Assembly (NCBI RefSeq): GCF_036208045.1
Contig: NZ_CP121472.1
Span: 1,871,531-1,935,530 of the forward strand
Origin: Thiorhodovibrio winogradskyi
GTDB taxonomy: Bacteria > Pseudomonadota > Gammaproteobacteria > Chromatiales > Chromatiaceae
Direction of reading: 5' to 3'
Length of the DNA stretch: 64,000 nucleotides
Position numbers and translations under genes: made by a program. Shown here in pieces: positions 1 to 64,000 of this stretch (the stretch's first letter is position 1; each line of letters starts with the position of its first letter). The notes under the pieces are model-generated. The model did no database searches. It worked only from the letters and a program-made list of their open reading frames with translations, and was not told the origin of the DNA.

Positions 1-1
1 T

Positions 2-799
2 GCGCTGTCGAAGCTTGCCCAAGAGGATCCGTCATTCCGAGTCCGTTCCGACGAAGAATCCGGCCAGACAATCATCTCGGGCATGGGCGAACTCCACTTG
101 GAGATTATCGTTGATCGCATGAAGCGCGAATTTGGCGTCGAGGCGAATGTTGGTGCCCCACAGGTCAGTTATCGCGAAACAATCCGCAAGACGGTCGAGC
201 AGGAAACCAAGTTTGCACGCCAATCGGGTGGTCGTGGTCAGTATGGGCATGTCTACTTGCGCATTGAGCCGCAGGAGCCTGGTGCGGGTTATGAGTTCGT
301 CAATGAGATCGTTGGCGGGGTTGTTCCCAAAGAATATATCCCCGCCGTAGATAAGGGGATACAGGAAGCCATGACCAACGGCATCCTCGCCGGATTCCCC
401 ATGGTGGATATCAAAGTCAGCCTATATGACGGTTCCTACCATGAGGTCGACTCAAGCGAAATGGCCTTCAAGATCGCCGGTTCCATGGGGCTGAAGGAAG
501 GCGCGGCAAAAGCCAAACCGGTTCTGCTTGAACCCATCATGAAGGTTGAGGTGGTCACACCCGAGGAAAATATGGGTGATGTCATGGGCGACATGAATTC
601 TCGTCGCGGCATGATCCAGGGCATGGAAGACGCACCTTCCGGCAAGATTATTCGCGCCGAGGTGCCGTTGGCATCCATGTTCGGGTACGCCACCGACTTG
701 CGCTCGGCCACTCAGGGACGGGCCACTTACAGCATGGAATTTAGTAAATATGCCGAGGTGCCCGCGAGCATTGCCGACGCTGTGGCGAAAAAGCAGTAA
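2..799 (+). CDS. fusA: Elongation factor G, C-terminal part (cut by window start)
   Basis: EF-G is the GTPase that moves tRNA and mRNA through the ribosome after peptide transfer. The reading frame is open from base 2, so the GTPase domain lies outside the window and about 265 C-terminal residues are present. The visible part covers the end of domain III, with the [11 protein letters not shown] stretch, then domains IV and V, with [15 protein letters not shown], a [12 protein letters not shown] helix and the [12 protein letters not shown] motif near the end. It is followed 76 bases later by tuf, the usual str operon order. Identification is firm; only the 5' end is missing. Confidence 0.97.
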
Positions 800-875
800 A
801 ACGCGCGCTATGTTCGTCAGTTTGCTTAAGGCGTATTCGCTTCATCTAATTAGCCAATTTTCAAGGTAGATCGCC

Positions 876-2066
<1,191 letters not shown>

Positions 2067-2073
2067 TAGAGAT

Positions 2074-2385
2074 ATGGCAAACCAACGCATTCGTATCCGC
2101 TTGAAAGCCTTTGATCATCGCCTGATCGACCAGTCAGCGCGAGAGATCGTCGAAACGGCAAAGCGGACAGGCGCACAGGTGCGCGGTCCAGTGCCACTGC
2201 CGTCCAAGCATGAGCGCTACACCGTTCTCATTTCACCACACGTCAATAAGGACGCGCGTGATCAGTATGAGTTGCGCACCCACAAGCGGCTGATGGACAT
2301 TGTAGACCCGACCGATAAAACCGTCGATGCATTGATGAAGCTCGATTTGGCGGCTGGTGTGGATGTCCAAATTCGGCTCAGTTGA
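2074..2385 (+). CDS. rpsJ: Ribosomal protein S10
   Basis: S10 is a 30S head protein that also acts as NusE in transcription antitermination. The 103-residue protein begins [20 protein letters not shown] and contains the [14 protein letters not shown] loop, both diagnostic. It starts the S10 operon but lies only 7 bases after tuf, with no terminator or obvious promoter between them, so cotranscription with the str genes is likely. Length and sequence are normal. Confidence 0.98.
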
Positions 2386-2488
2386 TCTGCTCGCGTTTGA
2401 TTGTCTGTCAAGGTGAAAGTTAATCCCAATTGATCGCTGCATGAGATGGCGCGATGGGGACCAAAGTAAAGGAACCGAGGAAAAGTTG

Positions 2489-3139
2489 ATGGCAATTGGA
2501 TTGATTGGCCGCAAGGCGGGCATGACGCGTATCTTTACCGACGATGGTCTGTCAGTGCCGGTCACCGTGATCGAGGTTGACGCAAATCGTGTCACTCAAG
2601 TCAAGCGGCCTGAAACAGACGGCTATGCGGCTATTCAGATCGGTGCTGGCCAGCGTAAGCCCTCGCGCGTGACCAAGCCGATGGGCGGACATTTCGCCAA
2701 GGCGGGTGTCGAGGCGGCATCCAGTTTGTGTGAATTTCGTCTTGATTCGGATTCTATCGTAGAACTGCAGAATGGGGATGAAATTCAGCTCGATTTATTC
2801 GAAGTTGGTCAAAAAGTCGATGTTCGCGGGGTATCTAAAGGCCGTGGCTTTGCGGGCGTCATTCGCCGCCATCACTTTCGCAGTCAGGACGCGACCCATG
2901 GGAATTCGCTTTCGCATCGCGCTCCAGGCTCAATCGGTCAATGTCAGACACCGGGTCGCGTGTTCAAGGGAAAGCGCATGGCTGGACAGATGGGCAATGT
3001 CAACCGTTGTCAGCAAAACCTCGAAGTGGTTCGCGTAGATTTTGATCGCCGTCTCCTGCTGATCAAGGGCAGTGTTCCAGGGCCAGCCGGCGGCCGTCTT
3101 GTTGTCCTGCCCTCGATCAAACAAAAGAACAAAGGCTGA
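2489..3139 (+). CDS. rplC: Ribosomal protein L3
   Basis: L3 is a 50S assembly-initiating protein reaching toward the peptidyl transferase centre. The start ATG at 2489 ([16 protein letters not shown]) is chosen because it follows a purine-rich GGAACCGAGG site; the frame is open upstream but that part does not look like L3. The product has 216 residues. The long loop with [14 protein letters not shown] and [23 protein letters not shown] is present, including the glutamine of the GQCQTPG segment that PrmB methylates in other gammaproteobacteria. It is followed almost directly by rplD. Confidence 0.97.
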
Positions 3140-3145
3140 TTGGTT

Positions 3146-3760
3146 ATGGAACTTGTCACTCGCACAGGCAGCGACAGCACCGGGGTGCTCGAAGTATCGG
3201 ACAAAGTTTTTGGTGCTGATTACAAGCCAGATTTAGTGCACCAGGTCGTGACTGCCTATATGGCTGGCCGCCGTCAGGGCACCAAGGCGCAGAAAAATCG
3301 CGCCCAAGTCAGTGGCGGCGGGTCAAAACCTTATCGGCAAAAAGGAACCGGTCGCGCGCGCGCTGGAACCACACGTGGCCCATTGTGGCGCGGAGGTGGA
3401 GTGACTTTCCCCGCAAGGCCGCGCAATTTTGAGCAAAAAGTGAATCGAAAAATGTACCGTGGCGCGGTTTGTTCGATTCTCTCCGAGCTCGCGCGTCAGG
3501 GTCGCATGACAGTGGTTCCGGATTTCAAACTTTCAGAGCCCAAGACCAAGGCAATGATTGCCCGACTCAATGACTTTGGCCTTAGCGATGTTCTGATCAT
3601 TGTGGAGGGCTTTGATGAAGCACTTTTTCTTGCATCGCGCAACCTTCATCAGGTGGATGTCATGACCACGGCAGAAGTTGATCCGGTTAGCCTGGTCGCT
3701 TTCTCGCGGGTGGTCATCAGCGAAGCTGCCGTGCGCCAGTTGGAGGGGCGACTGCAATGA
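3146..3760 (+). CDS. rplD: Ribosomal protein L4
   Basis: L4 lines the peptide exit tunnel of the 50S subunit. In E. coli it also represses its own S10 operon. The ATG at 3146 gives MELVTRTG and a 204-residue product; an upstream TTG at 3140 would add two residues. The internal loop with [23 protein letters not shown], abridged here, is the tunnel extension. Its stop overlaps the start of rplW by 4 bases (ATGA), indicating translational coupling. I saw no recognisable L4 leader target upstream of rpsJ. Confidence 0.96.
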
Positions 3761-4053
3761 ATCAGGAACGACTGCATCGTGTGTTGCTTGCACCGATTAT
3801 TTCCGAAAAGTCTACACGTTCCGCGGATTTGGCAAACCAATACGCCTTCAAAGTGCTCCCAGACGCGACAAAAAAGGAAATTGGACGTGCGGTGGAGTTG
3901 ATGTTCGAGGTCAATGTCGATGGCGTCCAAGTATTAAACGTCAACGGCAAACGTAAGCGCTTTGGGCGTCGGGAAGGTCGGCGAGTTGATTGGCGCAAAG
4001 CCTATGTGCGTTTGCAAGCAGGCCAGGAAATCAACTTCGGTGGTGGCGCCTAA
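3757..4053 (+). CDS. rplW: Ribosomal protein L23
   Basis: L23 sits at the tunnel exit of the 50S subunit and docks trigger factor and SRP. The 98-residue product starts [20 protein letters not shown] and holds the typical [21 protein letters not shown] core. It overlaps rplD by 4 bases. A spacer of 112 bases with no recognised element separates it from rplB, longer than in E. coli. Confidence 0.97.
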
Positions 4054-4165
4054 TTGATTTAGCAGACCTGGCTTCCGCTTCAAGATATAAGCTCGGTAGC
4101 CACGGTTTCGGCCAACTAAACCGTCCAAGTCGTAACGGGCTGACAAGGATCGCGGGAATCTGATA

Positions 4166-4993
4166 ATGGCAATCGAAAAAACCAATCCAACATCGGCAGG
4201 TCGGCGCTTTGTCGTCAAGGTCGTTCCTGCCGGCTTGCACAAGGGCGATCCTTTCGGTCCCTTGCTTGAGAAAAAGACCAAGTCAGGTGGGCGAAACAAC
4301 AAAGGACGCATTTCTGTTCGCCATCGTGGAGGTGGTCACAAGCAGCGCTACCGGGTAGTTGATTTCAAACGCCGTAAACTCGACGTGCCGGCTATAGTGG
4401 AACGACTCGAATACGATCCCAATCGCAGTGCACATCTGGCATTATTGAAATACGCTGATGGTGACTGGGCCTACATGATTGCGCCGAAAGGCCTTAAGTC
4501 TGGCGACACAGTCATTTCTGCAGAAACAGCGCCAATTAGCGTTGGTAACTGCATGCCGCTACGCAACATGCCGGTTGGTACCGAGGTGCATTGTATTGAG
4601 TTGCGCCCAGGCAAAGGTGCACAACTTGCGCGTGCTGCTGGTGCGGGAGTGCAACTGGTGGCGCGAGAAGGCAGTTATGCAACCTTGCGCCTACGTTCCG
4701 GGGAGATGCGACGTGTTCACTCAGACTGTCGTGCTGTCATTGGCTGTGTCGGTAATGGTGAGCATAGTCTGCGCAAGCTAGGTAAGGCGGGGGCGACACG
4801 TTGGAGAGGGGTTCGCCCAACCGTTCGAGGCGTTGTCATGAACCCGGTCGATCATCCGCATGGCGGTGGTGAAGGGCGTACGTCAGGTGGGCGCCATCCG
4901 GTTTCGCCTTGGGGTGTGCCGACCAAGGGACACAAGACCCGGCGAAACAAGCGTACGGACGGCATGATCCTGCGCCGCCGACGCCAGAAATAA
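4166..4993 (+). CDS. rplB: Ribosomal protein L2
   Basis: L2 is required for subunit joining and peptidyl transferase activity. The 275-residue length is normal. The C-terminal domain carries [18 protein letters not shown], with the conserved histidine used at the catalytic centre, and ends in a basic [17 protein letters not shown] tail. It sits in the S10 operon between rplW and rpsS. Confidence 0.98.
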
Positions 4994-5076
4994 GGCATCA
5001 CTCGGGTGTCAGTAAAGATCCGCGCACGCATCAGTGAGCGCCTAACAGCGATTATGGAACACGAGGATACTAAATA

Positions 5077-5355
5077 GTGCCACGTTCAGTACGAAAAGGC
5101 CCTTTTGTTGACCATCATCTCGCGAAAAAAGTTGAGACGGCGGTCGCGCAAAACAACAAGCGCCCGATCAAAACCTGGTCTCGGCGGTCGATGGTCTTGC
5201 CAGAGATGGTCGGTCTGACAATCGCCATCTATAACGGCAAGCAACATGTGCCAGTTTTGATCAATGAGAACATGATTGGTCATAAGCTGGGTGAGTTTGC
5301 GCTGACGCGCACCTTCCGCGGGCATGCCGCGGATCGAAAAGCGAAAAAACGTTAA
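5077..5355 (+). CDS. rpsS: Ribosomal protein S19
   Basis: S19 binds 16S rRNA in the 30S head next to S13 and contacts the A-site finger. The 92-residue frame begins at a GTG giving [15 protein letters not shown], the conserved S19 N terminus, so the GTG start is well supported. The motif [21 protein letters not shown] is seen near the C terminus in slightly longer form. The gene is 83 bases downstream of rplB. Confidence 0.97.
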
Positions 5356-5449
5356 AACAGCCCGTTCTGGTTGCCCACTCTACTGTGCGGCGGCCAATTA
5401 AACCAGGTTTATCAATTAATCAGCCAACCACTATCGAGTCCAACCCAAG

Positions 5450-5788
5450 ATGCAAGCTGAAGCGACATTAAAATATGCCCGAATATCGGCGCAAAAAGCC
5501 CGTCTGGTGGCTGATCAGATCCGGGGTCAGCACGTTGAGACCGCGCTCAATGATTTGGCGTTCAGCACCAAGAAGGGCTCGGATATGATAAAAAAGTTGC
5601 TCGAATCAGCGATTGCGAATGCCGAAAATAACGCGGGCGCTGACATCGACGAACTGCGGGTTGCATCTATTCAGGTCAATGAAGGACCGACCATGAAGCG
5701 CATCCGCGCGCGGGCCAAGGGTCGCGCGTCGCGTATTTTAAAGCGAACCAGCCATATTAAGGTGACGGTGGCCGAGCGTTCGGCCTAA
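5450..5788 (+). CDS. rplV: Ribosomal protein L22
   Basis: L22 forms part of the exit tunnel constriction. It has 112 residues, starts [20 protein letters not shown] and contains the beta-hairpin loop with [16 protein letters not shown] that reaches into the tunnel and is the usual site of macrolide-resistance changes. The loop looks normal here. It lies in the S10 operon between rpsS and rpsC. Confidence 0.97.
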
Positions 5789-5854
5789 CGCATCGTCTGC
5801 CATTTTAAGCCGCCGACAGTAAGCTTATCAGCGTCGGTCTAACAGAGGCCAAAC

Positions 5855-6535
5855 ATGGGACAAAAAGTACATCCGATTGGAATCCGCCTTGGCATTGTCA
5901 AGGATTGGACTTCCAAATGGTATGCCAGCTCCAAGGATTATCCCGAGCTGTTGAATAAAGATCTTGAAGTGCGGGCGTATCTTAAACAACGCTTAGCCAA
6001 TGCATCAGTCAGTCGTATTCAGATTGATCGCCCTGCCAAAAACGCTCACATCACCGTGCATACCGCCCGGCCTGGCGTCGTTATCGGCAAGAAGGGTGAA
6101 GATATCGACAAGCTGCGTGCCGCGGTCGCGGGAATGATGGGAATTCCTGTGCATATCAGCATTGAGGAAATTCGCAAGCCCGAATTGGATGCTCAGCTGG
6201 TAGCCGAGGGTATCGCCCAGCAACTAGAGAGGCGCATCATGTTTCGCCGCGCGATGAAACGCGCTGTGCAAAATTCCATGCGTGTTGGCGCCGAGGGGAT
6301 TCGAGTCAACATTGCTGGGCGACTTAACGGCGCGGAAATTGCTCGCTCTGAGTGGTATCGTGAAGGGCGTGTGCCTTTGCATACGCTAAGAGCTGATATC
6401 GATTACGGCTTCGCGGAAGCTACTACCACTTACGGTATTCTGGGCGTTAAGACCTGGATCTTCCGGGGTGAGGTTTTTGGTGACCGTAGCGAGGAGCCAC
6501 AACAAGAAAAGCGCTCGCGGGCGAAGAAGGGCTGA
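5855..6535 (+). CDS. rpsC: Ribosomal protein S3
   Basis: S3 forms part of the mRNA entry channel and helicase of the 30S subunit. It has 226 residues, begins [18 protein letters not shown] and carries the KH domain with the [10 protein letters not shown] loop. The conserved [17 protein letters not shown] segment is near residue 170. rplP follows after 3 bases, so the two are tightly coupled. Confidence 0.98.
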
Positions 6536-6538
6536 GCC

Positions 6539-6952
6539 ATGTTGCAACCGAAACGGACCAAATTTAGAAAACAACACAAGGGCCGCAATCGTGGATTGGC
6601 ACAGAGCGGCAATCAGGTCAGCTTCGGCGACTTTGGGTTGAAGGCTGTCGGGCGAGGCCGACTGACCGCACGTCAAATTGAGTCCGCGCGGCGTGCTATT
6701 ACTCGGCGTGTCAAGCGTGGAGGGAAGCTCTGGATTCGCGTCTTTCCCGACAAGCCCATCTCTAAAAAGCCCCTCGAAGTGCGTATGGGTAAAGGAAAGG
6801 GTAACGTCGAATACTGGGTAGCACTGATCCAGCCGGGACGCATGCTCTACGAAATTGAAGGTGTGCCCGAGGAGTTAGCACGCGAAGCCTTTCAACTTGC
6901 CGCGGCAAAACTCCCGGTTCAGACTCGTTTTGAAAAGCGGACGGTACTTTAG
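6539..6952 (+). CDS. rplP: Ribosomal protein L16
   Basis: L16 organises the 50S A-site region. It has 137 residues, starts [19 protein letters not shown] and contains [17 protein letters not shown], where the arginine is a substrate of the YcfD hydroxylase in other gammaproteobacteria. Its stop codon overlaps a GTG that could serve as an alternative start of rpmC. Confidence 0.98.
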
Positions 6953-6954
6953 TG

Positions 6955-7212
6955 ATGAAGGCGAACGAACTGCGAAATCAATCAGCCGATGATTTGCAAC
7001 GGCAATTGCTCGACCTGCGTAAGGAAGAGTTTAACCTGCGCATGCAACAAGGCTCGGGTCAGTTGGCGCGGCCATCACGGATGCGGGAAGTACGGCGCGA
7101 CATTGCGCGCGTGAAAACCGTTATGACTGAAATCACGGCGAAGCCAGCATCGGTGCGAATCGCTAAAAGTGCAAGCGGTAGCGGATCAGTGGCAGCAGGA
7201 TCTTCCAAATGA
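6955..7212 (+). CDS. rpmC: Ribosomal protein L29 with C-terminal extension
   Basis: L29 lies near the tunnel exit beside L23. The first 63 residues ([20 protein letters not shown] and on) are a normal L29. About 20 extra residues rich in Ser, Ala and Gly ([20 protein letters not shown]) follow and are probably disordered. The ATG at 6955 is preferred, but a GTG at 6952 overlapping the rplP stop is possible. The end overlaps rpsQ by 4 bases. Confidence 0.94.
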
Positions 7213-7496
7213 GCGACGAGACCATCACCCAGCCAAGCAAACAACAGACGGCTACAAATCGTACCCTAACTGGCCGCGTTTTAAGCACCGCAATGCAAAA
7301 AACCATCACACTAGTGGTGGAGAGACGTGTCAAACATCCGATCTATGGCAAATTCCTTCGGCGCTCGACCAAGCTTCATGCGCATGACGAGGAAAACCAA
7401 TGTCAAGTGGGGGACTGGGTACGGGTTGAATTGTGTCGCCCGCTATCAAAAACCAAGAACTGGCGCCTGGTCGAAATCGTCGAGCGGGCGCGCTAA
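7209..7496 (+). CDS. rpsQ: Ribosomal protein S17
   Basis: S17 is an early 16S rRNA-binding protein with an OB fold. The 95-residue product has a short polar N-terminal extension ([15 protein letters not shown]) before the conserved [21 protein letters not shown] core, and the [19 protein letters not shown] segment. It overlaps rpmC by 4 bases (ATGA). A 129-base spacer without a recognised signal separates it from rplN, at the usual S10/spc operon boundary. Confidence 0.96.
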
Positions 7497-7625
7497 TTTT
7501 CACGGTCGTGTCGGTCATGCGGGCGGTGCTCTTAACAACCTGACTTCTAGACTGGCATTGATTCGATCAGCCACCCGATCCAGTGACATAAGATCGAGCA
7601 CAAATATTCGGTAGGAACTAATAAC

Positions 7626-7994
7626 ATGATCCAGATGCAAACTCGGCTAAGCGTTGCTGACAACAGCGGTGCACGTGAGGTGCAGTGCATCAAAGTGCTC
7701 GGCGGTTCGCATCGTCGTTATGCTGGGATCGGCGATGTCATTAAAGTGACAGTGAAAGATGCCATTCCGCGCGGAAAAGTGAAGAAAGGTGACGTTTTCA
7801 ATGCAGTGGTGGTTCGAACCCGTAAAGGTGTTCGTCGCGGAGACGGCTCACTGATCCGTTTCGATGGGAATGCGGCAGTGTTGCTCAACAATCAGCTTCA
7901 GCCGATTGGCACCCGAATTTTCGGCCCTGTGACGCGGGAGTTGCGCGGTGATCGTTTCATGAAAATAATTTCACTTGCGCCTGAAGTGGTTTAA
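7626..7994 (+). CDS. rplN: Ribosomal protein L14
   Basis: L14 contacts 16S rRNA across the subunit interface. It has the standard 122 residues, starting [19 protein letters not shown] and including [20 protein letters not shown]. It is the first gene of the spc operon. No convincing promoter was found in the 129 bases before it. Confidence 0.98.
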
Positions 7995-8128
7995 TCGGCC
8001 ATTCATTGCGTCAGCCCGCCCAGAGCTAAATGGCTCATGTGGCCGGTGTTGGTCGGCACCCAGGGGTCGGTGCTTAGATTAGAGCAACTGCTTCCACGGC
8101 GGCAGCATTAGCGATTTGGAAACGAGAT

Positions 8129-8446
8129 ATGCGAAAGATCAAGACAGGAGACGATGTCATCGTCCTGACCGGCAAAGACCGGGGCAAGCGAGGGACTGTC
8201 CTTGGCGTGCCTGATGCCAGTCATGTGATTGTTGAAAACATCAACATGGCGAAGAAACACCAGCGTGGAAATCCGCAACGAGGAATCGAGGGCGGCATTG
8301 TCGACAAGGAGATGCCATTGCATGTGTCGAATGTTGGGCTGTTTAATCCCGTTAAGGGACGCGCCGACCGTATTGGCTTCAAGTTGCTTGATGATGGCCG
8401 CAAAGTTCGGATATTTAAATCCGACGGCGAAGTTGTCGATGTTTAG
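8129..8446 (+). CDS. rplX: Ribosomal protein L24
   Basis: L24 initiates 50S assembly. The 105-residue product begins [22 protein letters not shown], abridged, which is the KOW motif, followed by [20 protein letters not shown]. The gene is separated from rplN by 134 bases. Confidence 0.97.
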
Positions 8447-8499
8447 CAATGATCTTTGGGGTCCATGCCTGAGAGTGATATCGGAACAGGTTTTGCAAA

Positions 8500-9039
8500 A
8501 TGGCTAGGTTACAACAACTCTACAGAGAGCAACTGGTGGGCGACTTGCAAAAACGCTTTAACTATAAAAGCGTAATGCAAGTGCCAAGAATCGAAAAGAT
8601 CACTCTGAACATGGGTGTCGGTGAGGCTGTCGCTGATAAAAAAGTCATGGACTTTGCAGTGTCTGATATGACGCGCATTGCCGCCCAAAAGCCTGTGGTC
8701 ACCAAGGCGCGTGTTTCCGTGGCTGGGTTCAAGATTCGCGAAGGTTGGCCCGTTGGCTGTAAAGTGACGCTCCGTCGCGAGCGTATGTATGAATTTCTTG
8801 ATCGTCTGATCAACGTATCCATACCGCGTATTCGGGATTTTCGTGGTCTGAGCCCTAAAGCTTTTGATGGCAGAGGAAATTACTCGCTTGGCGTGCGTGA
8901 GCAGATTATTTTTCCAGAAATTGATTACGACAAGATCGACTCTTTGCGCGGCCTCGATATCGTGATTACGACCTCGGCGAAGACCGACGAGGAAGGACGC
9001 GCGCTATTGGAAGCCTTTAAATTTCCGTTCCGAACCTAG
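8500..9039 (+). CDS. rplE: Ribosomal protein L5
   Basis: L5 binds 5S rRNA in the central protuberance. The 179-residue protein starts [20 protein letters not shown] and shows [20 protein letters not shown] and the conserved [19 protein letters not shown] segment. It is followed after 9 bases by rpsN, the usual spc operon order. Confidence 0.98.
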
Positions 9040-9048
9040 AGTAACATC

Positions 9049-9354
9049 ATGGCGAAAACAAGCATGATCGAGCGTGACCGAAAGCGCACGCTTACCGCCA
9101 AAAGGTACGCAGCTAAGCGTGCTACGCTGAAGGCGGTCATCAATGATCGTAGCGCCGACCCAGAGCAAGTCGATGCTGCTCTCTTGGCGTTGCAGAAGTT
9201 GCCGCGCGATGCAAGCCCGACACGTCAGCAGCGGCGTTGCCGCATTACCGGCAGACCGCACTCGGTTTATCGTAAATTTGGCCTCGGGCGAAATAAACTC
9301 CGTGAGGCTGTTATGCGGGGCGATGTTCCTGGAGTCGTCAAGGCAAGTTGGTAG
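9049..9354 (+). CDS. rpsN: Ribosomal protein S14 (zinc-free form)
   Basis: S14 completes the 30S head. The 101-residue product is the long form lacking the two CxxC pairs of the zinc-binding type: only one cysteine is present, in [20 protein letters not shown]. The preceding gene is rplE, and rpsH follows after an unusually long 243-base gap that holds a short tandem repeat. Confidence 0.97.
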
Positions 9355-9425
9355 ATTCAGGTAGTCTGTATCGGGCTATTGAGTCGACGCAGATATTCCA
9401 GAGTGGATGTGGCGCATAATTGCGC

Positions 9426-9464
9426 CAACAAACTACCCCAACAAGATACCCCAACAAAATACCT
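9426..9464. repeat. Three tandem 13-bp repeats between rpsN and rpsH
   Basis: Three copies of CAACAARNTACCY stand head to tail in the 243-base gap between rpsN and rpsH, where E. coli has only a short spacer. The copies differ at two or three positions. I see no gene or hairpin in the rest of the gap. The function is unknown; slippage during replication is the simplest origin. Confidence 0.75.
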
Positions 9465-9597
9465 AAGCCAAATGACCTGCAGGCCATTACATAATTCATT
9501 CGCGTCCGCGCAAGCGGGCTTTTAGCGGGTATCGCGCAACCTTGCTCCTTTTGTGACTGATAATACAAGGTAGGCGGCCTGACCCTGGGAGTTCTTC

Positions 9598-9993
9598 ATG
9601 AGTATGTCTGATCCAATCGCGGATATGCTAACGCGTATACGCAATGGCCAGATGCGCGGTAAGGTAACCATCACCATGCCGGCGTCCAAACAACGCGTCG
9701 CCATCGCCTCTTTGCTCGAAGAGGAAGGCTACATCAACCAGCACTCAGTGGCGGGTGAGGGCGCGCATCGTGAGCTTGAAATCAAGCTTAAATACTTCCG
9801 CGGCAAGCCCGTGATTGAGCTTATTAAACGAGTGTCCCGTCCGGGGTTGCGTATCTATCGTGGCAAAGACGATTTGCCGCGGGTTCGCAACGGGCTTGGC
9901 ATCGCGATCATCTCCACCTCCAAGGGTCTGATGACTGATCGAGCCGCGCGTAAAGCCGGTCATGGCGGCGAAGTCTTGGCGCTGGTCGCCTAA
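9598..9993 (+). CDS. rpsH: Ribosomal protein S8
   Basis: S8 binds the central domain of 16S rRNA and represses the spc operon in E. coli. The 131-residue protein starts [18 protein letters not shown]; an ATG two codons later is an alternative start. The C-terminal [20 protein letters not shown] motif is intact. It is followed by rplF after 41 bases. Confidence 0.98.
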
Positions 9994-10034
9994 TCGCGCG
10001 GGTCAAAAAGACAGTAGCCAAGAGGATCAGTTAG

Positions 10035-10568
10035 ATGTCTCGTATTGCAAAGTGGCCCGTGACGGTGCCAAGCGGCGTTAATATCTCCATTAACGGGCAA
10101 GCTGTTACCGTCAAGGGCAGTAAGGGCACCCTATGCTGGGATGTCCATCCCCTCGTGAGTGTTGAAATGGCTGAAGGTCAGATTCGCACTGCTCCGGTAT
10201 CGGAAGATAAAAAAGCCTGGGCATTGGCCGGGACCACCAGGGCGTTGATCAATAACATGGTGGTCGGTGTCAGTTCTGGTTTTGAGAGGCGCTTGGCGCT
10301 GGTTGGCGTCGGCTATCGTGCCCAAGCGAAAGGTAAGATTTTAAATCTAGCGCTGGGATTTTCTCACCCTATCGATTATCCCGTGCCTGAAGGCATTGAG
10401 ATCGAAACGCCGTCCCCGACAGAAATCATCGTACGTGGTGCGGACAAGCAGCAGGTGGGCCAGGTTGCGGCAAAAATTCGTCGTTATCGTCCGCCCGAGC
10501 CCTACAAGGGGAAAGGTGTGCGCTATGCTGATGAGGATGTGCTGCGCAAAGAAGCGAAGAAGAAATAG
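10035..10568 (+). CDS. rplF: Ribosomal protein L6
   Basis: L6 sits near the GTPase-associated centre of the 50S subunit. The 177-residue product begins MSRIAKWPVTVPSGVNISIN and ends with the two-domain L6 signature including PPEPYKGKGVRYADE. rplR follows after 15 bases in the spc operon. Confidence 0.98.
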   Translation: MSRIAKWPVTVPSGVNISINGQAVTVKGSKGTLCWDVHPLVSVEMAEGQIRTAPVSEDKKAWALAGTTRALINNMVVGVSSGFERRLALVGVGYRAQAKGKILNLALGFSHPIDYPVPEGIEIETPSPTEIIVRGADKQQVGQVAAKIRRYRPPEPYKGKGVRYADEDVLRKEAKKK

Positions 10569-10583
10569 GGGCTGGGGAATTAC

Positions 10584-10940
10584 ATGGATAAGAAACAGTC
10601 ACGTCTGCGCCGGGCAATGCGTACCCGTGCAAAGATCCGCGAACTGCGCGCCTATCGGTTGTGCGTTCATCGCTCGCCCCGGCACATGTATGCGCAGGTG
10701 ATAGCTCCCGATGGAAACAAGGTGGTCGCCAGTGCCTCGACGCTTGAGAAAGACATGCGGGAAAACTTGCAGGCTTACTCAGGCAATGCCAAGTCAGCCG
10801 CACGAGTCGGGCAACTAATAGCAGAGAGAGCTAAGGCTGCCGGTGTTGAGCAGGTCGCGTTCGACCGCTCAGGCTTTAAGTACCACGGTCGAGTCAAGGC
10901 GCTGGCGGATGCCGCTCGTGAAAGCGGTCTGAGGTTCTAG
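10584..10940 (+). CDS. rplR: Ribosomal protein L18
   Basis: L18 binds 5S rRNA together with L5. It has 118 residues, begins [20 protein letters not shown] and carries the [20 protein letters not shown] strand region and the C-terminal [20 protein letters not shown] motif. It sits between rplF and rpsE. Confidence 0.98.
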
Positions 10941-10998
10941 GTTCTCGCACGCCACAGGCATGCACGGGTTTTTGATCAACAGGTTTTAGGAATTACCG

Positions 10999-11505
10999 AT
11001 GGCGAGCTACAACCAAAAGCCGGAAGGCGACGAGCTTCTAGAAAAGCTCATCTCCGTCAACCGCGTCGCAAAGGTCGTGAAAGGGGGTCGGGTGTTCGGC
11101 TTCGGGGCACTGACAGTGGTCGGCGACGGCAAAGGGCGCATTGGCTATGGGACCGGCAAGGCAAGAGAAGTGCCGGTGGCGATCCAAAAAGCGATGGAGT
11201 CAGCGCGCAAGAACATGGTCGAGATCAAGCTGAAGGGAAGCACGCTGCAATACCCCATGCTTGGCCACCATGGCGCTGCTCATGTGTTTATGCAACCGGC
11301 GTCCGAGGGTACCGGTATCATCGCCGGTGGCGCGATGCGCGCAGTGTTTGAGGTGCTTGGGGTGCAAAACGTTCTTGCCAAGTGTATTGGCAGCAATAAC
11401 CCGGTTAATGTCGTGCAGGCGACCATCAAGGGCCTCAAGAATATGACCGACGCAGAGTCGGTTGCAGCCAAGCGTGGCAAGACGGTCGAGGAGATCCTGG
11501 GGTAA
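10999..11505 (+). CDS. rpsE: Ribosomal protein S5
   Basis: S5 contributes to decoding accuracy and to the mRNA entry helicase. The 168-residue product has the N-terminal double-stranded RNA-binding fold ([20 protein letters not shown]) and the C-terminal domain with [18 protein letters not shown]. The RNA loop residues look unmutated compared with the general S5 pattern. rpmD follows after 3 bases. Confidence 0.98.
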
Positions 11506-11508
11506 GCC

Positions 11509-11694
11509 ATGGTCAAAAAGACAATGAAAGTCAGACTCGTGCGCAGCATCCATGGGCGTTTAAAGCGACACCAAGCTTGCGTGCGTGGGTTAGGAATACG
11601 ACGCATGCATCAGGTGGTCGAAGTCGAGGATACGCCCGCCACCCGTGGCATGCTGAACCAAGTGGCCTACATGGTCGAACTGGTTGAGGTTTAA
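11509..11694 (+). CDS. rpmD: Ribosomal protein L30
   Basis: L30 is a small 50S protein of 61 residues. The sequence contains [20 protein letters not shown] and [20 protein letters not shown], typical of bacterial L30. It is packed tightly between rpsE and rplO. Confidence 0.96.
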
Positions 11695-11698
11695 TCGA

Positions 11699-12127
11699 AT
11701 GTATCTCAATGACTTACATCCAACGCGCAGAGTCAAGGCAAAGCGGGTTGGGCGCGGTATTGGCAGTGGTCTGGGTAAGACCTGTGGACGTGGTCATAAG
11801 GGCCAAAAGTCCCGCGCGGGCGGTTTTCATAAGCTCGGCTTCGAGGGTGGCCAGATGCCGTTGCAACGGCGACTGCCCAAAGTTGGTTTTCGTGCGCGCA
11901 AAAGTCGGAAAACCGATGAGATTCGCACCAGCGAGTTGAATGGCGTGAGCCGCGATCCAATCGATCTTGCTGCCTTGCGTGAGGCCGGGCTCGTTAATCG
12001 GATCGTTCAGCAGGTCAAGGTCGTCCTCTCGGGTGAGTTATCTAAACCCGTGCATTTAAAAGGCTTGGCAGTGACCAAGGGTGCGCGTGCTGCGATTGAG
12101 GTAGCCGGCGGCTCGGTCGAGGACTAA
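11699..12127 (+). CDS. rplO: Ribosomal protein L15
   Basis: L15 is a late-assembly 50S protein. The ATG at 11699 gives [20 protein letters not shown] and 142 residues, which matches the family; an upstream TTG at 11684 inside rpmD is less likely. The glycine-rich [20 protein letters not shown] segment is diagnostic. secY follows after 31 bases. Confidence 0.96.
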
Positions 12128-12158
12128 TGCACTCTTTATCAGAGCGAGCAAGGATCAT

Positions 12159-13511
12159 ATGGCGCGTAGTAGCGGATCAGTAATGCAGAATTTCGGCGGG
12201 ATGGGGCGGCTTACCGAACTGCGCCAGCGCTTGCTGTTCGTGCTAGGTGCGCTGCTTGTCTACCGCATCGGGACATTCATTCCGGTGCCAGGCGTCAATC
12301 CCGAGGCGCTAGCAGTGCTGTTTGATCAAAACCAAGGCTCCATTCTGGACATGTTCAATATGTTCTCGGGGGGGGCTTTGGAGCGGGCAAGTATTTTGGC
12401 GCTTGGGATCATGCCTTACATCTCGGCAAGCATTATTATGCAATTGATGTCGGCGGTCATTCCTCAACTTGAGCAACTTAAGAAAGAAGGGGAGGCTGGT
12501 CGGCGCAAAATCACACAGTACACCCGTTACGGTACTGTAGTCTTGGCGAGTTTTCAGGCGATCGGGATTTCGATGGCACTGCAGGGGCAAACTGCAGGTG
12601 GTTCGGCAATTGTTGTAACCCAAGGCTTCGGCTTCGTCTTTACCGCGGCCGTTTCGCTTGTGACCGGGACCATGTTTTTGATGTGGCTTGGAGAGCAGAT
12701 CACCGAGCGCGGCATCGGCAACGGAATTTCCCTGATCATTTTTGCCGGTATCGTCGCTGGACTTCCGTCCGCTGTTGGTGGAACCCTGGAGCTTGTTCGA
12801 ACAGGCGAGATGAATGCCTTGGCCGTCTTGGCGCTGTTTACCTTGGCGCTGGTCGTCACGGCCTTCGTTGTTTTTGTAGAACGAGGGCAAAGACGCATCA
12901 CGGTCAATTACGCGCGGCGCCAGCAGGGTCGCAAGATGATGGCGGCACAGAGTACTCATTTACCGCTGAAATTGAACATGGCCGGTGTCATTCCGCCGAT
13001 ATTCGCGTCCAGCATTATTTTATTTCCCGGAACACTAGGCCAGTGGTTTGGTCAATCAGAAGATCTGCGCTGGCTTGCTGACTTTACCAGCAAGCTTTCT
13101 CCTGGTGAGCCACTCTATGTGCTGGCGTATGCGGCGGCCATTATTTTCTTCTGCTTTTTCTACACGGCGTTGGTATTCAATGCCAAGGATACAGCAGATA
13201 ATCTGAAACGTTCAGGCGCCTTCATCCCAGGTATTCGACCGGGAGAGCAAACAGCCCGGTATATCGATACCGTGATGACGCGACTGACGGCCGCTGGCGC
13301 TCTCTACATCACTGCCGTCTGTTTGCTGCCTGAATTTCTCATCGTCGGCTGGAATGTTCCCTTTTACTTCGGGGGGACATCGCTGCTGATTGTTGTGGTG
13401 GTCGTGATGGACTTCATGGCCCAAGTGCAAGCGCACTTGGTATCACACCAGTACGAGGGCCTGATGAAAAAGGCCAATCTCAAAGCCCCAGGTGGCGGGC
13501 TCATGCGTTAG
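12159..13511 (+). CDS. secY: Protein translocase subunit SecY
   Basis: SecY forms the protein-conducting channel of the inner membrane together with SecE and SecG. The 450-residue product has ten hydrophobic segments. The first membrane segment ([20 protein letters not shown]) and plug region, the [15 protein letters not shown] helix and the [20 protein letters not shown] cytoplasmic loop that contacts SecA and ribosome are visible. It is the usual next-to-last spc operon gene. The 193-base gap to rpmJ shows no recognisable element beyond the rpmJ ribosome site. Confidence 0.98.
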
Positions 13512-13704
13512 CGCAGTAGGGGATAGACGTCCACCAAGTTGAGGGCAAAAACAAGTGCGCCCATCGTTTTAGATCGATGAGTCGCTTTACTTCGAGTTAT
13601 TTTAGAGGGTGATTCTGTTGGCGTTCATTGTTGTCGCACTAGGTTGCGCCGCATGTGAATGATCTGCTCGGGATCCCTACAAAGCCAAATGATTGGAGGC
13701 GACA

Positions 13705-13818
13705 ATGAAAGTGCGTGCTTCGGTTAAAAAGATTTGCCGCCATTGCAAGATGATTAAGCGCAACGGGACCGTCCGCGTCATCTGCAAGGATCCCCGTCAC
13801 AAGCAGAGGCAGGGATGA
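13705..13818 (+). CDS. rpmJ: Ribosomal protein L36
   Basis: This 37-residue gene encodes [20 protein letters not shown] and ends [17 protein letters not shown]. It carries the zinc ligands of the C+ form: a CxxC pair, a third cysteine and a histidine. A strong ribosome-binding site (TTGGAGGC) stands 6-8 bases before the ATG. It closes the spc operon after secY. Confidence 0.96.
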
Positions 13819-13843
13819 CAGCTGTTTAATGTCTTGGTTGGCA

Positions 13844-13871
13844 TTGACCTAATGCTAAATCTTGGTATACT
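13844..13871 (+). promoter_or_regulatory. Probable sigma-70 promoter of the alpha operon
   Basis: TTGACC at 13844-13849 and TATACT at 13866-13871 are separated by 16 bases, close to the sigma-70 consensus. They lie just after rpmJ and about 155 bases before rpsM, so they could drive rpsM-rpsK-rpsD-rpoA-rplQ independently. The long leader would leave room for S4-mediated control as known in E. coli, but I did not identify the pseudoknot. Confidence 0.6.
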
Positions 13872-14025
13872 GGTTCGTTTGCTGTCGGCTAATTTAGTTG
13901 GGTTGTATTGACCCGGCATAAGCCACTTGCCTAACGATGGTTTTGAATCGCTGATGCCGCAAATTCAGTGCACAAAGTGCACGAAGCGCAGAACGCGGCA
14001 AGAGTTTTTAAGGAGCTGAGTGCCC

Positions 14026-14382
14026 ATGGCCCGTATTGCCGGTGTCAACATCCCAGATCGCAAGCACGCGGTGATCGCGTTACGCTCGATTTATGGTATT
14101 GGACCGACCCTGTCTTCGAAGATCTGCGCGGCTGCGAAAGTTTCCGAGCAAACCAAGATTCAGAATCTCACCGAGGAAGAGGTTGAACGTCTTCGCACGG
14201 AAGTCGGTAAATACTCGGTAGAAGGTGATCTGCGACGTGAAGTGTCGATGAATATCAAGCGTCTGATGGATCTCGGATGTAATCGGGGCATTCGCCATCG
14301 GCGTGGTCTGCCGTTGCGAGGTCAGCGGACTCGGACCAACGCGCGAACGCGAAAAGGGCCACGCCGACCAATCAAGCGCTAG
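14026..14382 (+). CDS. rpsM: Ribosomal protein S13
   Basis: S13 bridges the 30S head to the 50S subunit and touches the P-site tRNA. The ATG at 14026 is preceded by AAGGAG and gives [20 protein letters not shown]; a GTG two codons upstream is open but less likely. The 118-residue length is normal, ending in the basic [16 protein letters not shown] tail. It opens the alpha operon. Confidence 0.97.
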
Positions 14383-14485
14383 TCGGGGCAGCCTGTGTGG
14401 GAATGATCTTGTGGGAGTGGTCTGTTTCGGTGTTATTCCGGCTCGGTTCATGGACCTGCTAAGGATTAGTCCTGTAATCAATCAG

Positions 14486-14506
14486 GCGGGTTTAGAATCA
14501 ACCCGC
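14486..14506. other. Hairpin in the long rpsM-rpsK spacer
   Basis: A perfect 7-bp inverted repeat, GCGGGTT and AACCCGC with a 7-base loop, lies in the 260-base gap between rpsM and rpsK. In E. coli these genes are almost adjacent. No T-run follows, so it is not a plain terminator; a processing or attenuation role is possible. The rest of the gap shows no gene. Confidence 0.45.
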
Positions 14507-14642
14507 TCCGCAATCAGAATGGATTCCTTTCCTCGCTCTAGCAGTTTGGCCTCAAGACGGCCGCGTTCTCCCAGCCGCGCAGGTTGCCGGCCGTTAGAGT
14601 GTCTCATTTTTTAGTTCGGATGATCGCGAGTATTGCACGCCA

Positions 14643-15029
14643 ATGGCTAAGCAGGTACGCACCAAAAAGAAAGTCAAGAAGCAGGTTGCCGATGGGGTCG
14701 CCCACGTGCATGCCTCTTTCAACAACACCATCATTACAATCACTGACCGTCAGGGGAATGCTCTGACTTGGGCGACATCGGGGGGCTCGGGCTTTCGCGG
14801 ATCGCGCAAAAGCACCCCGTTCGCGGCTCAAGTCGCTGCCAGTCGTGCCGGGCAGGTGGCCAAGGAGTTCGGTATCAAGAACTTGGACGTTAACGTGAAA
14901 GGACCCGGGCCAGGGCGGGAGTCGGCTGTGCGCGCACTGAACAGCGCGGGATTCAAGGTGACCAGCATCACCGATGTCACACCGATTCCGCACAATGGCT
15001 GTCGTCCCCCGAAGAAACGGCGTGTCTGA
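14643..15029 (+). CDS. rpsK: Ribosomal protein S11
   Basis: S11 forms part of the 30S platform near the mRNA exit. The 128-residue protein contains [20 protein letters not shown] and the C-terminal [19 protein letters not shown], which are invariant-looking S11 blocks. rpsD follows after 17 bases with an AGGAAGGG ribosome site. Confidence 0.98.
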
Positions 15030-15046
15030 GCAGGAAGGGTAGCAAC

Positions 15047-15667
15047 ATGGCAAGATACACTGGACCAACTTGTAAGCTAGCACGTCGTGAGGGAACTGAT
15101 CTCGGTCTCAAGAGCCGCGCCCGTCCGCTCGATCAAAAATGTAATTTGGAAAAAATGCCCGGGCAGGCTGCGGATCGTCGCCGGAGACTTTCTGATTATG
15201 GTGTACAGTTGCGCGAGAAGCAAAAGGTGCGCCGCATTTATGGTGTGATGGAGCGCCAGTTCCGCAACTATTACAAGGCTGCCGCAAGCCTTAAGGGTGC
15301 GACTGGCGAGAATCTGCTGCAACTTCTAGAGCGTCGTCTCGATAATGTGGTGTATCGCATGGGTTTTGGCGCTACTCGTGCGGAGGCCCGGCAACTCGTT
15401 AGCCATAAGTCGGTACTCGTGAACGGGCAAACGGTCAATATCCCATCCTTTCAGGTCGGTGCTGAAGACGAGGTCGAGATTCGGCAGAAATCCAAACAGC
15501 AGGTTCGGGTTCAGAGTGCTGTTGCCCTGGCTGAAGGAGCAGGCTTCCCAGATTGGGTCGAGGTCGATACCAAGGGGCTGAAGGGGATTTTCAAGCGAGT
15601 TCCGGAACGCGTGGACTTACCAGCAGATATCAACGAATCCCTGATCGTTGAGCTGTACTCAAAGTAA
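15047..15667 (+). CDS. rpsD: Ribosomal protein S4
   Basis: S4 nucleates 30S assembly and represses the alpha operon in E. coli. The 206-residue product starts [20 protein letters not shown] and has the S4 RNA-binding domain with [20 protein letters not shown]. It lies between rpsK and rpoA, the usual gammaproteobacterial order. Confidence 0.98.
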
Positions 15668-15690
15668 CGCACTGACGAAGAGGCTATTTC

Positions 15691-16704
15691 ATGTCCGATG
15701 TTGCCAGTGGATTCCTAAAGCCGCGCATCGTCACCGTCGACGCGGTAGATGGCAGCCGGCGTCGAGCGAAAGTTTCTCTTGAGCCGCTCGAGCGTGGCTT
15801 TGGTCATACGCTCGGAAATGCCTTGCGGCGCATTCTGCTTTCATCCATGGACGGCTATGCTGTCACCGAGGTCGAGATTCAGGGCATTCTTCACGAGTAC
15901 TCGACTATTGAGGGTGTGCAGGAGGATGTTCTTGAAATTTTGCTTAATCTTAAGCAGTTGGCGTTGTCGCTTCAGGGGCGTGACGAGGCGACCTTCACGC
16001 TGAGCAAAAAGGGACCGGGTGCGGTGATTGCTGCGGATATCGCGCTTGATCACACTGCCGAGTTGGCGAATCCCGAACTTGAAATTGCTCATTTGACCGA
16101 CGATACCGAGCTCAGTATGACGCTCACCGTGCGTCGGGGGCGAGGTTATGAACCCGCCAGTGTCCGCGAGATCGAAGGGGGTGAGGATCGGCCCATCGGG
16201 AAATTACCACTTGACGCATCTTTCAGTCCCGTTGTGCGGGTTGCGATAGATGTCCAGTCCGCACGCGTTGAGCAGCGTACCGATCTTGATCGGCTCGTGA
16301 TCGACATAGAGACCAATGGCACCATCGAGCCAAAAGAGGCGATTGAGCGTGCAGCGCTGATTCTGCGTGATCAACTCTCGTTTTTTGTTGAGCTTGAAGA
16401 TTCAGGTGTCAGTGATGAAAGCGATTTAGAGGTTGCGGACGAGGTTGGCATTGATCCAATGCTGGTGCGCCCGGTTGATGAACTCGAACTCACGGTTCGT
16501 TCGGCAAACTGCCTGAAAGCGGAAAATATTTATTTAATTGGTGATCTGATTCAGCGCACTGAGGTCGAGCTGTTGAAGACACCCAACCTTGGCAAGAAGT
16601 CCCTGACCGAAATCAAGGATGTACTGGCTACCCGGGGATTGTCGCTTGGCATGCGCCTAGAGCGCTGGCCGCCGGACAATGTTGAAGAATTAATGGTTAA
16701 GTAA
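15691..16704 (+). CDS. rpoA: RNA polymerase alpha subunit
   Basis: RpoA dimerises to start RNA polymerase assembly and contacts UP elements and activators. It has 337 residues. The N-terminal domain shows [20 protein letters not shown]. The C-terminal domain shows [20 protein letters not shown], containing the DNA-contacting arginine, and ends with [13 protein letters not shown]. It is cotranscribed with rpsD and rplQ. Confidence 0.98.
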
Positions 16705-16727
16705 AGCGAGTCGTTGAGGTTTGGACC

Positions 16728-17129
16728 ATGCGTCACCGCAAATCAGGAAGAAAACTCAATCGGACCAGCGCCCATCGCCGAGCCATGTTTCGCAACATGG
16801 CTAGCTCGCTGTTCCGTCATGAGTTGATAAAAACTACAGTGCCAAAGGCGAAGGAGCTGCGGAGCGTCGCCGAGCCTTTGATTACCTTGGCCAAGGCAGA
16901 TTCGGTTCAGGCCCGGCGGCTTGTCTTTTCTCGCCTTCGGGACAAGGAAATGGTTGCCAAGCTGTTTTTGGAGCTTGGTCCCCGTTACGAGAGCCGCCCC
17001 GGCGGGTATCTACGTATCATCAAGTGCGGCTATCGGGCAGGCGACGCCGCACCCATGGCCTATGTGGAGTTGGTCGACCGGCCGCTAGCGGATGAAGATG
17101 CTCAAGGGATCGAAGCTGAAGCAGCCTGA
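16728..17129 (+). CDS. rplQ: Ribosomal protein L17
   Basis: L17 lies near the tunnel exit of the 50S subunit. The 133-residue product starts [20 protein letters not shown] and includes [19 protein letters not shown]. It is the last gene of the ribosomal cluster, followed by a strong terminator. Confidence 0.98.
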
Positions 17130-17275
17130 GAAGACCTAGAAACGCGGCCTGAAAAGATTTTGATGCGTTGAGACGTCTTCAGGGATGTGACATCAGTGAC
17201 ACAGGCTAGCCGTTTTAGTGTTTTGCATTTCTGCAAGCCACAGAACAAATGTCGACGCTTACGTTAGGGGCGCGA

Positions 17276-17305
17276 AAGCCGGGCAACTCCAACCCGGCTT
17301 TTTTT
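17276..17305 (+). terminator. Intrinsic terminator ending the ribosomal-protein cluster
   Basis: A perfect 8-bp stem, AAGCCGGG and CCCGGCTT, encloses a 9-base loop and runs directly into a further TTTTT. It lies about 150 bases after rplQ and is the clearest rho-independent terminator in the window. Confidence 0.9.
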
Positions 17306-17345
17306 GTTGGATCTGGCCCAAGAGTCTGGCCGTGGGTGTCTGGCC

Positions 17346-18179
17346 ATGATGGATAATGTTTGGGAGCGGTCTTCCGTCGCGCTCGATCAGCTGGGGTGTC
17401 CTCCGCCCAAGCGGATCGCACTGTTGACAGACTTTGGCTCTGGCCCCTACATCGGGCAGCTCATGCTCTTGGCCGGGGTCTTGGCGCCGGGTTTGCCGGT
17501 GGTTAACTTACTGGATGATTTGCCATCCTTTCGCCCGGATCTTGCCGCCTATTTACTTCCAGGGCTGACCCGTGGCATGCCATCCGGGACGCTCTACCTT
17601 TGTGTTGTCGATCCTGGAGTTGGGGGTGAGAGAGGCGCACTTGCAGTGCGCTGCGGGCCGAACTGGTTTGTGGGTCCTGACAATGGCCTGTTGGTACAAA
17701 TCGTGCGTCGATGCGGGGATTCGGCTCTGAGACTGTGGAGGATTGACTGGCGACCTAAGCAAAGCTCCGAGAGCTTCCACGGGCGCGATTTGTTCTTGCC
17801 GATTGCAATTGCTTTGACCCTTGGTCGGCTTCAGCTACCCTGCCAGTCGGTGCCACCCAAGAACATCCTTGGATACCATGACCCGCTGGATTGTCAGCGG
17901 ATTTTGTATGTCGACCGGTACGGGAACTTGATGACAGGGCTCGGGGGGGACCGGCGAGGAAACGATGGCCGCATTCGGGCAGGGGGGCGGATGCTTTGTC
18001 AAGCGCGGACCTTTTGTGACTGTCCCGTGGGTGTGCCTTTCTGGTACCACAACGCCTTTGGTTTGATAGAACTGGCGGTCAATCAGGGGCGTGCGGATGA
18101 GTTGCTCGGTCTGTCAGTTGGGGATCCCATTCACTGGGAACTGGGTAAGGTTCAGGATACCCCCTCAGTCTCGGCCTGA
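17346..18179 (+). CDS. SAM hydroxide adenosyltransferase / SAM hydrolase family (DUF62)
   Basis: The protein belongs to the SAM-dependent chlorinase/fluorinase superfamily. Most members hydrolyse S-adenosylmethionine to adenosine and methionine. Family hallmarks are visible: RIALLTDFGSGPYIGQL near the N terminus, VVDPGVGGERGALAV, FVGPDNGLL, SFHGRDLFLPIAIAL and the C-terminal domain with ILYVDRYGNLMTGL. About 277 residues follow the ATG at 17346; a second ATG is at 17349. The gene begins 40 bases after the rplQ terminator and precedes icd. The biological purpose of such SAM hydrolysis is not well understood, and halogenase activity is unlikely. Confidence 0.85.
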   Translation: MMDNVWERSSVALDQLGCPPPKRIALLTDFGSGPYIGQLMLLAGVLAPGLPVVNLLDDLPSFRPDLAAYLLPGLTRGMPSGTLYLCVVDPGVGGERGALAVRCGPNWFVGPDNGLLVQIVRRCGDSALRLWRIDWRPKQSSESFHGRDLFLPIAIALTLGRLQLPCQSVPPKNILGYHDPLDCQRILYVDRYGNLMTGLGGDRRGNDGRIRAGGRMLCQARTFCDCPVGVPFWYHNAFGLIELAVNQGRADELLGLSVGDPIHWELGKVQDTPSVSA

Positions 18180-18287
18180 TGCTCAGACCAAATTGCTAAA
18201 AAATTGCTCGATAATCGCTCACATAGAGTCTTGGGAAGAGAGCTTGTGGCCAGGCAGTCAAACATGTTTATTGATGGCGAGAAGACT

Positions 18288-19550
18288 ATGAATTACCAAG
18301 AAATCCAGGTGCCCGCGGACGGTCAAAAAATCACTATTGATGCCAGCGGCAAGCTTAATGTGCCGGATCAGCCCATTATCCCCTATATCGAAGGGGATGG
18401 TATTGGCGTTGATATTACGCCTGTGATGCGACGCGTTCTCGATGAGGCCGTGGCCAAAGCTTATGGTGGCAAGCGCAAGCTGGTGTGGATGGAGGTCTTT
18501 GCCGGGGAAAAGGCGACGCGCCAATATGGGCCTGACTGCTGGCTTCCGGATGAAACACTCGCGGCAGTGCGCGATTTTGTGGTCTCGATCAAAGGACCCT
18601 TGACCACTCCCGTTGGCGGCGGGATTCGCTCGCTGAACGTGAGCCTGCGCCAGGAACTCGATTTGTATGTCTGTTTGCGCCCGGTGCGCTACTTTGCCGG
18701 GACTCCAAGCCCGTTGCGCGAGCCAGAACAGACCGATATGGTCATCTTCCGCGAGAATTCAGAGGATATCTACGCGGGCATCGAATGGGAAGCGGGATCA
18801 GCCGAGGCTGATCGCTTGATTGGGTTTTTGCGCGATGAGCTGGGTGTGCGCAAAATCCGCTTCCCAAAAACCTCTGGCATTGGTATTAAGCCGGTGTCCC
18901 AAGAGGGTACCGAGCGCTTGGTGCGCAAGGCGATACAATATGCAATCGACAATCACCGCCGATCGGTCACCCTGGTCCATAAAGGCAACATCATGAAGTT
19001 CACGGAAGGAGCCTTTAAGACATGGGGTTACGAGCTTGCCAAACGCGAATTTGGCGCCTCCGAAATCGATGGTGGTCCCTGGTGTGGCTTTAAGCATCCA
19101 GAGACGGGTGCGGAGATTGTCATTAAGGACGTGATCGCGGATGCCTTCCTGCAGCAGATTTTGCTGCGACCCAAGGAATATGACGTGATTGCCACCCTGA
19201 ATCTGAATGGGGACTATATTTCCGACGCGCTGGCAGCCCAGGTTGGCGGTATTGGCATGGCCCCTGGAGCCAATTTGTCCGATCAAGTTGCCATGTTCGA
19301 GGCAACACACGGCACGGCCCCCAAGTACGCGGGCAAGGATCAAGTCAACCCAAGCTCACTCTTGCTTTCGGGCGAGATGCTGCTGCGCCATCTCGGCTGG
19401 AGCGAAGCGGCCGATCATGTCATCCGCGGGATTGAGGGGTCTATTCAGGCAAAGACAGTCACTTATGATCTTGAGCGGTTGATGACTGGAGCGACCAAGT
19501 TAAGCTGCTCCGCCTTTGGCGATGCAGTGATCGCCAATATGGATGCCTGA
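18288..19550 (+). CDS. icd: Isocitrate dehydrogenase (NADP+)
   Basis: The enzyme oxidises isocitrate to 2-oxoglutarate in the citric acid cycle. The ATG at 18288 ([20 protein letters not shown]) gives 420 residues; an in-frame ATG at 18264 could add eight. The segment [19 protein letters not shown] contains the serine that AceK phosphorylates in enterobacteria. [13 protein letters not shown] and [15 protein letters not shown] are further signatures of the E. coli-type dimeric enzyme. It is followed by a hairpin, then by the csp gene on the other strand. Confidence 0.96.
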
Positions 19551-19639
19551 TCCCCATTGCGGTCATTGGTTGTCCCCGCCAGTCTGATCCGCCAGTTTTC
19601 CTCCGAAGGCGCCCGCCTGAAGCTGTAAATGGACAACTC

Positions 19640-19680
19640 GGGCTCATGCATGCCGGCATGAGCCCCTGTCCCCCCTTTTT
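19640..19680 (+). terminator. Hairpin terminator after icd
   Basis: A perfect 10-bp stem, GGGCTCATGC and GCATGAGCCC with a 6-base loop, is followed by a C-rich stretch and then TTTTT at 19676-19680. The T-run is 10 bases away from the stem, so termination may be imperfect. No gene was seen in the rest of the 307-base gap between icd and the csp gene. Confidence 0.65.
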
Positions 19681-19857
19681 AGGGGATTGGTCCATTGATT
19701 GCTGAAAAAGTGCGTTTAGAATTCGGCATCACCGAAGACATGCAGTTGCTGTGTCAGGCTATGCCTCTGCCCTTTCGTCCCCCTTCCTCTCCTCTGTGCT
19801 TCTTATCCTCATTGTCGTGCCCTCCTCAATGAGTCGCGTGCGGGGATGGGGTGCCAT

Positions 19858-20076
19858 CTAAAGATCGGGTTGCGCATCGCGCTGCACATGTGCGGCATGC
19901 AAGCCTTTTGGACCTTGGCTAATTTCAAACTGTACGCGCTGCCCTTCCCTCAGTGTCTTGTAGCCCTCCATGCTAATCGATGAAAAGTGTACGAAAACGT
20001 CTTCATCGCGGTCTTCTGGCTTCACAAAGCCATAGCCCTTGGCGTTGTTGAACCACTTTACAGTGCCTTTGGTCAT
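19858..20076 (-). CDS. Cold-shock domain protein (CspD-like)
   Basis: A 72-residue nucleic-acid chaperone of the cold-shock family. The RNP1 motif [10 protein letters not shown] and RNP2 motif VFVHFSSI are intact, and the protein starts [18 protein letters not shown]. The ATG at 20076 follows GGAGGACAC. Its position beside clpS and clpA matches cspD of E. coli, which inhibits replication in stationary phase. Sequence alone cannot separate CspD from other Csp proteins, so no symbol is given. Confidence 0.92.
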
Positions 20077-20633
20077 TCTGTGTCCTCCACGACTTCTGTC
20101 ACCTTTGGTGTCGGCGCTCAGGTATGAACGCTCTAGGCTTTTCGTGGAAATGCTTATTATTATCTGATGCGTCACGGCATCGGTGTCCCTGATTTCCAGC
20201 GCATCCATGGGTTGCTTGCCCTTGGCGCGTCTGTAGGGTTTGGCGCATTTCGCGCCCTTAGTATAGTGGGTTGATTTTCGAGTTCAAACCGTACCAAGGT
20301 GCGAATCGGCAGGATCTTCGAACCTAGCCGATCAACAAAGCTTCGCTGCGGGTCGCGGGTGCTGGACGTGAGGCACCGGGGGCTGTATTTTCTCTCTCTT
20401 AACCCAACATCCACAATGGCACCGGTGATTTGCCATAACTGGCCATGAGCAGGGCGGATTGCTGGTCTGCTATGCTAGTCCCAGAACTCGCGTCTCTTTC
20501 GCTACCTTGAGCTGCCTTGGTGTGAAATCCTTCGGATGTATTCTTCTCGATGGCTGCGGGGTTTTCTTGGGGGCTGGGCCATGAGCATGAGAGCTGAGAG
20601 GATGCTTGAAAGAGGATGTTAAGCGGGACAATC
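20077..20633. other. Intergenic region between csp and clpS, no gene supported
   Basis: This 557-base stretch separates two divergent genes. It should hold both promoters, but I could not pick out convincing -35/-10 pairs. Short open frames on the minus strand have no recognisable protein features and no ribosome sites, so they are not annotated. Confidence 0.5.
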
Positions 20634-20987
20634 ATGACTGGTATGAGCGACTGGCACCCAAAGGAACAGGACTCGGGCGAGGATCCGCACGACGGTGCCG
20701 GCCTGACTGTCCAGGAATCCAAACCGAAGTTGAAGCAGCCGCCGCGCTACAAGGTGCTGCTGCTCAACGATGACTTCACCCCTATGGAATTCGTCGTGTA
20801 TGTGCTTGAAGCCATTTTCGGCATGAGCCGCGAGAAAGCGACGCAGATCATGTTGCATGTCCATACGCGGGGGGTTGGTGTCTGTGGCGTTTTCACCCGT
20901 GACATCGCCGAGACCAAAGTGGCGCAGGTCAAGGAGCATGCTCGTGCCAATCAACATCCTTTAATGTGTACAATGGAAGAGGCCTAA
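20634..20987 (+). CDS. clpS: ClpS adaptor protein
   Basis: ClpS recognises N-degron residues and delivers substrates to ClpA. The core [20 protein letters not shown] contains the conserved NDDFTPM pocket edge, and [20 protein letters not shown] follows. The ATG at 20634 gives 117 residues and has GCGGGA upstream; ATGs at 20616 and 20643 are possible. The N-terminal tail of about 40 residues is polar, as needed for ClpA engagement. clpA follows 102 bases later. Confidence 0.93.
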
Positions 20988-21089
20988 TCCCTGTGGCGAC
21001 TTTCGCTGATTCTCCAAGTGGTTATCGGTCAGGTTTCAAAGTTCGCTGAAGCTCCCAATTCAACGGCAACAAAGCCCCGGGTCTAGCAG

Positions 21090-23354
21090 ATGTTAAGCAA
21101 AGAACTCGAACTCACTCTGAACAACGCCTTCAGACAGGCACGCGAGAAGCGACACGAGTACATGACCGTGGAGCATCTGCTACTTGGTCTGCTCGATAAT
21201 CCATCGGCGGCCAAGGTGCTGCGCGCCTGTGGTGCCGATGCCTCACAGTTACGCCAGGAGATCAATCTATTCATCGAGGAAACCACGCCGCTGCTATCCG
21301 CGCGCGATGGCCGCGAAACCCAGCCAACCCTGGGCTTTCAGCGGGTGCTGCAGCGCGCGGTCTTTCATGTTCAGTCCTCCGGTCGGAAGGAGGTGACAGG
21401 TGCCAATGTGCTGGTGGCCTTATTCAGCGAACAGGACTCCCAGGCCGTGTTTCTACTCAATCAGCAGGATGTCACGCGCCTGGATGTGGTGAATTTTATT
21501 TCCCACGGCATTTCCAAGGTGCCAGGGGAGGATCAAAGCGAGGAGCCAGCGGCCGAGGGCGATGACGGACGCGGCGACGAGAAGGAATCCGCCAGCCCGC
21601 TGCGCAGCTTCGCGACCGACCTCAACGAACTGGCGCGCCAAGGCCGCATTGATCCACTCATAGGCCGTGCGCTCGAGGTGGAGCGCACGGTGCAAATTCT
21701 GTGTCGGCGGCGCAAGAACAACCCACTGCTGGTCGGCGAGGCCGGGGTTGGCAAGACCGCCATTGCCGAGGGCTTGGCCAAGAAGGTGGTCGATGGCGAA
21801 GTGCCCGAGGTGCTGGCCAATGCCACCATTTATGCACTGGACCTCGGTGCCTTGGTGGCCGGCACCAAGTATCGCGGGGACTTCGAGAAGCGCCTTAAAG
21901 CCGTGCTGGCGGAGCTCAAGCAGCTGCCGGACGCCGTGCTCTTTATCGATGAGATCCATACCGTCATCGGCGCGGGGGCGGCCTCTGGTGGCGTGATGGA
22001 TGCATCCAACCTGATCAAGCCCATGCTCGCCTCGGGTGATCTGCGGTGCATCGGTTCCACCACCTATCAGGAGTTTCGTGGCATTTTCGAAAAAGACCGC
22101 GCCCTGGCGCGGCGCTTCCAGAAGATCGATATCAACGAGCCCTCGGTCGAGGAGACGATTGAGATCCTTAAGGGGCTCAAGCCAAGGTTCGAGGACCATC
22201 ACCAGGTCAATTACACCCAGACCGCCCTGAGAGCCGCCGCCGAGCTGTCAGCAAAATTTATCAATGACCGCCATCTGCCCGACAAAGCCATTGATGTGAT
22301 CGACGAGGCCGGCGCTCATGTACAGCTGCGCCCGGCCGCCAAGCGAAAGAAGCGCATTGATGTCACCGACATCGAGAGCATCGTCGCCAAGATCGCCCGT
22401 ATTCCACCGAGAAAAGTCAGTCTGTCGGATACGGAATCCCTGCGTAACCTCGACCGCGACTTGAAAATGGTTGTTTACGGCCAGGATGAGGCCATCGATG
22501 TGATGACCTCGGCCATCCGCATGAACCGCTCCGGTCTAGGCAATGATGAGAAGCCCATTGGCTCCTTCCTCTTTACCGGCCCGACTGGCGTCGGCAAGAC
22601 CGAAGTGACCCGCCAGCTCGCCCGTGTGCTCAGCATGGAGCTGATTCGCTTCGATATGTCGGAGTACATGGAACGCCACACCGTCTCGCGCCTGATTGGC
22701 GCGCCTCCAGGCTATGTCGGCTTCGATCAGGGTGGCCTGCTGACCGAGGAAGTCACCAAGCATCCGCATGCGGTGCTGCTGCTCGATGAAATTGAAAAAG
22801 CCCACCCGGATGTCTTTAATCTGCTATTGCAGGTGATGGATCATGGCACCCTGACGGACAACAATGGCCGCAAGGCGGATTTTCGCAATGTCGTGCTGGT
22901 GATGACCACCAATGCTGGGGCCGAGGCAACCAGCCGGCGCTCCATCGGCTTTAGCGAGCAGGATCACTCCTCGGACGGCATGGAGGCGTTGAAACGCTTC
23001 TTCTCGCCAGAGTTCCGCAATCGGCTCGATGCCGTGGTGCAGTTCGCGCATCTCGAGCCCGAGACGGTCGCCAATGTGGTGAATAAGTTTATCTTCGAGC
23101 TTGAGCAGCAGTTGCTTGAGAAGAAGGTCGATCTGGTGGTCGATGAGGATGCGCGACTGTGGATTGCCGAGAAGGGCTACGACAAGCAGATGGGCGCGCG
23201 CCCCATGGCGCGGGTAATCCAGAACCACATCAAAAAGCCGTTGGCAAGTGAGTTGCTGTTTGGCGAACTCGCAGGCGGCGGGCGGGTGCGGGTGAGCCTG
23301 GGTGAGGATGGCGAGCTGGCGTTAAACTTCGACAGTGAGTCGGTTGCCGCCTGA
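21090..23354 (+). CDS. clpA: ATP-dependent Clp protease ATP-binding subunit ClpA
   Basis: ClpA unfolds proteins and feeds them to the ClpP peptidase. The 754 residues comprise an N domain (about 1-145) and two AAA+ modules with Walker A motifs GEAGVGKT and GPTGVGKT and Walker B FIDEIHT and LLLDEIEKA. The IGF-type loop (RRSIGFSEQ) that docks on ClpP is present in the second module. clpP itself is not in the window. It is coupled in position to clpS and convergent with infA. Confidence 0.97.
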   Translation: MLSKELELTLNNAFRQAREKRHEYMTVEHLLLGLLDNPSAAKVLRACGADASQLRQEINLFIEETTPLLSARDGRETQPTLGFQRVLQRAVFHVQSSGRKEVTGANVLVALFSEQDSQAVFLLNQQDVTRLDVVNFISHGISKVPGEDQSEEPAAEGDDGRGDEKESASPLRSFATDLNELARQGRIDPLIGRALEVERTVQILCRRRKNNPLLVGEAGVGKTAIAEGLAKKVVDGEVPEVLANATIYALDLGALVAGTKYRGDFEKRLKAVLAELKQLPDAVLFIDEIHTVIGAGAASGGVMDASNLIKPMLASGDLRCIGSTTYQEFRGIFEKDRALARRFQKIDINEPSVEETIEILKGLKPRFEDHHQVNYTQTALRAAAELSAKFINDRHLPDKAIDVIDEAGAHVQLRPAAKRKKRIDVTDIESIVAKIARIPPRKVSLSDTESLRNLDRDLKMVVYGQDEAIDVMTSAIRMNRSGLGNDEKPIGSFLFTGPTGVGKTEVTRQLARVLSMELIRFDMSEYMERHTVSRLIGAPPGYVGFDQGGLLTEEVTKHPHAVLLLDEIEKAHPDVFNLLLQVMDHGTLTDNNGRKADFRNVVLVMTTNAGAEATSRRSIGFSEQDHSSDGMEALKRFFSPEFRNRLDAVVQFAHLEPETVANVVNKFIFELEQQLLEKKVDLVVDEDARLWIAEKGYDKQMGARPMARVIQNHIKKPLASELLFGELAGGGRVRVSLGEDGELALNFDSESVAA

Positions 23355-23424
23355 GCATGACGAAACACAAGACCGAATCACCCGCGGGGGTTCGGTCGGG
23401 CCTTCTCCGCGGATTCGAACTCAT

Positions 23425-23442
23425 GGTCGAATTTATTCGACC
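23425..23442. terminator. Bidirectional hairpin between clpA and infA
   Basis: GGTCGAAT and ATTCGACC form an 8-bp stem around TT between the convergent genes clpA and infA. On the plus strand GAATGTTTTCTTT follows. It is a plausible shared terminator, though the loop is very short and the stem may fold with a 4-base loop instead. Confidence 0.5.
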
Positions 23443-23482
23443 GAATGTTTTCTTTGGCGCCCGAATGCTTACCTTGGGTTGC

Positions 23483-23701
23483 TTACCTGACCCTGTAGGT
23501 GATACGCCCTTTGGTCAGATCGTAAGGGGTTAACTCAACCGTGACCTTGTCGCCGGTCAGGATGCGGATATAGTGCTTGCGCATCTTGCCGGAAATATGG
23601 GCGGTGACAACATGACCGTTCTCGAGTTCGACACGAAATACGGTGTTCGGCAGGGTCTCGACAACCGTGCCTTCCATCTGGATAACGTCTTCTTTTGCCA
23701 T
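23483..23701 (-). CDS. infA: Translation initiation factor IF-1
   Basis: IF-1 occupies the A site of the 30S subunit during initiation. The standard 72 residues begin [20 protein letters not shown], contain the OB-fold segment [20 protein letters not shown] and end KGRITYRVR. Its place next to clpA is conserved in gammaproteobacteria. Confidence 0.98.
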
Positions 23702-23781
23702 TGGTTAGGTAATGGTGGTCAGCTAATGGGGCGGGAAATCTGGTGGAGAAACGGGTGTTAAAAGCGGGAGAACAACGAAAG

Positions 23782-23808
23782 GGCGGCCGATCAGTTGGCA
23801 CGGCCGCC
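23782..23808 (-). terminator. Hairpin downstream of bpt
   Basis: GGCGGCCG and CGGCCGCC form an 8-bp stem around an 11-base loop in the 263-base gap between bpt and infA, both on the minus strand. Read on that strand the stem is followed by CTTTCGTTGTT, a weak T-rich tail. It probably ends the aat-bpt transcript and leaves infA with its own promoter. Confidence 0.5.
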
Positions 23809-23964
23809 TGTCGGTAAAGCCAATTCCGCAAAACTGGTCAAGTATAGCACAGCGAAGTCTGTTTGCCGGCGCCTGGTTATTGGCCCGGTCTACACCGAAT
23901 AGACACCCAAATTTAGAATTGCTGCCCCCGGGCGCGCTGTCATCGCGCAAAGGCCTTCAGCGCC

Positions 23965-24705
23965 CTAGTCCCTCTCGCCCGCGCGAAGAGAGTGCCATTC
24001 CCCGTCAATCCAGGCCTCCACTGGGTGAAAATTAGCCTTGTAGGCCATTTTGCGGCTTTCGGCGATCCAGTAGCCCAGGTACAGATAATGGAGTCCAAGC
24101 TCGCGGGCCTCGAGAATCTGGCTCAGAACGGCAAATGTCCCGGGCGCGCGCGCGGATTGCGCCGGATCAAAAAAAGTATAGACCGCGGACAGCCCGCTGA
24201 TCAGCAGGTCGCTGACCGCCACGCCAATCAGCGTGCCGCGATGGCGCATTTCGAGCAGGCGGCTCTGCCCCGCCCAGGGAGCAAGCAAAAACCGTCGATA
24301 GCTGGTCGGTGAAATGTCATCCGCCATGTCGCCGTCGCCATGGCGCGCAAGCAGATAGCGGCGGAAGAGTTCGTAGTGTTCCTGGTCGAAGACTGGTGCG
24401 CGTGCTCTAAGTTCGATGTCGCTGTTTTTGGTCAGATTGCGCCGCTGCGAGCGATTGGGCCGGAAGTCCGCCACTGGCACCCGCAGCGGCACGCAGCGCC
24501 CGCAGCCACGGCAGGCCGGGCGGTAGAAATGATCGCCACTGCGGCGAAAGCCCAGTTGCTGGAGCCAGTCTGCATGGTGGCGGTCGATGCGCACATTGGG
24601 GTCGACAAAGAGCGTGCGTGCAGAGCGATCCGGCAGATAGGAGCAGGCATGTTCCCCGGTCAAATAGAGCGGCAGGTTGGCATGAATGGGCACCTGCGAG
24701 GTCAT
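23965..24705 (-). CDS. bpt: Aspartate/glutamate leucyltransferase (N-degron)
   Basis: Bpt transfers leucine from Leu-tRNA to N-terminal Asp or Glu, creating a primary N-degron for ClpS. The 246-residue product has the arginyltransferase-family N terminus with CSYLPDRSARTLFVDP and the cysteine cluster CRGCGRCVPLR, then the C-terminal acyltransferase fold with GHYLYLGYWI-like YLYLGYWIAESRKMAYKANF. It overlaps the start of aat by 4 bases. E. coli lacks this gene; many gammaproteobacteria and vibrios have it next to aat. Confidence 0.94.
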   Translation of the reverse strand: MTSQVPIHANLPLYLTGEHACSYLPDRSARTLFVDPNVRIDRHHADWLQQLGFRRSGDHFYRPACRGCGRCVPLRVPVADFRPNRSQRRNLTKNSDIELRARAPVFDQEHYELFRRYLLARHGDGDMADDISPTSYRRFLLAPWAGQSRLLEMRHRGTLIGVAVSDLLISGLSAVYTFFDPAQSARAPGTFAVLSQILEARELGLHYLYLGYWIAESRKMAYKANFHPVEAWIDGEWHSLRAGERD

Positions 24706-25472
24706 GACGCGGGTCGCTCTTCGCTGCTCGGCGGCTCGGGAAAATGGCGGCCGCCGTCGTCCCAGGAACCCTCGCGACCGGGCAGATCGCGGCAGGTCCG
24801 AAGTTTTTCGATGAACAGTGCTCGCGGCACCGCGCGCGCACCCATGCGCAGCAGATGCTCGGTCACCACCTGGCAGTCGATGAGCTCAAAGTCCCATGCG
24901 GCCAGCCGCTGGCTCAGGAATACCAGCGCCAACTTGGATGCGTCAGTCGCGCGTGAGAACATGGATTCACCAAAAAAGGCGCGGCCGATGGCGACCCCAT
25001 AAAGCCCACCCACCAGCCGCTCTTGTCCCTCCTCCCACACCTCAACCGAATGGGCGATGCCGTGAATGTTGAGCGCGCGGTAAGCGCGAATCATTTCCGG
25101 CAGCAGCCAGGTGCCCTGTTCGCCATGGCGGCTGATATTGGCACAGGCGTTGATCACGCGCGGAAAGTCGCGGTCCATGGTCAGCGCGAAACGACGCTGG
25201 CGCAGCCTTTTGCGCAGACTGCGGGAAATGTGCAACTCCTTGGGAATTAACAGAGTGCGCGGATCGGGCGACCACCACAGAATCGGATCGCCCTGGTTGT
25301 ACCAGGGAAAAATGCCCTGGCGATAGGCATTGACCAGACGCCGCGTGCTTAGGTCGCCTCCAATGGCCAGCAGCCCGTTGGGATCGCACAGGGCATTCTC
25401 GACACTCGGGAAAGCGCCGCTCGGATCGTTGGGGGAGAGCAGAAAGGGCAGTCTGCGTGGTCGACGCATCAA
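24702..25472 (-). CDS. aat: Leucyl/phenylalanyl-tRNA--protein transferase
   Basis: Aat attaches Leu or Phe to N-terminal Lys or Arg, making them ClpS targets. The 256 residues contain LLAIGGDLSTRRLVNAYRQG, IFPWYNQGDPILWWSPDPRT, HSVEVWE and GGLYGVAIGRAFFGESMFS, all conserved in the family. It overlaps bpt by 4 bases downstream and the COG3146 gene by 4 bases upstream, so the three genes are probably one operon. Confidence 0.96.
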   Translation of the reverse strand: MMRRPRRLPFLLSPNDPSGAFPSVENALCDPNGLLAIGGDLSTRRLVNAYRQGIFPWYNQGDPILWWSPDPRTLLIPKELHISRSLRKRLRQRRFALTMDRDFPRVINACANISRHGEQGTWLLPEMIRAYRALNIHGIAHSVEVWEEGQERLVGGLYGVAIGRAFFGESMFSRATDASKLALVFLSQRLAAWDFELIDCQVVTEHLLRMGARAVPRALFIEKLRTCRDLPGREGSWDDGGRHFPEPPSSEERPAS

Positions 25473-26611
25473 GGCTTGGGTCTGTCCTTATAAGGGCTGT
25501 GCTGGTGCATCTCGGCAAGATAGTCCCGCATGGCCGCGCGCTCGTGTTGCAAAAAGGCGTTGATGGGTTGGCGCAGGCGCGGGTCGGCAATCCAGTGCGC
25601 CGACCAGGTCGCGGTGGGCAGGAAGCCGCGCGCGATCTTGTGCTCGCCCTGTGCGCCGGGCTCGAAGCGCGTCAACCCTTCGCTGATGCAATGTTCAAGG
25701 CCCTGATAATAGCAGGCTTCGAAATGCAGGCTATGAAAGTCGGCCGAGCAACCCCAATGGCGCCCATACAGACTGTGTGCGCCAACCAGGCAAAAGGCCG
25801 CGGCGACACTTTGACCCTGGTAGTCGGCCAGCACCAGCAGCAGTTGCTCGCCCATGGTCTCGGCGATGTCGAGAAAAAAATCCAGGCTTAGGGTTGGGAT
25901 GCCGCCGCGCTTGTCGAAGGTGTCTTCATAGAAGCGGTGAAAGACCGCCCACTGCGCCTCGCTGACGGCATCGCCGCGCAGTCGCCGCAACTGCACTCCG
26001 GCATCGCTGACGCGGCGGCGCTCGCGCTTGATCTTTTTGCGCTTTTCGGCCGAGAAAGCGGACAGCAGATGGTCGAAGTGCTCGTACCCCTGGTTGTGCC
26101 AGTGAAATTGGCAGCCCATGCGCGCCATGAATCCGCCTTCTTCCTGCCAGGCGAGCTCTTCCTCGGTGCCAAACAGCCAGTGCGCCCCCGAGAGCCCGAG
26201 CTTCTCGGCCAATTGTCGGGCGCCCGCAATGAGCATTTGGGCTTGGGTCTCGCGCGCCGGTCCGGGCGACGTGAGCACCCGTGCCCCGGTGGCCGGAGTG
26301 TAAGGCGCGGCCATGACCAGCTTGGGGTAATAGCGCCCGCCCGCGCGCTGGTAGGCATCGGCCCAGGCCCAGTCGAAGACGAACTCGCCGTAAGAATTGA
26401 ATTTTAAGTAGCAGGGCGCGGCGGCGACAAGCTGGCCCTGGGTGTCGTAGAGTCCCAGATGCTGTGGAATCCAGCCGAAGCGTTCGCCCACGGCGCCGTG
26501 GCGTTCCATGGCGGCGAGGAATTCATGGCGCAGGAAGGGCGTGTCGGCGCCGACCAGCCGGTTCCAGGATGCCACCGGAATGTCGGCGAGCGAGGCATGA
26601 ACCTGAATCAT
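25469..26611 (-). CDS. COG3146 (DUF482) FemAB/GNAT-like acyltransferase
   Basis: The 380-residue protein resembles the widespread COG3146 family, annotated as peptidogalycan biosynthesis or GNAT N-acetyltransferase. It starts MIQVHASLADIPVASWNRLV and contains FRHEFLAAMERHGAVG-like and FVFDWAWADAYQRAGGRYYP blocks, then GAHSLYGRHWGCS and LHFEACYYQGLEHCISEGL. The substrate is unknown. The start at 26611 is chosen at the conserved N terminus; upstream open frame is GC-rich and lacks family features. The 4-base overlap with aat puts it in the N-degron operon, a common neighbourhood for this family. Confidence 0.85.
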   Translation of the reverse strand: MIQVHASLADIPVASWNRLVGADTPFLRHEFLAAMERHGAVGERFGWIPQHLGLYDTQGQLVAAAPCYLKFNSYGEFVFDWAWADAYQRAGGRYYPKLVMAAPYTPATGARVLTSPGPARETQAQMLIAGARQLAEKLGLSGAHWLFGTEEELAWQEEGGFMARMGCQFHWHNQGYEHFDHLLSAFSAEKRKKIKRERRRVSDAGVQLRRLRGDAVSEAQWAVFHRFYEDTFDKRGGIPTLSLDFFLDIAETMGEQLLLVLADYQGQSVAAAFCLVGAHSLYGRHWGCSADFHSLHFEACYYQGLEHCISEGLTRFEPGAQGEHKIARGFLPTATWSAHWIADPRLRQPINAFLQHERAAMRDYLAEMHQHSPYKDRPKP

Positions 26612-26654
26612 GTCAGCCGCGGTAGAGACGCGTGCGAGGTCGCCCGGACCAGGA

Positions 26655-26993
26655 TTACAAAGGCCATAGCCGGAAGCCGAGCCATAGGAACACCCCGGCG
26701 GCGAACAAGGAGGCGGCAAAGGGCCAGAGCGCGCTCAGGCGGAACTCCCGCTCCCGGGCGGCACGCAACGCAAGATAGGCGCCGGCCAGATTGATGATCA
26801 CCCCAAGTTCGCACAGTCCGAGCAGGGCCAAGAGTGGGAATTTGGTGCCCAGCTCGCCGGGCTGGGAGCCCACGGCCACCGCCAGCAGCAAGACCCCGGA
26901 ACTCGCCAGCGCGAGTGCCGGAAAGCGTTTTGTGCCAAGGGACAGGGGTTGCGGACCAATGGGTTTCGGACCAGATGCGTGGCTGTCAGTCAT
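26655..26993 (-). CDS. Small integral membrane protein of unknown function
   Basis: I do not recognise the family. The 112 residues have a polar N terminus (about 1-23) and three hydrophobic segments at roughly 25-42, 52-74 and 87-108, the last ending GVFLWLGFRLWPL. It lies between trxB and the COG3146 gene on the same strand with short spacers of 20 and 43 bases, so it may be cotranscribed with them. Confidence 0.7.
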   Translation of the reverse strand: MTDSHASGPKPIGPQPLSLGTKRFPALALASSGVLLLAVAVGSQPGELGTKFPLLALLGLCELGVIINLAGAYLALRAAREREFRLSALWPFAASLFAAGVFLWLGFRLWPL

Positions 26994-27013
26994 GGTCGGT
27001 CGGCATCCGTGAT

Positions 27014-28006
<993 letters not shown>

Positions 28007-28250
28007 TTAATGTTGGGTTCGGTTGGCGCCCGCGGAGCTTGGTCCGGGTTGCTCCCGGGTTGCTCCCTGGTTACTCATGGCAACTTCACCGGCGGTTGGT
28101 CGGCAGGCACCCAAGCCTGGCCGCGAGCCTTGCCATGAATGTGGCTGCGAGGCGCCGCAAAGCGGCCAGTTTAAGGGCGCGCGGCGGGGCGGTAAAGCGG
28201 ATCCGGACGCATGAGTCCCAGAAAAAGTTTTATGAAACTGCACGAATAAA

Positions 28251-28285
28251 CTCCGATAAGGTTATAATAAATCGAATGATCGGAG
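28251..28285. promoter_or_regulatory. Inverted repeat spanning a -10 box and the ftsK ribosome site
   Basis: CTCCGAT at 28251 and ATCGGAG at 28279 are perfect inverted repeats 21 bases apart. A TATAAT at 28263-28268 lies between them, and the right arm overlaps the Shine-Dalgarno GGAGG of ftsK. The arrangement could be an operator or a hairpin that hides the ribosome site. No clear -35 box was seen. The rest of the 312-base trxB-ftsK gap holds no gene. Confidence 0.4.
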
Positions 28286-28292
28286 GATAATT

Positions 28293-30785
28293 ATGCAGGC
28301 AACCCGGACAGGCGAATTCACTTTCAGTGATTACATTGAGCGCGTTGTGCGTGAGGCAGGGATTTGGGCACTGGTGGCTCTGGCCGCCTTTCTGGCGCTC
28401 TCCCTGGCCACATATGCGCCAGGTGATCCCGGCTGGTCTTATGTTGGGCCTGAGTCCCAGGTCAACAATGCGGCTGGACGCGCCGGCGCCTGGTTCGCCG
28501 ATGTGGCCTTGTTTTTATTTGGGCTGTTCGCCTATTTGATTCCTTTAATGTTGGTCGTCAGCGCACTGCTGTTGTTCCAGTGTCGCGAGCAGGAGCCCGA
28601 AACCCGGTTGTTGCGGCTGGCGCTGCACTGGCTGGGGGTGGCGCTGACGCTGGTGGCGGCCACCGCGCTGGCCAGCGCCCAGTTCGATGCGTTGCTCGGC
28701 TGGTTGCCGACCGGTCTTGGCGGGGGGCTCGGGCGTCTGGGCGCGGAATGGACACAAAGTCTCTTTGGTGGCACTGGCAGAGTATTCTTTTTGTTCCTGC
28801 TGCTGCTCATTGGCGTGTCATTGATGACGGGCATGTCACCTCTGGCGATTGTTGATGCGGTCGGTGAGTTTACGCTTTGGCTGATGGGGCTGGCACTGAC
28901 GGCCTGGCGACGCCCCGGCGCGGGCGAGACCGCCGCGGACGCGGAAGCGCTATTGGACGCGGATGCACCGGCGGAGGAAGGCCGGTTCGGTCGCTTCTAT
29001 CGGCGCTTGCGGCAACCCCGGGCGGAAAATGATACGGACCCGAGTTTTGGCGATTTGGATGCGATTGATGGCGAGGCCGAGGTCATCAGTGAGACCCTGG
29101 GCCGGGTACCCTGGGAACCCGAGGTGGATCGCGGCGCTACCGTCCCACTGCGGGAGACGGCGACGGAGGCGAAGGCACCCATGCCGGATCAGGAATCCGC
29201 CGGGCCGCGTCCGGTGTATCGTTCCGCGACTCCCCAGTCATCCAGTCTGGCGCCCAAGATCAAGCCGGGGGATCCCATGTGCCCGCCCTTCGAGCTACTC
29301 GACCCGGCGCGCCCTGGCCGGCGCGGCTACACCCCGGACCAACTCGAGACGCTCTCGGCCGAGGTCGAAGCCCGGCTGGCTGACTATGGCGTCAAAGCCC
29401 AGGTGGTGGCCGTCCAGCCCGGTCCGGTGGTGGCCCTGTTCGAGCTGGAACTGGCACCTGGGGTCAAGGCGGCCAAGATCACCGGCCTTGCCCGGGATAT
29501 TGCCCGGGCGCTGTCGAAAATCAGTGTGCGGGTGGTGGAGATCATTCCCGGCAAATCGGTCATCGGGCTTGAGATTCCCAATGACACGCGGGACATGGTG
29601 GTTTTGAGCGAAGTGCTGAACTCGGATGCCTATCGCAAGAAAAACTCCGCGCTCACCATTGGACTTGGCACCGACATTGGCGGGCAGCCCGTGGTGGCGG
29701 ATTTGGGGGCCATGCCCCATGCGCTCATCGCCGGCACCACGGGTTCGGGTAAGTCGGTGGCCATCAACGCCATGATCCTGAGTCTGCTGTACAAGGCCGA
29801 GCCCAAGGACGTGCGCCTGATCATGGTCGACCCGAAAATGCTCGAACTCTCGGTCTACAATGGCATCCCGCATCTGCTCACCCCGGTGGTGACGGACATG
29901 AAGGAAGCCGCCAACGCCCTGCGCTGGTGCGTGGCCGAGATGGAACGCCGCTATCGCCTGATGTCGGAACTCAAGGTGCGCAACATTGGCGGCTTCAACA
30001 AACTCATCAAGCAGGCGAGTGATGCCGGTGAGGCCATTATCGATCCTGTCGCCCTGGCCGCCGCCGGCGGTGAACTGGATCCAGACCTGCCCCCGCCGAC
30101 CCTGAGCCATCTGCCTTATATTGTCGTCATCATCGACGAACTGGCCGACATGATGATGGTGGTGGGCAAAAAGGTCGAGGAACTCATCGTGCGCCTGGCG
30201 CAAAAGGCACGTGCCTCGGGCATTCATCTGCTGCTTGCCACCCAGCGCCCGTCGGTGGACGTGCTGACCGGGTTGATCAAGGCCAATGTGCCAACGCGCC
30301 TGGCGTTCAAGGTCTCCTCGCGGGTTGACTCCCGCACCATTCTTGACCAGATGGGCGCCGAGCAACTCCTGGGCCATGGCGACATGCTCTACATGGCCCC
30401 CGGCAGCAGCATCCCGCAGCGGGTGCATGGCGCCTTTGTCGACGATCATGAAGTCCACAAGGTCGTGGATCATCTCAAGCAATTCGGTCCGCCCGAGTTC
30501 ATCGACACCGTGCTGCAGGAGTCCTCCGACTTCCTGACCGGCATCGACCCGGAACCCAGCGCCGGTGGCGATGTCGAGGATAAGGACGCGCTCTTTGATG
30601 AAGCGGTGCAGATTGTCGTCGAAACCCGCCGCGCCTCCATCTCGGGCGTGCAGCGGCGGCTGAAAATCGGCTATAACCGTGCCGCGCGCATGATCGAGGA
30701 AATGGAACGTATCGGCTTGGTTGGTCCGGCCGAGACCAACGGCAATCGCGAGGTCTTGGCTCCGCCGCCGGCGTCCGAGGAGTGA
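28293..30785 (+). CDS. ftsK: DNA translocase FtsK
   Basis: FtsK links divisome assembly to chromosome dimer resolution at dif. The 830 residues hold four N-terminal membrane segments (about residues 20-200), an acidic linker much shorter than in E. coli, the RecA-like motor with Walker [14 protein letters not shown] and Walker [15 protein letters not shown], and the gamma winged-helix domain ([20 protein letters not shown]) that reads KOPS sites. The start ATG follows CGGAGG. lolA and rarA follow on the same strand as in E. coli. Confidence 0.97.
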
Positions 30786-30923
30786 GGACCATTGGCGGCT
30801 TGTACGGGCGAATGCACGCGCTTGACCAGCCCCGCCAAGGATCAGAAGGCCACCGAAAGCAGCCTGTTAAAGGCTAAAGTTGCGCGCACGAAACGCCATT
30901 TTGCTCACAGGATCAACAAAATC

Positions 30924-31568
30924 ATGACACCAAGCATGCGACTCGCCGGATTTCTGATCGTCATCAGTCTTTTATTTCTATCGCTCGGCGCCAACGCCGC
31001 CCCCGACCCGGTCGCCACCCTCAAGGACTATCTCAAGGACCTAAACAGCCTGAGCGCCGATTTCCGCCAGATTACCCTCACGCCGGGCTCCAGCGGGGAG
31101 CAGACCTTCGAGTCCGAGGGCCGGCTGTTTTTGCGTCGCCCCGGGCAGTTTCGCTGGGAATACGACAAGCCCAGCGAGCAGCTCATCGTCGCCGATGGCA
31201 AGCGTGTCTACCTGCGGGATACCGAGCTTAACCAGGTCAGCCACCGCTCCCAGCAAGCCGCGCTCGATGGCACCCCAGCCCAGCTTCTGGTCAGTGACCG
31301 GCCGGTCGAGGAATTTTTTGCCTTGCGTCCGCTGAGTCGCGATGACGGGCGCCTGTGGGTGGAACTCGAACCCAAGGCCGACGATTCCCAGGTCGAGCGC
31401 CTGCAAATCGCCTTCATCGACGGACAACTCGACACCCTGCTGATGGAAGACCGCTTCGGTCAGCTGACCCGCTTCATTTTCACCGGCATCCAACGTAACC
31501 CAAAGCTGTCGGACGCGCTCTTTGAATTTGATCGTCCCGCCGGCGGGGACTTCCTGCAAATCGATTGA
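30924..31568 (+). CDS. lolA: Outer-membrane lipoprotein carrier protein LolA
   Basis: LolA carries lipoproteins through the periplasm from LolCDE to LolB. The ATG at 30924 gives 214 residues with a signal peptide ending LSLGANAAPDP. The mature part shows LNSLSADFRQITLTPGSSG, FLRRPGQFRWEYDKPSEQLI and VYLRDTELNQVSHR, typical of LolA. An open frame continues upstream to 30792 but would bury the signal peptide. Position between ftsK and rarA is conserved. Confidence 0.95.
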   Translation: MTPSMRLAGFLIVISLLFLSLGANAAPDPVATLKDYLKDLNSLSADFRQITLTPGSSGEQTFESEGRLFLRRPGQFRWEYDKPSEQLIVADGKRVYLRDTELNQVSHRSQQAALDGTPAQLLVSDRPVEEFFALRPLSRDDGRLWVELEPKADDSQVERLQIAFIDGQLDTLLMEDRFGQLTRFIFTGIQRNPKLSDALFEFDRPAGGDFLQID

Positions 31569-31642
31569 GGCTGGCCTGGTGGTGCCTGTCTTGTCGTGCG
31601 TCGCGTTGAAATGATGACCTGACAGACCGAGGAAGCAGCAAG

Positions 31643-31873
31643 ATGCAACAATTGGATCGAATCACTCAGCAGCCGGGTGTCATGGGAGGTAAGGCATGTA
31701 TTCGTGGAATGCGTGTGACGGTGGGCATGATCGTCGGGCAGATCAGTACTGGGCGCACCATCGACGACATGCTTGTCGATTACCCCTACCTTGAGCGTGA
31801 AGACATCATGCAGGCATTGCGCTACGCAGCCTGGCTGGCGAATGCGCAAGAATTCGAGCTGGCTTGTGCATGA
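31643..31873 (+). CDS. DUF433 protein, probable antitoxin
   Basis: The 76-residue protein fits DUF433: GVMGGKACIRGMRVTVGMIV and TIDDMLVDYPYLEREDIMQA form the conserved helix-turn-helix-like core. DUF433 proteins are usually paired with a DUF5615 PIN-like protein and are thought to be antitoxins. The stop codon overlaps the start of the next gene (ATGA). The pair interrupts the lolA-rarA junction. Confidence 0.85.
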   Translation: MQQLDRITQQPGVMGGKACIRGMRVTVGMIVGQISTGRTIDDMLVDYPYLEREDIMQALRYAAWLANAQEFELACA

Positions 31874-32262
31874 GGATTTTGCTCGATATGAACCTGTCTC
31901 CCCGTTGGGTGGGTGTTCTTGGTGACGCGGGTATCGATGCGGTTCATTGGTCAGCTTTAGGTGCGTTGAATGCCGCGGATTCAGAAATATGCGATTTTGC
32001 GCGTCACCATGATTTTGTCATTCTGACCCAGGATCTCGATTTTAGTGCTATTTTGTCAGTAACATCACGTGGAAAGCCGAGTGTTGTGCAAATCCGGGCC
32101 GACGATCTCAGTCCCGATCAAATCGGGCCAAAGGTCATCATGGCCTTGCATCGAATGTCGGTAGAGCTAGCCAATGGAGCCATATTGACGGTCGATCCGT
32201 TGCGCACGCGCCTGCGGTTGTTGCCATTGCCTGAACGTTCTGGATTTGCTGGCGGGATCTGA
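31870..32262 (+). CDS. DUF5615 PIN-like protein, probable toxin
   Basis: The 130-residue protein starts MRILLDMNLSPRWVGVLGDA with the early Asp of PIN-like folds, then ADSEICDFARHHDFVILTQD with two further acidic positions. This matches the DUF5615 (Mut7-C-like) family, predicted RNases. Translation is coupled to the DUF433 gene by the ATGA overlap. Activity is inferred from the family only. Confidence 0.85.
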   Translation: MRILLDMNLSPRWVGVLGDAGIDAVHWSALGALNAADSEICDFARHHDFVILTQDLDFSAILSVTSRGKPSVVQIRADDLSPDQIGPKVIMALHRMSVELANGAILTVDPLRTRLRLLPLPERSGFAGGI

Positions 32263-32268
32263 GCACGC

Positions 32269-33633
32269 TTGAGTATCTCGGCGCCAGCCATTCCCCTGCC
32301 CGAGCGCATGCGACCGCGGCGTCTCGAGGACTGTGTCGGCCAATCCCATCTGCTCGCCCCCGGCCGACCGCTGCATCAGGCGTTGGCCTCGGGGCAGCTG
32401 CATTCCATGATTCTGTGGGGACCGCCAGGCACCGGCAAAACCACCCTGGCGCGGCTGGCGGCCACCCTGGCCGACGCACACTTTGTCCAGCTCTCGGCCG
32501 TGCTCGCTGGCGTGAAGGACGTCCGCGAGGCGGTCGCCGAGGCCAAACGCCTGCGCGCGGGACTGACCCCGCAAGGCACCCTGCTGTTCATCGACGAAGT
32601 CCACCGCTTCAACAAGGCCCAGCAGGACGCCTTTCTGCCCCATGTTGAAGACGGCACCCTGACTTTCATCGGCGCCACCACCGAGAACCCGTCCTTCGCG
32701 CTCAATAGCGCGCTGCTCTCCCGCGCTCGGGTCTATGTGCTCGAACCCATGGACACCAGCGCGCTCGAAACCCTGATCCAACGCGCCCTCGGGGATCAGG
32801 AGCGCGGACTTGGCCAATTTGGCATTGGCATCGCCCCGGATGCCTGCCGGCAACTCGCGCGGGTGGCCGATGGCGATGCGCGTCGCGCGCTCAGTCTGCT
32901 TGAACTCGCCGCCGCGCGGGTGGAGCGGGCAGGGCAGGGCGGTGTTCCAGCAATGCCCCCGCCAGAAATTACCCCCTCCATCATCGAAGCCGTGCTCGAT
33001 GCAGGCGCCCGCCGCTTCGACAAGGGTGGCGATGCCTTCTACGATCAAATATCCGCGCTGCACAAGTCGGTGCGCGGCTCGGCGCCCGATGCCGCCCTCT
33101 ACTGGCTCGCGCGCATGATCGATGGCGGCTGCGATCCGCTCTATCTGGCCCGGCGCCTGGTGCGCATCGCCAGCGAAGACATCGGCAATGCCGACCCGCG
33201 CGCGCTTGATCTCGCTCTCAACGCATGGGACGCCATGCAGCGCCTCGGCAGCCCCGAGGGCGAGTTGGCGCTGGCGCAGGCGGCGGTGTATCTCGCCAGC
33301 GCGCCCAAGAGCAACGCTGTCTACACGGCCTGGAAGCAGGCCCTGGCCGATGCGCGCGCCCAGGGCTCGTTGCCAGTGCCAGCGCATCTATGCAACGCGC
33401 CCACGGCGCTGATGCGGACCATGGGCAAGGGCGCGGCCTATCGCTATGCCCATGACGAGCCCGATGCCTATGCCGCTGGCGAGAACTACTTTCCCGATCA
33501 GCTCGCCCCGCGCCACTACTACCAGCCAGTGCCGCGCGGGCTGGAAGTTCGCATTGGCGAAAAGCTTGCGCGCCTGGGCGAACGCGACCGCGAAGCGAGG
33601 GAAGGCGCCGAAAAACCAGCATCGGACTCATGA
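32269..33633 (+). CDS. rarA: Replication-associated recombination protein A
   Basis: RarA (MgsA) is a AAA+ ATPase acting at stalled replication forks. The 454 residues begin with [20 protein letters not shown] and hold Walker [13 protein letters not shown], Walker [17 protein letters not shown] and the sensor region [20 protein letters not shown]. The C-terminal domain is complete. The start is uncertain: a TTG at 32269, six bases after the DUF5615 stop, or an ATG at 32308. Synteny with E. coli continues except for the inserted DUF433/DUF5615 pair. Confidence 0.94.
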
Positions 33634-33694
33634 CAAACCGCAAGCCTCGGGGCTAGACTAGCGCGCTTTCGTTTCGCGACAGGGGGAAGCGCAA

Positions 33695-35068
33695 ATGGAA
33701 CAAGTGACGGACTGGATCGATGTGATCAACGGTTTGCTGTGGGGGCCGCCCATGCTGGTGCTGATTTTGGGCACCGGCCTGTATCTGTCCTTTGGATTAA
33801 GAGCCATGCCGATTCGACGGCTCGGCTATGGCTTTCGCATGCTATGGCAGGGCCGGCGCGGCGAGGGAAAAGGGGACATCAGCTCCTTCAATGCGCTCAT
33901 GACCTCGCTTTCGGCCACCATCGGCACCGGTAACATCGCCGGGGTTGGCACGGCCATTGCCGTTGGCGGCCCGGGTGCCTTGTTTTGGATGTGGATGACG
34001 GCCCTGGTCGGCATGGCCACCAAGTACGCCGAGGCGGTGCTGGCGGTGCGTTACCGTGAGGTCGACGAAAACAACAACCATGTCGGCGGGCCCATGTATT
34101 ACATCCGTAATGGGCTCGGGAAGCGCTGGGCGTGGCTTGCGGTCGCTTTTGCTATTTTTGGCGCCATGGCCGGATTTGGCATCGGCAACACGGTGCAGGC
34201 CAATTCCGTCGCCCATGCGCTGGAGGTGAAGTTTCATGTGCCGCCCCTGTGGACTGGCGTGGTGATGGCGGTGCTGGTTGGCTTGGTGCTGATCGGCGGC
34301 ATCCGCTGGATCGCCCAGGTGGCAGGGAGGCTGGTGCCCTTCATGGCCATCGCCTACCTGCTGGCCGGCCTGGTGGTGCTGGGACTGAATGTGACGGACA
34401 TTCCGGCTGCCTTCATGACGATTCTGCGCGAGGCCTTCACTCCCACGGCTGGCGTTGGCGGCTTTGCCGGTGCCTCGGTGATGCTGGCCATTCAGATGGG
34501 CGTGGCGCGCGGCATTTTCTCCAATGAAGCCGGCCTGGGGAGCGCGCCCATCGCCCATGCGGCGGCGCAAACCGACAGCCCTGTGCGCCAGGGCACCGTG
34601 GCCATGCTGGGCACCTTCATCGACACCATCATCATCTGCAGCATCACGGGTTTGGTGATCGTCACCTCGGGCGCCTGGACGGGTGGCGAGAGCGGCGCCG
34701 AACTCTCGGCCCTGGCCTTCGGCAACGAACTGCCTGGAGCCGGTGCCTATGTGGTCAGCCTGGGGCTGGCGCTCTTTGCCTTTACCACGGTGCTCGGCTG
34801 GAGTGTCTATGGCGAGCGCTGCGTCGAGTACTTGTTTGGCGTTCGCGCCATTCTGCCCTTCCGGATCATCTGGGTGGCCGCCATCCCGGCCGGCGCCTAT
34901 CTGAGCCTGGATTTCATCTGGTTGGTGGCCGATACCCTGAACGCGCTCATGGCCATTCCCAATCTAGTCGCCTTGCTTTTGCTGAGCCCGGTGGTGTTCA
35001 AGTTAACCCGGGAATATTTCGACCGGGCAGCGGTCAGCGCGCCGCCGGCGGTGGCGCGAGAAGACTGA
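33695..35068 (+). CDS. Sodium:alanine symporter family protein (AGCS)
   Basis: The 457-residue membrane protein belongs to the alanine/glycine:cation symporter family. It has about ten hydrophobic segments and the signatures [40 protein letters not shown] and [20 protein letters not shown]. It probably imports alanine or glycine with sodium. It has its own RBS (AGGGGGAAG) and is convergent with bolA, only 4 bases apart. Confidence 0.93.
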
Positions 35069-35072
35069 TGGC

Positions 35073-35441
35073 TCAGGCCGGCGCCGGGGCATCCGCATGG
35101 GGTGCCGCGCCTGGTTGGACTCCGGGCTTGACCTTGGAGCCACCACGACACTTGGGCGAGGCCGGCGCCGCCTCGCCCTTGCCACGCCACTCAGCAGGTG
35201 TGAAGGCGTGAATGGCCAGGGCATGCAGCCCCTGGTCGAACTCGGCGCCGAGCAGGGCATTGACGCGCCTATGGCGTTTGATCAGCGACTCGTTGGCAAA
35301 AACATCGCTCACCACCGCCAACTTGAAATGCGATTCGGCGCCCTCCGGCACCGCGTGCATGTGGCTTTCATCCGTCACCACGAGATGCCTTGGCTGCATC
35401 TCCTGGGTCACCAGGGCCTGAATGCGTTCTTGGCGTGACAT
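35073..35441 (-). CDS. BolA family protein
   Basis: BolA-like proteins work with monothiol glutaredoxins in iron-sulfur handling. The 122 residues contain VTDESHMHAVPEGAESHFKL with the conserved His and RRVNALLGAEFDQGLHALAI. The last 30 residues (Pro/Ala/Gly-rich, with PKCRGGSK) are a tail not typical of BolA. It stands beside a cytochrome peroxidase and a ferritin-like gene, so an iron or redox role fits. Confidence 0.9.
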   Translation of the reverse strand: MSRQERIQALVTQEMQPRHLVVTDESHMHAVPEGAESHFKLAVVSDVFANESLIKRHRRVNALLGAEFDQGLHALAIHAFTPAEWRGKGEAAPASPKCRGGSKVKPGVQPGAAPHADAPAPA

Positions 35442-35505
35442 CGGTGTTTATCTCCGCTGTTTAGAGTCAATTCGCCTCAGAGTCAAGGCGTCTCCGCAGC
35501 CGTTC

Positions 35506-36753
35506 TCAAGGCTTGGTCTCGGGTGGCGTCCAGCCGTCGTTCAGCGAACGCATGAAGGTCACAATGGCGGCTTCCTCATCCTCGGTAAGCCCCAGATCGC
35601 CGAGTTCCTCGGTATTAAGGTTGGCGCTGATCTCGGGCGCTGGCCAGCAGTTGGTGCCCGGCTGTGGAGCGTCGATTTCCTCGCACACCGGTTTGGTGTC
35701 CCGGGTATTGTAGAAGTGCACGACCTCTTTCAGGCTGGCGTGGGCGCCATTGTGCATGAAGCGTTTCACGAAGCCCTCGGCCGGGCGCAGATCGGCATTG
35801 CGCAGGCTGGGCACCTTGTATTTGCCCATGTTCTCCGTGGCCCGATCCGCAAAGCGCGGGACCGTCTTGAGAAAAGCCCCCAGACCAGGATCCACCCAGT
35901 CGGCACCCTCTGGGTTGAAGTCCTCCATGGCGTACCAGGGATTGTCCGGATTGCGCCCGACGCCGAGGTTGTCGTAGGTGAAATCGGTAAAGAGCGGCGG
36001 TGTGCCATCGGCGGTGGGCTCATGCGGATGGCAGGCGGCGCAATTGCCCTTGTCCTCGCGCACAAAGAGATCCAGGCCGCGCATTTCCTCTTCGCTCAGC
36101 GGATATTGCTCGGGGTCTTTGAGGTAGTAATCGTACTTGGAGCTGAAGGCGTTCACCTCGGCGGAGGTCTCGAACGCGGCGATGGCGCGCGCGATGGCAT
36201 TGAAGCCGGCGACTGGATTATCGCAGACCTCCTGGCCAAAGTAGGCGCGAAAGGCCTCGCCATGGTCGCCATGGCACACCCGATGGACCACCTCAGCGCC
36301 GCTGGACATGTTTTGCTCGACAGGATTGAGGAATGGCCCCAAGGCCTGTTCCGCGGTGGCATGGCCAAGCAACCAGCCGGTGGCGCGCCCGTCCCAGAAG
36401 TTGCCGCCGACAAAATGATCCTCTTCCGGGTCAAGATACAGTGGCGGGCTAAAAGAGGCATAAGCGGCCATGGGTGGGCGGCGGTTGCCGAAGCGCCCAG
36501 CCACCGCGCCCTCGCGCACGGCCGAGGCCGGGTCGGTGCCGGATTGCGGACTGGTCCAGCCGGTGAGTGGGCTGTGGCAGCTCGCGCAGGCCTGGCCTGG
36601 CGGTTGCGAAAGCTCGGTGTCGAAGAAGAGCGCCTTGCCGAGCTGCTCGAGCTGAGTCAGCCCCTCCTCGGCGCAAAGCGGTGCGCCGCCAAGACCCGCC
36701 GTGAGCGCTACAACCCAAGCCAGCCTAGTTTTGTCAATGGGTGAAGATCGCAT
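35506..36753 (-). CDS. Di-heme cytochrome c peroxidase / MauG family
   Basis: This is a periplasmic di-heme protein that reduces hydrogen peroxide with electrons from c-type cytochromes, or a related MauG-like enzyme. A signal peptide occupies about residues 1-28. Two CxxCH heme-binding motifs are present: CASCH at about 56-60 and CAACH at about 238-242. FDTELSQPPGQACASCHSP and NFWDGRATGW are typical. The start at 36753 is chosen for the signal peptide. Peroxidase versus another substrate cannot be decided from sequence. It is divergent from the ferritin-like gene. Confidence 0.9.
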   Translation of the reverse strand: MRSSPIDKTRLAWVVALTAGLGGAPLCAEEGLTQLEQLGKALFFDTELSQPPGQACASCHSPLTGWTSPQSGTDPASAVREGAVAGRFGNRRPPMAAYASFSPPLYLDPEEDHFVGGNFWDGRATGWLLGHATAEQALGPFLNPVEQNMSSGAEVVHRVCHGDHGEAFRAYFGQEVCDNPVAGFNAIARAIAAFETSAEVNAFSSKYDYYLKDPEQYPLSEEEMRGLDLFVREDKGNCAACHPHEPTADGTPPLFTDFTYDNLGVGRNPDNPWYAMEDFNPEGADWVDPGLGAFLKTVPRFADRATENMGKYKVPSLRNADLRPAEGFVKRFMHNGAHASLKEVVHFYNTRDTKPVCEEIDAPQPGTNCWPAPEISANLNTEELGDLGLTEDEEAAIVTFMRSLNDGWTPPETKP

Positions 36754-36895
36754 AAATACCCTATCGTCCCGAGCCAAGATTGAAGCTTAAGCATTTTACC
36801 CAAGCCTTATATTGGGTGCGCGAAGGCTGTCGCGCAAGATCGACCGTGCTTGCGGCTTGTTTTTCAGACCGCTGGCTTGGACAATGCGGGCCGAG

Positions 36896-36917
36896 TGCGC
36901 GCAAACTGCGCGCAAAC
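36896..36917. repeat. Two tandem 11-bp repeats before the ferritin-like gene
   Basis: TGCGCGCAAAC occurs twice head to tail, ending about 18 bases before the start codon and just before its GGAGAG ribosome site. It lies in the divergent region between the cytochrome peroxidase and the ferritin-like gene. It could be a regulator-binding site; this is inference. Confidence 0.5.
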
Positions 36918-36935
36918 GCATCCAGGAGAGTTTTC

Positions 36936-37223
36936 ATGGCGAACGAAGGTTATCACGAGCCCATCAACGAATTGAGTGCCGAGACCCGCGATATGCACCG
37001 TGCCATTCAGTCACTGATGGAGGAACTCGAAGCGGTCGATTGGTACAACCAGCGCGTTGATGCCTGCCAGGACAAGGAGTTGGCAGGGATTTTGGCCCAT
37101 AACCGGGATGAGGAGAAAGAACATGCGTCCATGCTTCTTGAGTGGATTCGCCGTCAGGACAGCAAGTTCGATGCCGAATTAAAGGATTATCTGTTCACCG
37201 ACAAGGCCATCGGGCATCATTAG
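36936..37223 (+). CDS. Encapsulated-ferritin-type (EncFtn-like) protein
   Basis: The 95-residue product closely matches encapsulin-associated ferritins such as that of Rhodospirillum rubrum: SLMEELEAVDWYNQRVDA and LAHNRDEEKEHASMLLEWIR are the two helices whose Glu and His residues (E30, E60, H63 here) build the inter-subunit ferroxidase site. The start ATG follows CCAGGAGAG. The protein ends at LFTDKAIGHH, so the C-terminal tail that targets the family to encapsulin is absent, and no encapsulin shell gene is in the window. It should oxidise Fe(II) but cannot store it alone. Confidence 0.88.
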   Translation: MANEGYHEPINELSAETRDMHRAIQSLMEELEAVDWYNQRVDACQDKELAGILAHNRDEEKEHASMLLEWIRRQDSKFDAELKDYLFTDKAIGHH

Positions 37224-37514
37224 CGACCGCCGCGAGCGCATGTTGGAGGTGTGCCTAAGTGCCCATGTGATCCATCACCATACCATGACCCATATCCTGG
37301 CCGTTCCGGGCCGCTGAGAGTCGCAAGTGCTTGATTTAAATTGTTCCTAAGCTCCAGCTTGGGGATGCGGGGCGGCGGCCGCGCCAGCAGCTCGAATCGC
37401 CATTGGACGCGGGAGCGTCCGCACTTGCCCCCACGCTGGAGCGTGGGAGCCAGGAATCAAAGTTTACCAACTGATGGGTAGTGGTTTGATCCATAACTCA
37501 AGAGGAGAACATCC
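37224..37514. other. Intergenic region with REP-like palindrome
   Basis: No gene was seen in these 291 bases. GC-rich text at 37370-37420 leads into a palindrome at 37427-37450, CCCACGCTGGAGCGTGGG with flanking GC. Copies of this type of sequence (cccacgctccagcgtggga) are common as dispersed intergenic repeats in proteobacteria. A partial second match, GCTCCAGCTTGGGGA, lies at about 37351. Confidence 0.6.
37427..37450. repeat. REP-like palindromic element
   Basis: An 8-bp perfect inverted repeat CCCACGCT/AGCGTGGG meets almost without a loop. The form matches the short palindromic repeats scattered between genes in many proteobacterial genomes. Only one clear copy lies in this window. Confidence 0.6.
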
Positions 37515-38138
37515 GTGACTGAATCCGCAGCGATGACCGATGCGACCGCCGAGAAGTCCGCCAGAAACAAAGGCCGACTGCTGTTTTTTCTGGCTCAGCT
37601 TCCTTACCTCATCCTTTATGTCACGGCCGTCGCGCTGGCGGCGATGACGGACAGCGATCCAACCGAGGCCGCCACCCGATGGATCTGGTTTATTCCCGCC
37701 GTGGCCTTGGTGGCTATTTATGGTGGCTGGCAGCAGGGCAATGCCGGTACGACCATGTCCTCGCGTGGGCTTTTTCTGCTGCGGCAGGTGCTGCACTGGG
37801 CCGCGCTGGCGGTGGTGATTCACTTCCTGTTCCGGGAGGACTTGCAGCATTTTCTCAATGCCGAGACCGATGGTTTTGTCACCATCTTTTTGCTCGGGCT
37901 GACCGCCATGTTGGCAGGCGTGCATGCTGACTGGAAAATGGGCTTGTTTGGCGCTTTTCTGATTCTCACTGGCGTGCTGATTGGTTGGTTTGACGACAAC
38001 GCGCTCAAGCTCACGCTTGGCGGCATCGCCATTTTTGCCGTTGTGTTGACGCTGCTTGTGCGCTTTAAGTTCATGGGCAAGAAAACGGCGAAGGGTGCGC
38101 ATGCGGGCAAGGCCGACGCGGTGGATGCCGCGGGATAA
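37515..38138 (+). CDS. Integral membrane protein of unknown function
   Basis: The family is not recognised. The 207 residues start at a GTG (MTESAAMTDATAEKSARNKG) with AAGAGGAG upstream. About six hydrophobic segments run from residue 22 to 192, including FFLAQLPYLILYVTAVALAA and FWFIPAVALVAIYGGW-like IWFIPAVALVAIYGG, and a basic C-terminal tail. It is downstream of the EncFtn-like gene but separated by 291 bases, so a functional link is not shown. Confidence 0.75.
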   Translation: MTESAAMTDATAEKSARNKGRLLFFLAQLPYLILYVTAVALAAMTDSDPTEAATRWIWFIPAVALVAIYGGWQQGNAGTTMSSRGLFLLRQVLHWAALAVVIHFLFREDLQHFLNAETDGFVTIFLLGLTAMLAGVHADWKMGLFGAFLILTGVLIGWFDDNALKLTLGGIAIFAVVLTLLVRFKFMGKKTAKGAHAGKADAVDAAG

Positions 38139-38164
38139 GGCTGTTTTGAGCTGCCCCCTTTGGA

Positions 38165-40372
38165 TCAAAGCTGGCGCCGCAGGCGCCAGCAGTGATGAAC
38201 GCGGGCATTGCGCTGGAAGTCTCTCGGCAGGGTATAGGCTTTGAGATTCTCGCAGTGCAGATCACCCAAGGCATCCGTATCCAGCTTGAAGCGGCGCAGA
38301 TTGGTGGAAAAAACCAGCTCGCCGTCCGGCTCCAGCAGTCGGGCGGCCAGTTGGATCAGCCTGACATGGTCGCGCTGAACATCAAAACTGCCGCGCATCC
38401 GCTTGGACGTTGAAAAGCTTGGCGGGTCGAGAAAAATCAGCCCGAATTGATCCCAGCGCGGGCGTTGCAGCCATTGCAGACAGTCAGCCTGGTCCACCCG
38501 GTGCTGGGGGGCTGAAAACCCATTGAGCGCCAGGTTGCGCTCGGCCCAGTCGCAGTAGGTGCGCGATAGATCCACTGTGAGCGTTGATGTCGCACCGCCC
38601 GCCGCCGCATGCACGCTGGCCGTGCCTGTGTAGCCGAACAGATTCAAAAACCGCCGCCCCGATGCGCGCTGGCCGATGAGTTCGCGGGTTTTTCGGTGAT
38701 CGAGAAAAAGCCCCGTGTCCAGATGGTCTTGCAGGTTGACGAGAAAGCGCAGCCCGGCTTCCCGGACCTCGAAGAACTGCCCTTCTTGTCCCTGCCTGTC
38801 GTACTGCGCCTTGCCGCGCTGGCGCTGGCGCACCTTAAACAGGATATGCTGGCGCTCGATTTCGAGCGTCTCGCCAATGACTCCCATGGCCTCGCGCAGA
38901 CGCCGGCGTGCCGCGCGCGGGTCGATCTCGGGTGGCGCGGCATATTCCTGTACATGGGCCAGGCGCTGGCCTTGGGCGTCGGGCTCCGTGCGCGTGTAGA
39001 TGTCGATGGCCAGGGCATATTCGGGCAAATCGGCATCGTAGAGGCGGTAGCAGCCGATGTCCCGCTGCTTGAGCCAGGCGTTCAGGCTTTTTTGATTCTT
39101 GCGCAGCCGGTTAGCGAGCATCTCGGCGCCGGGGCCGCGTTCCTCGGGCGGCAGCGGGCGTGGGCTGTCGTCGACATGGGCCTCGCTGCGGATGTCAAAA
39201 TGCAGCAGCTGGCATTCAAGCGGGCCGTTGAACAGCCGGTGCATGCGATGCGCGCGCAGCCCCATGGTGCGGCCAAGCTCGGGATTGGCGGTCAGCACCG
39301 CGCCCTGCCAGCCGTCGAAACGCTCGCGCAGGACGCGCCCGAGCGCGCGGTACAGTGGCACCAGATTCTCCTCGGCGCCCAGGCGCTCCCCATAGGGCGG
39401 GTTGCTGATGATCAGGCCCTGATGCGCCTGGCCGCGGGGCTGGCAGTCGGACAGCTCGCGGCGCTCGAAATGCAGGCGCCCGGCCAGACCGGCGCGCTCG
39501 AGGTTGGCATAGGCAACGCGGATGGCGGCGCCATCGCGGTCATAGCCGCACAGCCGACCCAGGCCCTCCAGTCCGGCCGCCGCGCGTGCTTGAGCTTCCT
39601 CGTGCAAGTCTTGCCAGGCCGCTGCATCGTGCCCGCGCCAGGCGCTGAAGCCCCAGTGGGCGCGATTTAGGCCAGGTGCACGGTCGGCGGCCATGAGCGC
39701 GGCCTCAATCACCAGAGTGCCGGCGCCGCACATGGGATCGACCAGGGCACCGCCGGCGGCGGCGATCGCGGGCCAGCGCGCGCGCAGCAGCAAAGCGGCG
39801 GCCAGGTTCTCCTTGATGCTGGCCGCGCCCGCCTCGGTTCGGTAACCGCGCCGGTGCAGGGCATCGCCCGACAGGTCCAGGTTGAGCGCGGCCTGATCGC
39901 GAAACAGCCGACAGTAGAGACGGATGTCGGGCTGGGCAGTATCCACGCTGGGTCTTTGGCCGCTGCGTTCGCGGAACTGATCGACAATGGCATCCTTGAT
40001 GCGCAGGGCGGCAAAATGGCTGTGGTCAATGGCGGAACGGGCGCTGTCGACATGGATCGCCAGGGTTTGTTCCGGACCCAGATGCGCCGACCAGTCGATG
40101 GCGGCGACGCCGGCGTAGAGCGCATCGGGATCGGCGGCCGGCCAGTCCGCCAGCGGCAGCAGTACCCGGCTGGCCACGCGCGACCAGAGACAGACCCGAT
40201 AGGCATCGGCCAGGGTGCCGGCGCAGGCGACGCCGGCGCGGGTCTCGCGCACCTCGGGGATGCCAAGGCCGCTTAATTCCTCGGCCAGCAGAGTCTCCAG
40301 ATGTCGGGCGGCGGTGACGAAAAAGCGGCACGGATGGGCCACCGGGCCAGGGGATATGGCGGCTTCTAACAC
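38165..40372 (-). CDS. rlmL: Bifunctional 23S rRNA methyltransferase RlmKL
   Basis: RlmKL makes m2G2445 and m7G2069 in 23S rRNA. The 735 residues hold a THUMP domain near the N terminus, the RlmL methyltransferase with DPMCGAGTLVIEAALMA and IISNPPYGERLGAEEN, then the RlmK methyltransferase with FLNLFGYTGTASVHAAAGGA and LIFLDPPSFSTSKRM. The frame begins at a GTG at 40372 that overlaps the end of oxyR by 7 bases. Confidence 0.95.
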   Translation of the reverse strand: MLEAAISPGPVAHPCRFFVTAARHLETLLAEELSGLGIPEVRETRAGVACAGTLADAYRVCLWSRVASRVLLPLADWPAADPDALYAGVAAIDWSAHLGPEQTLAIHVDSARSAIDHSHFAALRIKDAIVDQFRERSGQRPSVDTAQPDIRLYCRLFRDQAALNLDLSGDALHRRGYRTEAGAASIKENLAAALLLRARWPAIAAAGGALVDPMCGAGTLVIEAALMAADRAPGLNRAHWGFSAWRGHDAAAWQDLHEEAQARAAAGLEGLGRLCGYDRDGAAIRVAYANLERAGLAGRLHFERRELSDCQPRGQAHQGLIISNPPYGERLGAEENLVPLYRALGRVLRERFDGWQGAVLTANPELGRTMGLRAHRMHRLFNGPLECQLLHFDIRSEAHVDDSPRPLPPEERGPGAEMLANRLRKNQKSLNAWLKQRDIGCYRLYDADLPEYALAIDIYTRTEPDAQGQRLAHVQEYAAPPEIDPRAARRRLREAMGVIGETLEIERQHILFKVRQRQRGKAQYDRQGQEGQFFEVREAGLRFLVNLQDHLDTGLFLDHRKTRELIGQRASGRRFLNLFGYTGTASVHAAAGGATSTLTVDLSRTYCDWAERNLALNGFSAPQHRVDQADCLQWLQRPRWDQFGLIFLDPPSFSTSKRMRGSFDVQRDHVRLIQLAARLLEPDGELVFSTNLRRFKLDTDALGDLHCENLKAYTLPRDFQRNARVHHCWRLRRQL
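38170..38190 (+). terminator. Strong hairpin at the convergent membrane protein/rlmKL junction
   Basis: GCTGGCGCC and GGCGCCAGC form a perfect 9-bp stem with a GCA loop. It lies 32 bases after the membrane protein gene and inside the last codons of rlmKL on the opposite strand. No T-run follows, so it may block readthrough or protect the RNA end and not act as a classical terminator. Confidence 0.45.
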
Positions 40373-41337
40373 TTGGTGGCCGCCGCTTTCGTGCTCTGGA
40401 GACTGACCGGGATGGTCGGGCCACCCGCGGGATGGACCAGATCAGGCAGGACCCCGCGCACGACCCGGGCCAGTGCCCTGAGGGCCGCCGTGCGTGGAAA
40501 ACTGCGCCTGTGCACCAGCGAGATATGCCGTCGGGCATCCGGTAGCTCCAAGGGCCGCACGCTGATGCCCGCGGTGTCCTGCCAGCCGCTGTCGAGCGCC
40601 AGCGCGGGTACCAGGGTGCAGCCGAATCCGGCGCGCACCAGATGGCGCAGGGTCTCAAGGCTGGCGGCGCTCAGATCGGCCGCCTCGCTGGTATGCGGGC
40701 GCTCGGCCAGGCGACACACATGCATGACCTGCTGGCTTAAACAATGTCCCTCGGCCAGCAGCAGCAGTTCGGCCGCCTCGAGGTCGGTGTCGCTGATTTC
40801 GGGCTTGTCCGCCAGCGGATGCCCAGGCGGATGGGCAAGCCAAAACGGCTCGTCGAACAGCGGAATCTGGTCGAGATCGGCATCCTCGGCCGGCGTGGCG
40901 AGCAGCAGGGCGTCAAGCTCGTGCCTGCGCAGCCGCAGCAGCAAGGCGTCCGTGACCTCTTCGCGCAGGATGAGCTTAAGCTGCGGATACTGCTGGCGCA
41001 GGGGCGCGAGCAATTGCGGCATCAGATAGGGGCTGAGTGTCGGGATGGCTCCGACGCGTAGTGGCCCCGCGAGTGGATCCTGCGCGGCGCGCGCGACCTG
41101 CTCAATGGCGTCGGCTTGTTCCATCAGTCGGCGCGCGTGGCGTAGAATATCCTCGCCAACGGCGGTGATGTCCACCGAGCGGTTGCTGCGCTCAAAAATG
41201 GTCACGCCGAGTTCTTCCTCGAGCTTTTTCACCTGACCGCTCAAGGTGGGTTGGCTGACAAAGCAGCGCTCGGCCGCGCGGCCGAAATGCCGTGTTTCCG
41301 CCACGGCGACGATGTAGGAGAGATCCCGCAGATTCAT
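40366..41337 (-). CDS. oxyR: Hydrogen peroxide-sensing regulator OxyR
   Basis: OxyR is a LysR-type activator of peroxide defence. The 323-residue protein has the N-terminal helix-turn-helix (MNLRDLSYIVAVAETRHFGR, CFVSQPTLSGQVKKLEEELG). The redox pair falls at Cys199 and Cys208 in EGHCLSQQVMHVCRL, the same positions as in E. coli, so sensing by disulfide formation is likely. It lies upstream of rlmKL with a 7-base overlap and is divergent from the secreted-protein gene. The di-heme peroxidase and ferritin-like genes nearby are plausible targets. Confidence 0.95.
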   Translation of the reverse strand: MNLRDLSYIVAVAETRHFGRAAERCFVSQPTLSGQVKKLEEELGVTIFERSNRSVDITAVGEDILRHARRLMEQADAIEQVARAAQDPLAGPLRVGAIPTLSPYLMPQLLAPLRQQYPQLKLILREEVTDALLLRLRRHELDALLLATPAEDADLDQIPLFDEPFWLAHPPGHPLADKPEISDTDLEAAELLLLAEGHCLSQQVMHVCRLAERPHTSEAADLSAASLETLRHLVRAGFGCTLVPALALDSGWQDTAGISVRPLELPDARRHISLVHRRSFPRTAALRALARVVRGVLPDLVHPAGGPTIPVSLQSTKAAATKC

Positions 41338-41519
41338 GTGGGGGATTATACCTGTCGCGGAGCAGAGTATTGGGCCAGTTCGTTTAGGAATGATCGCTTT
41401 TCTCGTGCCGTCGCGGAGTCGCGGGCCTGTTTCGATGCGAACACATAAATTCTAATTGATCCTCTGAATTTTTTGCACAGTATCCTAAAGTGCCTACGGC
41501 GTTAGAGTAACCAGGGGTA

Positions 41520-42311
41520 ATGCGGAATTTTGACCACAACGGACAAGCCGAAGCCAGTCGACTTCGGCCCGCTATGTTCATTCTTATCGCCGTGCTTTTC
41601 ATGACAATCAATTTTACGCTCGCTGCCGCATCAGAAACCAATGCCGTCGACGGTCAGGAATCGGCCTCCTTTCCGCTACCGCCAGAGTACTTGATCGACC
41701 AGAAAGGCTTTGTCAAACTGCGAATTTGTTTCAACTGGTCGTGTTCAAGCAGGCGGAGGTTGAACTTTACATCCGCCGATATGGCGCTGCTGAAACAGCG
41801 CATGGCGATTTGTTCAGGCGCAAGTCTTTACCATCGATTGCAGCAAGTGCGTATCGGCATCTGGCAAATGGAATTGCTGGCGCGGAAGTATCAGCCGTTA
41901 TTGGCCAATGATCTTGCCATCAATGATTTCGAGGCGGGTATCAAAGGGCGGATGGACTGCGTCGATAATTCGAGCAATACCACGACGTATCTGAAGATTC
42001 TGCAGGACATCGGGGAGTTGAATGGCTGGAGCGTCTCGGCGCCTGAAGTGCGTAATCGTTTCGATGTGACCGGAGTTCACTGGACCGCTGTCATCATCGA
42101 CACTGAAACTGGGCTTTCCTGGAGCGTTGATTCCTGGTTCCGTCCGAACGGCCACCTGCCAATGGTCATGCCCTTGCAAAGTTGGCTCGCTGGAAAAAAA
42201 GCCTGGGAACCGCCTTTTCGAGATCTCAATGCAACCCCGCATTCCATTCACGAACTATGCCATACGCAGCAGTTTGATGCCTCGGAGACTGAGTCGTTAC
42301 TCGCTCAGTGA
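41520..42311 (+). CDS. Secreted Cys-His-Asp (transglutaminase-like) protein of unknown role
   Basis: The 263-residue product has a signal peptide or anchor at about residues 17-37 (PAMFILIAVLFMTINFTLAA). GRMDCVDNSSNTTTYLKIL (Cys147), TGVHWTAVIIDTETGLSW (His187) and WSVDSWFRPNG (Asp204) resemble the Cys-His-Asp triad spacing of transglutaminase-like and papain-like hydrolases. I recall similar uncharacterised proteins in other proteobacteria, but the function is not known. It is divergent from oxyR and convergent with the L,D-transpeptidase. Confidence 0.65.
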   Translation: MRNFDHNGQAEASRLRPAMFILIAVLFMTINFTLAAASETNAVDGQESASFPLPPEYLIDQKGFVKLRICFNWSCSSRRRLNFTSADMALLKQRMAICSGASLYHRLQQVRIGIWQMELLARKYQPLLANDLAINDFEAGIKGRMDCVDNSSNTTTYLKILQDIGELNGWSVSAPEVRNRFDVTGVHWTAVIIDTETGLSWSVDSWFRPNGHLPMVMPLQSWLAGKKAWEPPFRDLNATPHSIHELCHTQQFDASETESLLAQ

Positions 42312-42356
42312 GGGGCATACCAAGACCCAACGGTCTGTCGTTCGCGCAATCTCAGG

Positions 42357-43070
42357 TTAGGCTTTTGCGCCCGTCTTGTTTTCGGGGAGGATGTAAACAA
42401 CCCCGCCAGCACCAGAAAACTTGTTTTTAATCAGCGTCCTGAAGGCATCCACTGGAACATTGATACAGCCAAAAGAAATGCGGTTATCAAGCGGTGTTGG
42501 GGTGGCGAGACGGTGCGCCCGGCGATCTTGAGGTCGACCCTTGACCACGGCGTGCATGGAGAGAGCCTGCTCGTAGTCTAGCCAGAGAATGTCTTTGCCT
42601 TTGTGATTGCGGCCCATCACTGATACAAAACGACCCGCGGGTGTCGTGCGGTCCGCCGGCGGAATGTGTGACAAAGGTTTGTTGCCAATGTCAGGGATGG
42701 AGTGATCGCCGCGCGCCAATCCAAGAAGCACAGGTGCCGCTCCGTAAAGCTTTCCATCTATTTCAAACACATAGACCTTGGCGTTTACTTTGTCGACAAT
42801 CGCGAATGGCAGGTTGAGATTGTCGCGGGAACTGACAATCCAGTGTGCTAGATCACGCGTTCTACGTGACGCGCTCTCCGTGCGAAAGTTAACCTTGCCA
42901 CTTTTGTGTGCGGCAGCCGTTGTTGCATCCACGACAAAGGCGACATCCGCGTCTTCGGAATAGGCAGTATCGAACATCGGGTTGGCGATGTTGGTGAGAT
43001 TGTCTCCGGTCATTATCTGGTGTGGAACACAACCGACACCCAAAAGACTCAAACCGAGGTACAGCGCCAT
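42357..43070 (-). CDS. L,D-transpeptidase (YkuD) family protein
   Basis: YkuD enzymes make 3-3 crosslinks in peptidoglycan or attach proteins to it. The C-terminal domain shows DRTTPAGRFVSVMGRNHKGK, LDYEQALSMHAVVKGRP (His173) and the active-site block NRISFGCINVPVDAF with catalytic Cys202; the usual His before Gly-Cys is Phe. The start ATG at 43070 gives a short hydrophobic leader (MALYLGLSLLGVGCVPHQ) that could be a signal peptide. The same frame stays open to 43331, so the true start may be further upstream. Confidence 0.75.
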   Translation of the reverse strand: MALYLGLSLLGVGCVPHQIMTGDNLTNIANPMFDTAYSEDADVAFVVDATTAAAHKSGKVNFRTESASRRTRDLAHWIVSSRDNLNLPFAIVDKVNAKVYVFEIDGKLYGAAPVLLGLARGDHSIPDIGNKPLSHIPPADRTTPAGRFVSVMGRNHKGKDILWLDYEQALSMHAVVKGRPQDRRAHRLATPTPLDNRISFGCINVPVDAFRTLIKNKFSGAGGVVYILPENKTGAKA

Positions 43071-43675
43071 CCTTATCAGATGTTTGTGCAAGCAGGTCGA
43101 GAGTCGCCCCTGCTTATGGCTTAGGGTCGATGGAGTATACCCAGTCAGGCAGAAAGTCTTGGGATCGAAGCCTTTGAGTCGCCCAAGCAGGTTGCCCACG
43201 GGAGCGGCGCTGCTCATCCGGTGGAGACGCGCCGCAAGTGCCTGGCAGCTGGCAACCGAGGCGTCGTCGCTGCTAATGATCCAGGGTTGCTTGACCGTTG
43301 TGACCATATTTTGGTGCGATTCTGGGTCCATTATTGGGTACGATTTTTCGGTCTTCGCCTATCTCATCGAACCGGGGCCGGTCATCGGGCGGAATCTCGG
43401 TCACCTGGTCAATATGAATCAGGTCGGACTTAAGACTAGGCCAGAGGCTAGCAAATTCAAATTGCTGTATAAAGTACTTGTCAATCCCAAGCAACTGTTG
43501 CGAGCGTGAGGGCGGGGCTCGGACCTTTTTGCGCCTTGACAGGGAGGCGCGGAGATTGGATAGTTCCACACGGAAGGCTAGAAGATCTGTTCACAGGGTG
43601 CTGGCCTTGGCAGGTTGATAATCCCAAGGCTTGGGATTTTATCATGTCACTCTTTCACTACATGGGTCGCGACAG
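43071..43675. other. Intergenic region with hairpin, no gene supported
   Basis: The open frame of the L,D-transpeptidase continues to 43331 but does not look coding before 43070. A perfect inverted repeat AATCCCAA/TTGGGATT with a 3-base loop and trailing TT stands at 43620-43640, directly before the small lipoprotein gene; it could end a plus-strand transcript or act in the lipoprotein leader. Nothing else was recognised. Confidence 0.45.
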
Positions 43676-43810
43676 ATGAATAACACGAAAAGTTACATTA
43701 TTGCTGCGTTGCTGGTGCTGGGTCTCTCGGCTTGTAGCACTGTGAAGCACGAGCCAGCGCCAGAGGCCCCCGCTCCAGTGGCGTACGAGCCAAAACCAGA
43801 TCGCGGCTGA
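43676..43810 (+). CDS. Small lipoprotein (44 residues)
   Basis: The short gene encodes MNNTKSYIIAALLVLGLSAC followed by a 24-residue Pro/Glu-rich tail ending KPDRG. The basic start, hydrophobic core and LSAC lipobox (Cys20) make a lipoprotein signal. The tail is too short to form a domain and may span or sit at the outer membrane. I see no relation to its neighbours. Confidence 0.65.
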   Translation: MNNTKSYIIAALLVLGLSACSTVKHEPAPEAPAPVAYEPKPDRG

Positions 43811-44226
43811 TGGCGTTTCAATCAGGCTTGATGACTTAGCCGATCTTAGGTTTTTGCTGTTGCGTCCGATTCACCCTCTCGCTCGCGTCAAGTGCGTCCA
43901 TGGGCGGTGATGCGCATAGAGGGTGAACGCACAGTTCATAGCCCACAAGCCTGGTGACAAAGACGCAGTATCGGGTGGCGGATGGAAGATGAGTTCAGGC
44001 GCCAAGGAACGGCGGACATGATTTGCGGGCGCTTGGTGTGATGTTGTCCGTTGTGGCAGGCAACTGCCCGCGGCCGCATCCCTTGCCCCAAGCGTGTCTG
44101 GCCTGGCCTTTGGGTCGTATCGGTCGGGCTTGAAATAACTGCCTCCTACATCGGCGAGATCCGTTGGTCCGTGCCAGTCACGTCATGGCGCTGATGGCGC
44201 GCCAACCATCAGCGATCAGGTGCGAT
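43811..44226. other. Intergenic region with long-spaced inverted repeat
   Basis: No gene was seen. TTCACCCTCT at 43870-43879 and AGAGGGTGAA at 43918-43927 form a perfect 10-bp inverted repeat with a 38-base loop. The stretch lies beside gene wreckage and may itself be decayed coding DNA. Confidence 0.45.
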
Positions 44227-44560
44227 TCAACCGTGGCGAATGGCAACATGTTGCGACAGGCTTGCGCCAATGCGCAAACGATAGCCGACCCCTGGCACGG
44301 TCTCCAGGATGGACTCACTGATCGCGCCAGGCTCGTCGAGCTTGCGCCTTGGTCGCAATAGTAGAACCTTTAGTGTATTAGGATGCGGGTCGGTGCGGGT
44401 CGGCAACAGCATCCATCAGACGCTGACGCGATACCACGGCGCCATCGGTCTGTAGTAGCGCATGCAGCAACTCGAATTCACCGTGGGTCAGCTTCACGAG
44501 CGCGCCAGAAAAAGCTGACGCATAGCAACATTCAGCCGCCAGTCGGCAAACCGCCATTCG
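44227..44560 (-). pseudogene. Remnant of an OmpR/PhoB-type response regulator (DNA-binding end)
   Basis: On the minus strand one frame reads LVKLTHGEFELLHALLQTDG then AVVSRQRLMDAV, the start of an OmpR winged helix. A different frame then continues with RPRRKLDEPGAISESILETV and PGVGYRLRI, the recognition helix and C-terminal hairpin. The switch of frame near 44400 and the absence of any receiver domain show a broken gene. It is divergent from a decayed sensor kinase, so the two were probably a pair. Confidence 0.75.
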
Positions 44561-44603
44561 ACCGCCTGATCGACCGGCTGCGCACGCCTGCCTAATTTCC
44601 TTC

Positions 44604-45670
44604 GTGTTCCTCTGGAGCTGGGCAACCGATGCTGTTCGCCCGCCGCGCACCCAGGTATCTGCCGACCACCCGGGAGCCACTCATGTTGAATTGCAGGTTT
44701 TCTCAGGGCGAGTACAGCAACAGCAGGTCGCCGTGAGCCATATCCAGGACAGTGGCCAGCATCTGCTCGAATTGATCAACGAGATTCTTGTTCTGGCACG
44801 CATCGAGTCGGGATAGAGGAAATTGAAGCTTGGCGCCGTGCCGCTTGATCAGCTGATTGACGAGGTCATGGCCCTGTCGCGTTCCGTCGCCGAGGGTCGA
44901 CAGATCAATATTCATCGATGCGTGGATGCTGGTTTCCATGTCTAGGCTGACCGCACCCGTTTGCGTCAGGTTCTGCTCAACCTGACCTCCAATGCCATCA
45001 AATACAACCGAGTGGGCGCTCGGGTCACAATTGATGTCGAGCCCCTGGACGAGCCCCTGGACGAGCGCCCCTGGATGAGTAGGTGCGGATCCGTGTCAGC
45101 GATACCGGCGCGGGTATCGGTGAAGCGCTGCGCGGTGAGCTGTTTCAACACTCCCAGCGCCTGGGCGCCGAGAAGACCGCGAGCGAAGGGAAGGGCATCG
45201 GTCTCATCATCTCTAAACACCTGATCGAGGCCATGGGCGGTCGCATCAATGTTCGACTCGGTCGCCGGCCAGGGGAGCCGTTCATGGTTCGAGTTGAAGC
45301 CGGCACAGCCCGAACCAGCCGAGTGTCACAAGGCCCCAGACGAGCCTGGAGGGGCAGCTCCACGGGGGTGCTCTATGTCGAGGACAATAGGGTAAATCTG
45401 GCGATCATGGCGCACCTGTTCAAACGGCTCTCCGGCGTCGAATTACTGAGTGTCATCAATGGTGAAACGGCCATGGCCCGCCTGACCGAGACGCGGCCAG
45501 ATCTGGTGCTGATGGACATCAATCTGCCGGGTATGAGCGGCACCGAGATTTTGCTTTGGATGCGCGATCAATCCCAGTTGCGCGACATCCCGGTCATCGC
45601 CGTTAGTGCCAACGCCATGCCCGAGACCATCCCTGTGCTTCAGCTGGATGCAGGGCGCTGCCTGGCTTGA
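44604..45670 (+). pseudogene. Remnant of a hybrid sensor histidine kinase
   Basis: Fragments appear in order: SHIQDSGQHLLELINEILVL and ARIESG from the dimerisation domain, in-frame stops at 44814 and 44943, LRQVLLNLTSNAIKYNRVGA (N box), a tandem 12-bp duplication (GAGCCCCTGGAC twice at 45039-45062), a change of frame, RIRVSDTGAGIG and GKGIGLIISKHLIEAMGGRI (G boxes), then a receiver domain with LYVEDNRVNLAIMAHLFKRL and DLVLMDINLPGMSGTEILL. The receiver is cut off after VIAVSANAMPETIP. At least two stops, one frameshift and both ends missing make it non-functional as a kinase. Its end overlaps the 3' end of the CLC gene on the other strand. Confidence 0.8.
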
Positions 45671-46986
45671 TTCTGTTGGTCCTGGTTCTCCTGTTGAGAC
45701 TGGTGCTCCTGTTTTTCCAAAAACAACTGCGCAAGCGAGTGATACAGGGGGTATGGGCTGATAAGGTAGGAGGCGCCGTAGCCGATCATGGCCGTGGCCA
45801 TGAGTGCAAGTAGGGTGTATTGGTCGTTGGTCATTTCCATGACAATGACAAAGCCGGTGATGGGTGACTTCACCGCGCCGGCGAAGTAGCCGACCATGCC
45901 GAGCAGGACCATGAGCTCGAGCGACGAGACTGGGATCATTCGGTGCAGGTCGACTCCTATGCCGGCGCCGGTCGAGAGTGCCGGGGCGAAAATGCCACCG
46001 GGAATGCCGCTGAGATAGGATGCTAGGGAGGCGATGAATTTAAACATGGGGTAGAGAGGGTCGGTCTCGGCGCTGTCGATGACCAGGGATTTGGCGATGT
46101 CAAAGCCCGAACCCATCACCTGATAGTCGGTCATGGCGCCCGTGGTGACCAGCACGCAACCGCACAGAAAGGCGACACTCAGCGGATTGGTGGCGACCAC
46201 CGGCGCCAGCCAGCGCGAGCCCTTGACCACCAGCAGCGCGAAAAGTCCGCCGGCCAGTCCGGCCAGGGTCCCGCACAGCAGCACCGCCGCCCAGTCGCCC
46301 AAGGCATCGACACTGGCGACGCTGTCGGTGCCGAAGTAGCTGTTCTGCCCGGTAAGTGCCATGGCGACCAGGGCCGAGAAGATGACCGCCAGGGTGACAA
46401 TGCCGGCAATGTGGGCGCTGAAGGCGCGCGAGATTTCTTCAATGGCAAAGACGATGCCAGCCAGGGGTGTGTTAAAGGCTGCCGAAATACCCGCCGCGCT
46501 GCCGGCGAGAAGCATGGCGCGCGCCATGTAGTCGGGCGGAAAACGCGCGAAATGGCGCATGGAATACATGATGGACGCGGCCACATGCACCGTTGGCCCC
46601 TCGCGCCCGATGGATGCACCGCAGGATTGGCCGATCAGCGTTAGCAGAATTTTGCCGGCGGCGAGCTTGAGCGAGACCACCCGGGATTTGGTGCGCATCT
46701 CCAGCGCGGCAATAATCTGATTGATGCCGCTGCCCTCGCTGCCGGGGAAAAACCGCCGCGCGAGCCAGGTCACCAGTACCAGCCCCAGTGGGGTGACGAC
46801 CAGGGGTGCGAGCGGCGCCTGCTCGGCCATTTTGAAAAACAGCTGGTTGGCATGCAGGCTGGCGATGCCAAAACCGGTCGAGACCAGGCCGACCAGAAGG
46901 GCGCCAATGGCGAAAGCCAGGCGCATGCGCCAAGCCTGGGGGGAGAGCAGCAAACGGCGGAGCGAGTGGAAATGGTTCTGGGGCAC
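45640..46986 (-). CDS. CLC-type chloride transporter
   Basis: The 448-residue membrane protein is a CLC channel or H+/Cl- exchanger. The selectivity motifs GSGIN (about 85-89), GREGP with gating Glu129, and GGIFAP are present. The IEE pair in AGIVFAIEEISRAF matches the internal proton glutamate of exchangers, favouring antiport. The C terminus ends in a Gln/Glu-rich tail (EKQEHQSQQENQDQQNQ). No CBS domain is present. The tail region overlaps the decayed kinase by about 30 bases on the other strand. Confidence 0.93.
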   Translation of the reverse strand: MPQNHFHSLRRLLLSPQAWRMRLAFAIGALLVGLVSTGFGIASLHANQLFFKMAEQAPLAPLVVTPLGLVLVTWLARRFFPGSEGSGINQIIAALEMRTKSRVVSLKLAAGKILLTLIGQSCGASIGREGPTVHVAASIMYSMRHFARFPPDYMARAMLLAGSAAGISAAFNTPLAGIVFAIEEISRAFSAHIAGIVTLAVIFSALVAMALTGQNSYFGTDSVASVDALGDWAAVLLCGTLAGLAGGLFALLVVKGSRWLAPVVATNPLSVAFLCGCVLVTTGAMTDYQVMGSGFDIAKSLVIDSAETDPLYPMFKFIASLASYLSGIPGGIFAPALSTGAGIGVDLHRMIPVSSLELMVLLGMVGYFAGAVKSPITGFVIVMEMTNDQYTLLALMATAMIGYGASYLISPYPLYHSLAQLFLEKQEHQSQQENQDQQNQARQRPASS

Positions 46987-47085
46987 GGAAGATCCGGACG
47001 GCTTTTGCTGGGGTTGCGCGCAGTTTAGCCAAGAACTTACTAGCTGCTGGTCGTTTGCGCGTTGATCGGGGGAGGTGCAACCAGC

Positions 47086-47529
47086 CTAATCACCGCTTGC
47101 TTGGGGATTTTTGAGCAGGCCGGCCAATGCGTCGAAGGGGCGGTGGGTACTTGGCGGCTGGATTCCGCCCTGTGTTCTGCTTTGTGTTCCGCCCGGCGTC
47201 GGGGAGCGGCCGGCGGCCAGCACGGCCAGATGTTCCTCGAATTTCTGATGCTCGTTGTCGTGGCAGTAAAGGCAGAGCAACTCCCAGTTGCTACCGTCGG
47301 GCGGGTTGTTGTCGTGGTCCATGTCCTTGTGATGGACGGTCAACTCGCGCAGGTTCTGCTGACTGAACTCCCGGCTGCAGCGCCCGCACACCCAGGGGTA
47401 AAGCTTGAGCGCCTGGGCGCGATAGCCGGCGGCGCGCTCGTCGCTGGCGCGCCGCGCGCTGGCGACAATGCGGTCGAGCTTTTGGGTGTCGATGGGTTTG
47501 CCGGTCTTGGGGTGACGGACTTGACTCAT
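47086..47529 (-). CDS. HNH nuclease family protein (YajD-like)
   Basis: The 147 residues carry an HNH motif: CGRCSREFSQQNLRELTVHH, then KDMDHDNNPPDGSNWELLCL and YCHDNEHQK, with two CxxC pairs for zinc. The size and arrangement fit YajD-like proteins, whose role is unknown. The C-terminal 35 residues are low complexity. It is 99 bases downstream of the CLC gene start region on the same strand, reading toward it from the cbb promoter side. Confidence 0.87.
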   Translation of the reverse strand: MSQVRHPKTGKPIDTQKLDRIVASARRASDERAAGYRAQALKLYPWVCGRCSREFSQQNLRELTVHHKDMDHDNNPPDGSNWELLCLYCHDNEHQKFEEHLAVLAAGRSPTPGGTQSRTQGGIQPPSTHRPFDALAGLLKNPQASGD

Positions 47530-47973
47530 GGCGGGCGCTCCGGGACGCGATCAGGCGGCTAAACGACTCTTTGACAGGTGCGTTGGTGACAGGCTGGCGG
47601 GTGGTGTTTGCCACCTGCCTCTTGGTCACCACCTCTTGGTCACCAATGCAGAAGCTTGCCGGCGGCTAAATGGGGCTGTCAAGCCGTTGGCGGAAACCAA
47701 GAATTCGCGTGCCTGGCAGAGGGTCGATGAGCCGCAGCGACCGAAAAGCATTGTCTGGACGTGTCGATTCGGTTAAAGTTCCCGGCCGTATTGAAACCGA
47801 TTCCCCGCCGGCTGCTGACATCAGCAATCGTCTATCGATCGCATCAGGAGAATCGATTTTCGTTTAAGTCAGCGGCCGGCTATCCTTGTTCCGATTCGAT
47901 TCCCAATTTCGATTGTTCGGATTTGAGGCGTCGGCAGGCCGAAGCAGACGCAAACAGACCACAGGAGCTGAGC
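47530..47973 (+). promoter_or_regulatory. Upstream region of the carboxysome operon
   Basis: This 444-base region separates the HNH gene and cbbL. It must hold the operon promoter. TTGTCT at 47751 with TTAAAG 16 bases later is a poor candidate. TCGGTT (47769) and AACCGA (47795) form an inverted repeat just downstream that could bind a CbbR-type regulator. A 14-bp tandem duplication, CCTCTTGGTCACCA, lies at 47618-47645, and its GTCACCAA is repeated in inverted form as TTGGTGAC at 47583. The frame of cbbL is open upstream to 47761, but residues there do not resemble RubisCO. Confidence 0.45.
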
Positions 47974-49389
47974 ATGAGCGTAAAAACCTACGACGCCGGT
48001 GTAAAAGAATACCGGGACATGTACTGGACGCCCGACTACGTCCCTCTCGACACCGACCTTCTCGCCTGCTTCAAGTGCACCGGTCAGCCCGGCGTACCGC
48101 GCGAGGAAGTTGCCGCCGCCGTCGCCGCCGAGTCATCCACCGGCACCTGGAGTACCGTTTGGTCGGAACTGCTGACTGACATGGAATATTACAAGGGTCG
48201 CGCCTACCGCATCGAGGATGTTCCAGGCGATAGCGAATCATTTTATGCCTTTATCGCCTACCCGATCGATCTGTTCGAGGAAGGCTCCATTGTTAACGTG
48301 CTGACCTCGCTGGTCGGTAACGTATTTGGTTTCAAGGCGTTGCGCCACCTGCGCTTGGAAGATATCCGCTTCCCCATCGCCTACGTCAAGACCTGCATGG
48401 GACCGCCCAACGGTATCCAGGTCGAGCGCGACAAAATGAACAAATATGGCCGCCCGCTGCTCGGCGCGACCATCAAGCCGAAGCTCGGTCTCTCGGCCAA
48501 GAACTACGGTCGTGCGGTCTATGAGTGCCTGCGTGGCGGTCTGGACTTCACCAAGGACGACGAGAACGTCAATTCCCAGCCCTTCATGCGCTGGCAGAAC
48601 CGCTTTGAATTCGTCGGCGAGGCCATTCAGTCCGCCCAGCAGGAGACCGGCGAGCGAAAGGGGCATTATCTCAATGTTACCGCCGCCACGCCCGAGGACA
48701 TGTACGAGCGCGCCGAATTCGCCAAGGAATGCGGCGTCCCCATCATCATGCACGACTTCCTGACCGGTGGCTTCACGGCCAATACGGGTCTGGCGCACTG
48801 GTGCCGTAAGAACGGTGTCCTGCTGCACATCCACCGCGCCATGCATGCGGTCATCGACCGCCATCCGAAGCACGGCATCCATTTCCGCGTGTTGGCCAAG
48901 TGCCTGCGCCTCTCTGGCGGTGACCATCTGCATACCGGCACAGTGGTCGGCAAGCTTGAGGGTGACCGTGCCTCCACCCTGGGTTATGTCGACCAGCTGC
49001 GCGAATCCTTCGTGCCCGAGGATCGCTCGCGCGGTATCTTCTTCGATCAGGACTGGGGCTCCATGCCGGGCGTCTTCGCCGTTGCCTCCGGTGGTATCCA
49101 TGTGTGGCACATGCCGGCGCTGGTCACCATTTTTGGCGACGATTCCGTGCTGCAGTTCGGTGGTGGTACTCAGGGTCACCCCTGGGGCAACGCGGCTGGT
49201 GCCGCGGCCAACCGTGTCGCTGTCGAGGCTTGCGTCAAGGCCCGCAACGAGGGCCGCGAGCTGGAGAAAGAATCCCGTGAGATCATGACCGAGGCCGCGC
49301 GTCACAGCCCCGAGCTGGCAATCGCGATGGAGACCTGGAAGGAAATCAAGTTCGAGTTCGATACCGTCGACAAGCTCGATTTGAACTGA
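47974..49389 (+). CDS. cbbL: RubisCO large subunit, form IA
   Basis: CbbL carboxylates ribulose 1,5-bisphosphate. The ATG at 47974 ([20 protein letters not shown]) follows AGGAGCTG and gives 471 residues. The active-site blocks [15 protein letters not shown] and [14 protein letters not shown] are complete, with the carbamylated lysine at 194 and metal ligands Asp196 and Glu197; [12 protein letters not shown] and the C-terminal [15 protein letters not shown] phosphate site also are present. Together with csoS2 downstream this is the carboxysomal subtype. Transcription is presumably under the CbbR-like regulator at the far end of the operon. Confidence 0.98.
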
Positions 49390-49415
49390 TTTTTATCCCC
49401 GGCCCCACCGATGTT

Positions 49416-49467
49416 CAGTGCGCGGGACTCCCTTATTGGCCTCTTGGCCTTGGGTAGCCGCGCACTG
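49416..49467 (+). other. Intercistronic stem-loop between cbbL and cbbS
   Basis: CAGTGCGCGG and CCGCGCACTG are perfect 10-bp inverted repeats with a 32-base loop that contains GGCCTCTTGGCC, itself self-complementary. It starts 27 bases after the cbbL stop. Such hairpins can protect upstream mRNA from 3' decay and so raise CbbL levels; this role is inferred. Confidence 0.6.
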
Positions 49468-49514
49468 GCCGCGAACCCTTAGCCGCTGACCCCATTTTTC
49501 AGAGGATGCAAGCC

Positions 49515-49859
49515 ATGCCTTTCCAGAGCGTTCAAGGCGATTATCAGACCAAACAAACCCTCGAGACTTTCGGTTTTCTGCCACCCCTGACCCAGGACGA
49601 GATCTACGATCAGATCGCTTACATCATCGCCCAAGGCTGGACACCAGCGATCGAGCACGTCCACCCCAGCAACTCCATGAAGGACTACTGGACCATGTGG
49701 AAACTGCCCTTCTTCGGCGAGACCGAACTGGCCAATGTGGTCAATGAGCTTGAGTCCTGCCATCGGGCCTATCCGGATCATCATGTGCGTCTCACCGGAT
49801 ACGACAACTATACCCAGAGCCAGGGCTCCTGCTTCGTGGTCTTCCAGGGACGAGGCTGA
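49515..49859 (+). CDS. cbbS: RubisCO small subunit, form IA
   Basis: CbbS caps the L8 core of form I RubisCO. The ATG at 49515 (MPFQSVQGDYQTKQTLETFG) has AGAGG at a proper distance; the in-frame ATG at 49506 would be too close to it. The 114 residues include QGWTPAIEHVHPSNSMKDYW and WKLPFFGE, and end NYTQSQGSCFVVFQGRG, typical of carboxysomal CbbS. Confidence 0.97.
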   Translation: MPFQSVQGDYQTKQTLETFGFLPPLTQDEIYDQIAYIIAQGWTPAIEHVHPSNSMKDYWTMWKLPFFGETELANVVNELESCHRAYPDHHVRLTGYDNYTQSQGSCFVVFQGRG

Positions 49860-50058
49860 TCCGCCGCGCAGCGGATTGTTCCGGTCTGGTCGGTGGCACG
49901 TGGTGCTAAACCCCTGCCATCGCCGGAACCCGAAGACCGCCGATGTCGATCTCCGCGTACCCGATGTTCGAGCACCTCGCCGGAGGTGTACTGACAACGC
50001 CGGATGAACGCCCGTCGGGGCCTTATTTGAGCCTGACGATTGAATCGAACAGTGGCTC

Positions 50059-50103
50059 CCAAACTGGATCACACACTGGATCTAAAGATGGCTTCCAGTT
50101 TGG
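50059..50103 (+). other. Intercistronic stem-loop between cbbS and csoS2
   Basis: CCAAACTGGA and TCCAGTTTGG form a perfect 10-bp stem with a 25-base loop in the 314-base gap between cbbS and csoS2. The surrounding bases contain repeats of an ACTGGATC unit. It may limit transcription or stabilise the cbbLS part. No gene was supported in the gap although the csoS2 frame is open back to 49943. Confidence 0.55.
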
Positions 50104-50173
50104 ACCAGGGTTTGGTTCAAAGAATGCCTCGAAGAATGCTCTGGAATCGCAGACACAGATAACGGATACCACG

Positions 50174-52849
50174 ATGGCTAGCAAAGCGAACCTGAAAACG
50201 AGCGGTCGCGAGGCCGCACTCGCCCGACGCCGCGCACTCTCCACCGGCGGCAAGTCGAAAGCTCATTCGGCAGCCGCCGAGCGCAGTCGCGGTGATTCAG
50301 CGCGTCAGCGGGCCAATTCTGGTGCCTCCCACTCTGTCGCTCCCTCGGCTGCCCCCGCAGGTGGCGCGCGGCGGCCAGCGGCGCCTGTCGCGGCAACCCC
50401 CGCGGCAATCCCCGCGGCAATCCCGGAACCGAGTTTCGGGTGGTCGCGGCCAACGCAAAACCCGACACCCCGGGCAAGCGGGGCGCGCACCAGGCCGCCA
50501 GCGGGTCGGGCGTCAGTGGCACGCGCCCGGCGCGAAGCCCTGTCGCGACAGGGTCGACGCGCGGTCAAGGCAGGGGATCGGGTGCGCGCTGACGTGCTCG
50601 CGCAACAGTCCGCCGCGCAGCCAAGCAATCCGGCACGAGCAGGGGCATCCGCCGCGCCGAGTCCGCAACAAAGGCATTCGGTCGCTGAGCAGACCCTCGG
50701 GCAACTGTCCGCCAAAGCCGACGTCAAACCTGGCAACGGCAGCGCGCGTATCGGTGCCGGCGCTCGTCTTGGTAGCAAGCCGGGCAATGGCTCGCGCCTT
50801 AGCCGCCGTGACAACGGCCTGGGCACGAAACCAACCGGGCGCATGCTGTCACTCGCCCGCCGCGCGGCTCAGTCCGGGCGCGGCAAGGCGGCCACCAATG
50901 CACCCACGTCCGCGGCCAGTCTGGCGCGCCAGGCCAATCCCAAGCTGTCAGGTCGGGAATTATCCCAGCGGGTGCGGGCGCAGCGCAGTCATAGTGGTGG
51001 CGCGGGTGAGCGCAAATCCGCGCCCGCTGGTCGCATACGGCCCAACGCCACGGCGCGCGGTGCCGAGGATCAGTACTGGAAGGTCGGCGTGAGCGAGACG
51101 GCGGCCGGTCAGACGGTGACCGGCACCCGGGTTGGTCGCAGTGTTAAAACAACGGGTGACGAGCCTAGCACCTGCCGTGCTGTTACTGGTACTGAATACA
51201 TGGGCGCGGATATTTTCCGTGAATTCTGCCACAGCGAGCCGCCGCGCAATGTGCCCAAGGTTGGTGTGAGCCCCTCGGCGCTCGGCAACCGCATCACCGG
51301 TAATGAGGTCGGTCGCTCCAGCCGGGTGACAGGCGACGAACCCGGTAGCTGCGAGCGTGTGACCGGAACCGAGTATCTCTCCCCGGCCCATTTCGAGGCC
51401 TTTTGTGATATTCGTGCCGGATCCGGTTTAAGCGGATCCGATGCGAGCAGAAGCAGCGGCCGTCGCACCGGCTTGACCGCTACGCAGGGCGGGCAGTCGG
51501 TCTCTGGCACCATGGTAGGTCGGCCCTACGTTGGTCATTCGGCGGCTGAAAGTTCGGTTCGGGTCACCGGCGACGAACAGGGCGCCGGCGTCAAAACCAC
51601 GGGCACTCAGTACACCAACGTGCAGAGCATTGCCGAGGGCATTCCAGCACATCAGGGCGGCGGTCGCTCGGCGGTCGCTCCCTCTCAGAGAAATGTTCCG
51701 GCCAAAAAGGCTGTTGCGGAGAGAATGGGTCAGCAGGCCGGATCCAGGGTTCCGCCAAAGGTGGCTGTTTCTTCCACGCTAGCTGGTGGTCGGGTGACTG
51801 GCACACTGGTCGGCCGCTCGGCTCAGGTCACTGGAGACGAGCCTGGCAGTTGTCGCTCGGTGACGGGTGATGAGTACCTCTCCAGCGAGCAGTTCGAGAC
51901 CTTTTGCAACACCCGCCCGGAGCCGGAAGCGTCCAAAGTTGGGGAGTCGCTCACGGCGCTCGGAAAGCGCGTTTCAGGCACTCAGACTGGCCGTTCCGGG
52001 CGGGTGACAGGCGATGAGCCCGGTACTTGCAAGGCGGTGACTGGCACGCCCTACGCCGGCATGGAGCAAGTGGCTGAGTATTGCGCGCCCGCGGCGGCCC
52101 AGGCCGCGCGCGAGCGCATGCTGCCCATGGCGCGACGCGGTGCCGGCATGACCGGCCGTGGGCCTGGTATTGGCGGCGCAATGACGGGTGATCGCCGTGG
52201 TGCCTGTGAACCTCTGACGGGCACGCCTTATCACGGTGCTGATCAACAGGCAGCAGCCTGCGCGGATGGGGGCCCGATGCAGATTGGCGCTGGCGCACTG
52301 GCGGCAACGCCCGATGAGCCCGACTTTCCGCAAGCGCTAACCGGCGCGCCCTGGCAGCAATTCAGTGTGAATTCACCAGCGCGTCAGGCCGATCATCAGC
52401 GTGCGGCTCGCACTGGCGCCGTGACTGGCACTAATAGCGAGGGTGGCGGACGTATTACTGGACCCTTCGGCATGGCGACGGGAAAGATCACTGGCACCGA
52501 GGAGTTTCGCTTCGGCGCCGGCAGTCATGGGCGGCGCGCGGAGGCTAGAGCGGTTGTTCCCGAGGGTAAGCCGGCGACACCAAGCGGTAACCGAGTGACC
52601 GGGGAAGGCCAGTCCGCCGGGCTGAAGATCACTGGTGACGACTGGGAAAGGGGCGAGCGCGTCACTGGAACCGAAGGCGCCTGGGCAAAGGGCCGCAATC
52701 CGACCCGTCCGGGTCCAATGTCGGCCATGCAGCCGCCGGAGCGCAAACGTAACGAGGAGACCCCCGTCCCTGTCAGTCGTGTCACCGGCAGCAGCGGCAG
52801 TACCGACCGCGGCTCGCTGATTACCTACTCTGGCGGAGCTCGCGGCTGA
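50174..52849 (+). CDS. csoS2: Carboxysome assembly scaffold CsoS2
   Basis: CsoS2 is the disordered scaffold that gathers RubisCO and joins it to the shell. From the ATG at 50174 there are 891 residues. The N-terminal region has four RubisCO-binding repeats (about residues 11-28, 112-132, 222-240, 259-281; e.g. GREAALARRRALSTGGKS). The middle region has six repeats of the VTGTxxGRSxxVTGDEPGxC type: about 303-352, 362-411, 432-484, 529-578, 588-637 and a short one at 657-696. The third lacks both cysteines. The C-terminal region ends in the conserved SLITYSGGARG shell anchor. A run AAAAAG after residue 510, between repeats 3 and 4, may be a frameshift site producing a short form, as known in Halothiobacillus. 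Confidence 0.96.
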   Translation: MASKANLKTSGREAALARRRALSTGGKSKAHSAAAERSRGDSARQRANSGASHSVAPSAAPAGGARRPAAPVAATPAAIPAAIPEPSFGWSRPTQNPTPRASGARTRPPAGRASVARARREALSRQGRRAVKAGDRVRADVLAQQSAAQPSNPARAGASAAPSPQQRHSVAEQTLGQLSAKADVKPGNGSARIGAGARLGSKPGNGSRLSRRDNGLGTKPTGRMLSLARRAAQSGRGKAATNAPTSAASLARQANPKLSGRELSQRVRAQRSHSGGAGERKSAPAGRIRPNATARGAEDQYWKVGVSETAAGQTVTGTRVGRSVKTTGDEPSTCRAVTGTEYMGADIFREFCHSEPPRNVPKVGVSPSALGNRITGNEVGRSSRVTGDEPGSCERVTGTEYLSPAHFEAFCDIRAGSGLSGSDASRSSGRRTGLTATQGGQSVSGTMVGRPYVGHSAAESSVRVTGDEQGAGVKTTGTQYTNVQSIAEGIPAHQGGGRSAVAPSQRNVPAKKAVAERMGQQAGSRVPPKVAVSSTLAGGRVTGTLVGRSAQVTGDEPGSCRSVTGDEYLSSEQFETFCNTRPEPEASKVGESLTALGKRVSGTQTGRSGRVTGDEPGTCKAVTGTPYAGMEQVAEYCAPAAAQAARERMLPMARRGAGMTGRGPGIGGAMTGDRRGACEPLTGTPYHGADQQAAACADGGPMQIGAGALAATPDEPDFPQALTGAPWQQFSVNSPARQADHQRAARTGAVTGTNSEGGGRITGPFGMATGKITGTEEFRFGAGSHGRRAEARAVVPEGKPATPSGNRVTGEGQSAGLKITGDDWERGERVTGTEGAWAKGRNPTRPGPMSAMQPPERKRNEETPVPVSRVTGSSGSTDRGSLITYSGGARG

Positions 52850-52886
52850 GTCCGGTTGTGGGTCAGGCTAACGGAATCATGCCAAG

Positions 52887-54779
52887 ATGTTAGGTCGCCA
52901 ACGTCAATCGCCGCGTTCGCTCGGGCTTGCCGCTCCAGCAAAGGCTCCCGTTGGCAGGGGATCGGATACGCGGACCAGTCGAAGCATGCGCTCAGGTGAA
53001 AAAACCTCGGCTTTTCGCCCACTATCGGCTGGAGCAGTCTCGGTGGTAGACGCCGACCAACCCAATGGGGATCAAATCTCAGTGGAACAGGCCGGCGCGA
53101 CACCGCGCGGTCGCGCGGCACAGGAAGCGGCCAGACGCGCGGCATCAGCGCGCGAGCGTTCGTCCGTGGCGGTGAAGCGCGCGACAAAGGTGCCTTCGCC
53201 GAGCGTGCGTACAGTGCGAAAACTCAAGACTAGTCAGCGCCCAGCGCCCCCGGGTGGCTTTGCCGGGGCTCGCGGCCGCGGCGCCAGGACGGTCCTGGTG
53301 AGTGATCAGGTGAGTGATCAGGGCACTGATCTGGACAGGCGAGCGCAGCTGTTCAACCAGCGCCTGCACCCGCTCACGGATGCCAGTGCCAATGCGCGTT
53401 TGTTCGACTATGAATCTCGGGTCAAGGAGTCTTTTGATCGCATTGTGCCCGTGCTCAAAGAGGTCGCGGCCATGCAGTGCGAGCCGCGCTTCGAAGAGCG
53501 GGCGCTTGAGTTGATCCGCGCGGAACTGGGTTATGAACTGCCGCGGGAGGAGATCACTAACGCTTGGGTGAGTGGGCTGGACATGCGGCGGCTGTTCGCG
53601 ATGTCGGTGTTCAAGACCTATCGCCGCATCAGCGATGAGTTCTACACCCATGATCCGCTCAGGGGGCGGGATCAGCAAGGATTTGATGCTTTTCTGCAGG
53701 GCTGTGGGTTTCATCTGCTTGATGTCACCCCCTGCGCGGACGGACGCCTGGCCCATGCTATCAGCTATGTGCTGCGTCTGCCCTATGCGGGCGTGCGACG
53801 CAAGTCCTATGCTGGCTCGCTGTTCGATGTCGAGAACACCGTGCAGAAATGGGCCGAGACTGAACTCATGCGCTTCCGCGAGGGGCGCCCAAACACGGCC
53901 GATGCGCCAACCCGATACCTGAAGACGGTCATGTACCACTTCAGCTCGGTTGACCCCTCGCACCAGGGCTGCGCGGCCCATGGTTCCGATGATGAACTGG
54001 CCGCGCGCGCCGGGCTGGAACGCCTGCAGGCTTTCCAGCAGGCGATTGAGAATACCTATTGCTGTGGTGCCTCGGTGGATTTGCTCTTGATTGGTCTGGA
54101 CACGGACACTGACGCTATCCGCGTGCATGTGCCTGACCGCGACAGTCACATCGACCTGACGCGTTGGGTCGATGGCCAGAAGCTCTACGAGATGACACGC
54201 GGCATGGCCCCGGAGCAGGCGCGAGGACATATTTTGGAGCTGGTGCGTGCTCACGCCGCCGAACATTCGCGCGCATGCGGTGGCGAGTCGCCGGCCGAGG
54301 GGATGCTGCGGCTGATCGCGCGACTGATAGAAAACAATATGTCGCAAATTGATTATGTGCGCGTCTACCATCAGGGTGGTTATGCCGACATCGGTCATGC
54401 CGAGCGCTTCATTGGTGCAGGCATCGGTTTCGAGGAAATTCAACTGCGCAACCTGACATATTTTGCCTATCTGGCGACGGTCGAGGAAGGCGCGGCCGAT
54501 ATGGACGTCGGCATCAAGATTTTCTCCGGGCTCAATGTCAGCCGCGGACTGCCAGTGCCGGTGATCGTGCGTTACGACTACCACGGTGGCGTGCCAGGGG
54601 CGCGTGAACGGGCCATTGAACATTGCGAGCGCATCGCCGGCGCGCTCAAGGCGCGCTACCCCAAGCTGTGCGCCGATGGGCTGCTGCACTGTTTGCGTGC
54701 CGTGCGTGACTGCGATGCTGGCGCGCCAATCGAGGTCGTTGGCTGTTCGCTTCAGTCCCAGAGCGCGGCGGCGCACTGA
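52887..54779 (+). CDS. csoSCA: Carboxysomal carbonic anhydrase CsoSCA
   Basis: CsoSCA (CsoS3) turns bicarbonate into CO2 inside the carboxysome. The 630 residues are longer than the roughly 515 of Halothiobacillus because of an N-terminal disordered extension of about 150 residues. The zinc site is visible: Cys283 in PCADGR with the Asp-Arg dyad, His351 in VMYHFSS and Cys362 in SHQGC, the His-Cys spacing matching the Halothiobacillus enzyme. The extension contains RGRAAQEAARRAASARERSS, which resembles a CsoS2 RubisCO-binding repeat. It is 37 bases after csoS2. Confidence 0.95.
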   Translation: MLGRQRQSPRSLGLAAPAKAPVGRGSDTRTSRSMRSGEKTSAFRPLSAGAVSVVDADQPNGDQISVEQAGATPRGRAAQEAARRAASARERSSVAVKRATKVPSPSVRTVRKLKTSQRPAPPGGFAGARGRGARTVLVSDQVSDQGTDLDRRAQLFNQRLHPLTDASANARLFDYESRVKESFDRIVPVLKEVAAMQCEPRFEERALELIRAELGYELPREEITNAWVSGLDMRRLFAMSVFKTYRRISDEFYTHDPLRGRDQQGFDAFLQGCGFHLLDVTPCADGRLAHAISYVLRLPYAGVRRKSYAGSLFDVENTVQKWAETELMRFREGRPNTADAPTRYLKTVMYHFSSVDPSHQGCAAHGSDDELAARAGLERLQAFQQAIENTYCCGASVDLLLIGLDTDTDAIRVHVPDRDSHIDLTRWVDGQKLYEMTRGMAPEQARGHILELVRAHAAEHSRACGGESPAEGMLRLIARLIENNMSQIDYVRVYHQGGYADIGHAERFIGAGIGFEEIQLRNLTYFAYLATVEEGAADMDVGIKIFSGLNVSRGLPVPVIVRYDYHGGVPGARERAIEHCERIAGALKARYPKLCADGLLHCLRAVRDCDAGAPIEVVGCSLQSQSAAAH

Positions 54780-54796
54780 GCGCGGAGCGAACTGTC

Positions 54797-55045
54797 ATGA
54801 AAATTTGTCAGGTTCTCAAGCCATTGGTGTCGACCAATCGGATTTCGGGCTTCGAGCACAAGCATCTGCAGGTGGTGCTTGACGGCAGCAGCAAGATGGT
54901 CGCGGTTGACGCGGTTGGAGCCATGCCGGGCGACTGGGTCATTTGCGTTGGCAGTTCGGCGGCGCGCGAGGCTGCTGGCAGCAAGGAATATCCAAGCGAT
55001 CTGACCATCGTCGGTATCATTGATAACTGGCAACCGGAGACCTGA
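54797..55045 (+). CDS. csoS4A: Carboxysome vertex pentamer CsoS4A
   Basis: CsoS4A is a CcmL/EutN-fold protein that closes the twelve vertices of the shell. The 82 residues start MKICQVLKPLVSTNRISGFE and contain VDAVGAMPGDWVICVGSSAA. It lies 17 bases after csoSCA and 29 before csoS4B. A and B are assigned by order in the operon. Confidence 0.95.
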   Translation: MKICQVLKPLVSTNRISGFEHKHLQVVLDGSSKMVAVDAVGAMPGDWVICVGSSAAREAAGSKEYPSDLTIVGIIDNWQPET

Positions 55046-55074
55046 ACCGGCGGCGCGGGTTGGGTGACTGGCGC

Positions 55075-55353
55075 ATGGATATTTTTCAGGTAGTCGGTAC
55101 GCTAGTTTGCACGCTGCGAGTGTCCGGTTTGGACCATTGCAGCCTGCGGGTGTTGCGCGATGCCAAAGGCAAGCTACAGGTCGCGACCGATCCGGTCGGC
55201 GTGCGGCCCGGGAATTGGGTATTCACAGTGAACGGCTCAGCCGGTCGCTATGCGATGGGGGACGCAAAAATTCTGACCGATCTGACCATCGGTGGAATTA
55301 TCGATGACTGGGAAACTGAAGTGATCCCGGTATCGGCGACAGTCGCGTCTTAG
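55075..55353 (+). CDS. csoS4B: Carboxysome vertex pentamer CsoS4B
   Basis: This is the second pentameric vertex protein. The ATG at 55075 (MDIFQVVGTLVCTLRVSGLD) gives 92 residues; an upstream TTG at 55060 is unlikely. DPVGVRPGNWVFTVNGSAGR and LTIGGIIDDWETE align with CsoS4A, which has LTIVGIIDNW at the same place. The two are clear paralogues. Confidence 0.94.
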   Translation: MDIFQVVGTLVCTLRVSGLDHCSLRVLRDAKGKLQVATDPVGVRPGNWVFTVNGSAGRYAMGDAKILTDLTIGGIIDDWETEVIPVSATVAS

Positions 55354-55409
55354 GCAAACCGAATGAAACTGATCGCGCCTCGGGCGAGTTGAAATGAGGA
55401 GACATTGAT

Positions 55410-55715
55410 ATGGCAGGCGAGAACTACGGTATCGCGCTGGGCATGATCGAGACCCGTGGTCTTGTGCCAGCGATCGAAGCGGCCGATGCGATGACCAAAG
55501 CCGCCGAGGTGCGGCTGATCGGGCGCGAATTTGTTGGCGGTGGCTATGTCACCGTGCTGGTGCGTGGCGAGACCGGCGCTGTAAATGCCGCTGTGCGCGC
55601 CGGCGCGGATGCCTGCGAGCGCGTGGGCGATGGCTTGGTGGCCGCTCACATCATCGCGCGTCCGCACGCGGAGGTGGAGTCGGTTTTGGAGTCGAGCGGG
55701 CAACAACGTCGCTAG
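55410..55715 (+). CDS. csoS1: Carboxysome shell hexamer CsoS1 (first copy)
   Basis: CsoS1 is a BMC-domain protein whose hexamers form the shell facets and pores. The 101 residues start MAGENYGIALGMIETRGLVP and show AVRAGADACERVGDGLVAAH with the family pore motif. It follows csoS4B by 56 bases with a GAGGAG ribosome site. It is identical to the next copy from residue 7 to about 88, though many codons differ. Confidence 0.97.
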   Translation: MAGENYGIALGMIETRGLVPAIEAADAMTKAAEVRLIGREFVGGGYVTVLVRGETGAVNAAVRAGADACERVGDGLVAAHIIARPHAEVESVLESSGQQRR

Positions 55716-55731
55716 GGGCCCGCTGATAGGC

Positions 55732-55753
55732 GGTTGATGGCCGCAACCTTTTT
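55732..55753 (+). terminator. Weak attenuator-like hairpin between the csoS1 copies
   Basis: GGTTG and CAACC form a 5-bp stem around 7 bases and are followed at once by TTTTT and a T-rich stretch up to 55766. The stem is short, so only partial termination is expected. It would reduce expression downstream of the first copy. Confidence 0.35.
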
Positions 55754-55790
55754 GCTTTTCTTTTTTAGCGTAGATAGACGGAGAAACACA

Positions 55791-56096
55791 ATGGCGAACG
55801 AAACCATGGGTATTGCGCTTGGCATGATCGAGACGCGCGGTCTGGTTCCTGCGATTGAGGCGGCGGATGCGATGACCAAGGCGGCGGAAGTGCGTCTGAT
55901 CGGTCGGGAATTCGTTGGTGGCGGCTATGTGACCGTGCTGGTGCGTGGTGAGACCGGCGCCGTGAATGCTGCCGTGCGTGCTGGTGCCGATGCTTGCGAA
56001 CGCGTCGGCGACGGTTTGGTCGCGGCACACATCATTGCACGTCCGCATCGTGAAGTTGAGCCTGTGCTGCCAACTGGCGGACCAGCGGCGTCCTGA
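55791..56096 (+). CDS. csoS1: Carboxysome shell hexamer CsoS1 (second copy)
   Basis: A second BMC hexamer of 101 residues starting MANETMGIALGMIETRGLVP at an ATG preceded by ACGGAG. The protein differs from the first copy only in the first six residues and after the IIARPH segment. Frequent synonymous differences show that the copies are old and kept alike by selection. A third copy (csoS1B) and csoS1D are not in the window. Confidence 0.96.
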   Translation: MANETMGIALGMIETRGLVPAIEAADAMTKAAEVRLIGREFVGGGYVTVLVRGETGAVNAAVRAGADACERVGDGLVAAHIIARPHREVEPVLPTGGPAAS

Positions 56097-56145
56097 TCTT
56101 CATCGGAATTCAACGCCAGCCCAAAGTGAGTTTGGTTTCGGCCGC

Positions 56146-56186
56146 TGCGCTGGCGGGCTTCTCAGGACGATAAGCCCGCCAGCGCA
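56146..56186 (+). other. Strong stem-loop after the shell genes
   Basis: TGCGCTGGCGGGCTT and AAGCCCGCCAGCGCA are perfect 15-bp inverted repeats around an 11-base loop, 50 bases after csoS1. No T-run follows, so full termination is not expected. It probably protects the shell-protein mRNA or partly blocks transcription into the bfr-like gene. Confidence 0.7.
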
Positions 56187-56297
56187 CTGAGCGCGACAAC
56201 TCTACCGAGTGTTCCGGCTTGGTGGCGCTGATGTTTTGTCGCGACCGGCCGCCCAGCACATTAACTCGGCACATCAAATATTTACCTTAGTCTACAG

Positions 56298-56777
56298 ATG
56301 ATGCAACAGCCAAGGGTTCACCCCCGCACTCTCGGGTATCTTGGGCGCGCACTGAGTCTGGAGTACTCAGCGGTGCAGCAGTACATGACTCAGGCCAACC
56401 TGGCGGATGTCTGGGGGCTGCGCGAGGCAGCGGATCGTTTTCGTCACGAAACGGTCGAGGAGATGCGCCATGCCGAGCGCATCGTCAAGCGTATGCTGGG
56501 TGTCGGGGTTGTGCCGAACTCCTCGCAGTTGCGCCCAGTCACCCTGGCCGGCAACCTGGTCGGTCTGCTCAGGCAAAATGCGGTGCTTGAGGCCGAGATC
56601 GTTGCGCTCTATGACGAGGCAACCCGGTTTTGTCAAAGTATCGATGACGGTGAAAGTGCCGAGTTTTTTCAGGGATTGCTAAACGACGAAATCGCCCATG
56701 CCGAGGAAGTTGACGCATGGCTGAAAAGCTTAAGCGGATTTGAAACAAAGGGATGGAATGACCGCGCCTACTTCTGA
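56298..56777 (+). CDS. Carboxysome-operon bacterioferritin-like protein
   Basis: The 159-residue protein has the bacterioferritin diiron ligands: Glu22 in SLEYSAVQQY, Glu55 and His58 in EEMRHAERI, Glu98 or Glu100 in LEAEIVALYDEA, and Glu131 and His134 in NDEIAHAEEVDAW. Genes of this kind are a regular member of alpha-carboxysome operons, but the function is not settled. An ATG at 56301 is an alternative start. The end overlaps the next gene by 20 bases. Confidence 0.9.
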   Translation: MMQQPRVHPRTLGYLGRALSLEYSAVQQYMTQANLADVWGLREAADRFRHETVEEMRHAERIVKRMLGVGVVPNSSQLRPVTLAGNLVGLLRQNAVLEAEIVALYDEATRFCQSIDDGESAEFFQGLLNDEIAHAEEVDAWLKSLSGFETKGWNDRAYF

Positions 56778-57078
56778 GACCCGTTTTGAGAATGGTTCTG
56801 GGCGCGAACCCAGTGAGGCTCCGCGTCGAGAGGGCTGGGTCCGGCGGGAACGCCCGATGCGCCTGGAGCGACGACTGGAGTTCCCAGACTATGAGGCGAC
56901 CAGAGTTTTTTTGGAGCGGGCAGGGGGTCTATCCGAGGAAATGGATCTGTACCCAAATCTCAGCTTCGGTCGGACCTACGTGAACATGACGCTATTTGCC
57001 GACGAGAACACAGGCGCGCTGAGCCCCGATGCCCTGGTATTCGCCGGGCGCATTGATCGATTGCTTGATCCGTCCTGA
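56758..57078 (+). CDS. Alpha-carboxysome RubisCO assembly factor (acRAF, pterin dehydratase-like)
   Basis: acRAF is a RubisCO chaperone with a pterin-4a-carbinolamine dehydratase fold. The 106 residues include LERRLEFPDYEATRVFLERA and MDLYPNLSFGRTYVNMTLFA. The His residues used for catalysis in true dehydratases are replaced (YPNLSFG), as expected for acRAF. The ATG at 56758 lies inside the end of the bfr-like gene, indicating coupling. A 115-base gap follows. Confidence 0.88.
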   Translation: MTAPTSETRFENGSGREPSEAPRREGWVRRERPMRLERRLEFPDYEATRVFLERAGGLSEEMDLYPNLSFGRTYVNMTLFADENTGALSPDALVFAGRIDRLLDPS

Positions 57079-57193
57079 ACGATAGTTATCCGACCTTAGC
57101 GCGATCAGGCCTAACGAGCAGGTCGCCATCCTGCGTGAAATCTTGATTCCCTTCCATGCGCGAGCGCAAGCCGCGCCCTGAGAGGTGTTTGCC

Positions 57194-57406
57194 ATGTCCG
57201 AGAACACTGAGACCCCGACTGCCTCGACTGATACATCTGCAAGCAACAGCACGACCAAGGCGGGCGCGGGGAGCGGGCGTCGCAAATCCTCTTCGTCGAC
57301 CCGCGGCACTGGCGTGTCTTCCGGTTCAGTGTCAACCTTGGGTCCGCTGCTCGATCCCATGCGCGAGGATGTTTTCAGTACCAGCACTCGGGTGTGGCCA
57401 GACTGA
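57194..57406 (+). CDS. Small disordered protein, candidate carboxysome-positioning protein McdB
   Basis: The 70-residue product (MSENTETPTASTDTSASNST at the start) is Ser/Thr/Gly-rich and should be disordered. A basic patch GSGRRKSSSSTRGTG lies at about 26-40, and the C terminus ends with DPMREDVFSTSTRVWPD. Family knowledge: proteobacterial alpha-McdB proteins are short, disordered, encoded at the end of cso operons and have an invariant tryptophan at the C terminus. Trp68 and the location fit, so I propose an McdB-like protein. No ParA-type McdA gene is near, which would make it an orphan. Unrelated small proteins with a chance C-terminal Trp cannot be excluded. Confidence 0.5.
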   Translation: MSENTETPTASTDTSASNSTTKAGAGSGRRKSSSSTRGTGVSSGSVSTLGPLLDPMREDVFSTSTRVWPD

Positions 57407-57455
57407 TTTTTCCTTGCGTGCACAATCGCTTGCCAACGGGCTCGTGGCGTCTCTG

Positions 57456-58526
57456 ATGGCGCTAAAATGCACGACCAAAGCTGGGCTGTCGGATCAGGAT
57501 CCGGGGAGCTCGGGTGCCGATTATCTGGTTCGCCACTGCACTCTACGCCAACTCCAGTTGCTCGAGGCCATTGTGCGGCTCGGGAGCTTTACCCGTGCCG
57601 CCGAAGAGCTGTTTCTCACACAGCCGACGGTGTCGATGCAAATCAAAAAGCTCGCGGAATCCATCGGCACACCACTGTTTCATCATGTCGGGCGCACAGT
57701 TGAGCCAACCGACGCTGGACGCGAGGTTTACGCGGCCTGCCGCGACATCCTAAACGGCCTCGCCAACCTTGAAACCAAGCTAGCGGATCTCAAAGGTCTG
57801 CGGCGTGGCCGGTTGCGCTTGGGCGTCATGACGACGGCGACCTATGTCGCGCCGGAGATTCTGGGGGCGTTCTGCCAGCGCTACACCGGCATTGATGTGT
57901 CCCTGAATGTCACCAATCGCGATCAACTTCTCGAGCGGCTCTGTGCTCAGGATGACGATCTCTATGTCATGGGCCAACACCACGACTTCGGGCAAGAGGT
58001 GGAGGCCGTGCCTTTTGCACCCAATCCGCTGGTGATGATCGCGCGTAGCGATCATCCGCTGGTTGGACAGCCCGGGATTCCCATGAGCCGTCTGGCTGAT
58101 GAGGATCTGCTGCTGCGCGAGCCCGGCTCAGGTGTGCGTGATGCGGTTCTCGGGCACTTCGCCAGGTCAGGCGTCGAGCCTCGTGTGCGTATGCAGCTTG
58201 GCAGCAGCGAAACCATCAAGCATGCCATTCTTGGCGGCTTGGGCATCTCGGCACTATCGTTGCACTCGGTGCGGCTCGAAAGCGGCGGTGGGCGCTTCGC
58301 GGTGCTGGATGTGGAGGGTTTCCCTATTCGGCGGCGTTGGCACATCGTCTATTCGCGATCACGCGAGCTGTCGCTGGTTGCGCGGACCTTTCTTGATTTC
58401 GCCATTGCCAGTGAACCCGATATCCGGGCTCAACTCGATGAAGCAATGGCGGCCTTAAGGCGCGTGTCAGGACTCCCCGCAGCCGTGGCAACCTCTTCCG
58501 CTATCCCCACTGGAGTCATCTCATGA
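57456..58526 (+). CDS. cbbR: LysR-type regulator of CO2 fixation (CbbR-like)
   Basis: CbbR-type proteins activate cbb genes in response to metabolites such as RuBP or NADPH. The ATG at 57456 gives 356 residues. The helix-turn-helix is HCTLRQLQLLEAIVRLGSFT, RAAEELFLTQPTVSMQIKKL. The effector domain has GVMTTATYVAPEILGAFCQR and LLREPGSGVRDAVL, typical of CbbR/CmpR. It follows the carboxysome genes in the same direction, whereas cbbR is often divergent from cbbL. Its stop overlaps a start codon of purK (ATGA). Confidence 0.88.
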   Translation: MALKCTTKAGLSDQDPGSSGADYLVRHCTLRQLQLLEAIVRLGSFTRAAEELFLTQPTVSMQIKKLAESIGTPLFHHVGRTVEPTDAGREVYAACRDILNGLANLETKLADLKGLRRGRLRLGVMTTATYVAPEILGAFCQRYTGIDVSLNVTNRDQLLERLCAQDDDLYVMGQHHDFGQEVEAVPFAPNPLVMIARSDHPLVGQPGIPMSRLADEDLLLREPGSGVRDAVLGHFARSGVEPRVRMQLGSSETIKHAILGGLGISALSLHSVRLESGGGRFAVLDVEGFPIRRRWHIVYSRSRELSLVARTFLDFAIASEPDIRAQLDEAMAALRRVSGLPAAVATSSAIPTGVIS

Positions 58527-58534
58527 GGGGCGCC

Positions 58535-59695
58535 ATGGATCAGGATATCTTTCGCTACCCGGTCGCGCGCATTGGCATCATCGGTGGTGGCCAGCTCGGG
58601 CGCATGCTGGTAAAGGCGGCCAAGCAGATTGGCTGTACCTGCACGGTGCTTGATCCCACCCCTAATTCTCCAGCCGGGCAGGTATCAGGGCATCAGATCG
58701 TCGCCAACTATCAAGACGCCGCCGCGCTGCGGGAACTGGCTGAGTCGTGCGATCTGACCACCTTCGATCTTGAAGATATCAATAGCGACATCCTGACCGA
58801 ACTCAGTCGCGAGGGACGGCCCATCTTTCCGCACCCGCGGTTGCTTGCGGTGGTGCAGGACAAGCTGCGCCAAAAAGAGGTGCTTGCCGCGGCTGGTATC
58901 CCGGTGGCGGACTTTCTTGCCATGCCTGAGCCCGATGCCGCGCTCTGCGCTGAATTCGGCTACCCATTGGTGCAAAAGGCCAGACGTGGCGGTTATGACG
59001 GCCGTGGTGTCGCCGTGCTGCGTGGGCCCGGGGAGTTTGACGGTCATTTACCTCTGCCCTCCCTGATCGAGCGCTTTGTGCCAACAATCAAGGAACTTGC
59101 GGTGATGGTCGCGCGTGGGCGAGACGGCGACTGTCGCTGCTATCCGGTGGTGGAAATGCGTGTGCGCCCGGAGCAGAACATCCTTGATTGGCTGCTAGCT
59201 CCCGCGCGGATCGACCCCGGTATCGCGGCGTCGGCCCAGCAGCTAGCGGTGCGCACTGTCCAGGCGCTCGACGGTGTGGGGATTTTTGGCATTGAACTGT
59301 TTCTCGCCGCGAGTGGCGATCTTTTGGTCAACGAAGTGGCACCCCGCACCCATAACTCTGGCCATTACACCATTGAGGCTTGCATGACCGATCAATTCGA
59401 GCAGCATCTGCGTGCCATCGCCGGCTTGCCCCTGGGCGCGACCGATCTGCTGTGTCCAGCGGCCATGGTGAATCTGCTCGGCGCGCCCGGGCACCATGGT
59501 CGCCCGGTGATCAGAGGTCTGCGGGCGGCGCTGGCCATTCCTGGCGTGTCAGTGCATATTTATGGCAAGGCCGCGACCCGTCCCTATCGAAAAATGGGTC
59601 ATGTGACGGTGCTGGATACCGATCTCGAACAGGCACTGCGCAAGGCGAAACGGGTTCGCGAGCTCATCGAGATCACCGGAGAGGATCATCCATGA
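58535..59695 (+). CDS. purK: N5-carboxyaminoimidazole ribonucleotide synthase
   Basis: PurK makes N5-CAIR from AIR, ATP and bicarbonate in purine synthesis. The ATG at 58535 ([20 protein letters not shown]) follows GAGGGG; an ATG at 58523 overlapping the cbbR stop is also possible. The 386 residues show [18 protein letters not shown], the ATP-grasp segment [20 protein letters not shown] and [18 protein letters not shown]. Its stop overlaps purE by 4 bases. Confidence 0.96.
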
Positions 59696-60261
59696 CTGGA
59701 GTTCAGTCAGCCCGGCCGAGAGTCGGCATCATCATGGGCAGCGATTCGGATCTGGCGGTCATGCAGGCCGCGGCGGACTTGCTCGCCGAGTTTGGTATTG
59801 CGTTCGAGCTTACCATCGTCTCCGCGCATCGCACTCCACGGCGCTTGTACGACTACGCGACCACAGCAAGCCAGCGTGGCCTTGAGGTCATTATTGCCGG
59901 TGCCGGCGGAGCAGCCCATCTCCCTGGCATGACTGCCGCCATGACACCGCTGCCGGTCATCGGGGTTCCAGTTAAAACCTCGGTACTCAGTGGACAGGAC
60001 TCGCTACTCTCCATTGTGCAAATGCCTGCTGGCGTGCCGGTGGCGACCGTGGCCATCAATGGCGCGCGCAATGCCGGATTGCTGGCGGCGAAAATGCTTG
60101 GCATCGCGGATTTGGGAATTCGCGCCCAAGTGGAGGAGTTTGCCCGGCGCATGGAAGAGCAAGTTCTTGCCAAGGCCGTCGCGCTCGAAAATGGGGAACT
60201 CGCTCACAGTCGCGCGGCAACCCAGTCATCTACTCCGGCAGATTCGCGGCGGGCAGGCTAG
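59692..60261 (+). CDS. purE: N5-CAIR mutase
   Basis: PurE converts N5-CAIR to CAIR. The 189-residue product carries [36 protein letters not shown] and [18 protein letters not shown], the class I active site. The C-terminal 30 residues are an unconserved tail. The start at 59692 overlaps purK (ATGA), so production is coupled. Confidence 0.96.
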
Positions 60262-60358
60262 AATCCAAAAGCAGATGGGTTGAACGCGGTCTCGTGCTGT
60301 CTGGCCAGCCGGCACTGTTTCACCCCGGGTTTTTTGTAGCGCAGCAGCGGAGATCCAG

Positions 60359-61396
60359 ATGGACATTGCCGAGCTTCTGGCATTCAGCGTAAAAAACAAA
60401 GCATCGGACCTGCACCTGTCCGCGGGTTTGCCGCCGATGATTCGCGTCGATGGCGACATGCGCCGGATCAACGTGGCACCGCTTGAGCATCGCGCTGTTC
60501 ATGGGTTGGTCTACGACATCATGAACGACAAGCAGCGCAAGGACTACGAAGAGTTCCTGGAAACAGACTTTTCCTTTGAGATTCCAGGAGTGGCGCGCTT
60601 TCGTGTCAATGCCTACAACCAGAAGCGCGGGGCCGCGGCCGTGTTCCGCACCATTCCCTCGCAAGTGCTGACGCTCGAGGAGTTGGACGCGCCGGCCATC
60701 TTCAAGGAAATCGTCGAGGTCCCACGTGGGCTGGTTCTGGTCACTGGACCGACGGGTTCAGGTAAGTCGACCACCCTCGCGGCAATGATTGATTATCTCA
60801 ACAAGAATCGCTACGAACATATCCTGACCATTGAGGATCCGATTGAGTTTGTCCACACCAGCCGACGTTGTCTGATCAACCAGCGCGAAGTGCATCGGGA
60901 TACCCTGGGCTTTAGCGAGGCATTGCGTTCGGCCCTGCGTCAGGATCCGGACATTGTTCTGGTTGGCGAAATGCGTGATCTCGAGACCATTCGGCTGGCG
61001 CTGACGGCAGCGGAAACCGGCCACCTGGTGTTTGGCACCCTGCACACCAGTTCGGCGGCCAAGACGATTGACCGTATCGTGGATGTCTTCCCGGCTGCCG
61101 AGAAGACCATGGTGCGTTCCATGCTCTCGGAATCCTTGCGCTCGGTCATCTCCCAGACCTTGCTCAAAAAGCCCAATGGTGGCCGGATTGCAGCCCACGA
61201 GATAATGATTGGCACCCCGGCCATCCGCAACTTGATTCGCGAGGATAAGGTCGCGCAAATGTACTCGGCCATCCAGACCGGTCAAGCCCATGGCATGCAG
61301 ACGCTCGATCAGTGCTTGCAAGAGCTTGTCCGTAAAGGACTGCTCAAAAAGCACGATGCACGTGCGAAAGCCCAGAACAAGGAAAGCTTTAGCTAA
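60359..61396 (+). CDS. pilT: Type IV pilus retraction ATPase PilT
   Basis: PilT drives pilus retraction for twitching motility and DNA uptake. The 345 residues have the N-terminal PAS-like domain (DIAELLAFSVKNKASDLHLS), Walker A GPTGSGKST at 130-138, the Asp box, Walker B DIVLVGEMRD, the His box and the PilT motif AIRNLIRE. pilU does not follow, which is unusual for gammaproteobacteria. The gene has its own CGGAGATCC site. Confidence 0.95.
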   Translation: MDIAELLAFSVKNKASDLHLSAGLPPMIRVDGDMRRINVAPLEHRAVHGLVYDIMNDKQRKDYEEFLETDFSFEIPGVARFRVNAYNQKRGAAAVFRTIPSQVLTLEELDAPAIFKEIVEVPRGLVLVTGPTGSGKSTTLAAMIDYLNKNRYEHILTIEDPIEFVHTSRRCLINQREVHRDTLGFSEALRSALRQDPDIVLVGEMRDLETIRLALTAAETGHLVFGTLHTSSAAKTIDRIVDVFPAAEKTMVRSMLSESLRSVISQTLLKKPNGGRIAAHEIMIGTPAIRNLIREDKVAQMYSAIQTGQAHGMQTLDQCLQELVRKGLLKKHDARAKAQNKESFS

Positions 61397-61442
61397 CCTC
61401 TGGCCAAGGGCCTTGATGCCAGCTGCCTCGATGCCTGCTGGC

Positions 61443-62390
61443 CTATGGGTTTTTTTTGGCCGGCTCGAAGTGCAGGGAAACCGAGTTAATGCAATAACGC
61501 AGCCCGGTCGGTGCCGGGCCATCCGGGAACAGGTGCCCGAGATGGGAGCCGCAACTTCGGCAATGGACCTCGGTACGCAGCATGCCGTGGCTATGGTCTT
61601 GGCGTGTGGCCACCGCGTCCTGGTCGATGGCGTCAAAAAAGCTCGGCCAGCCAGTGCCTGAGTCAAATTTCTGTGTTGAATCAAACAGCCGCGCGCCGCA
61701 GGCGACGCAGGCATAGCGCCCGGCGTCTTTGTTATCCCAGAAGGCGCCGGTGAATGCCGGTTCCGTGCCCTGCCGCCGGCATACCCGGAATTGCTCCGGG
61801 GTCAGTTCCTCCCGCCATTGGTCGTCAGTCTTCTCGATTTGCTCGCTCATCGAAGGGGCTCCCTTGGTCTTGGTTTTGTCGGGACTTGGGCTTGGGTCTG
61901 GGTCTGGGGTGCGGGACCCCGGGTGTGCGCGATGGGTTGCTGGCATCGCGCATGTGAGTGCCTGTGCAAGATCCTCTGGCAAAGTGGTGGGTTTTTGCCG
62001 CTCCGGGTCAATGCAACAGTGGCGGGTGATTCCCGTCGCGGCAAGGATGTCGCTGTCGTTCAGGCACCGGTAAGCGAGGGTAAAACGGGTCGCTTCGCGC
62101 TGACTCAGCGTGAGTTGGACGCGGATGCGCTCGCCGTGGTGCATCGGCGCGCGGTAGTCGGCCTCGGCGTGGATGAGTGGCAGCAGGATCTCGCCTTGTC
62201 GGATGAGTGTATCAATGGGAAAGCCAAGTGCCTCCATCCAAAGCTCATAGGCGTCGTGCAGGTGGCGAAACAGATGGCCGAAAAAGAGTCGCCGCGCGGC
62301 GTCGGTGTCGTGTAACGCGACGCGAAACTGGTATTCGAACGGATGCCTCGCGAGTGACATCTCGGGTTGATCTTGGATGGAAACAAGCAT
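61443..62390 (-). CDS. Fusion of a 4-hydroxybenzoyl-CoA thioesterase-type domain and methionine sulfoxide reductase B
   Basis: A single open frame of 315 residues holds two domains. Residues 1-140 are a hot-dog thioesterase of the 4HBT/YbgC type, with LHDTDAARRLFFGHLFRHLH containing the catalytic Asp. Residues 181-315 are MsrB, with FDSGTGWPSFFDAI, zinc cysteines 228, 231, 277, 280 and catalytic Cys300 in LRYCINSV. A linker at about 155-180 is encoded by a six-base repeat giving Pro-Asp and Pro-Ser pairs. An internal ATG at 61850 with AGGGAG upstream could also make free MsrB of 135 residues (61443-61850). The start overlaps the next gene's stop at 62390. Confidence 0.85.
   Translation of the reverse strand: MLVSIQDQPEMSLARHPFEYQFRVALHDTDAARRLFFGHLFRHLHDAYELWMEALGFPIDTLIRQGEILLPLIHAEADYRAPMHHGERIRVQLTLSQREATRFTLAYRCLNDSDILAATGITRHCCIDPERQKPTTLPEDLAQALTCAMPATHRAHPGSRTPDPDPSPSPDKTKTKGAPSMSEQIEKTDDQWREELTPEQFRVCRRQGTEPAFTGAFWDNKDAGRYACVACGARLFDSTQKFDSGTGWPSFFDAIDQDAVATRQDHSHGMLRTEVHCRSCGSHLGHLFPDGPAPTGLRYCINSVSLHFEPAKKNP
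61878..61907. repeat. Hexanucleotide repeat in the thioesterase-MsrB linker
   Basis: Five imperfect six-base units stand in tandem (minus strand CCAGAC, CCAGAC, CCAAGC, CCAAGT, CCCGAC). The unit keeps the reading frame and encodes a Pro-Asp/Pro-Ser linker. Such repeats change length by slippage, which could explain how two genes became joined. Confidence 0.7.
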
Positions 62391-63283
62391 TAGCAGGCGC
62401 CGTCCGCGGGCAGGATGCGATCAACATCCACCGCGACCGTGAGTTCGTGCTCGCCACCGCCGTAAAACACGCCGCGCACAGGCGTGACATCCTGGTAGTC
62501 ACGGCCGATGGCGGTGGTGATGTGCTGCTCGCCGATCAAGCTGTCGTTGGTCGGGTCGAAATCCACCCAGCCATGACCGGGCACGAACAGCGAGAACCAG
62601 GCATGGGATGCGTCGGCACCGCGCAATTTGGGCTGCCCCGGCGGCGGCAGGGTTTCGAGATATCCGCTGACATAGCGCGCGGCCAGCCCCAGGCCGCGCA
62701 ACGCGGCGATGCCAAGATGGGCAAAGTCCTGACAAACGCCGCGTCGGTGGGCGAGCACCTCGCTGATGGGCGTGGCGATGGTGGTGAAGCTCGGGTCATA
62801 TTCGAAGTCGCTGAAGATGCGATTGACCAGCTCGCGGGTGGCGTCGAACAGCGGCCGACCGGGCGGGAAGCTGGCGCGGGCGAAGGCAACCGCATCCGGT
62901 TGCTGGGCGATGGCGGGCGAGGGCAGGGTGAAGGCGCGCGCCGCCAGATGCTTGGCATCAGGGGTCTCGCGCAGGCGCTTGGGCACGCTGTCCCAGGGCG
63001 GGTCGGCATCCGCGGCGGGTAGCGCCGGGATGGTGACTTCCACCTCGCTGGTGGCGCTGATCTCGAGCATCGAATGGGATTGCTGCAGCGAGAAGTAGCT
63101 CACCCTGTTGCCGAAAAAATCCTGATGTTCGCGCGTGACCGAGGGCCAGGGCGTGACCCGCAAGCTGGTATTGATCACGCGCTGATGATTCATGGGCCTG
63201 GGTTTGAGATGCGCCACGCTATGGCACAGGGACACAGGCGCCGCATAGGCATAGCGGGTGACATGACTGACGCGATATTTCAT
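62390..63283 (-). CDS. Transglutaminase-like protein
   Basis: The 297-residue protein has an N-terminal bacterial transglutaminase-associated domain (MKYRVSHVTRYAYAAPVSLC) and a transglutaminase core with a Cys-His-Asp triad: Cys184 in RRGVCQDFAH, His227 in DASHAWFSLF and Asp241 or Asp243 in GWVDFDPTN. Such proteins commonly occur next to alpha-E and ATP-grasp genes, as here, in a cluster thought to make or cut a peptide. Overlaps of 1 and 4 bases with the neighbours indicate an operon. Confidence 0.9.
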   Translation of the reverse strand: MKYRVSHVTRYAYAAPVSLCHSVAHLKPRPMNHQRVINTSLRVTPWPSVTREHQDFFGNRVSYFSLQQSHSMLEISATSEVEVTIPALPAADADPPWDSVPKRLRETPDAKHLAARAFTLPSPAIAQQPDAVAFARASFPPGRPLFDATRELVNRIFSDFEYDPSFTTIATPISEVLAHRRGVCQDFAHLGIAALRGLGLAARYVSGYLETLPPPGQPKLRGADASHAWFSLFVPGHGWVDFDPTNDSLIGEQHITTAIGRDYQDVTPVRGVFYGGGEHELTVAVDVDRILPADGAC

Positions 63284-64000
63284 GCGCGGCTCCCGGGCCT
63301 GGGCGGTTCCTGGTTGCCGCGCGGATCAATGAGGTAATGCGGCTGTTCTTCGTGGCGGAAGTATTGCGCCGTGAGCGCGTTGGAGAGTCCGCCTAGGCCA
63401 GTCTCGATACTGGTCAGCAGGCGATTGAGCGCCTCGCGGCGCGCGGGCGCGTCATCCACCGCCGGCGCGGCCTGGCTGAGTTGATCGAGTTCCGCCAGGC
63501 GCAGGTCAGTGACCAGGCGTAGCATGATTTTTTGCGCCTGACTGCGTAGGGGCTGATTCTGGGTGCGCGGCATGTCATCGACAAGCTGCTGCAATTGCAC
63601 CAGCTGATAGGCCAGGGAGCGCGGATTGGTTTCGTCCTGAAAGACCAGGTCCAGCAGGGCGCCAACCCGGGTGCCGGCGCGGTAGCGGCGGCGGTAGGTG
63701 ATCAGGCTGTCGGTCACGCCCAGCACGGCCTCGATGGTCAGGGTCTCGTCCGGTTCGCCGCTCACGGCGACCAGGGTGGCGCGCAGCAGGGCGGCGATGT
63801 CACGCCCGCGCTCGAGCCGGCGACCAGCCTCCAGAAAATGCCAGCCTTCGTTGTGGGTCATGTTCTCATTGGTCAGCGCGGCGAAAGCGACTAGGAAGGT
63901 CACCAGGGGGTCGAGCACATCCAACACCCCATTGAGCGCCTGGGGTTGATGTTCAGTGAGTGCGTGCAGGCTTTTTTCAATAGCGTTGACCACCCGCCAG
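63280..64000 (-). CDS. Alpha-E domain protein (DUF403), cut by window end
   Basis: The frame runs to the window edge, so the N terminus is missing. The visible 240 residues are an alpha-helical alpha-E domain: MTHNEGWHFLEAGRRLERGR, DSLITYRRRYRAGTRVGALL and NPRSLAYQLVQLQQLVDDM. It is usually found with, or fused to, a circularly permuted ATP-grasp enzyme; whether it is fused here cannot be seen. It overlaps the transglutaminase-like gene by 4 bases. Confidence 0.88.
   Translation of the reverse strand, partial: WRVVNAIEKSLHALTEHQPQALNGVLDVLDPLVTFLVAFAALTNENMTHNEGWHFLEAGRRLERGRDIAALLRATLVAVSGEPDETLTIEAVLGVTDSLITYRRRYRAGTRVGALLDLVFQDETNPRSLAYQLVQLQQLVDDMPRTQNQPLRSQAQKIMLRLVTDLRLAELDQLSQAAPAVDDAPARREALNRLLTSIETGLGGLSNALTAQYFRHEEQPHYLIDPRGNQEPPRPGSRA

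Follow-up and report, generated by a model that had tools for sequence, protein, structure and literature searches.

The McdB proteins of alpha-carboxysomes (alpha-McdBs) span 51-169 residues, share ~15% average identity, and end in R(V/I)WPD, of which WPD is invariant (PMC11321042). In Halothiobacillus neapolitanus McdB, the tryptophan third from the end is required for association with the carboxysome (PMC11321042). McdA binding requires residues 1-20 of this protein, which also suffice for it; non-basic residues in the N-terminus matter too, and carboxysomes stay excluded from the nucleoid when residues 2-20 are deleted (preprint PMC12204374). Type 1 genes lie directly 3' of mcdA and encode an N-terminal McdA-binding region; type 2 proteins are orphaned in the cso operon, are without a charged N-terminus, and occur with mcdAB elsewhere in the genome (PMC8262871). 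Why two kinds are needed is, according to the latter review, still to be determined. A 2026 review describes an McdB lacking both McdA and a charged N-terminus, which it locates at a distance from the cso locus, and leaves the implications open (PMC12918739).

The window analyzed here, a 64,000-nucleotide stretch of the Thiorhodovibrio winogradskyi chromosome, carries an orphan of this kind directly 3' of an alpha-carboxysome operon and on the same strand. The operon, all on the + strand, comprises cbbL and cbbS for Rubisco (47968-49859, recognized from sequence, the cbbL start being approximate), the csoS2 scaffold gene (49943-52849; CsoS2_M, 2.7e-151), csoSCA for the carboxysomal carbonic anhydrase (52887-54779; TIGR02701, 3.7e-197), csoS4A and csoS4B for vertex proteins (54797-55353, from the list of open reading frames and the order in relatives), two csoS1 shell genes (55410-55715 and about 55791-56096; CsoS1 matches, same order in relatives), a ferritin/bacterioferritin-like gene (56298-56777; Ferritin, 3.4e-20), and acRAF, of the pterin-dehydratase fold (56758-57078; Pfam Pterin_4a, 1.4e-6). 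The names csoS1, csoS4A, and csoS4B are ones that we presume from the usual operon order, and acRAF is so called on the assumption that its place in the operon identifies it. The orphan (57194-57406, +) is separated by 115 bp from the end of acRAF and by 49 bp from the likely start of a cbbR-like LysR regulator gene (57456-58526, +), whose best match is NCBIfam NF045990 (CbbR; 1.9e-66, under its cut-off). A ribosome-binding-site-like GAGAGG (57180-57185, +) ends 8 bases 5' of the ATG, and a search of 56700-57700 revealed no promoter- or terminator-like site.

The orphan encodes 70 amino acids, a length inside the published alpha-McdB range (PMC11321042). Serine and threonine make up 28 of the 70 residues, the net charge is 0, and the sole tryptophan is third from the end. 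A basic patch, R29-R30-K31 (57278-57286), has similar counterparts by eye in many relatives. The protein closes with STRVWPD, in which R66-V-W68-P-D70 (57389-57403) equals the consensus R(V/I)WPD and is the putative carboxysome-docking motif (PMC11321042). An earlier note on this DNA had described just such a protein, 70 residues long and rich in Ser/Thr, between acRAF and cbbR, with a basic patch and a tryptophan third from the end; it had added that a ParA-type gene is absent nearby, and all of this held, the genome's 13 PF13614 matches (none in the window) included. Intrinsic disorder is weakly suggested for the orphan: its normalized hydropathy is 0.42, its charge-hydropathy value (+0.016) lies on the boundary, marginally on the folded side, and a low-confidence AlphaFold2 model of the single sequence (mean pLDDT 61, pTM 0.13) contained no helix of four or more residues, N-terminus included. 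Orthologues occupy the same slot in both other genomes of the genus, and all three proteins align to the identical last residue. The three pairwise comparisons gave 36, 33, and 40 codon differences at third positions, 15, 16, and 16 at second positions, and 32, 20, and 17 at first positions. Since same-slot orthologues aligned to the same end show these codon-position differences, the orphan is more than a chance reading frame.

Direct BLAST of the 70 residues against 210 genomes of the window's family gave strong matches in just two genomes, both of the same genus (2.2e-10 and 3.4e-8), the best match outside the genus being 9.7e-5, as expected because the alpha-McdB family is so divergent; no Pfam or NCBIfam family scored above its cut-off. 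Matches at E <= 1 arose in 138 genomes and most were taken as chance, so we switched to the tail pattern combined with gene context. The 210 genomes were searched for the tail pattern, keeping matches with a true stop and dropping those with TGG for the stop, and neighbors were classified with the window's cso proteins and the genome's McdA. Many tail matches outside any cso or mcdA context were discarded, and a reversed-pattern control also matched many genomes; a scan of viral contigs with the orphan protein turned up 131 stretches that fit a pattern, of which 0 were confirmed. The resulting set held 102 McdB rows, 60 of them orphans and 42 adjoining mcdA (16 of the 42 in the cso operon). 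In one genome with McdA (G159), searching with the exact tail pattern missed the paired McdB. Among 59 orphan loci, acRAF was matched at 57 and cbbR at 52; the 60th was added by hand (G178). In the latter (L208 2266-2508, -), a same-genus relative of RVWPD orphans, the tail reads NPVWPD, keeping WPD with the arginine gone. Since other genera show the order acRAF-mcdA-mcdB-cbbR, the orphan sits in the slot of an in-operon mcdAB pair.

Because the tail pattern itself had found the rows, tail conservation was judged on an independent list of 73 family genomes with the unrelated marker CsoSCA_C. In 70 of the 73, the cso locus carried a WPD-tailed reading frame, either by itself or following mcdA, and G147 had one on a contig showing only cbbR (71/73). 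Two genomes, G105 and G120 (2/73 on this list, 2/77 of all cso genomes), had no WPD-tailed frame between acRAF and cbbR; the slot McdB is thus dispensable there. An aromatic residue (F or Y) occupies the place of F61, 7 before the tryptophan, in 41/60 orphans and 36/42 paired McdBs, and may be part of the docking site. F61 ends a second block of the window's protein, G50-PLLDPMREDV-F61 (57341-57376), which takes the form GPALxPxRxDxF in some relatives; a block GPxLxPxRxDxF N-terminal to the tail was seen in orphans of the window's genus and of some related genera.

On its sequence and place, we regard the orphan firmly as a member of the alpha-McdB family. The earlier note had made the same assignment from less, and the full R(V/I)WPD consensus together with the WPD tail at the same place in 71/73 relatives bears it out. 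It had also asked whether the tryptophan is conserved among orthologues, which it is, and whether homologues are confined to places outside cso operons, which they are not, orphans occupying the cso slot. More precisely, the protein is an already described alpha-McdB type 2, which it resembles in its cso location, missing mcdA neighbor, distant mcdAB, weakly charged N-terminus, and WPD tail; no tested feature of it differs. With type 1 and H. neapolitanus McdB it shares the R(V/I)WPD tail, the tryptophan third from the end, small size, and low hydropathy; however, it does not lie directly 3' of mcdA, has no mcdA adjoining it at all, and is without the N-terminal L..SIR..K-type motif described below. 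Orphans have a median length of 70 amino acids, as against 92 for the 40 paired McdBs scored. The beta-McdBs of cyanobacteria share the C-terminal tryptophan and are disordered, as the orphan may be, but, unlike the orphan, have 132-394 residues, a predicted coiled coil, and no WPD tail (PMC8262871, PMC11321042).

The genome of the window is a single contig of 5.48 Mb and contains two R[VI]WPD-stop sites, one in the orphan and the other in McdB-1 of a distal mcdAB pair (G000:C1:483,024-483,925; L071 5025-5926), ~1.44 Mb away. There, the 5' end of the gene for McdB-1 (91 aa) overlaps the 3' end of the gene for McdA, a ParA-type ATPase of 209 aa, which is the only McdA-profile match at E <= 1e-25 in the genome. 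The term orphan used in the earlier note is apt locally, no mcdA adjoining the gene; the search of the whole genome for a McdA-type ParA that it had proposed yielded this one, with its own McdB. Since an orphan in the cso operon is combined with a distant mcdAB pair, the genome has the known alpha-McdAB type 2 arrangement (PMC8262871). Conserved synteny of the distal pair outside the genus was rejected, as 21 of 25 other distal loci had no similar neighbor in their 5-kb flanks; the two same-genus loci share two neighbors with the window's genome, G116 has a single similar one, and G119 a weak 29% match. In the McdA tree, which carries a warning of long branches meeting, 26 distal McdAs fall on one side of one branch (support 98). 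The neighbors of distal mcdAB vary by genus though these McdAs form one group, as if the pair moves around the genome.

Paired McdBs start with a motif like KTERQLIDSIRKAKTG. In its narrow form, L..[STNA][IT]R..K, this motif occurs within the family in 41/42 paired rows (the other one is masked) and 0/60 orphans; a broader form, L..[STGNA][ILVMT]R..[KRQ], occurs in 40/42 paired rows and likewise 0/60 orphans, its misses (G114, G155) being the masked row and a row whose start was placed too far downstream. The narrow form replaced a first, looser motif for which 5/60 orphans were positive. We also scanned named genomes, including Thioalkalivibrio, Thiomonas, Thiobacillus, Hydrogenovibrio, Thiomicrorhabdus, and Acidithiobacillus, with the McdA profile, which gave at least 80 loci; most of the 80 that were kept had no McdB-like frame beside the match. 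Among the matches listed, 18 WPD-tailed frames adjoined McdA; 3 had the narrow and 16 the broader form, and two (L234 and L243) had neither. Judged by these sequences, the narrow motif is family-specific. Of the cso-resident orphans in other families (21 among the matches listed), 20 were retrieved, and none of these had the broader form. By analogy, we infer that the motif corresponds to the McdA-binding helix of H. neapolitanus McdB. The window's orphan is without the motif, and so without the N-terminal McdA-binding region of type 1, and like type 2 has no charged N-terminus; its first 25 residues have a net charge of -2 vs. +3 in McdB-1 of the same genome. Across the family, the net charge of the first 20 residues was <= 0 in 47/60 orphans vs. 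1 of 40 paired McdBs scored (of 42), some starts being uncertain. Phylogenetically independent contrasts for the cso slot in the family had the motif going with mcdA adjacency in 3/3 cases (p 0.25); since there were only 3 such contrasts, significance was out of reach.

In many family members that have the orphan, McdA is not detectable. The gap in McdA-profile scores is clean: 43 of 210 genomes reach 292 bits or more, and the next best stands at 179. Since the first search scored at most 14 candidates per genome, it was repeated on the 33 orphan-only and 2 McdB-less genomes, scoring all candidates in 32 of the 35 and 89 in each of the other three; nothing rose above 179 bits, whereas true McdAs score 292 or more. 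The gene adjoining the 179-bit match was not McdB-like, and at 14 ParA-like loci from McdA-less genomes no listed neighboring frame had a WPD tail. Several partners at those 14 loci resemble, by eye, ribbon-helix-helix partition proteins. The 77 cso genomes thus comprise 26 with an orphan and distal McdA, 33 with an orphan and no McdA found, 15 with an in-operon pair, 1 with a pair plus an orphan in its cso gene sets, and 2 with neither; in the same order, the 55 that are at least 98% complete divide into 20, 26, 7, 0, and 2. Absence of McdA from a draft genome may be a gap; the orphan-only genomes include the single-contig G068, G072, and G100. Type 2 is described in PMC8262871 together with a distant mcdAB, whereas the genomes studied here also include orphans for which no McdA was found. 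In other families, where a looser tail pattern was used ([VI]WPD, no arginine), 66 cso genomes out of 369 drawn across the class included 33 with an in-operon pair and 1 with a pair plus an orphan; among the matches listed, 15 had an orphan and McdA elsewhere, 5 an orphan with no McdA found, 9 McdA without the tail, and 3 neither, the last two counts not being absences. Within this sample, the window's family shows the McdA-less orphan state more often than the other families do.

A quick tree of cso proteins was built for 69 of the 77 genomes, leaving out 8 with short sequence. It calls for a minimum of 6 switches among the three states of the cso slot (pair, orphan, none). McdA presence must switch 11 times on this tree, a figure that drops to 6 when the rows are restricted to the 52 that are at least 98% complete. 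Some orphans retain a trace of the paired form. The N-termini of the G151 and G147 orphans (MTTTERTGDTPVAPPRRTKTA and close) agree with the paired McdB of G186 (MTTKDQTGDKLVASIRRTKAG) at 12/20 residues, and that of the G021 orphan agrees with a paired McdB at 9/20, each reached in 0 of 1000 shuffles; in all three, the leucine of the motif and the residues before its arginine are replaced, mostly by proline. A paired-type N-terminus is still recognizable in the G147, G151, and G021 lineages, which indicates that their orphans descend from paired McdBs. The orphan N-terminus of G152 looks similar to those of G147 and G151 by eye. In the window's orphan no remnant of the paired N-terminus was found, the agreement of 7/20 residues being equalled by 211 of 1000 shuffles.

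What the orphan does is best explained, in our estimate with somewhat better than even probability, by a disordered protein that would dock on the carboxysome and serve an McdA-independent role in condensation or against clumping. The RVWPD tail would dock it on the carboxysome surface, as inferred from Halothiobacillus McdB, and, since the N-terminal motif is absent, it is not expected to recruit McdA or to release it. It might form a multivalent disordered coat that helps condense carboxysome components or stops finished carboxysomes from clumping, with positioning, where present, handled by the separate mcdAB pair. In the window's species, which has such a pair, it may in addition dilute McdB-1 on the carboxysome. 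Since deletion of residues 2-20 leaves carboxysomes excluded from the nucleoid (PMC12204374), the orphan alone should not distribute them; since it is kept in many relatives with no McdA found, it probably has another job at the carboxysome. The wider proposition, that the cso-resident McdBs of the family work without McdA and became stand-alone surface or condensation factors through repeated loss or relocation of mcdA and decay of the N-terminus, we hold more tentatively, at slightly less than an even chance. The earlier note had left open whether such a protein acts alone or pairs with a distant ParA, and the sequences lead us to favor action alone, without McdA. Pairing in trans, in which the orphan would partner the distal McdA or another ParA through a different surface, is disfavored and seems very improbable: an McdA is indeed present in the genome and non-basic N-terminal residues contribute as well (PMC12204374), so that the motif need not be the sole contact, but the distal McdA is already accompanied by a motif-bearing McdB, the motif of the 41 scorable paired McdBs is found in 0/60 orphans, and orphans persist where no McdA is found.

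The co-occurrence of orphan and distal McdA in 26 of the 77 family cso genomes, the window's included, suits another proposal, which we consider possible though unlikely: the orphan, having the same tail as the paired kind, would compete with McdB-1 for docking sites, leave fewer McdA-triggering N-termini on the carboxysome, and so tune spacing vs. clustering. Altered McdA-McdB interaction strength does separate positioning from partitioning in H. neapolitanus (PMC12204374). However, this competition does not account for the 33 genomes in which the orphan occurs but no McdA was found; diluting McdB-1 could still be an added role of the orphan in the window's species. Position in the slot of an in-operon mcdAB pair, recognizably changed N-termini in some lineages, and two genomes with no McdB in the slot are also what would be expected of a vestige, left after mcdA moved or was lost and drifting with little or no function; yet a WPD-tailed protein is at this place in nearly all genomes chosen by the unrelated marker, codon differences within the genus are skewed to third positions, and the orphan is retained in many branches without McdA, so we rate drift as improbable. 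Least credible, to the point of being nearly dismissed, is an unrelated Ser/Thr-rich small protein whose RVWPD end arose by chance: the missing Pfam or NCBIfam family and the weak BLAST matches outside the genus (best 9.7e-5) would fit it, but the same tail recurs in this position both across the family and outside it.

The literature searched gave no account of orphan McdBs in genomes without McdA, though one may be published, e.g., in the original 2021 alpha-McdAB paper, and no paper on McdB in Chromatiaceae; the available portions of PMC10241942 and PMC13052382 are silent on the orphan type. Where an orphan occurs and no McdA is detectable, nature has separated two roles, and such genomes permit a direct test of a motor-less McdB. 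With the N-terminal motif, positioning and stand-alone McdBs can be distinguished from sequence by a simple rule, and the pattern of the motif shows how a ParA partner can uncouple from its ATPase. If the stand-alone reading is true, McdB would primarily be a carboxysome protein and only secondarily a partner of ParA.

Some further features of these loci were observed. No cbbQ, cbbO, or csoS1D was seen in the list of open reading frames directly after the window's operon; 3' of cbbR, purK-, purE-, and pilT-like genes were recognized by eye (58523-61400), and several related genera likewise have a purK match after cbbR. In G044 (L083), an acRAF-mcdA-mcdB group faces a second, oppositely oriented cso set that ends in its own orphan McdB. 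The CsoSCA of the window (52887-54779) has 160 residues ahead of its conserved N-terminal domain, Pfam CsoSCA_N beginning at residue 161 of 630; in the family, the CsoSCA open frame is mostly ~550-650 aa in genera with distal mcdAB and ~500-550 aa in those with an in-operon pair.
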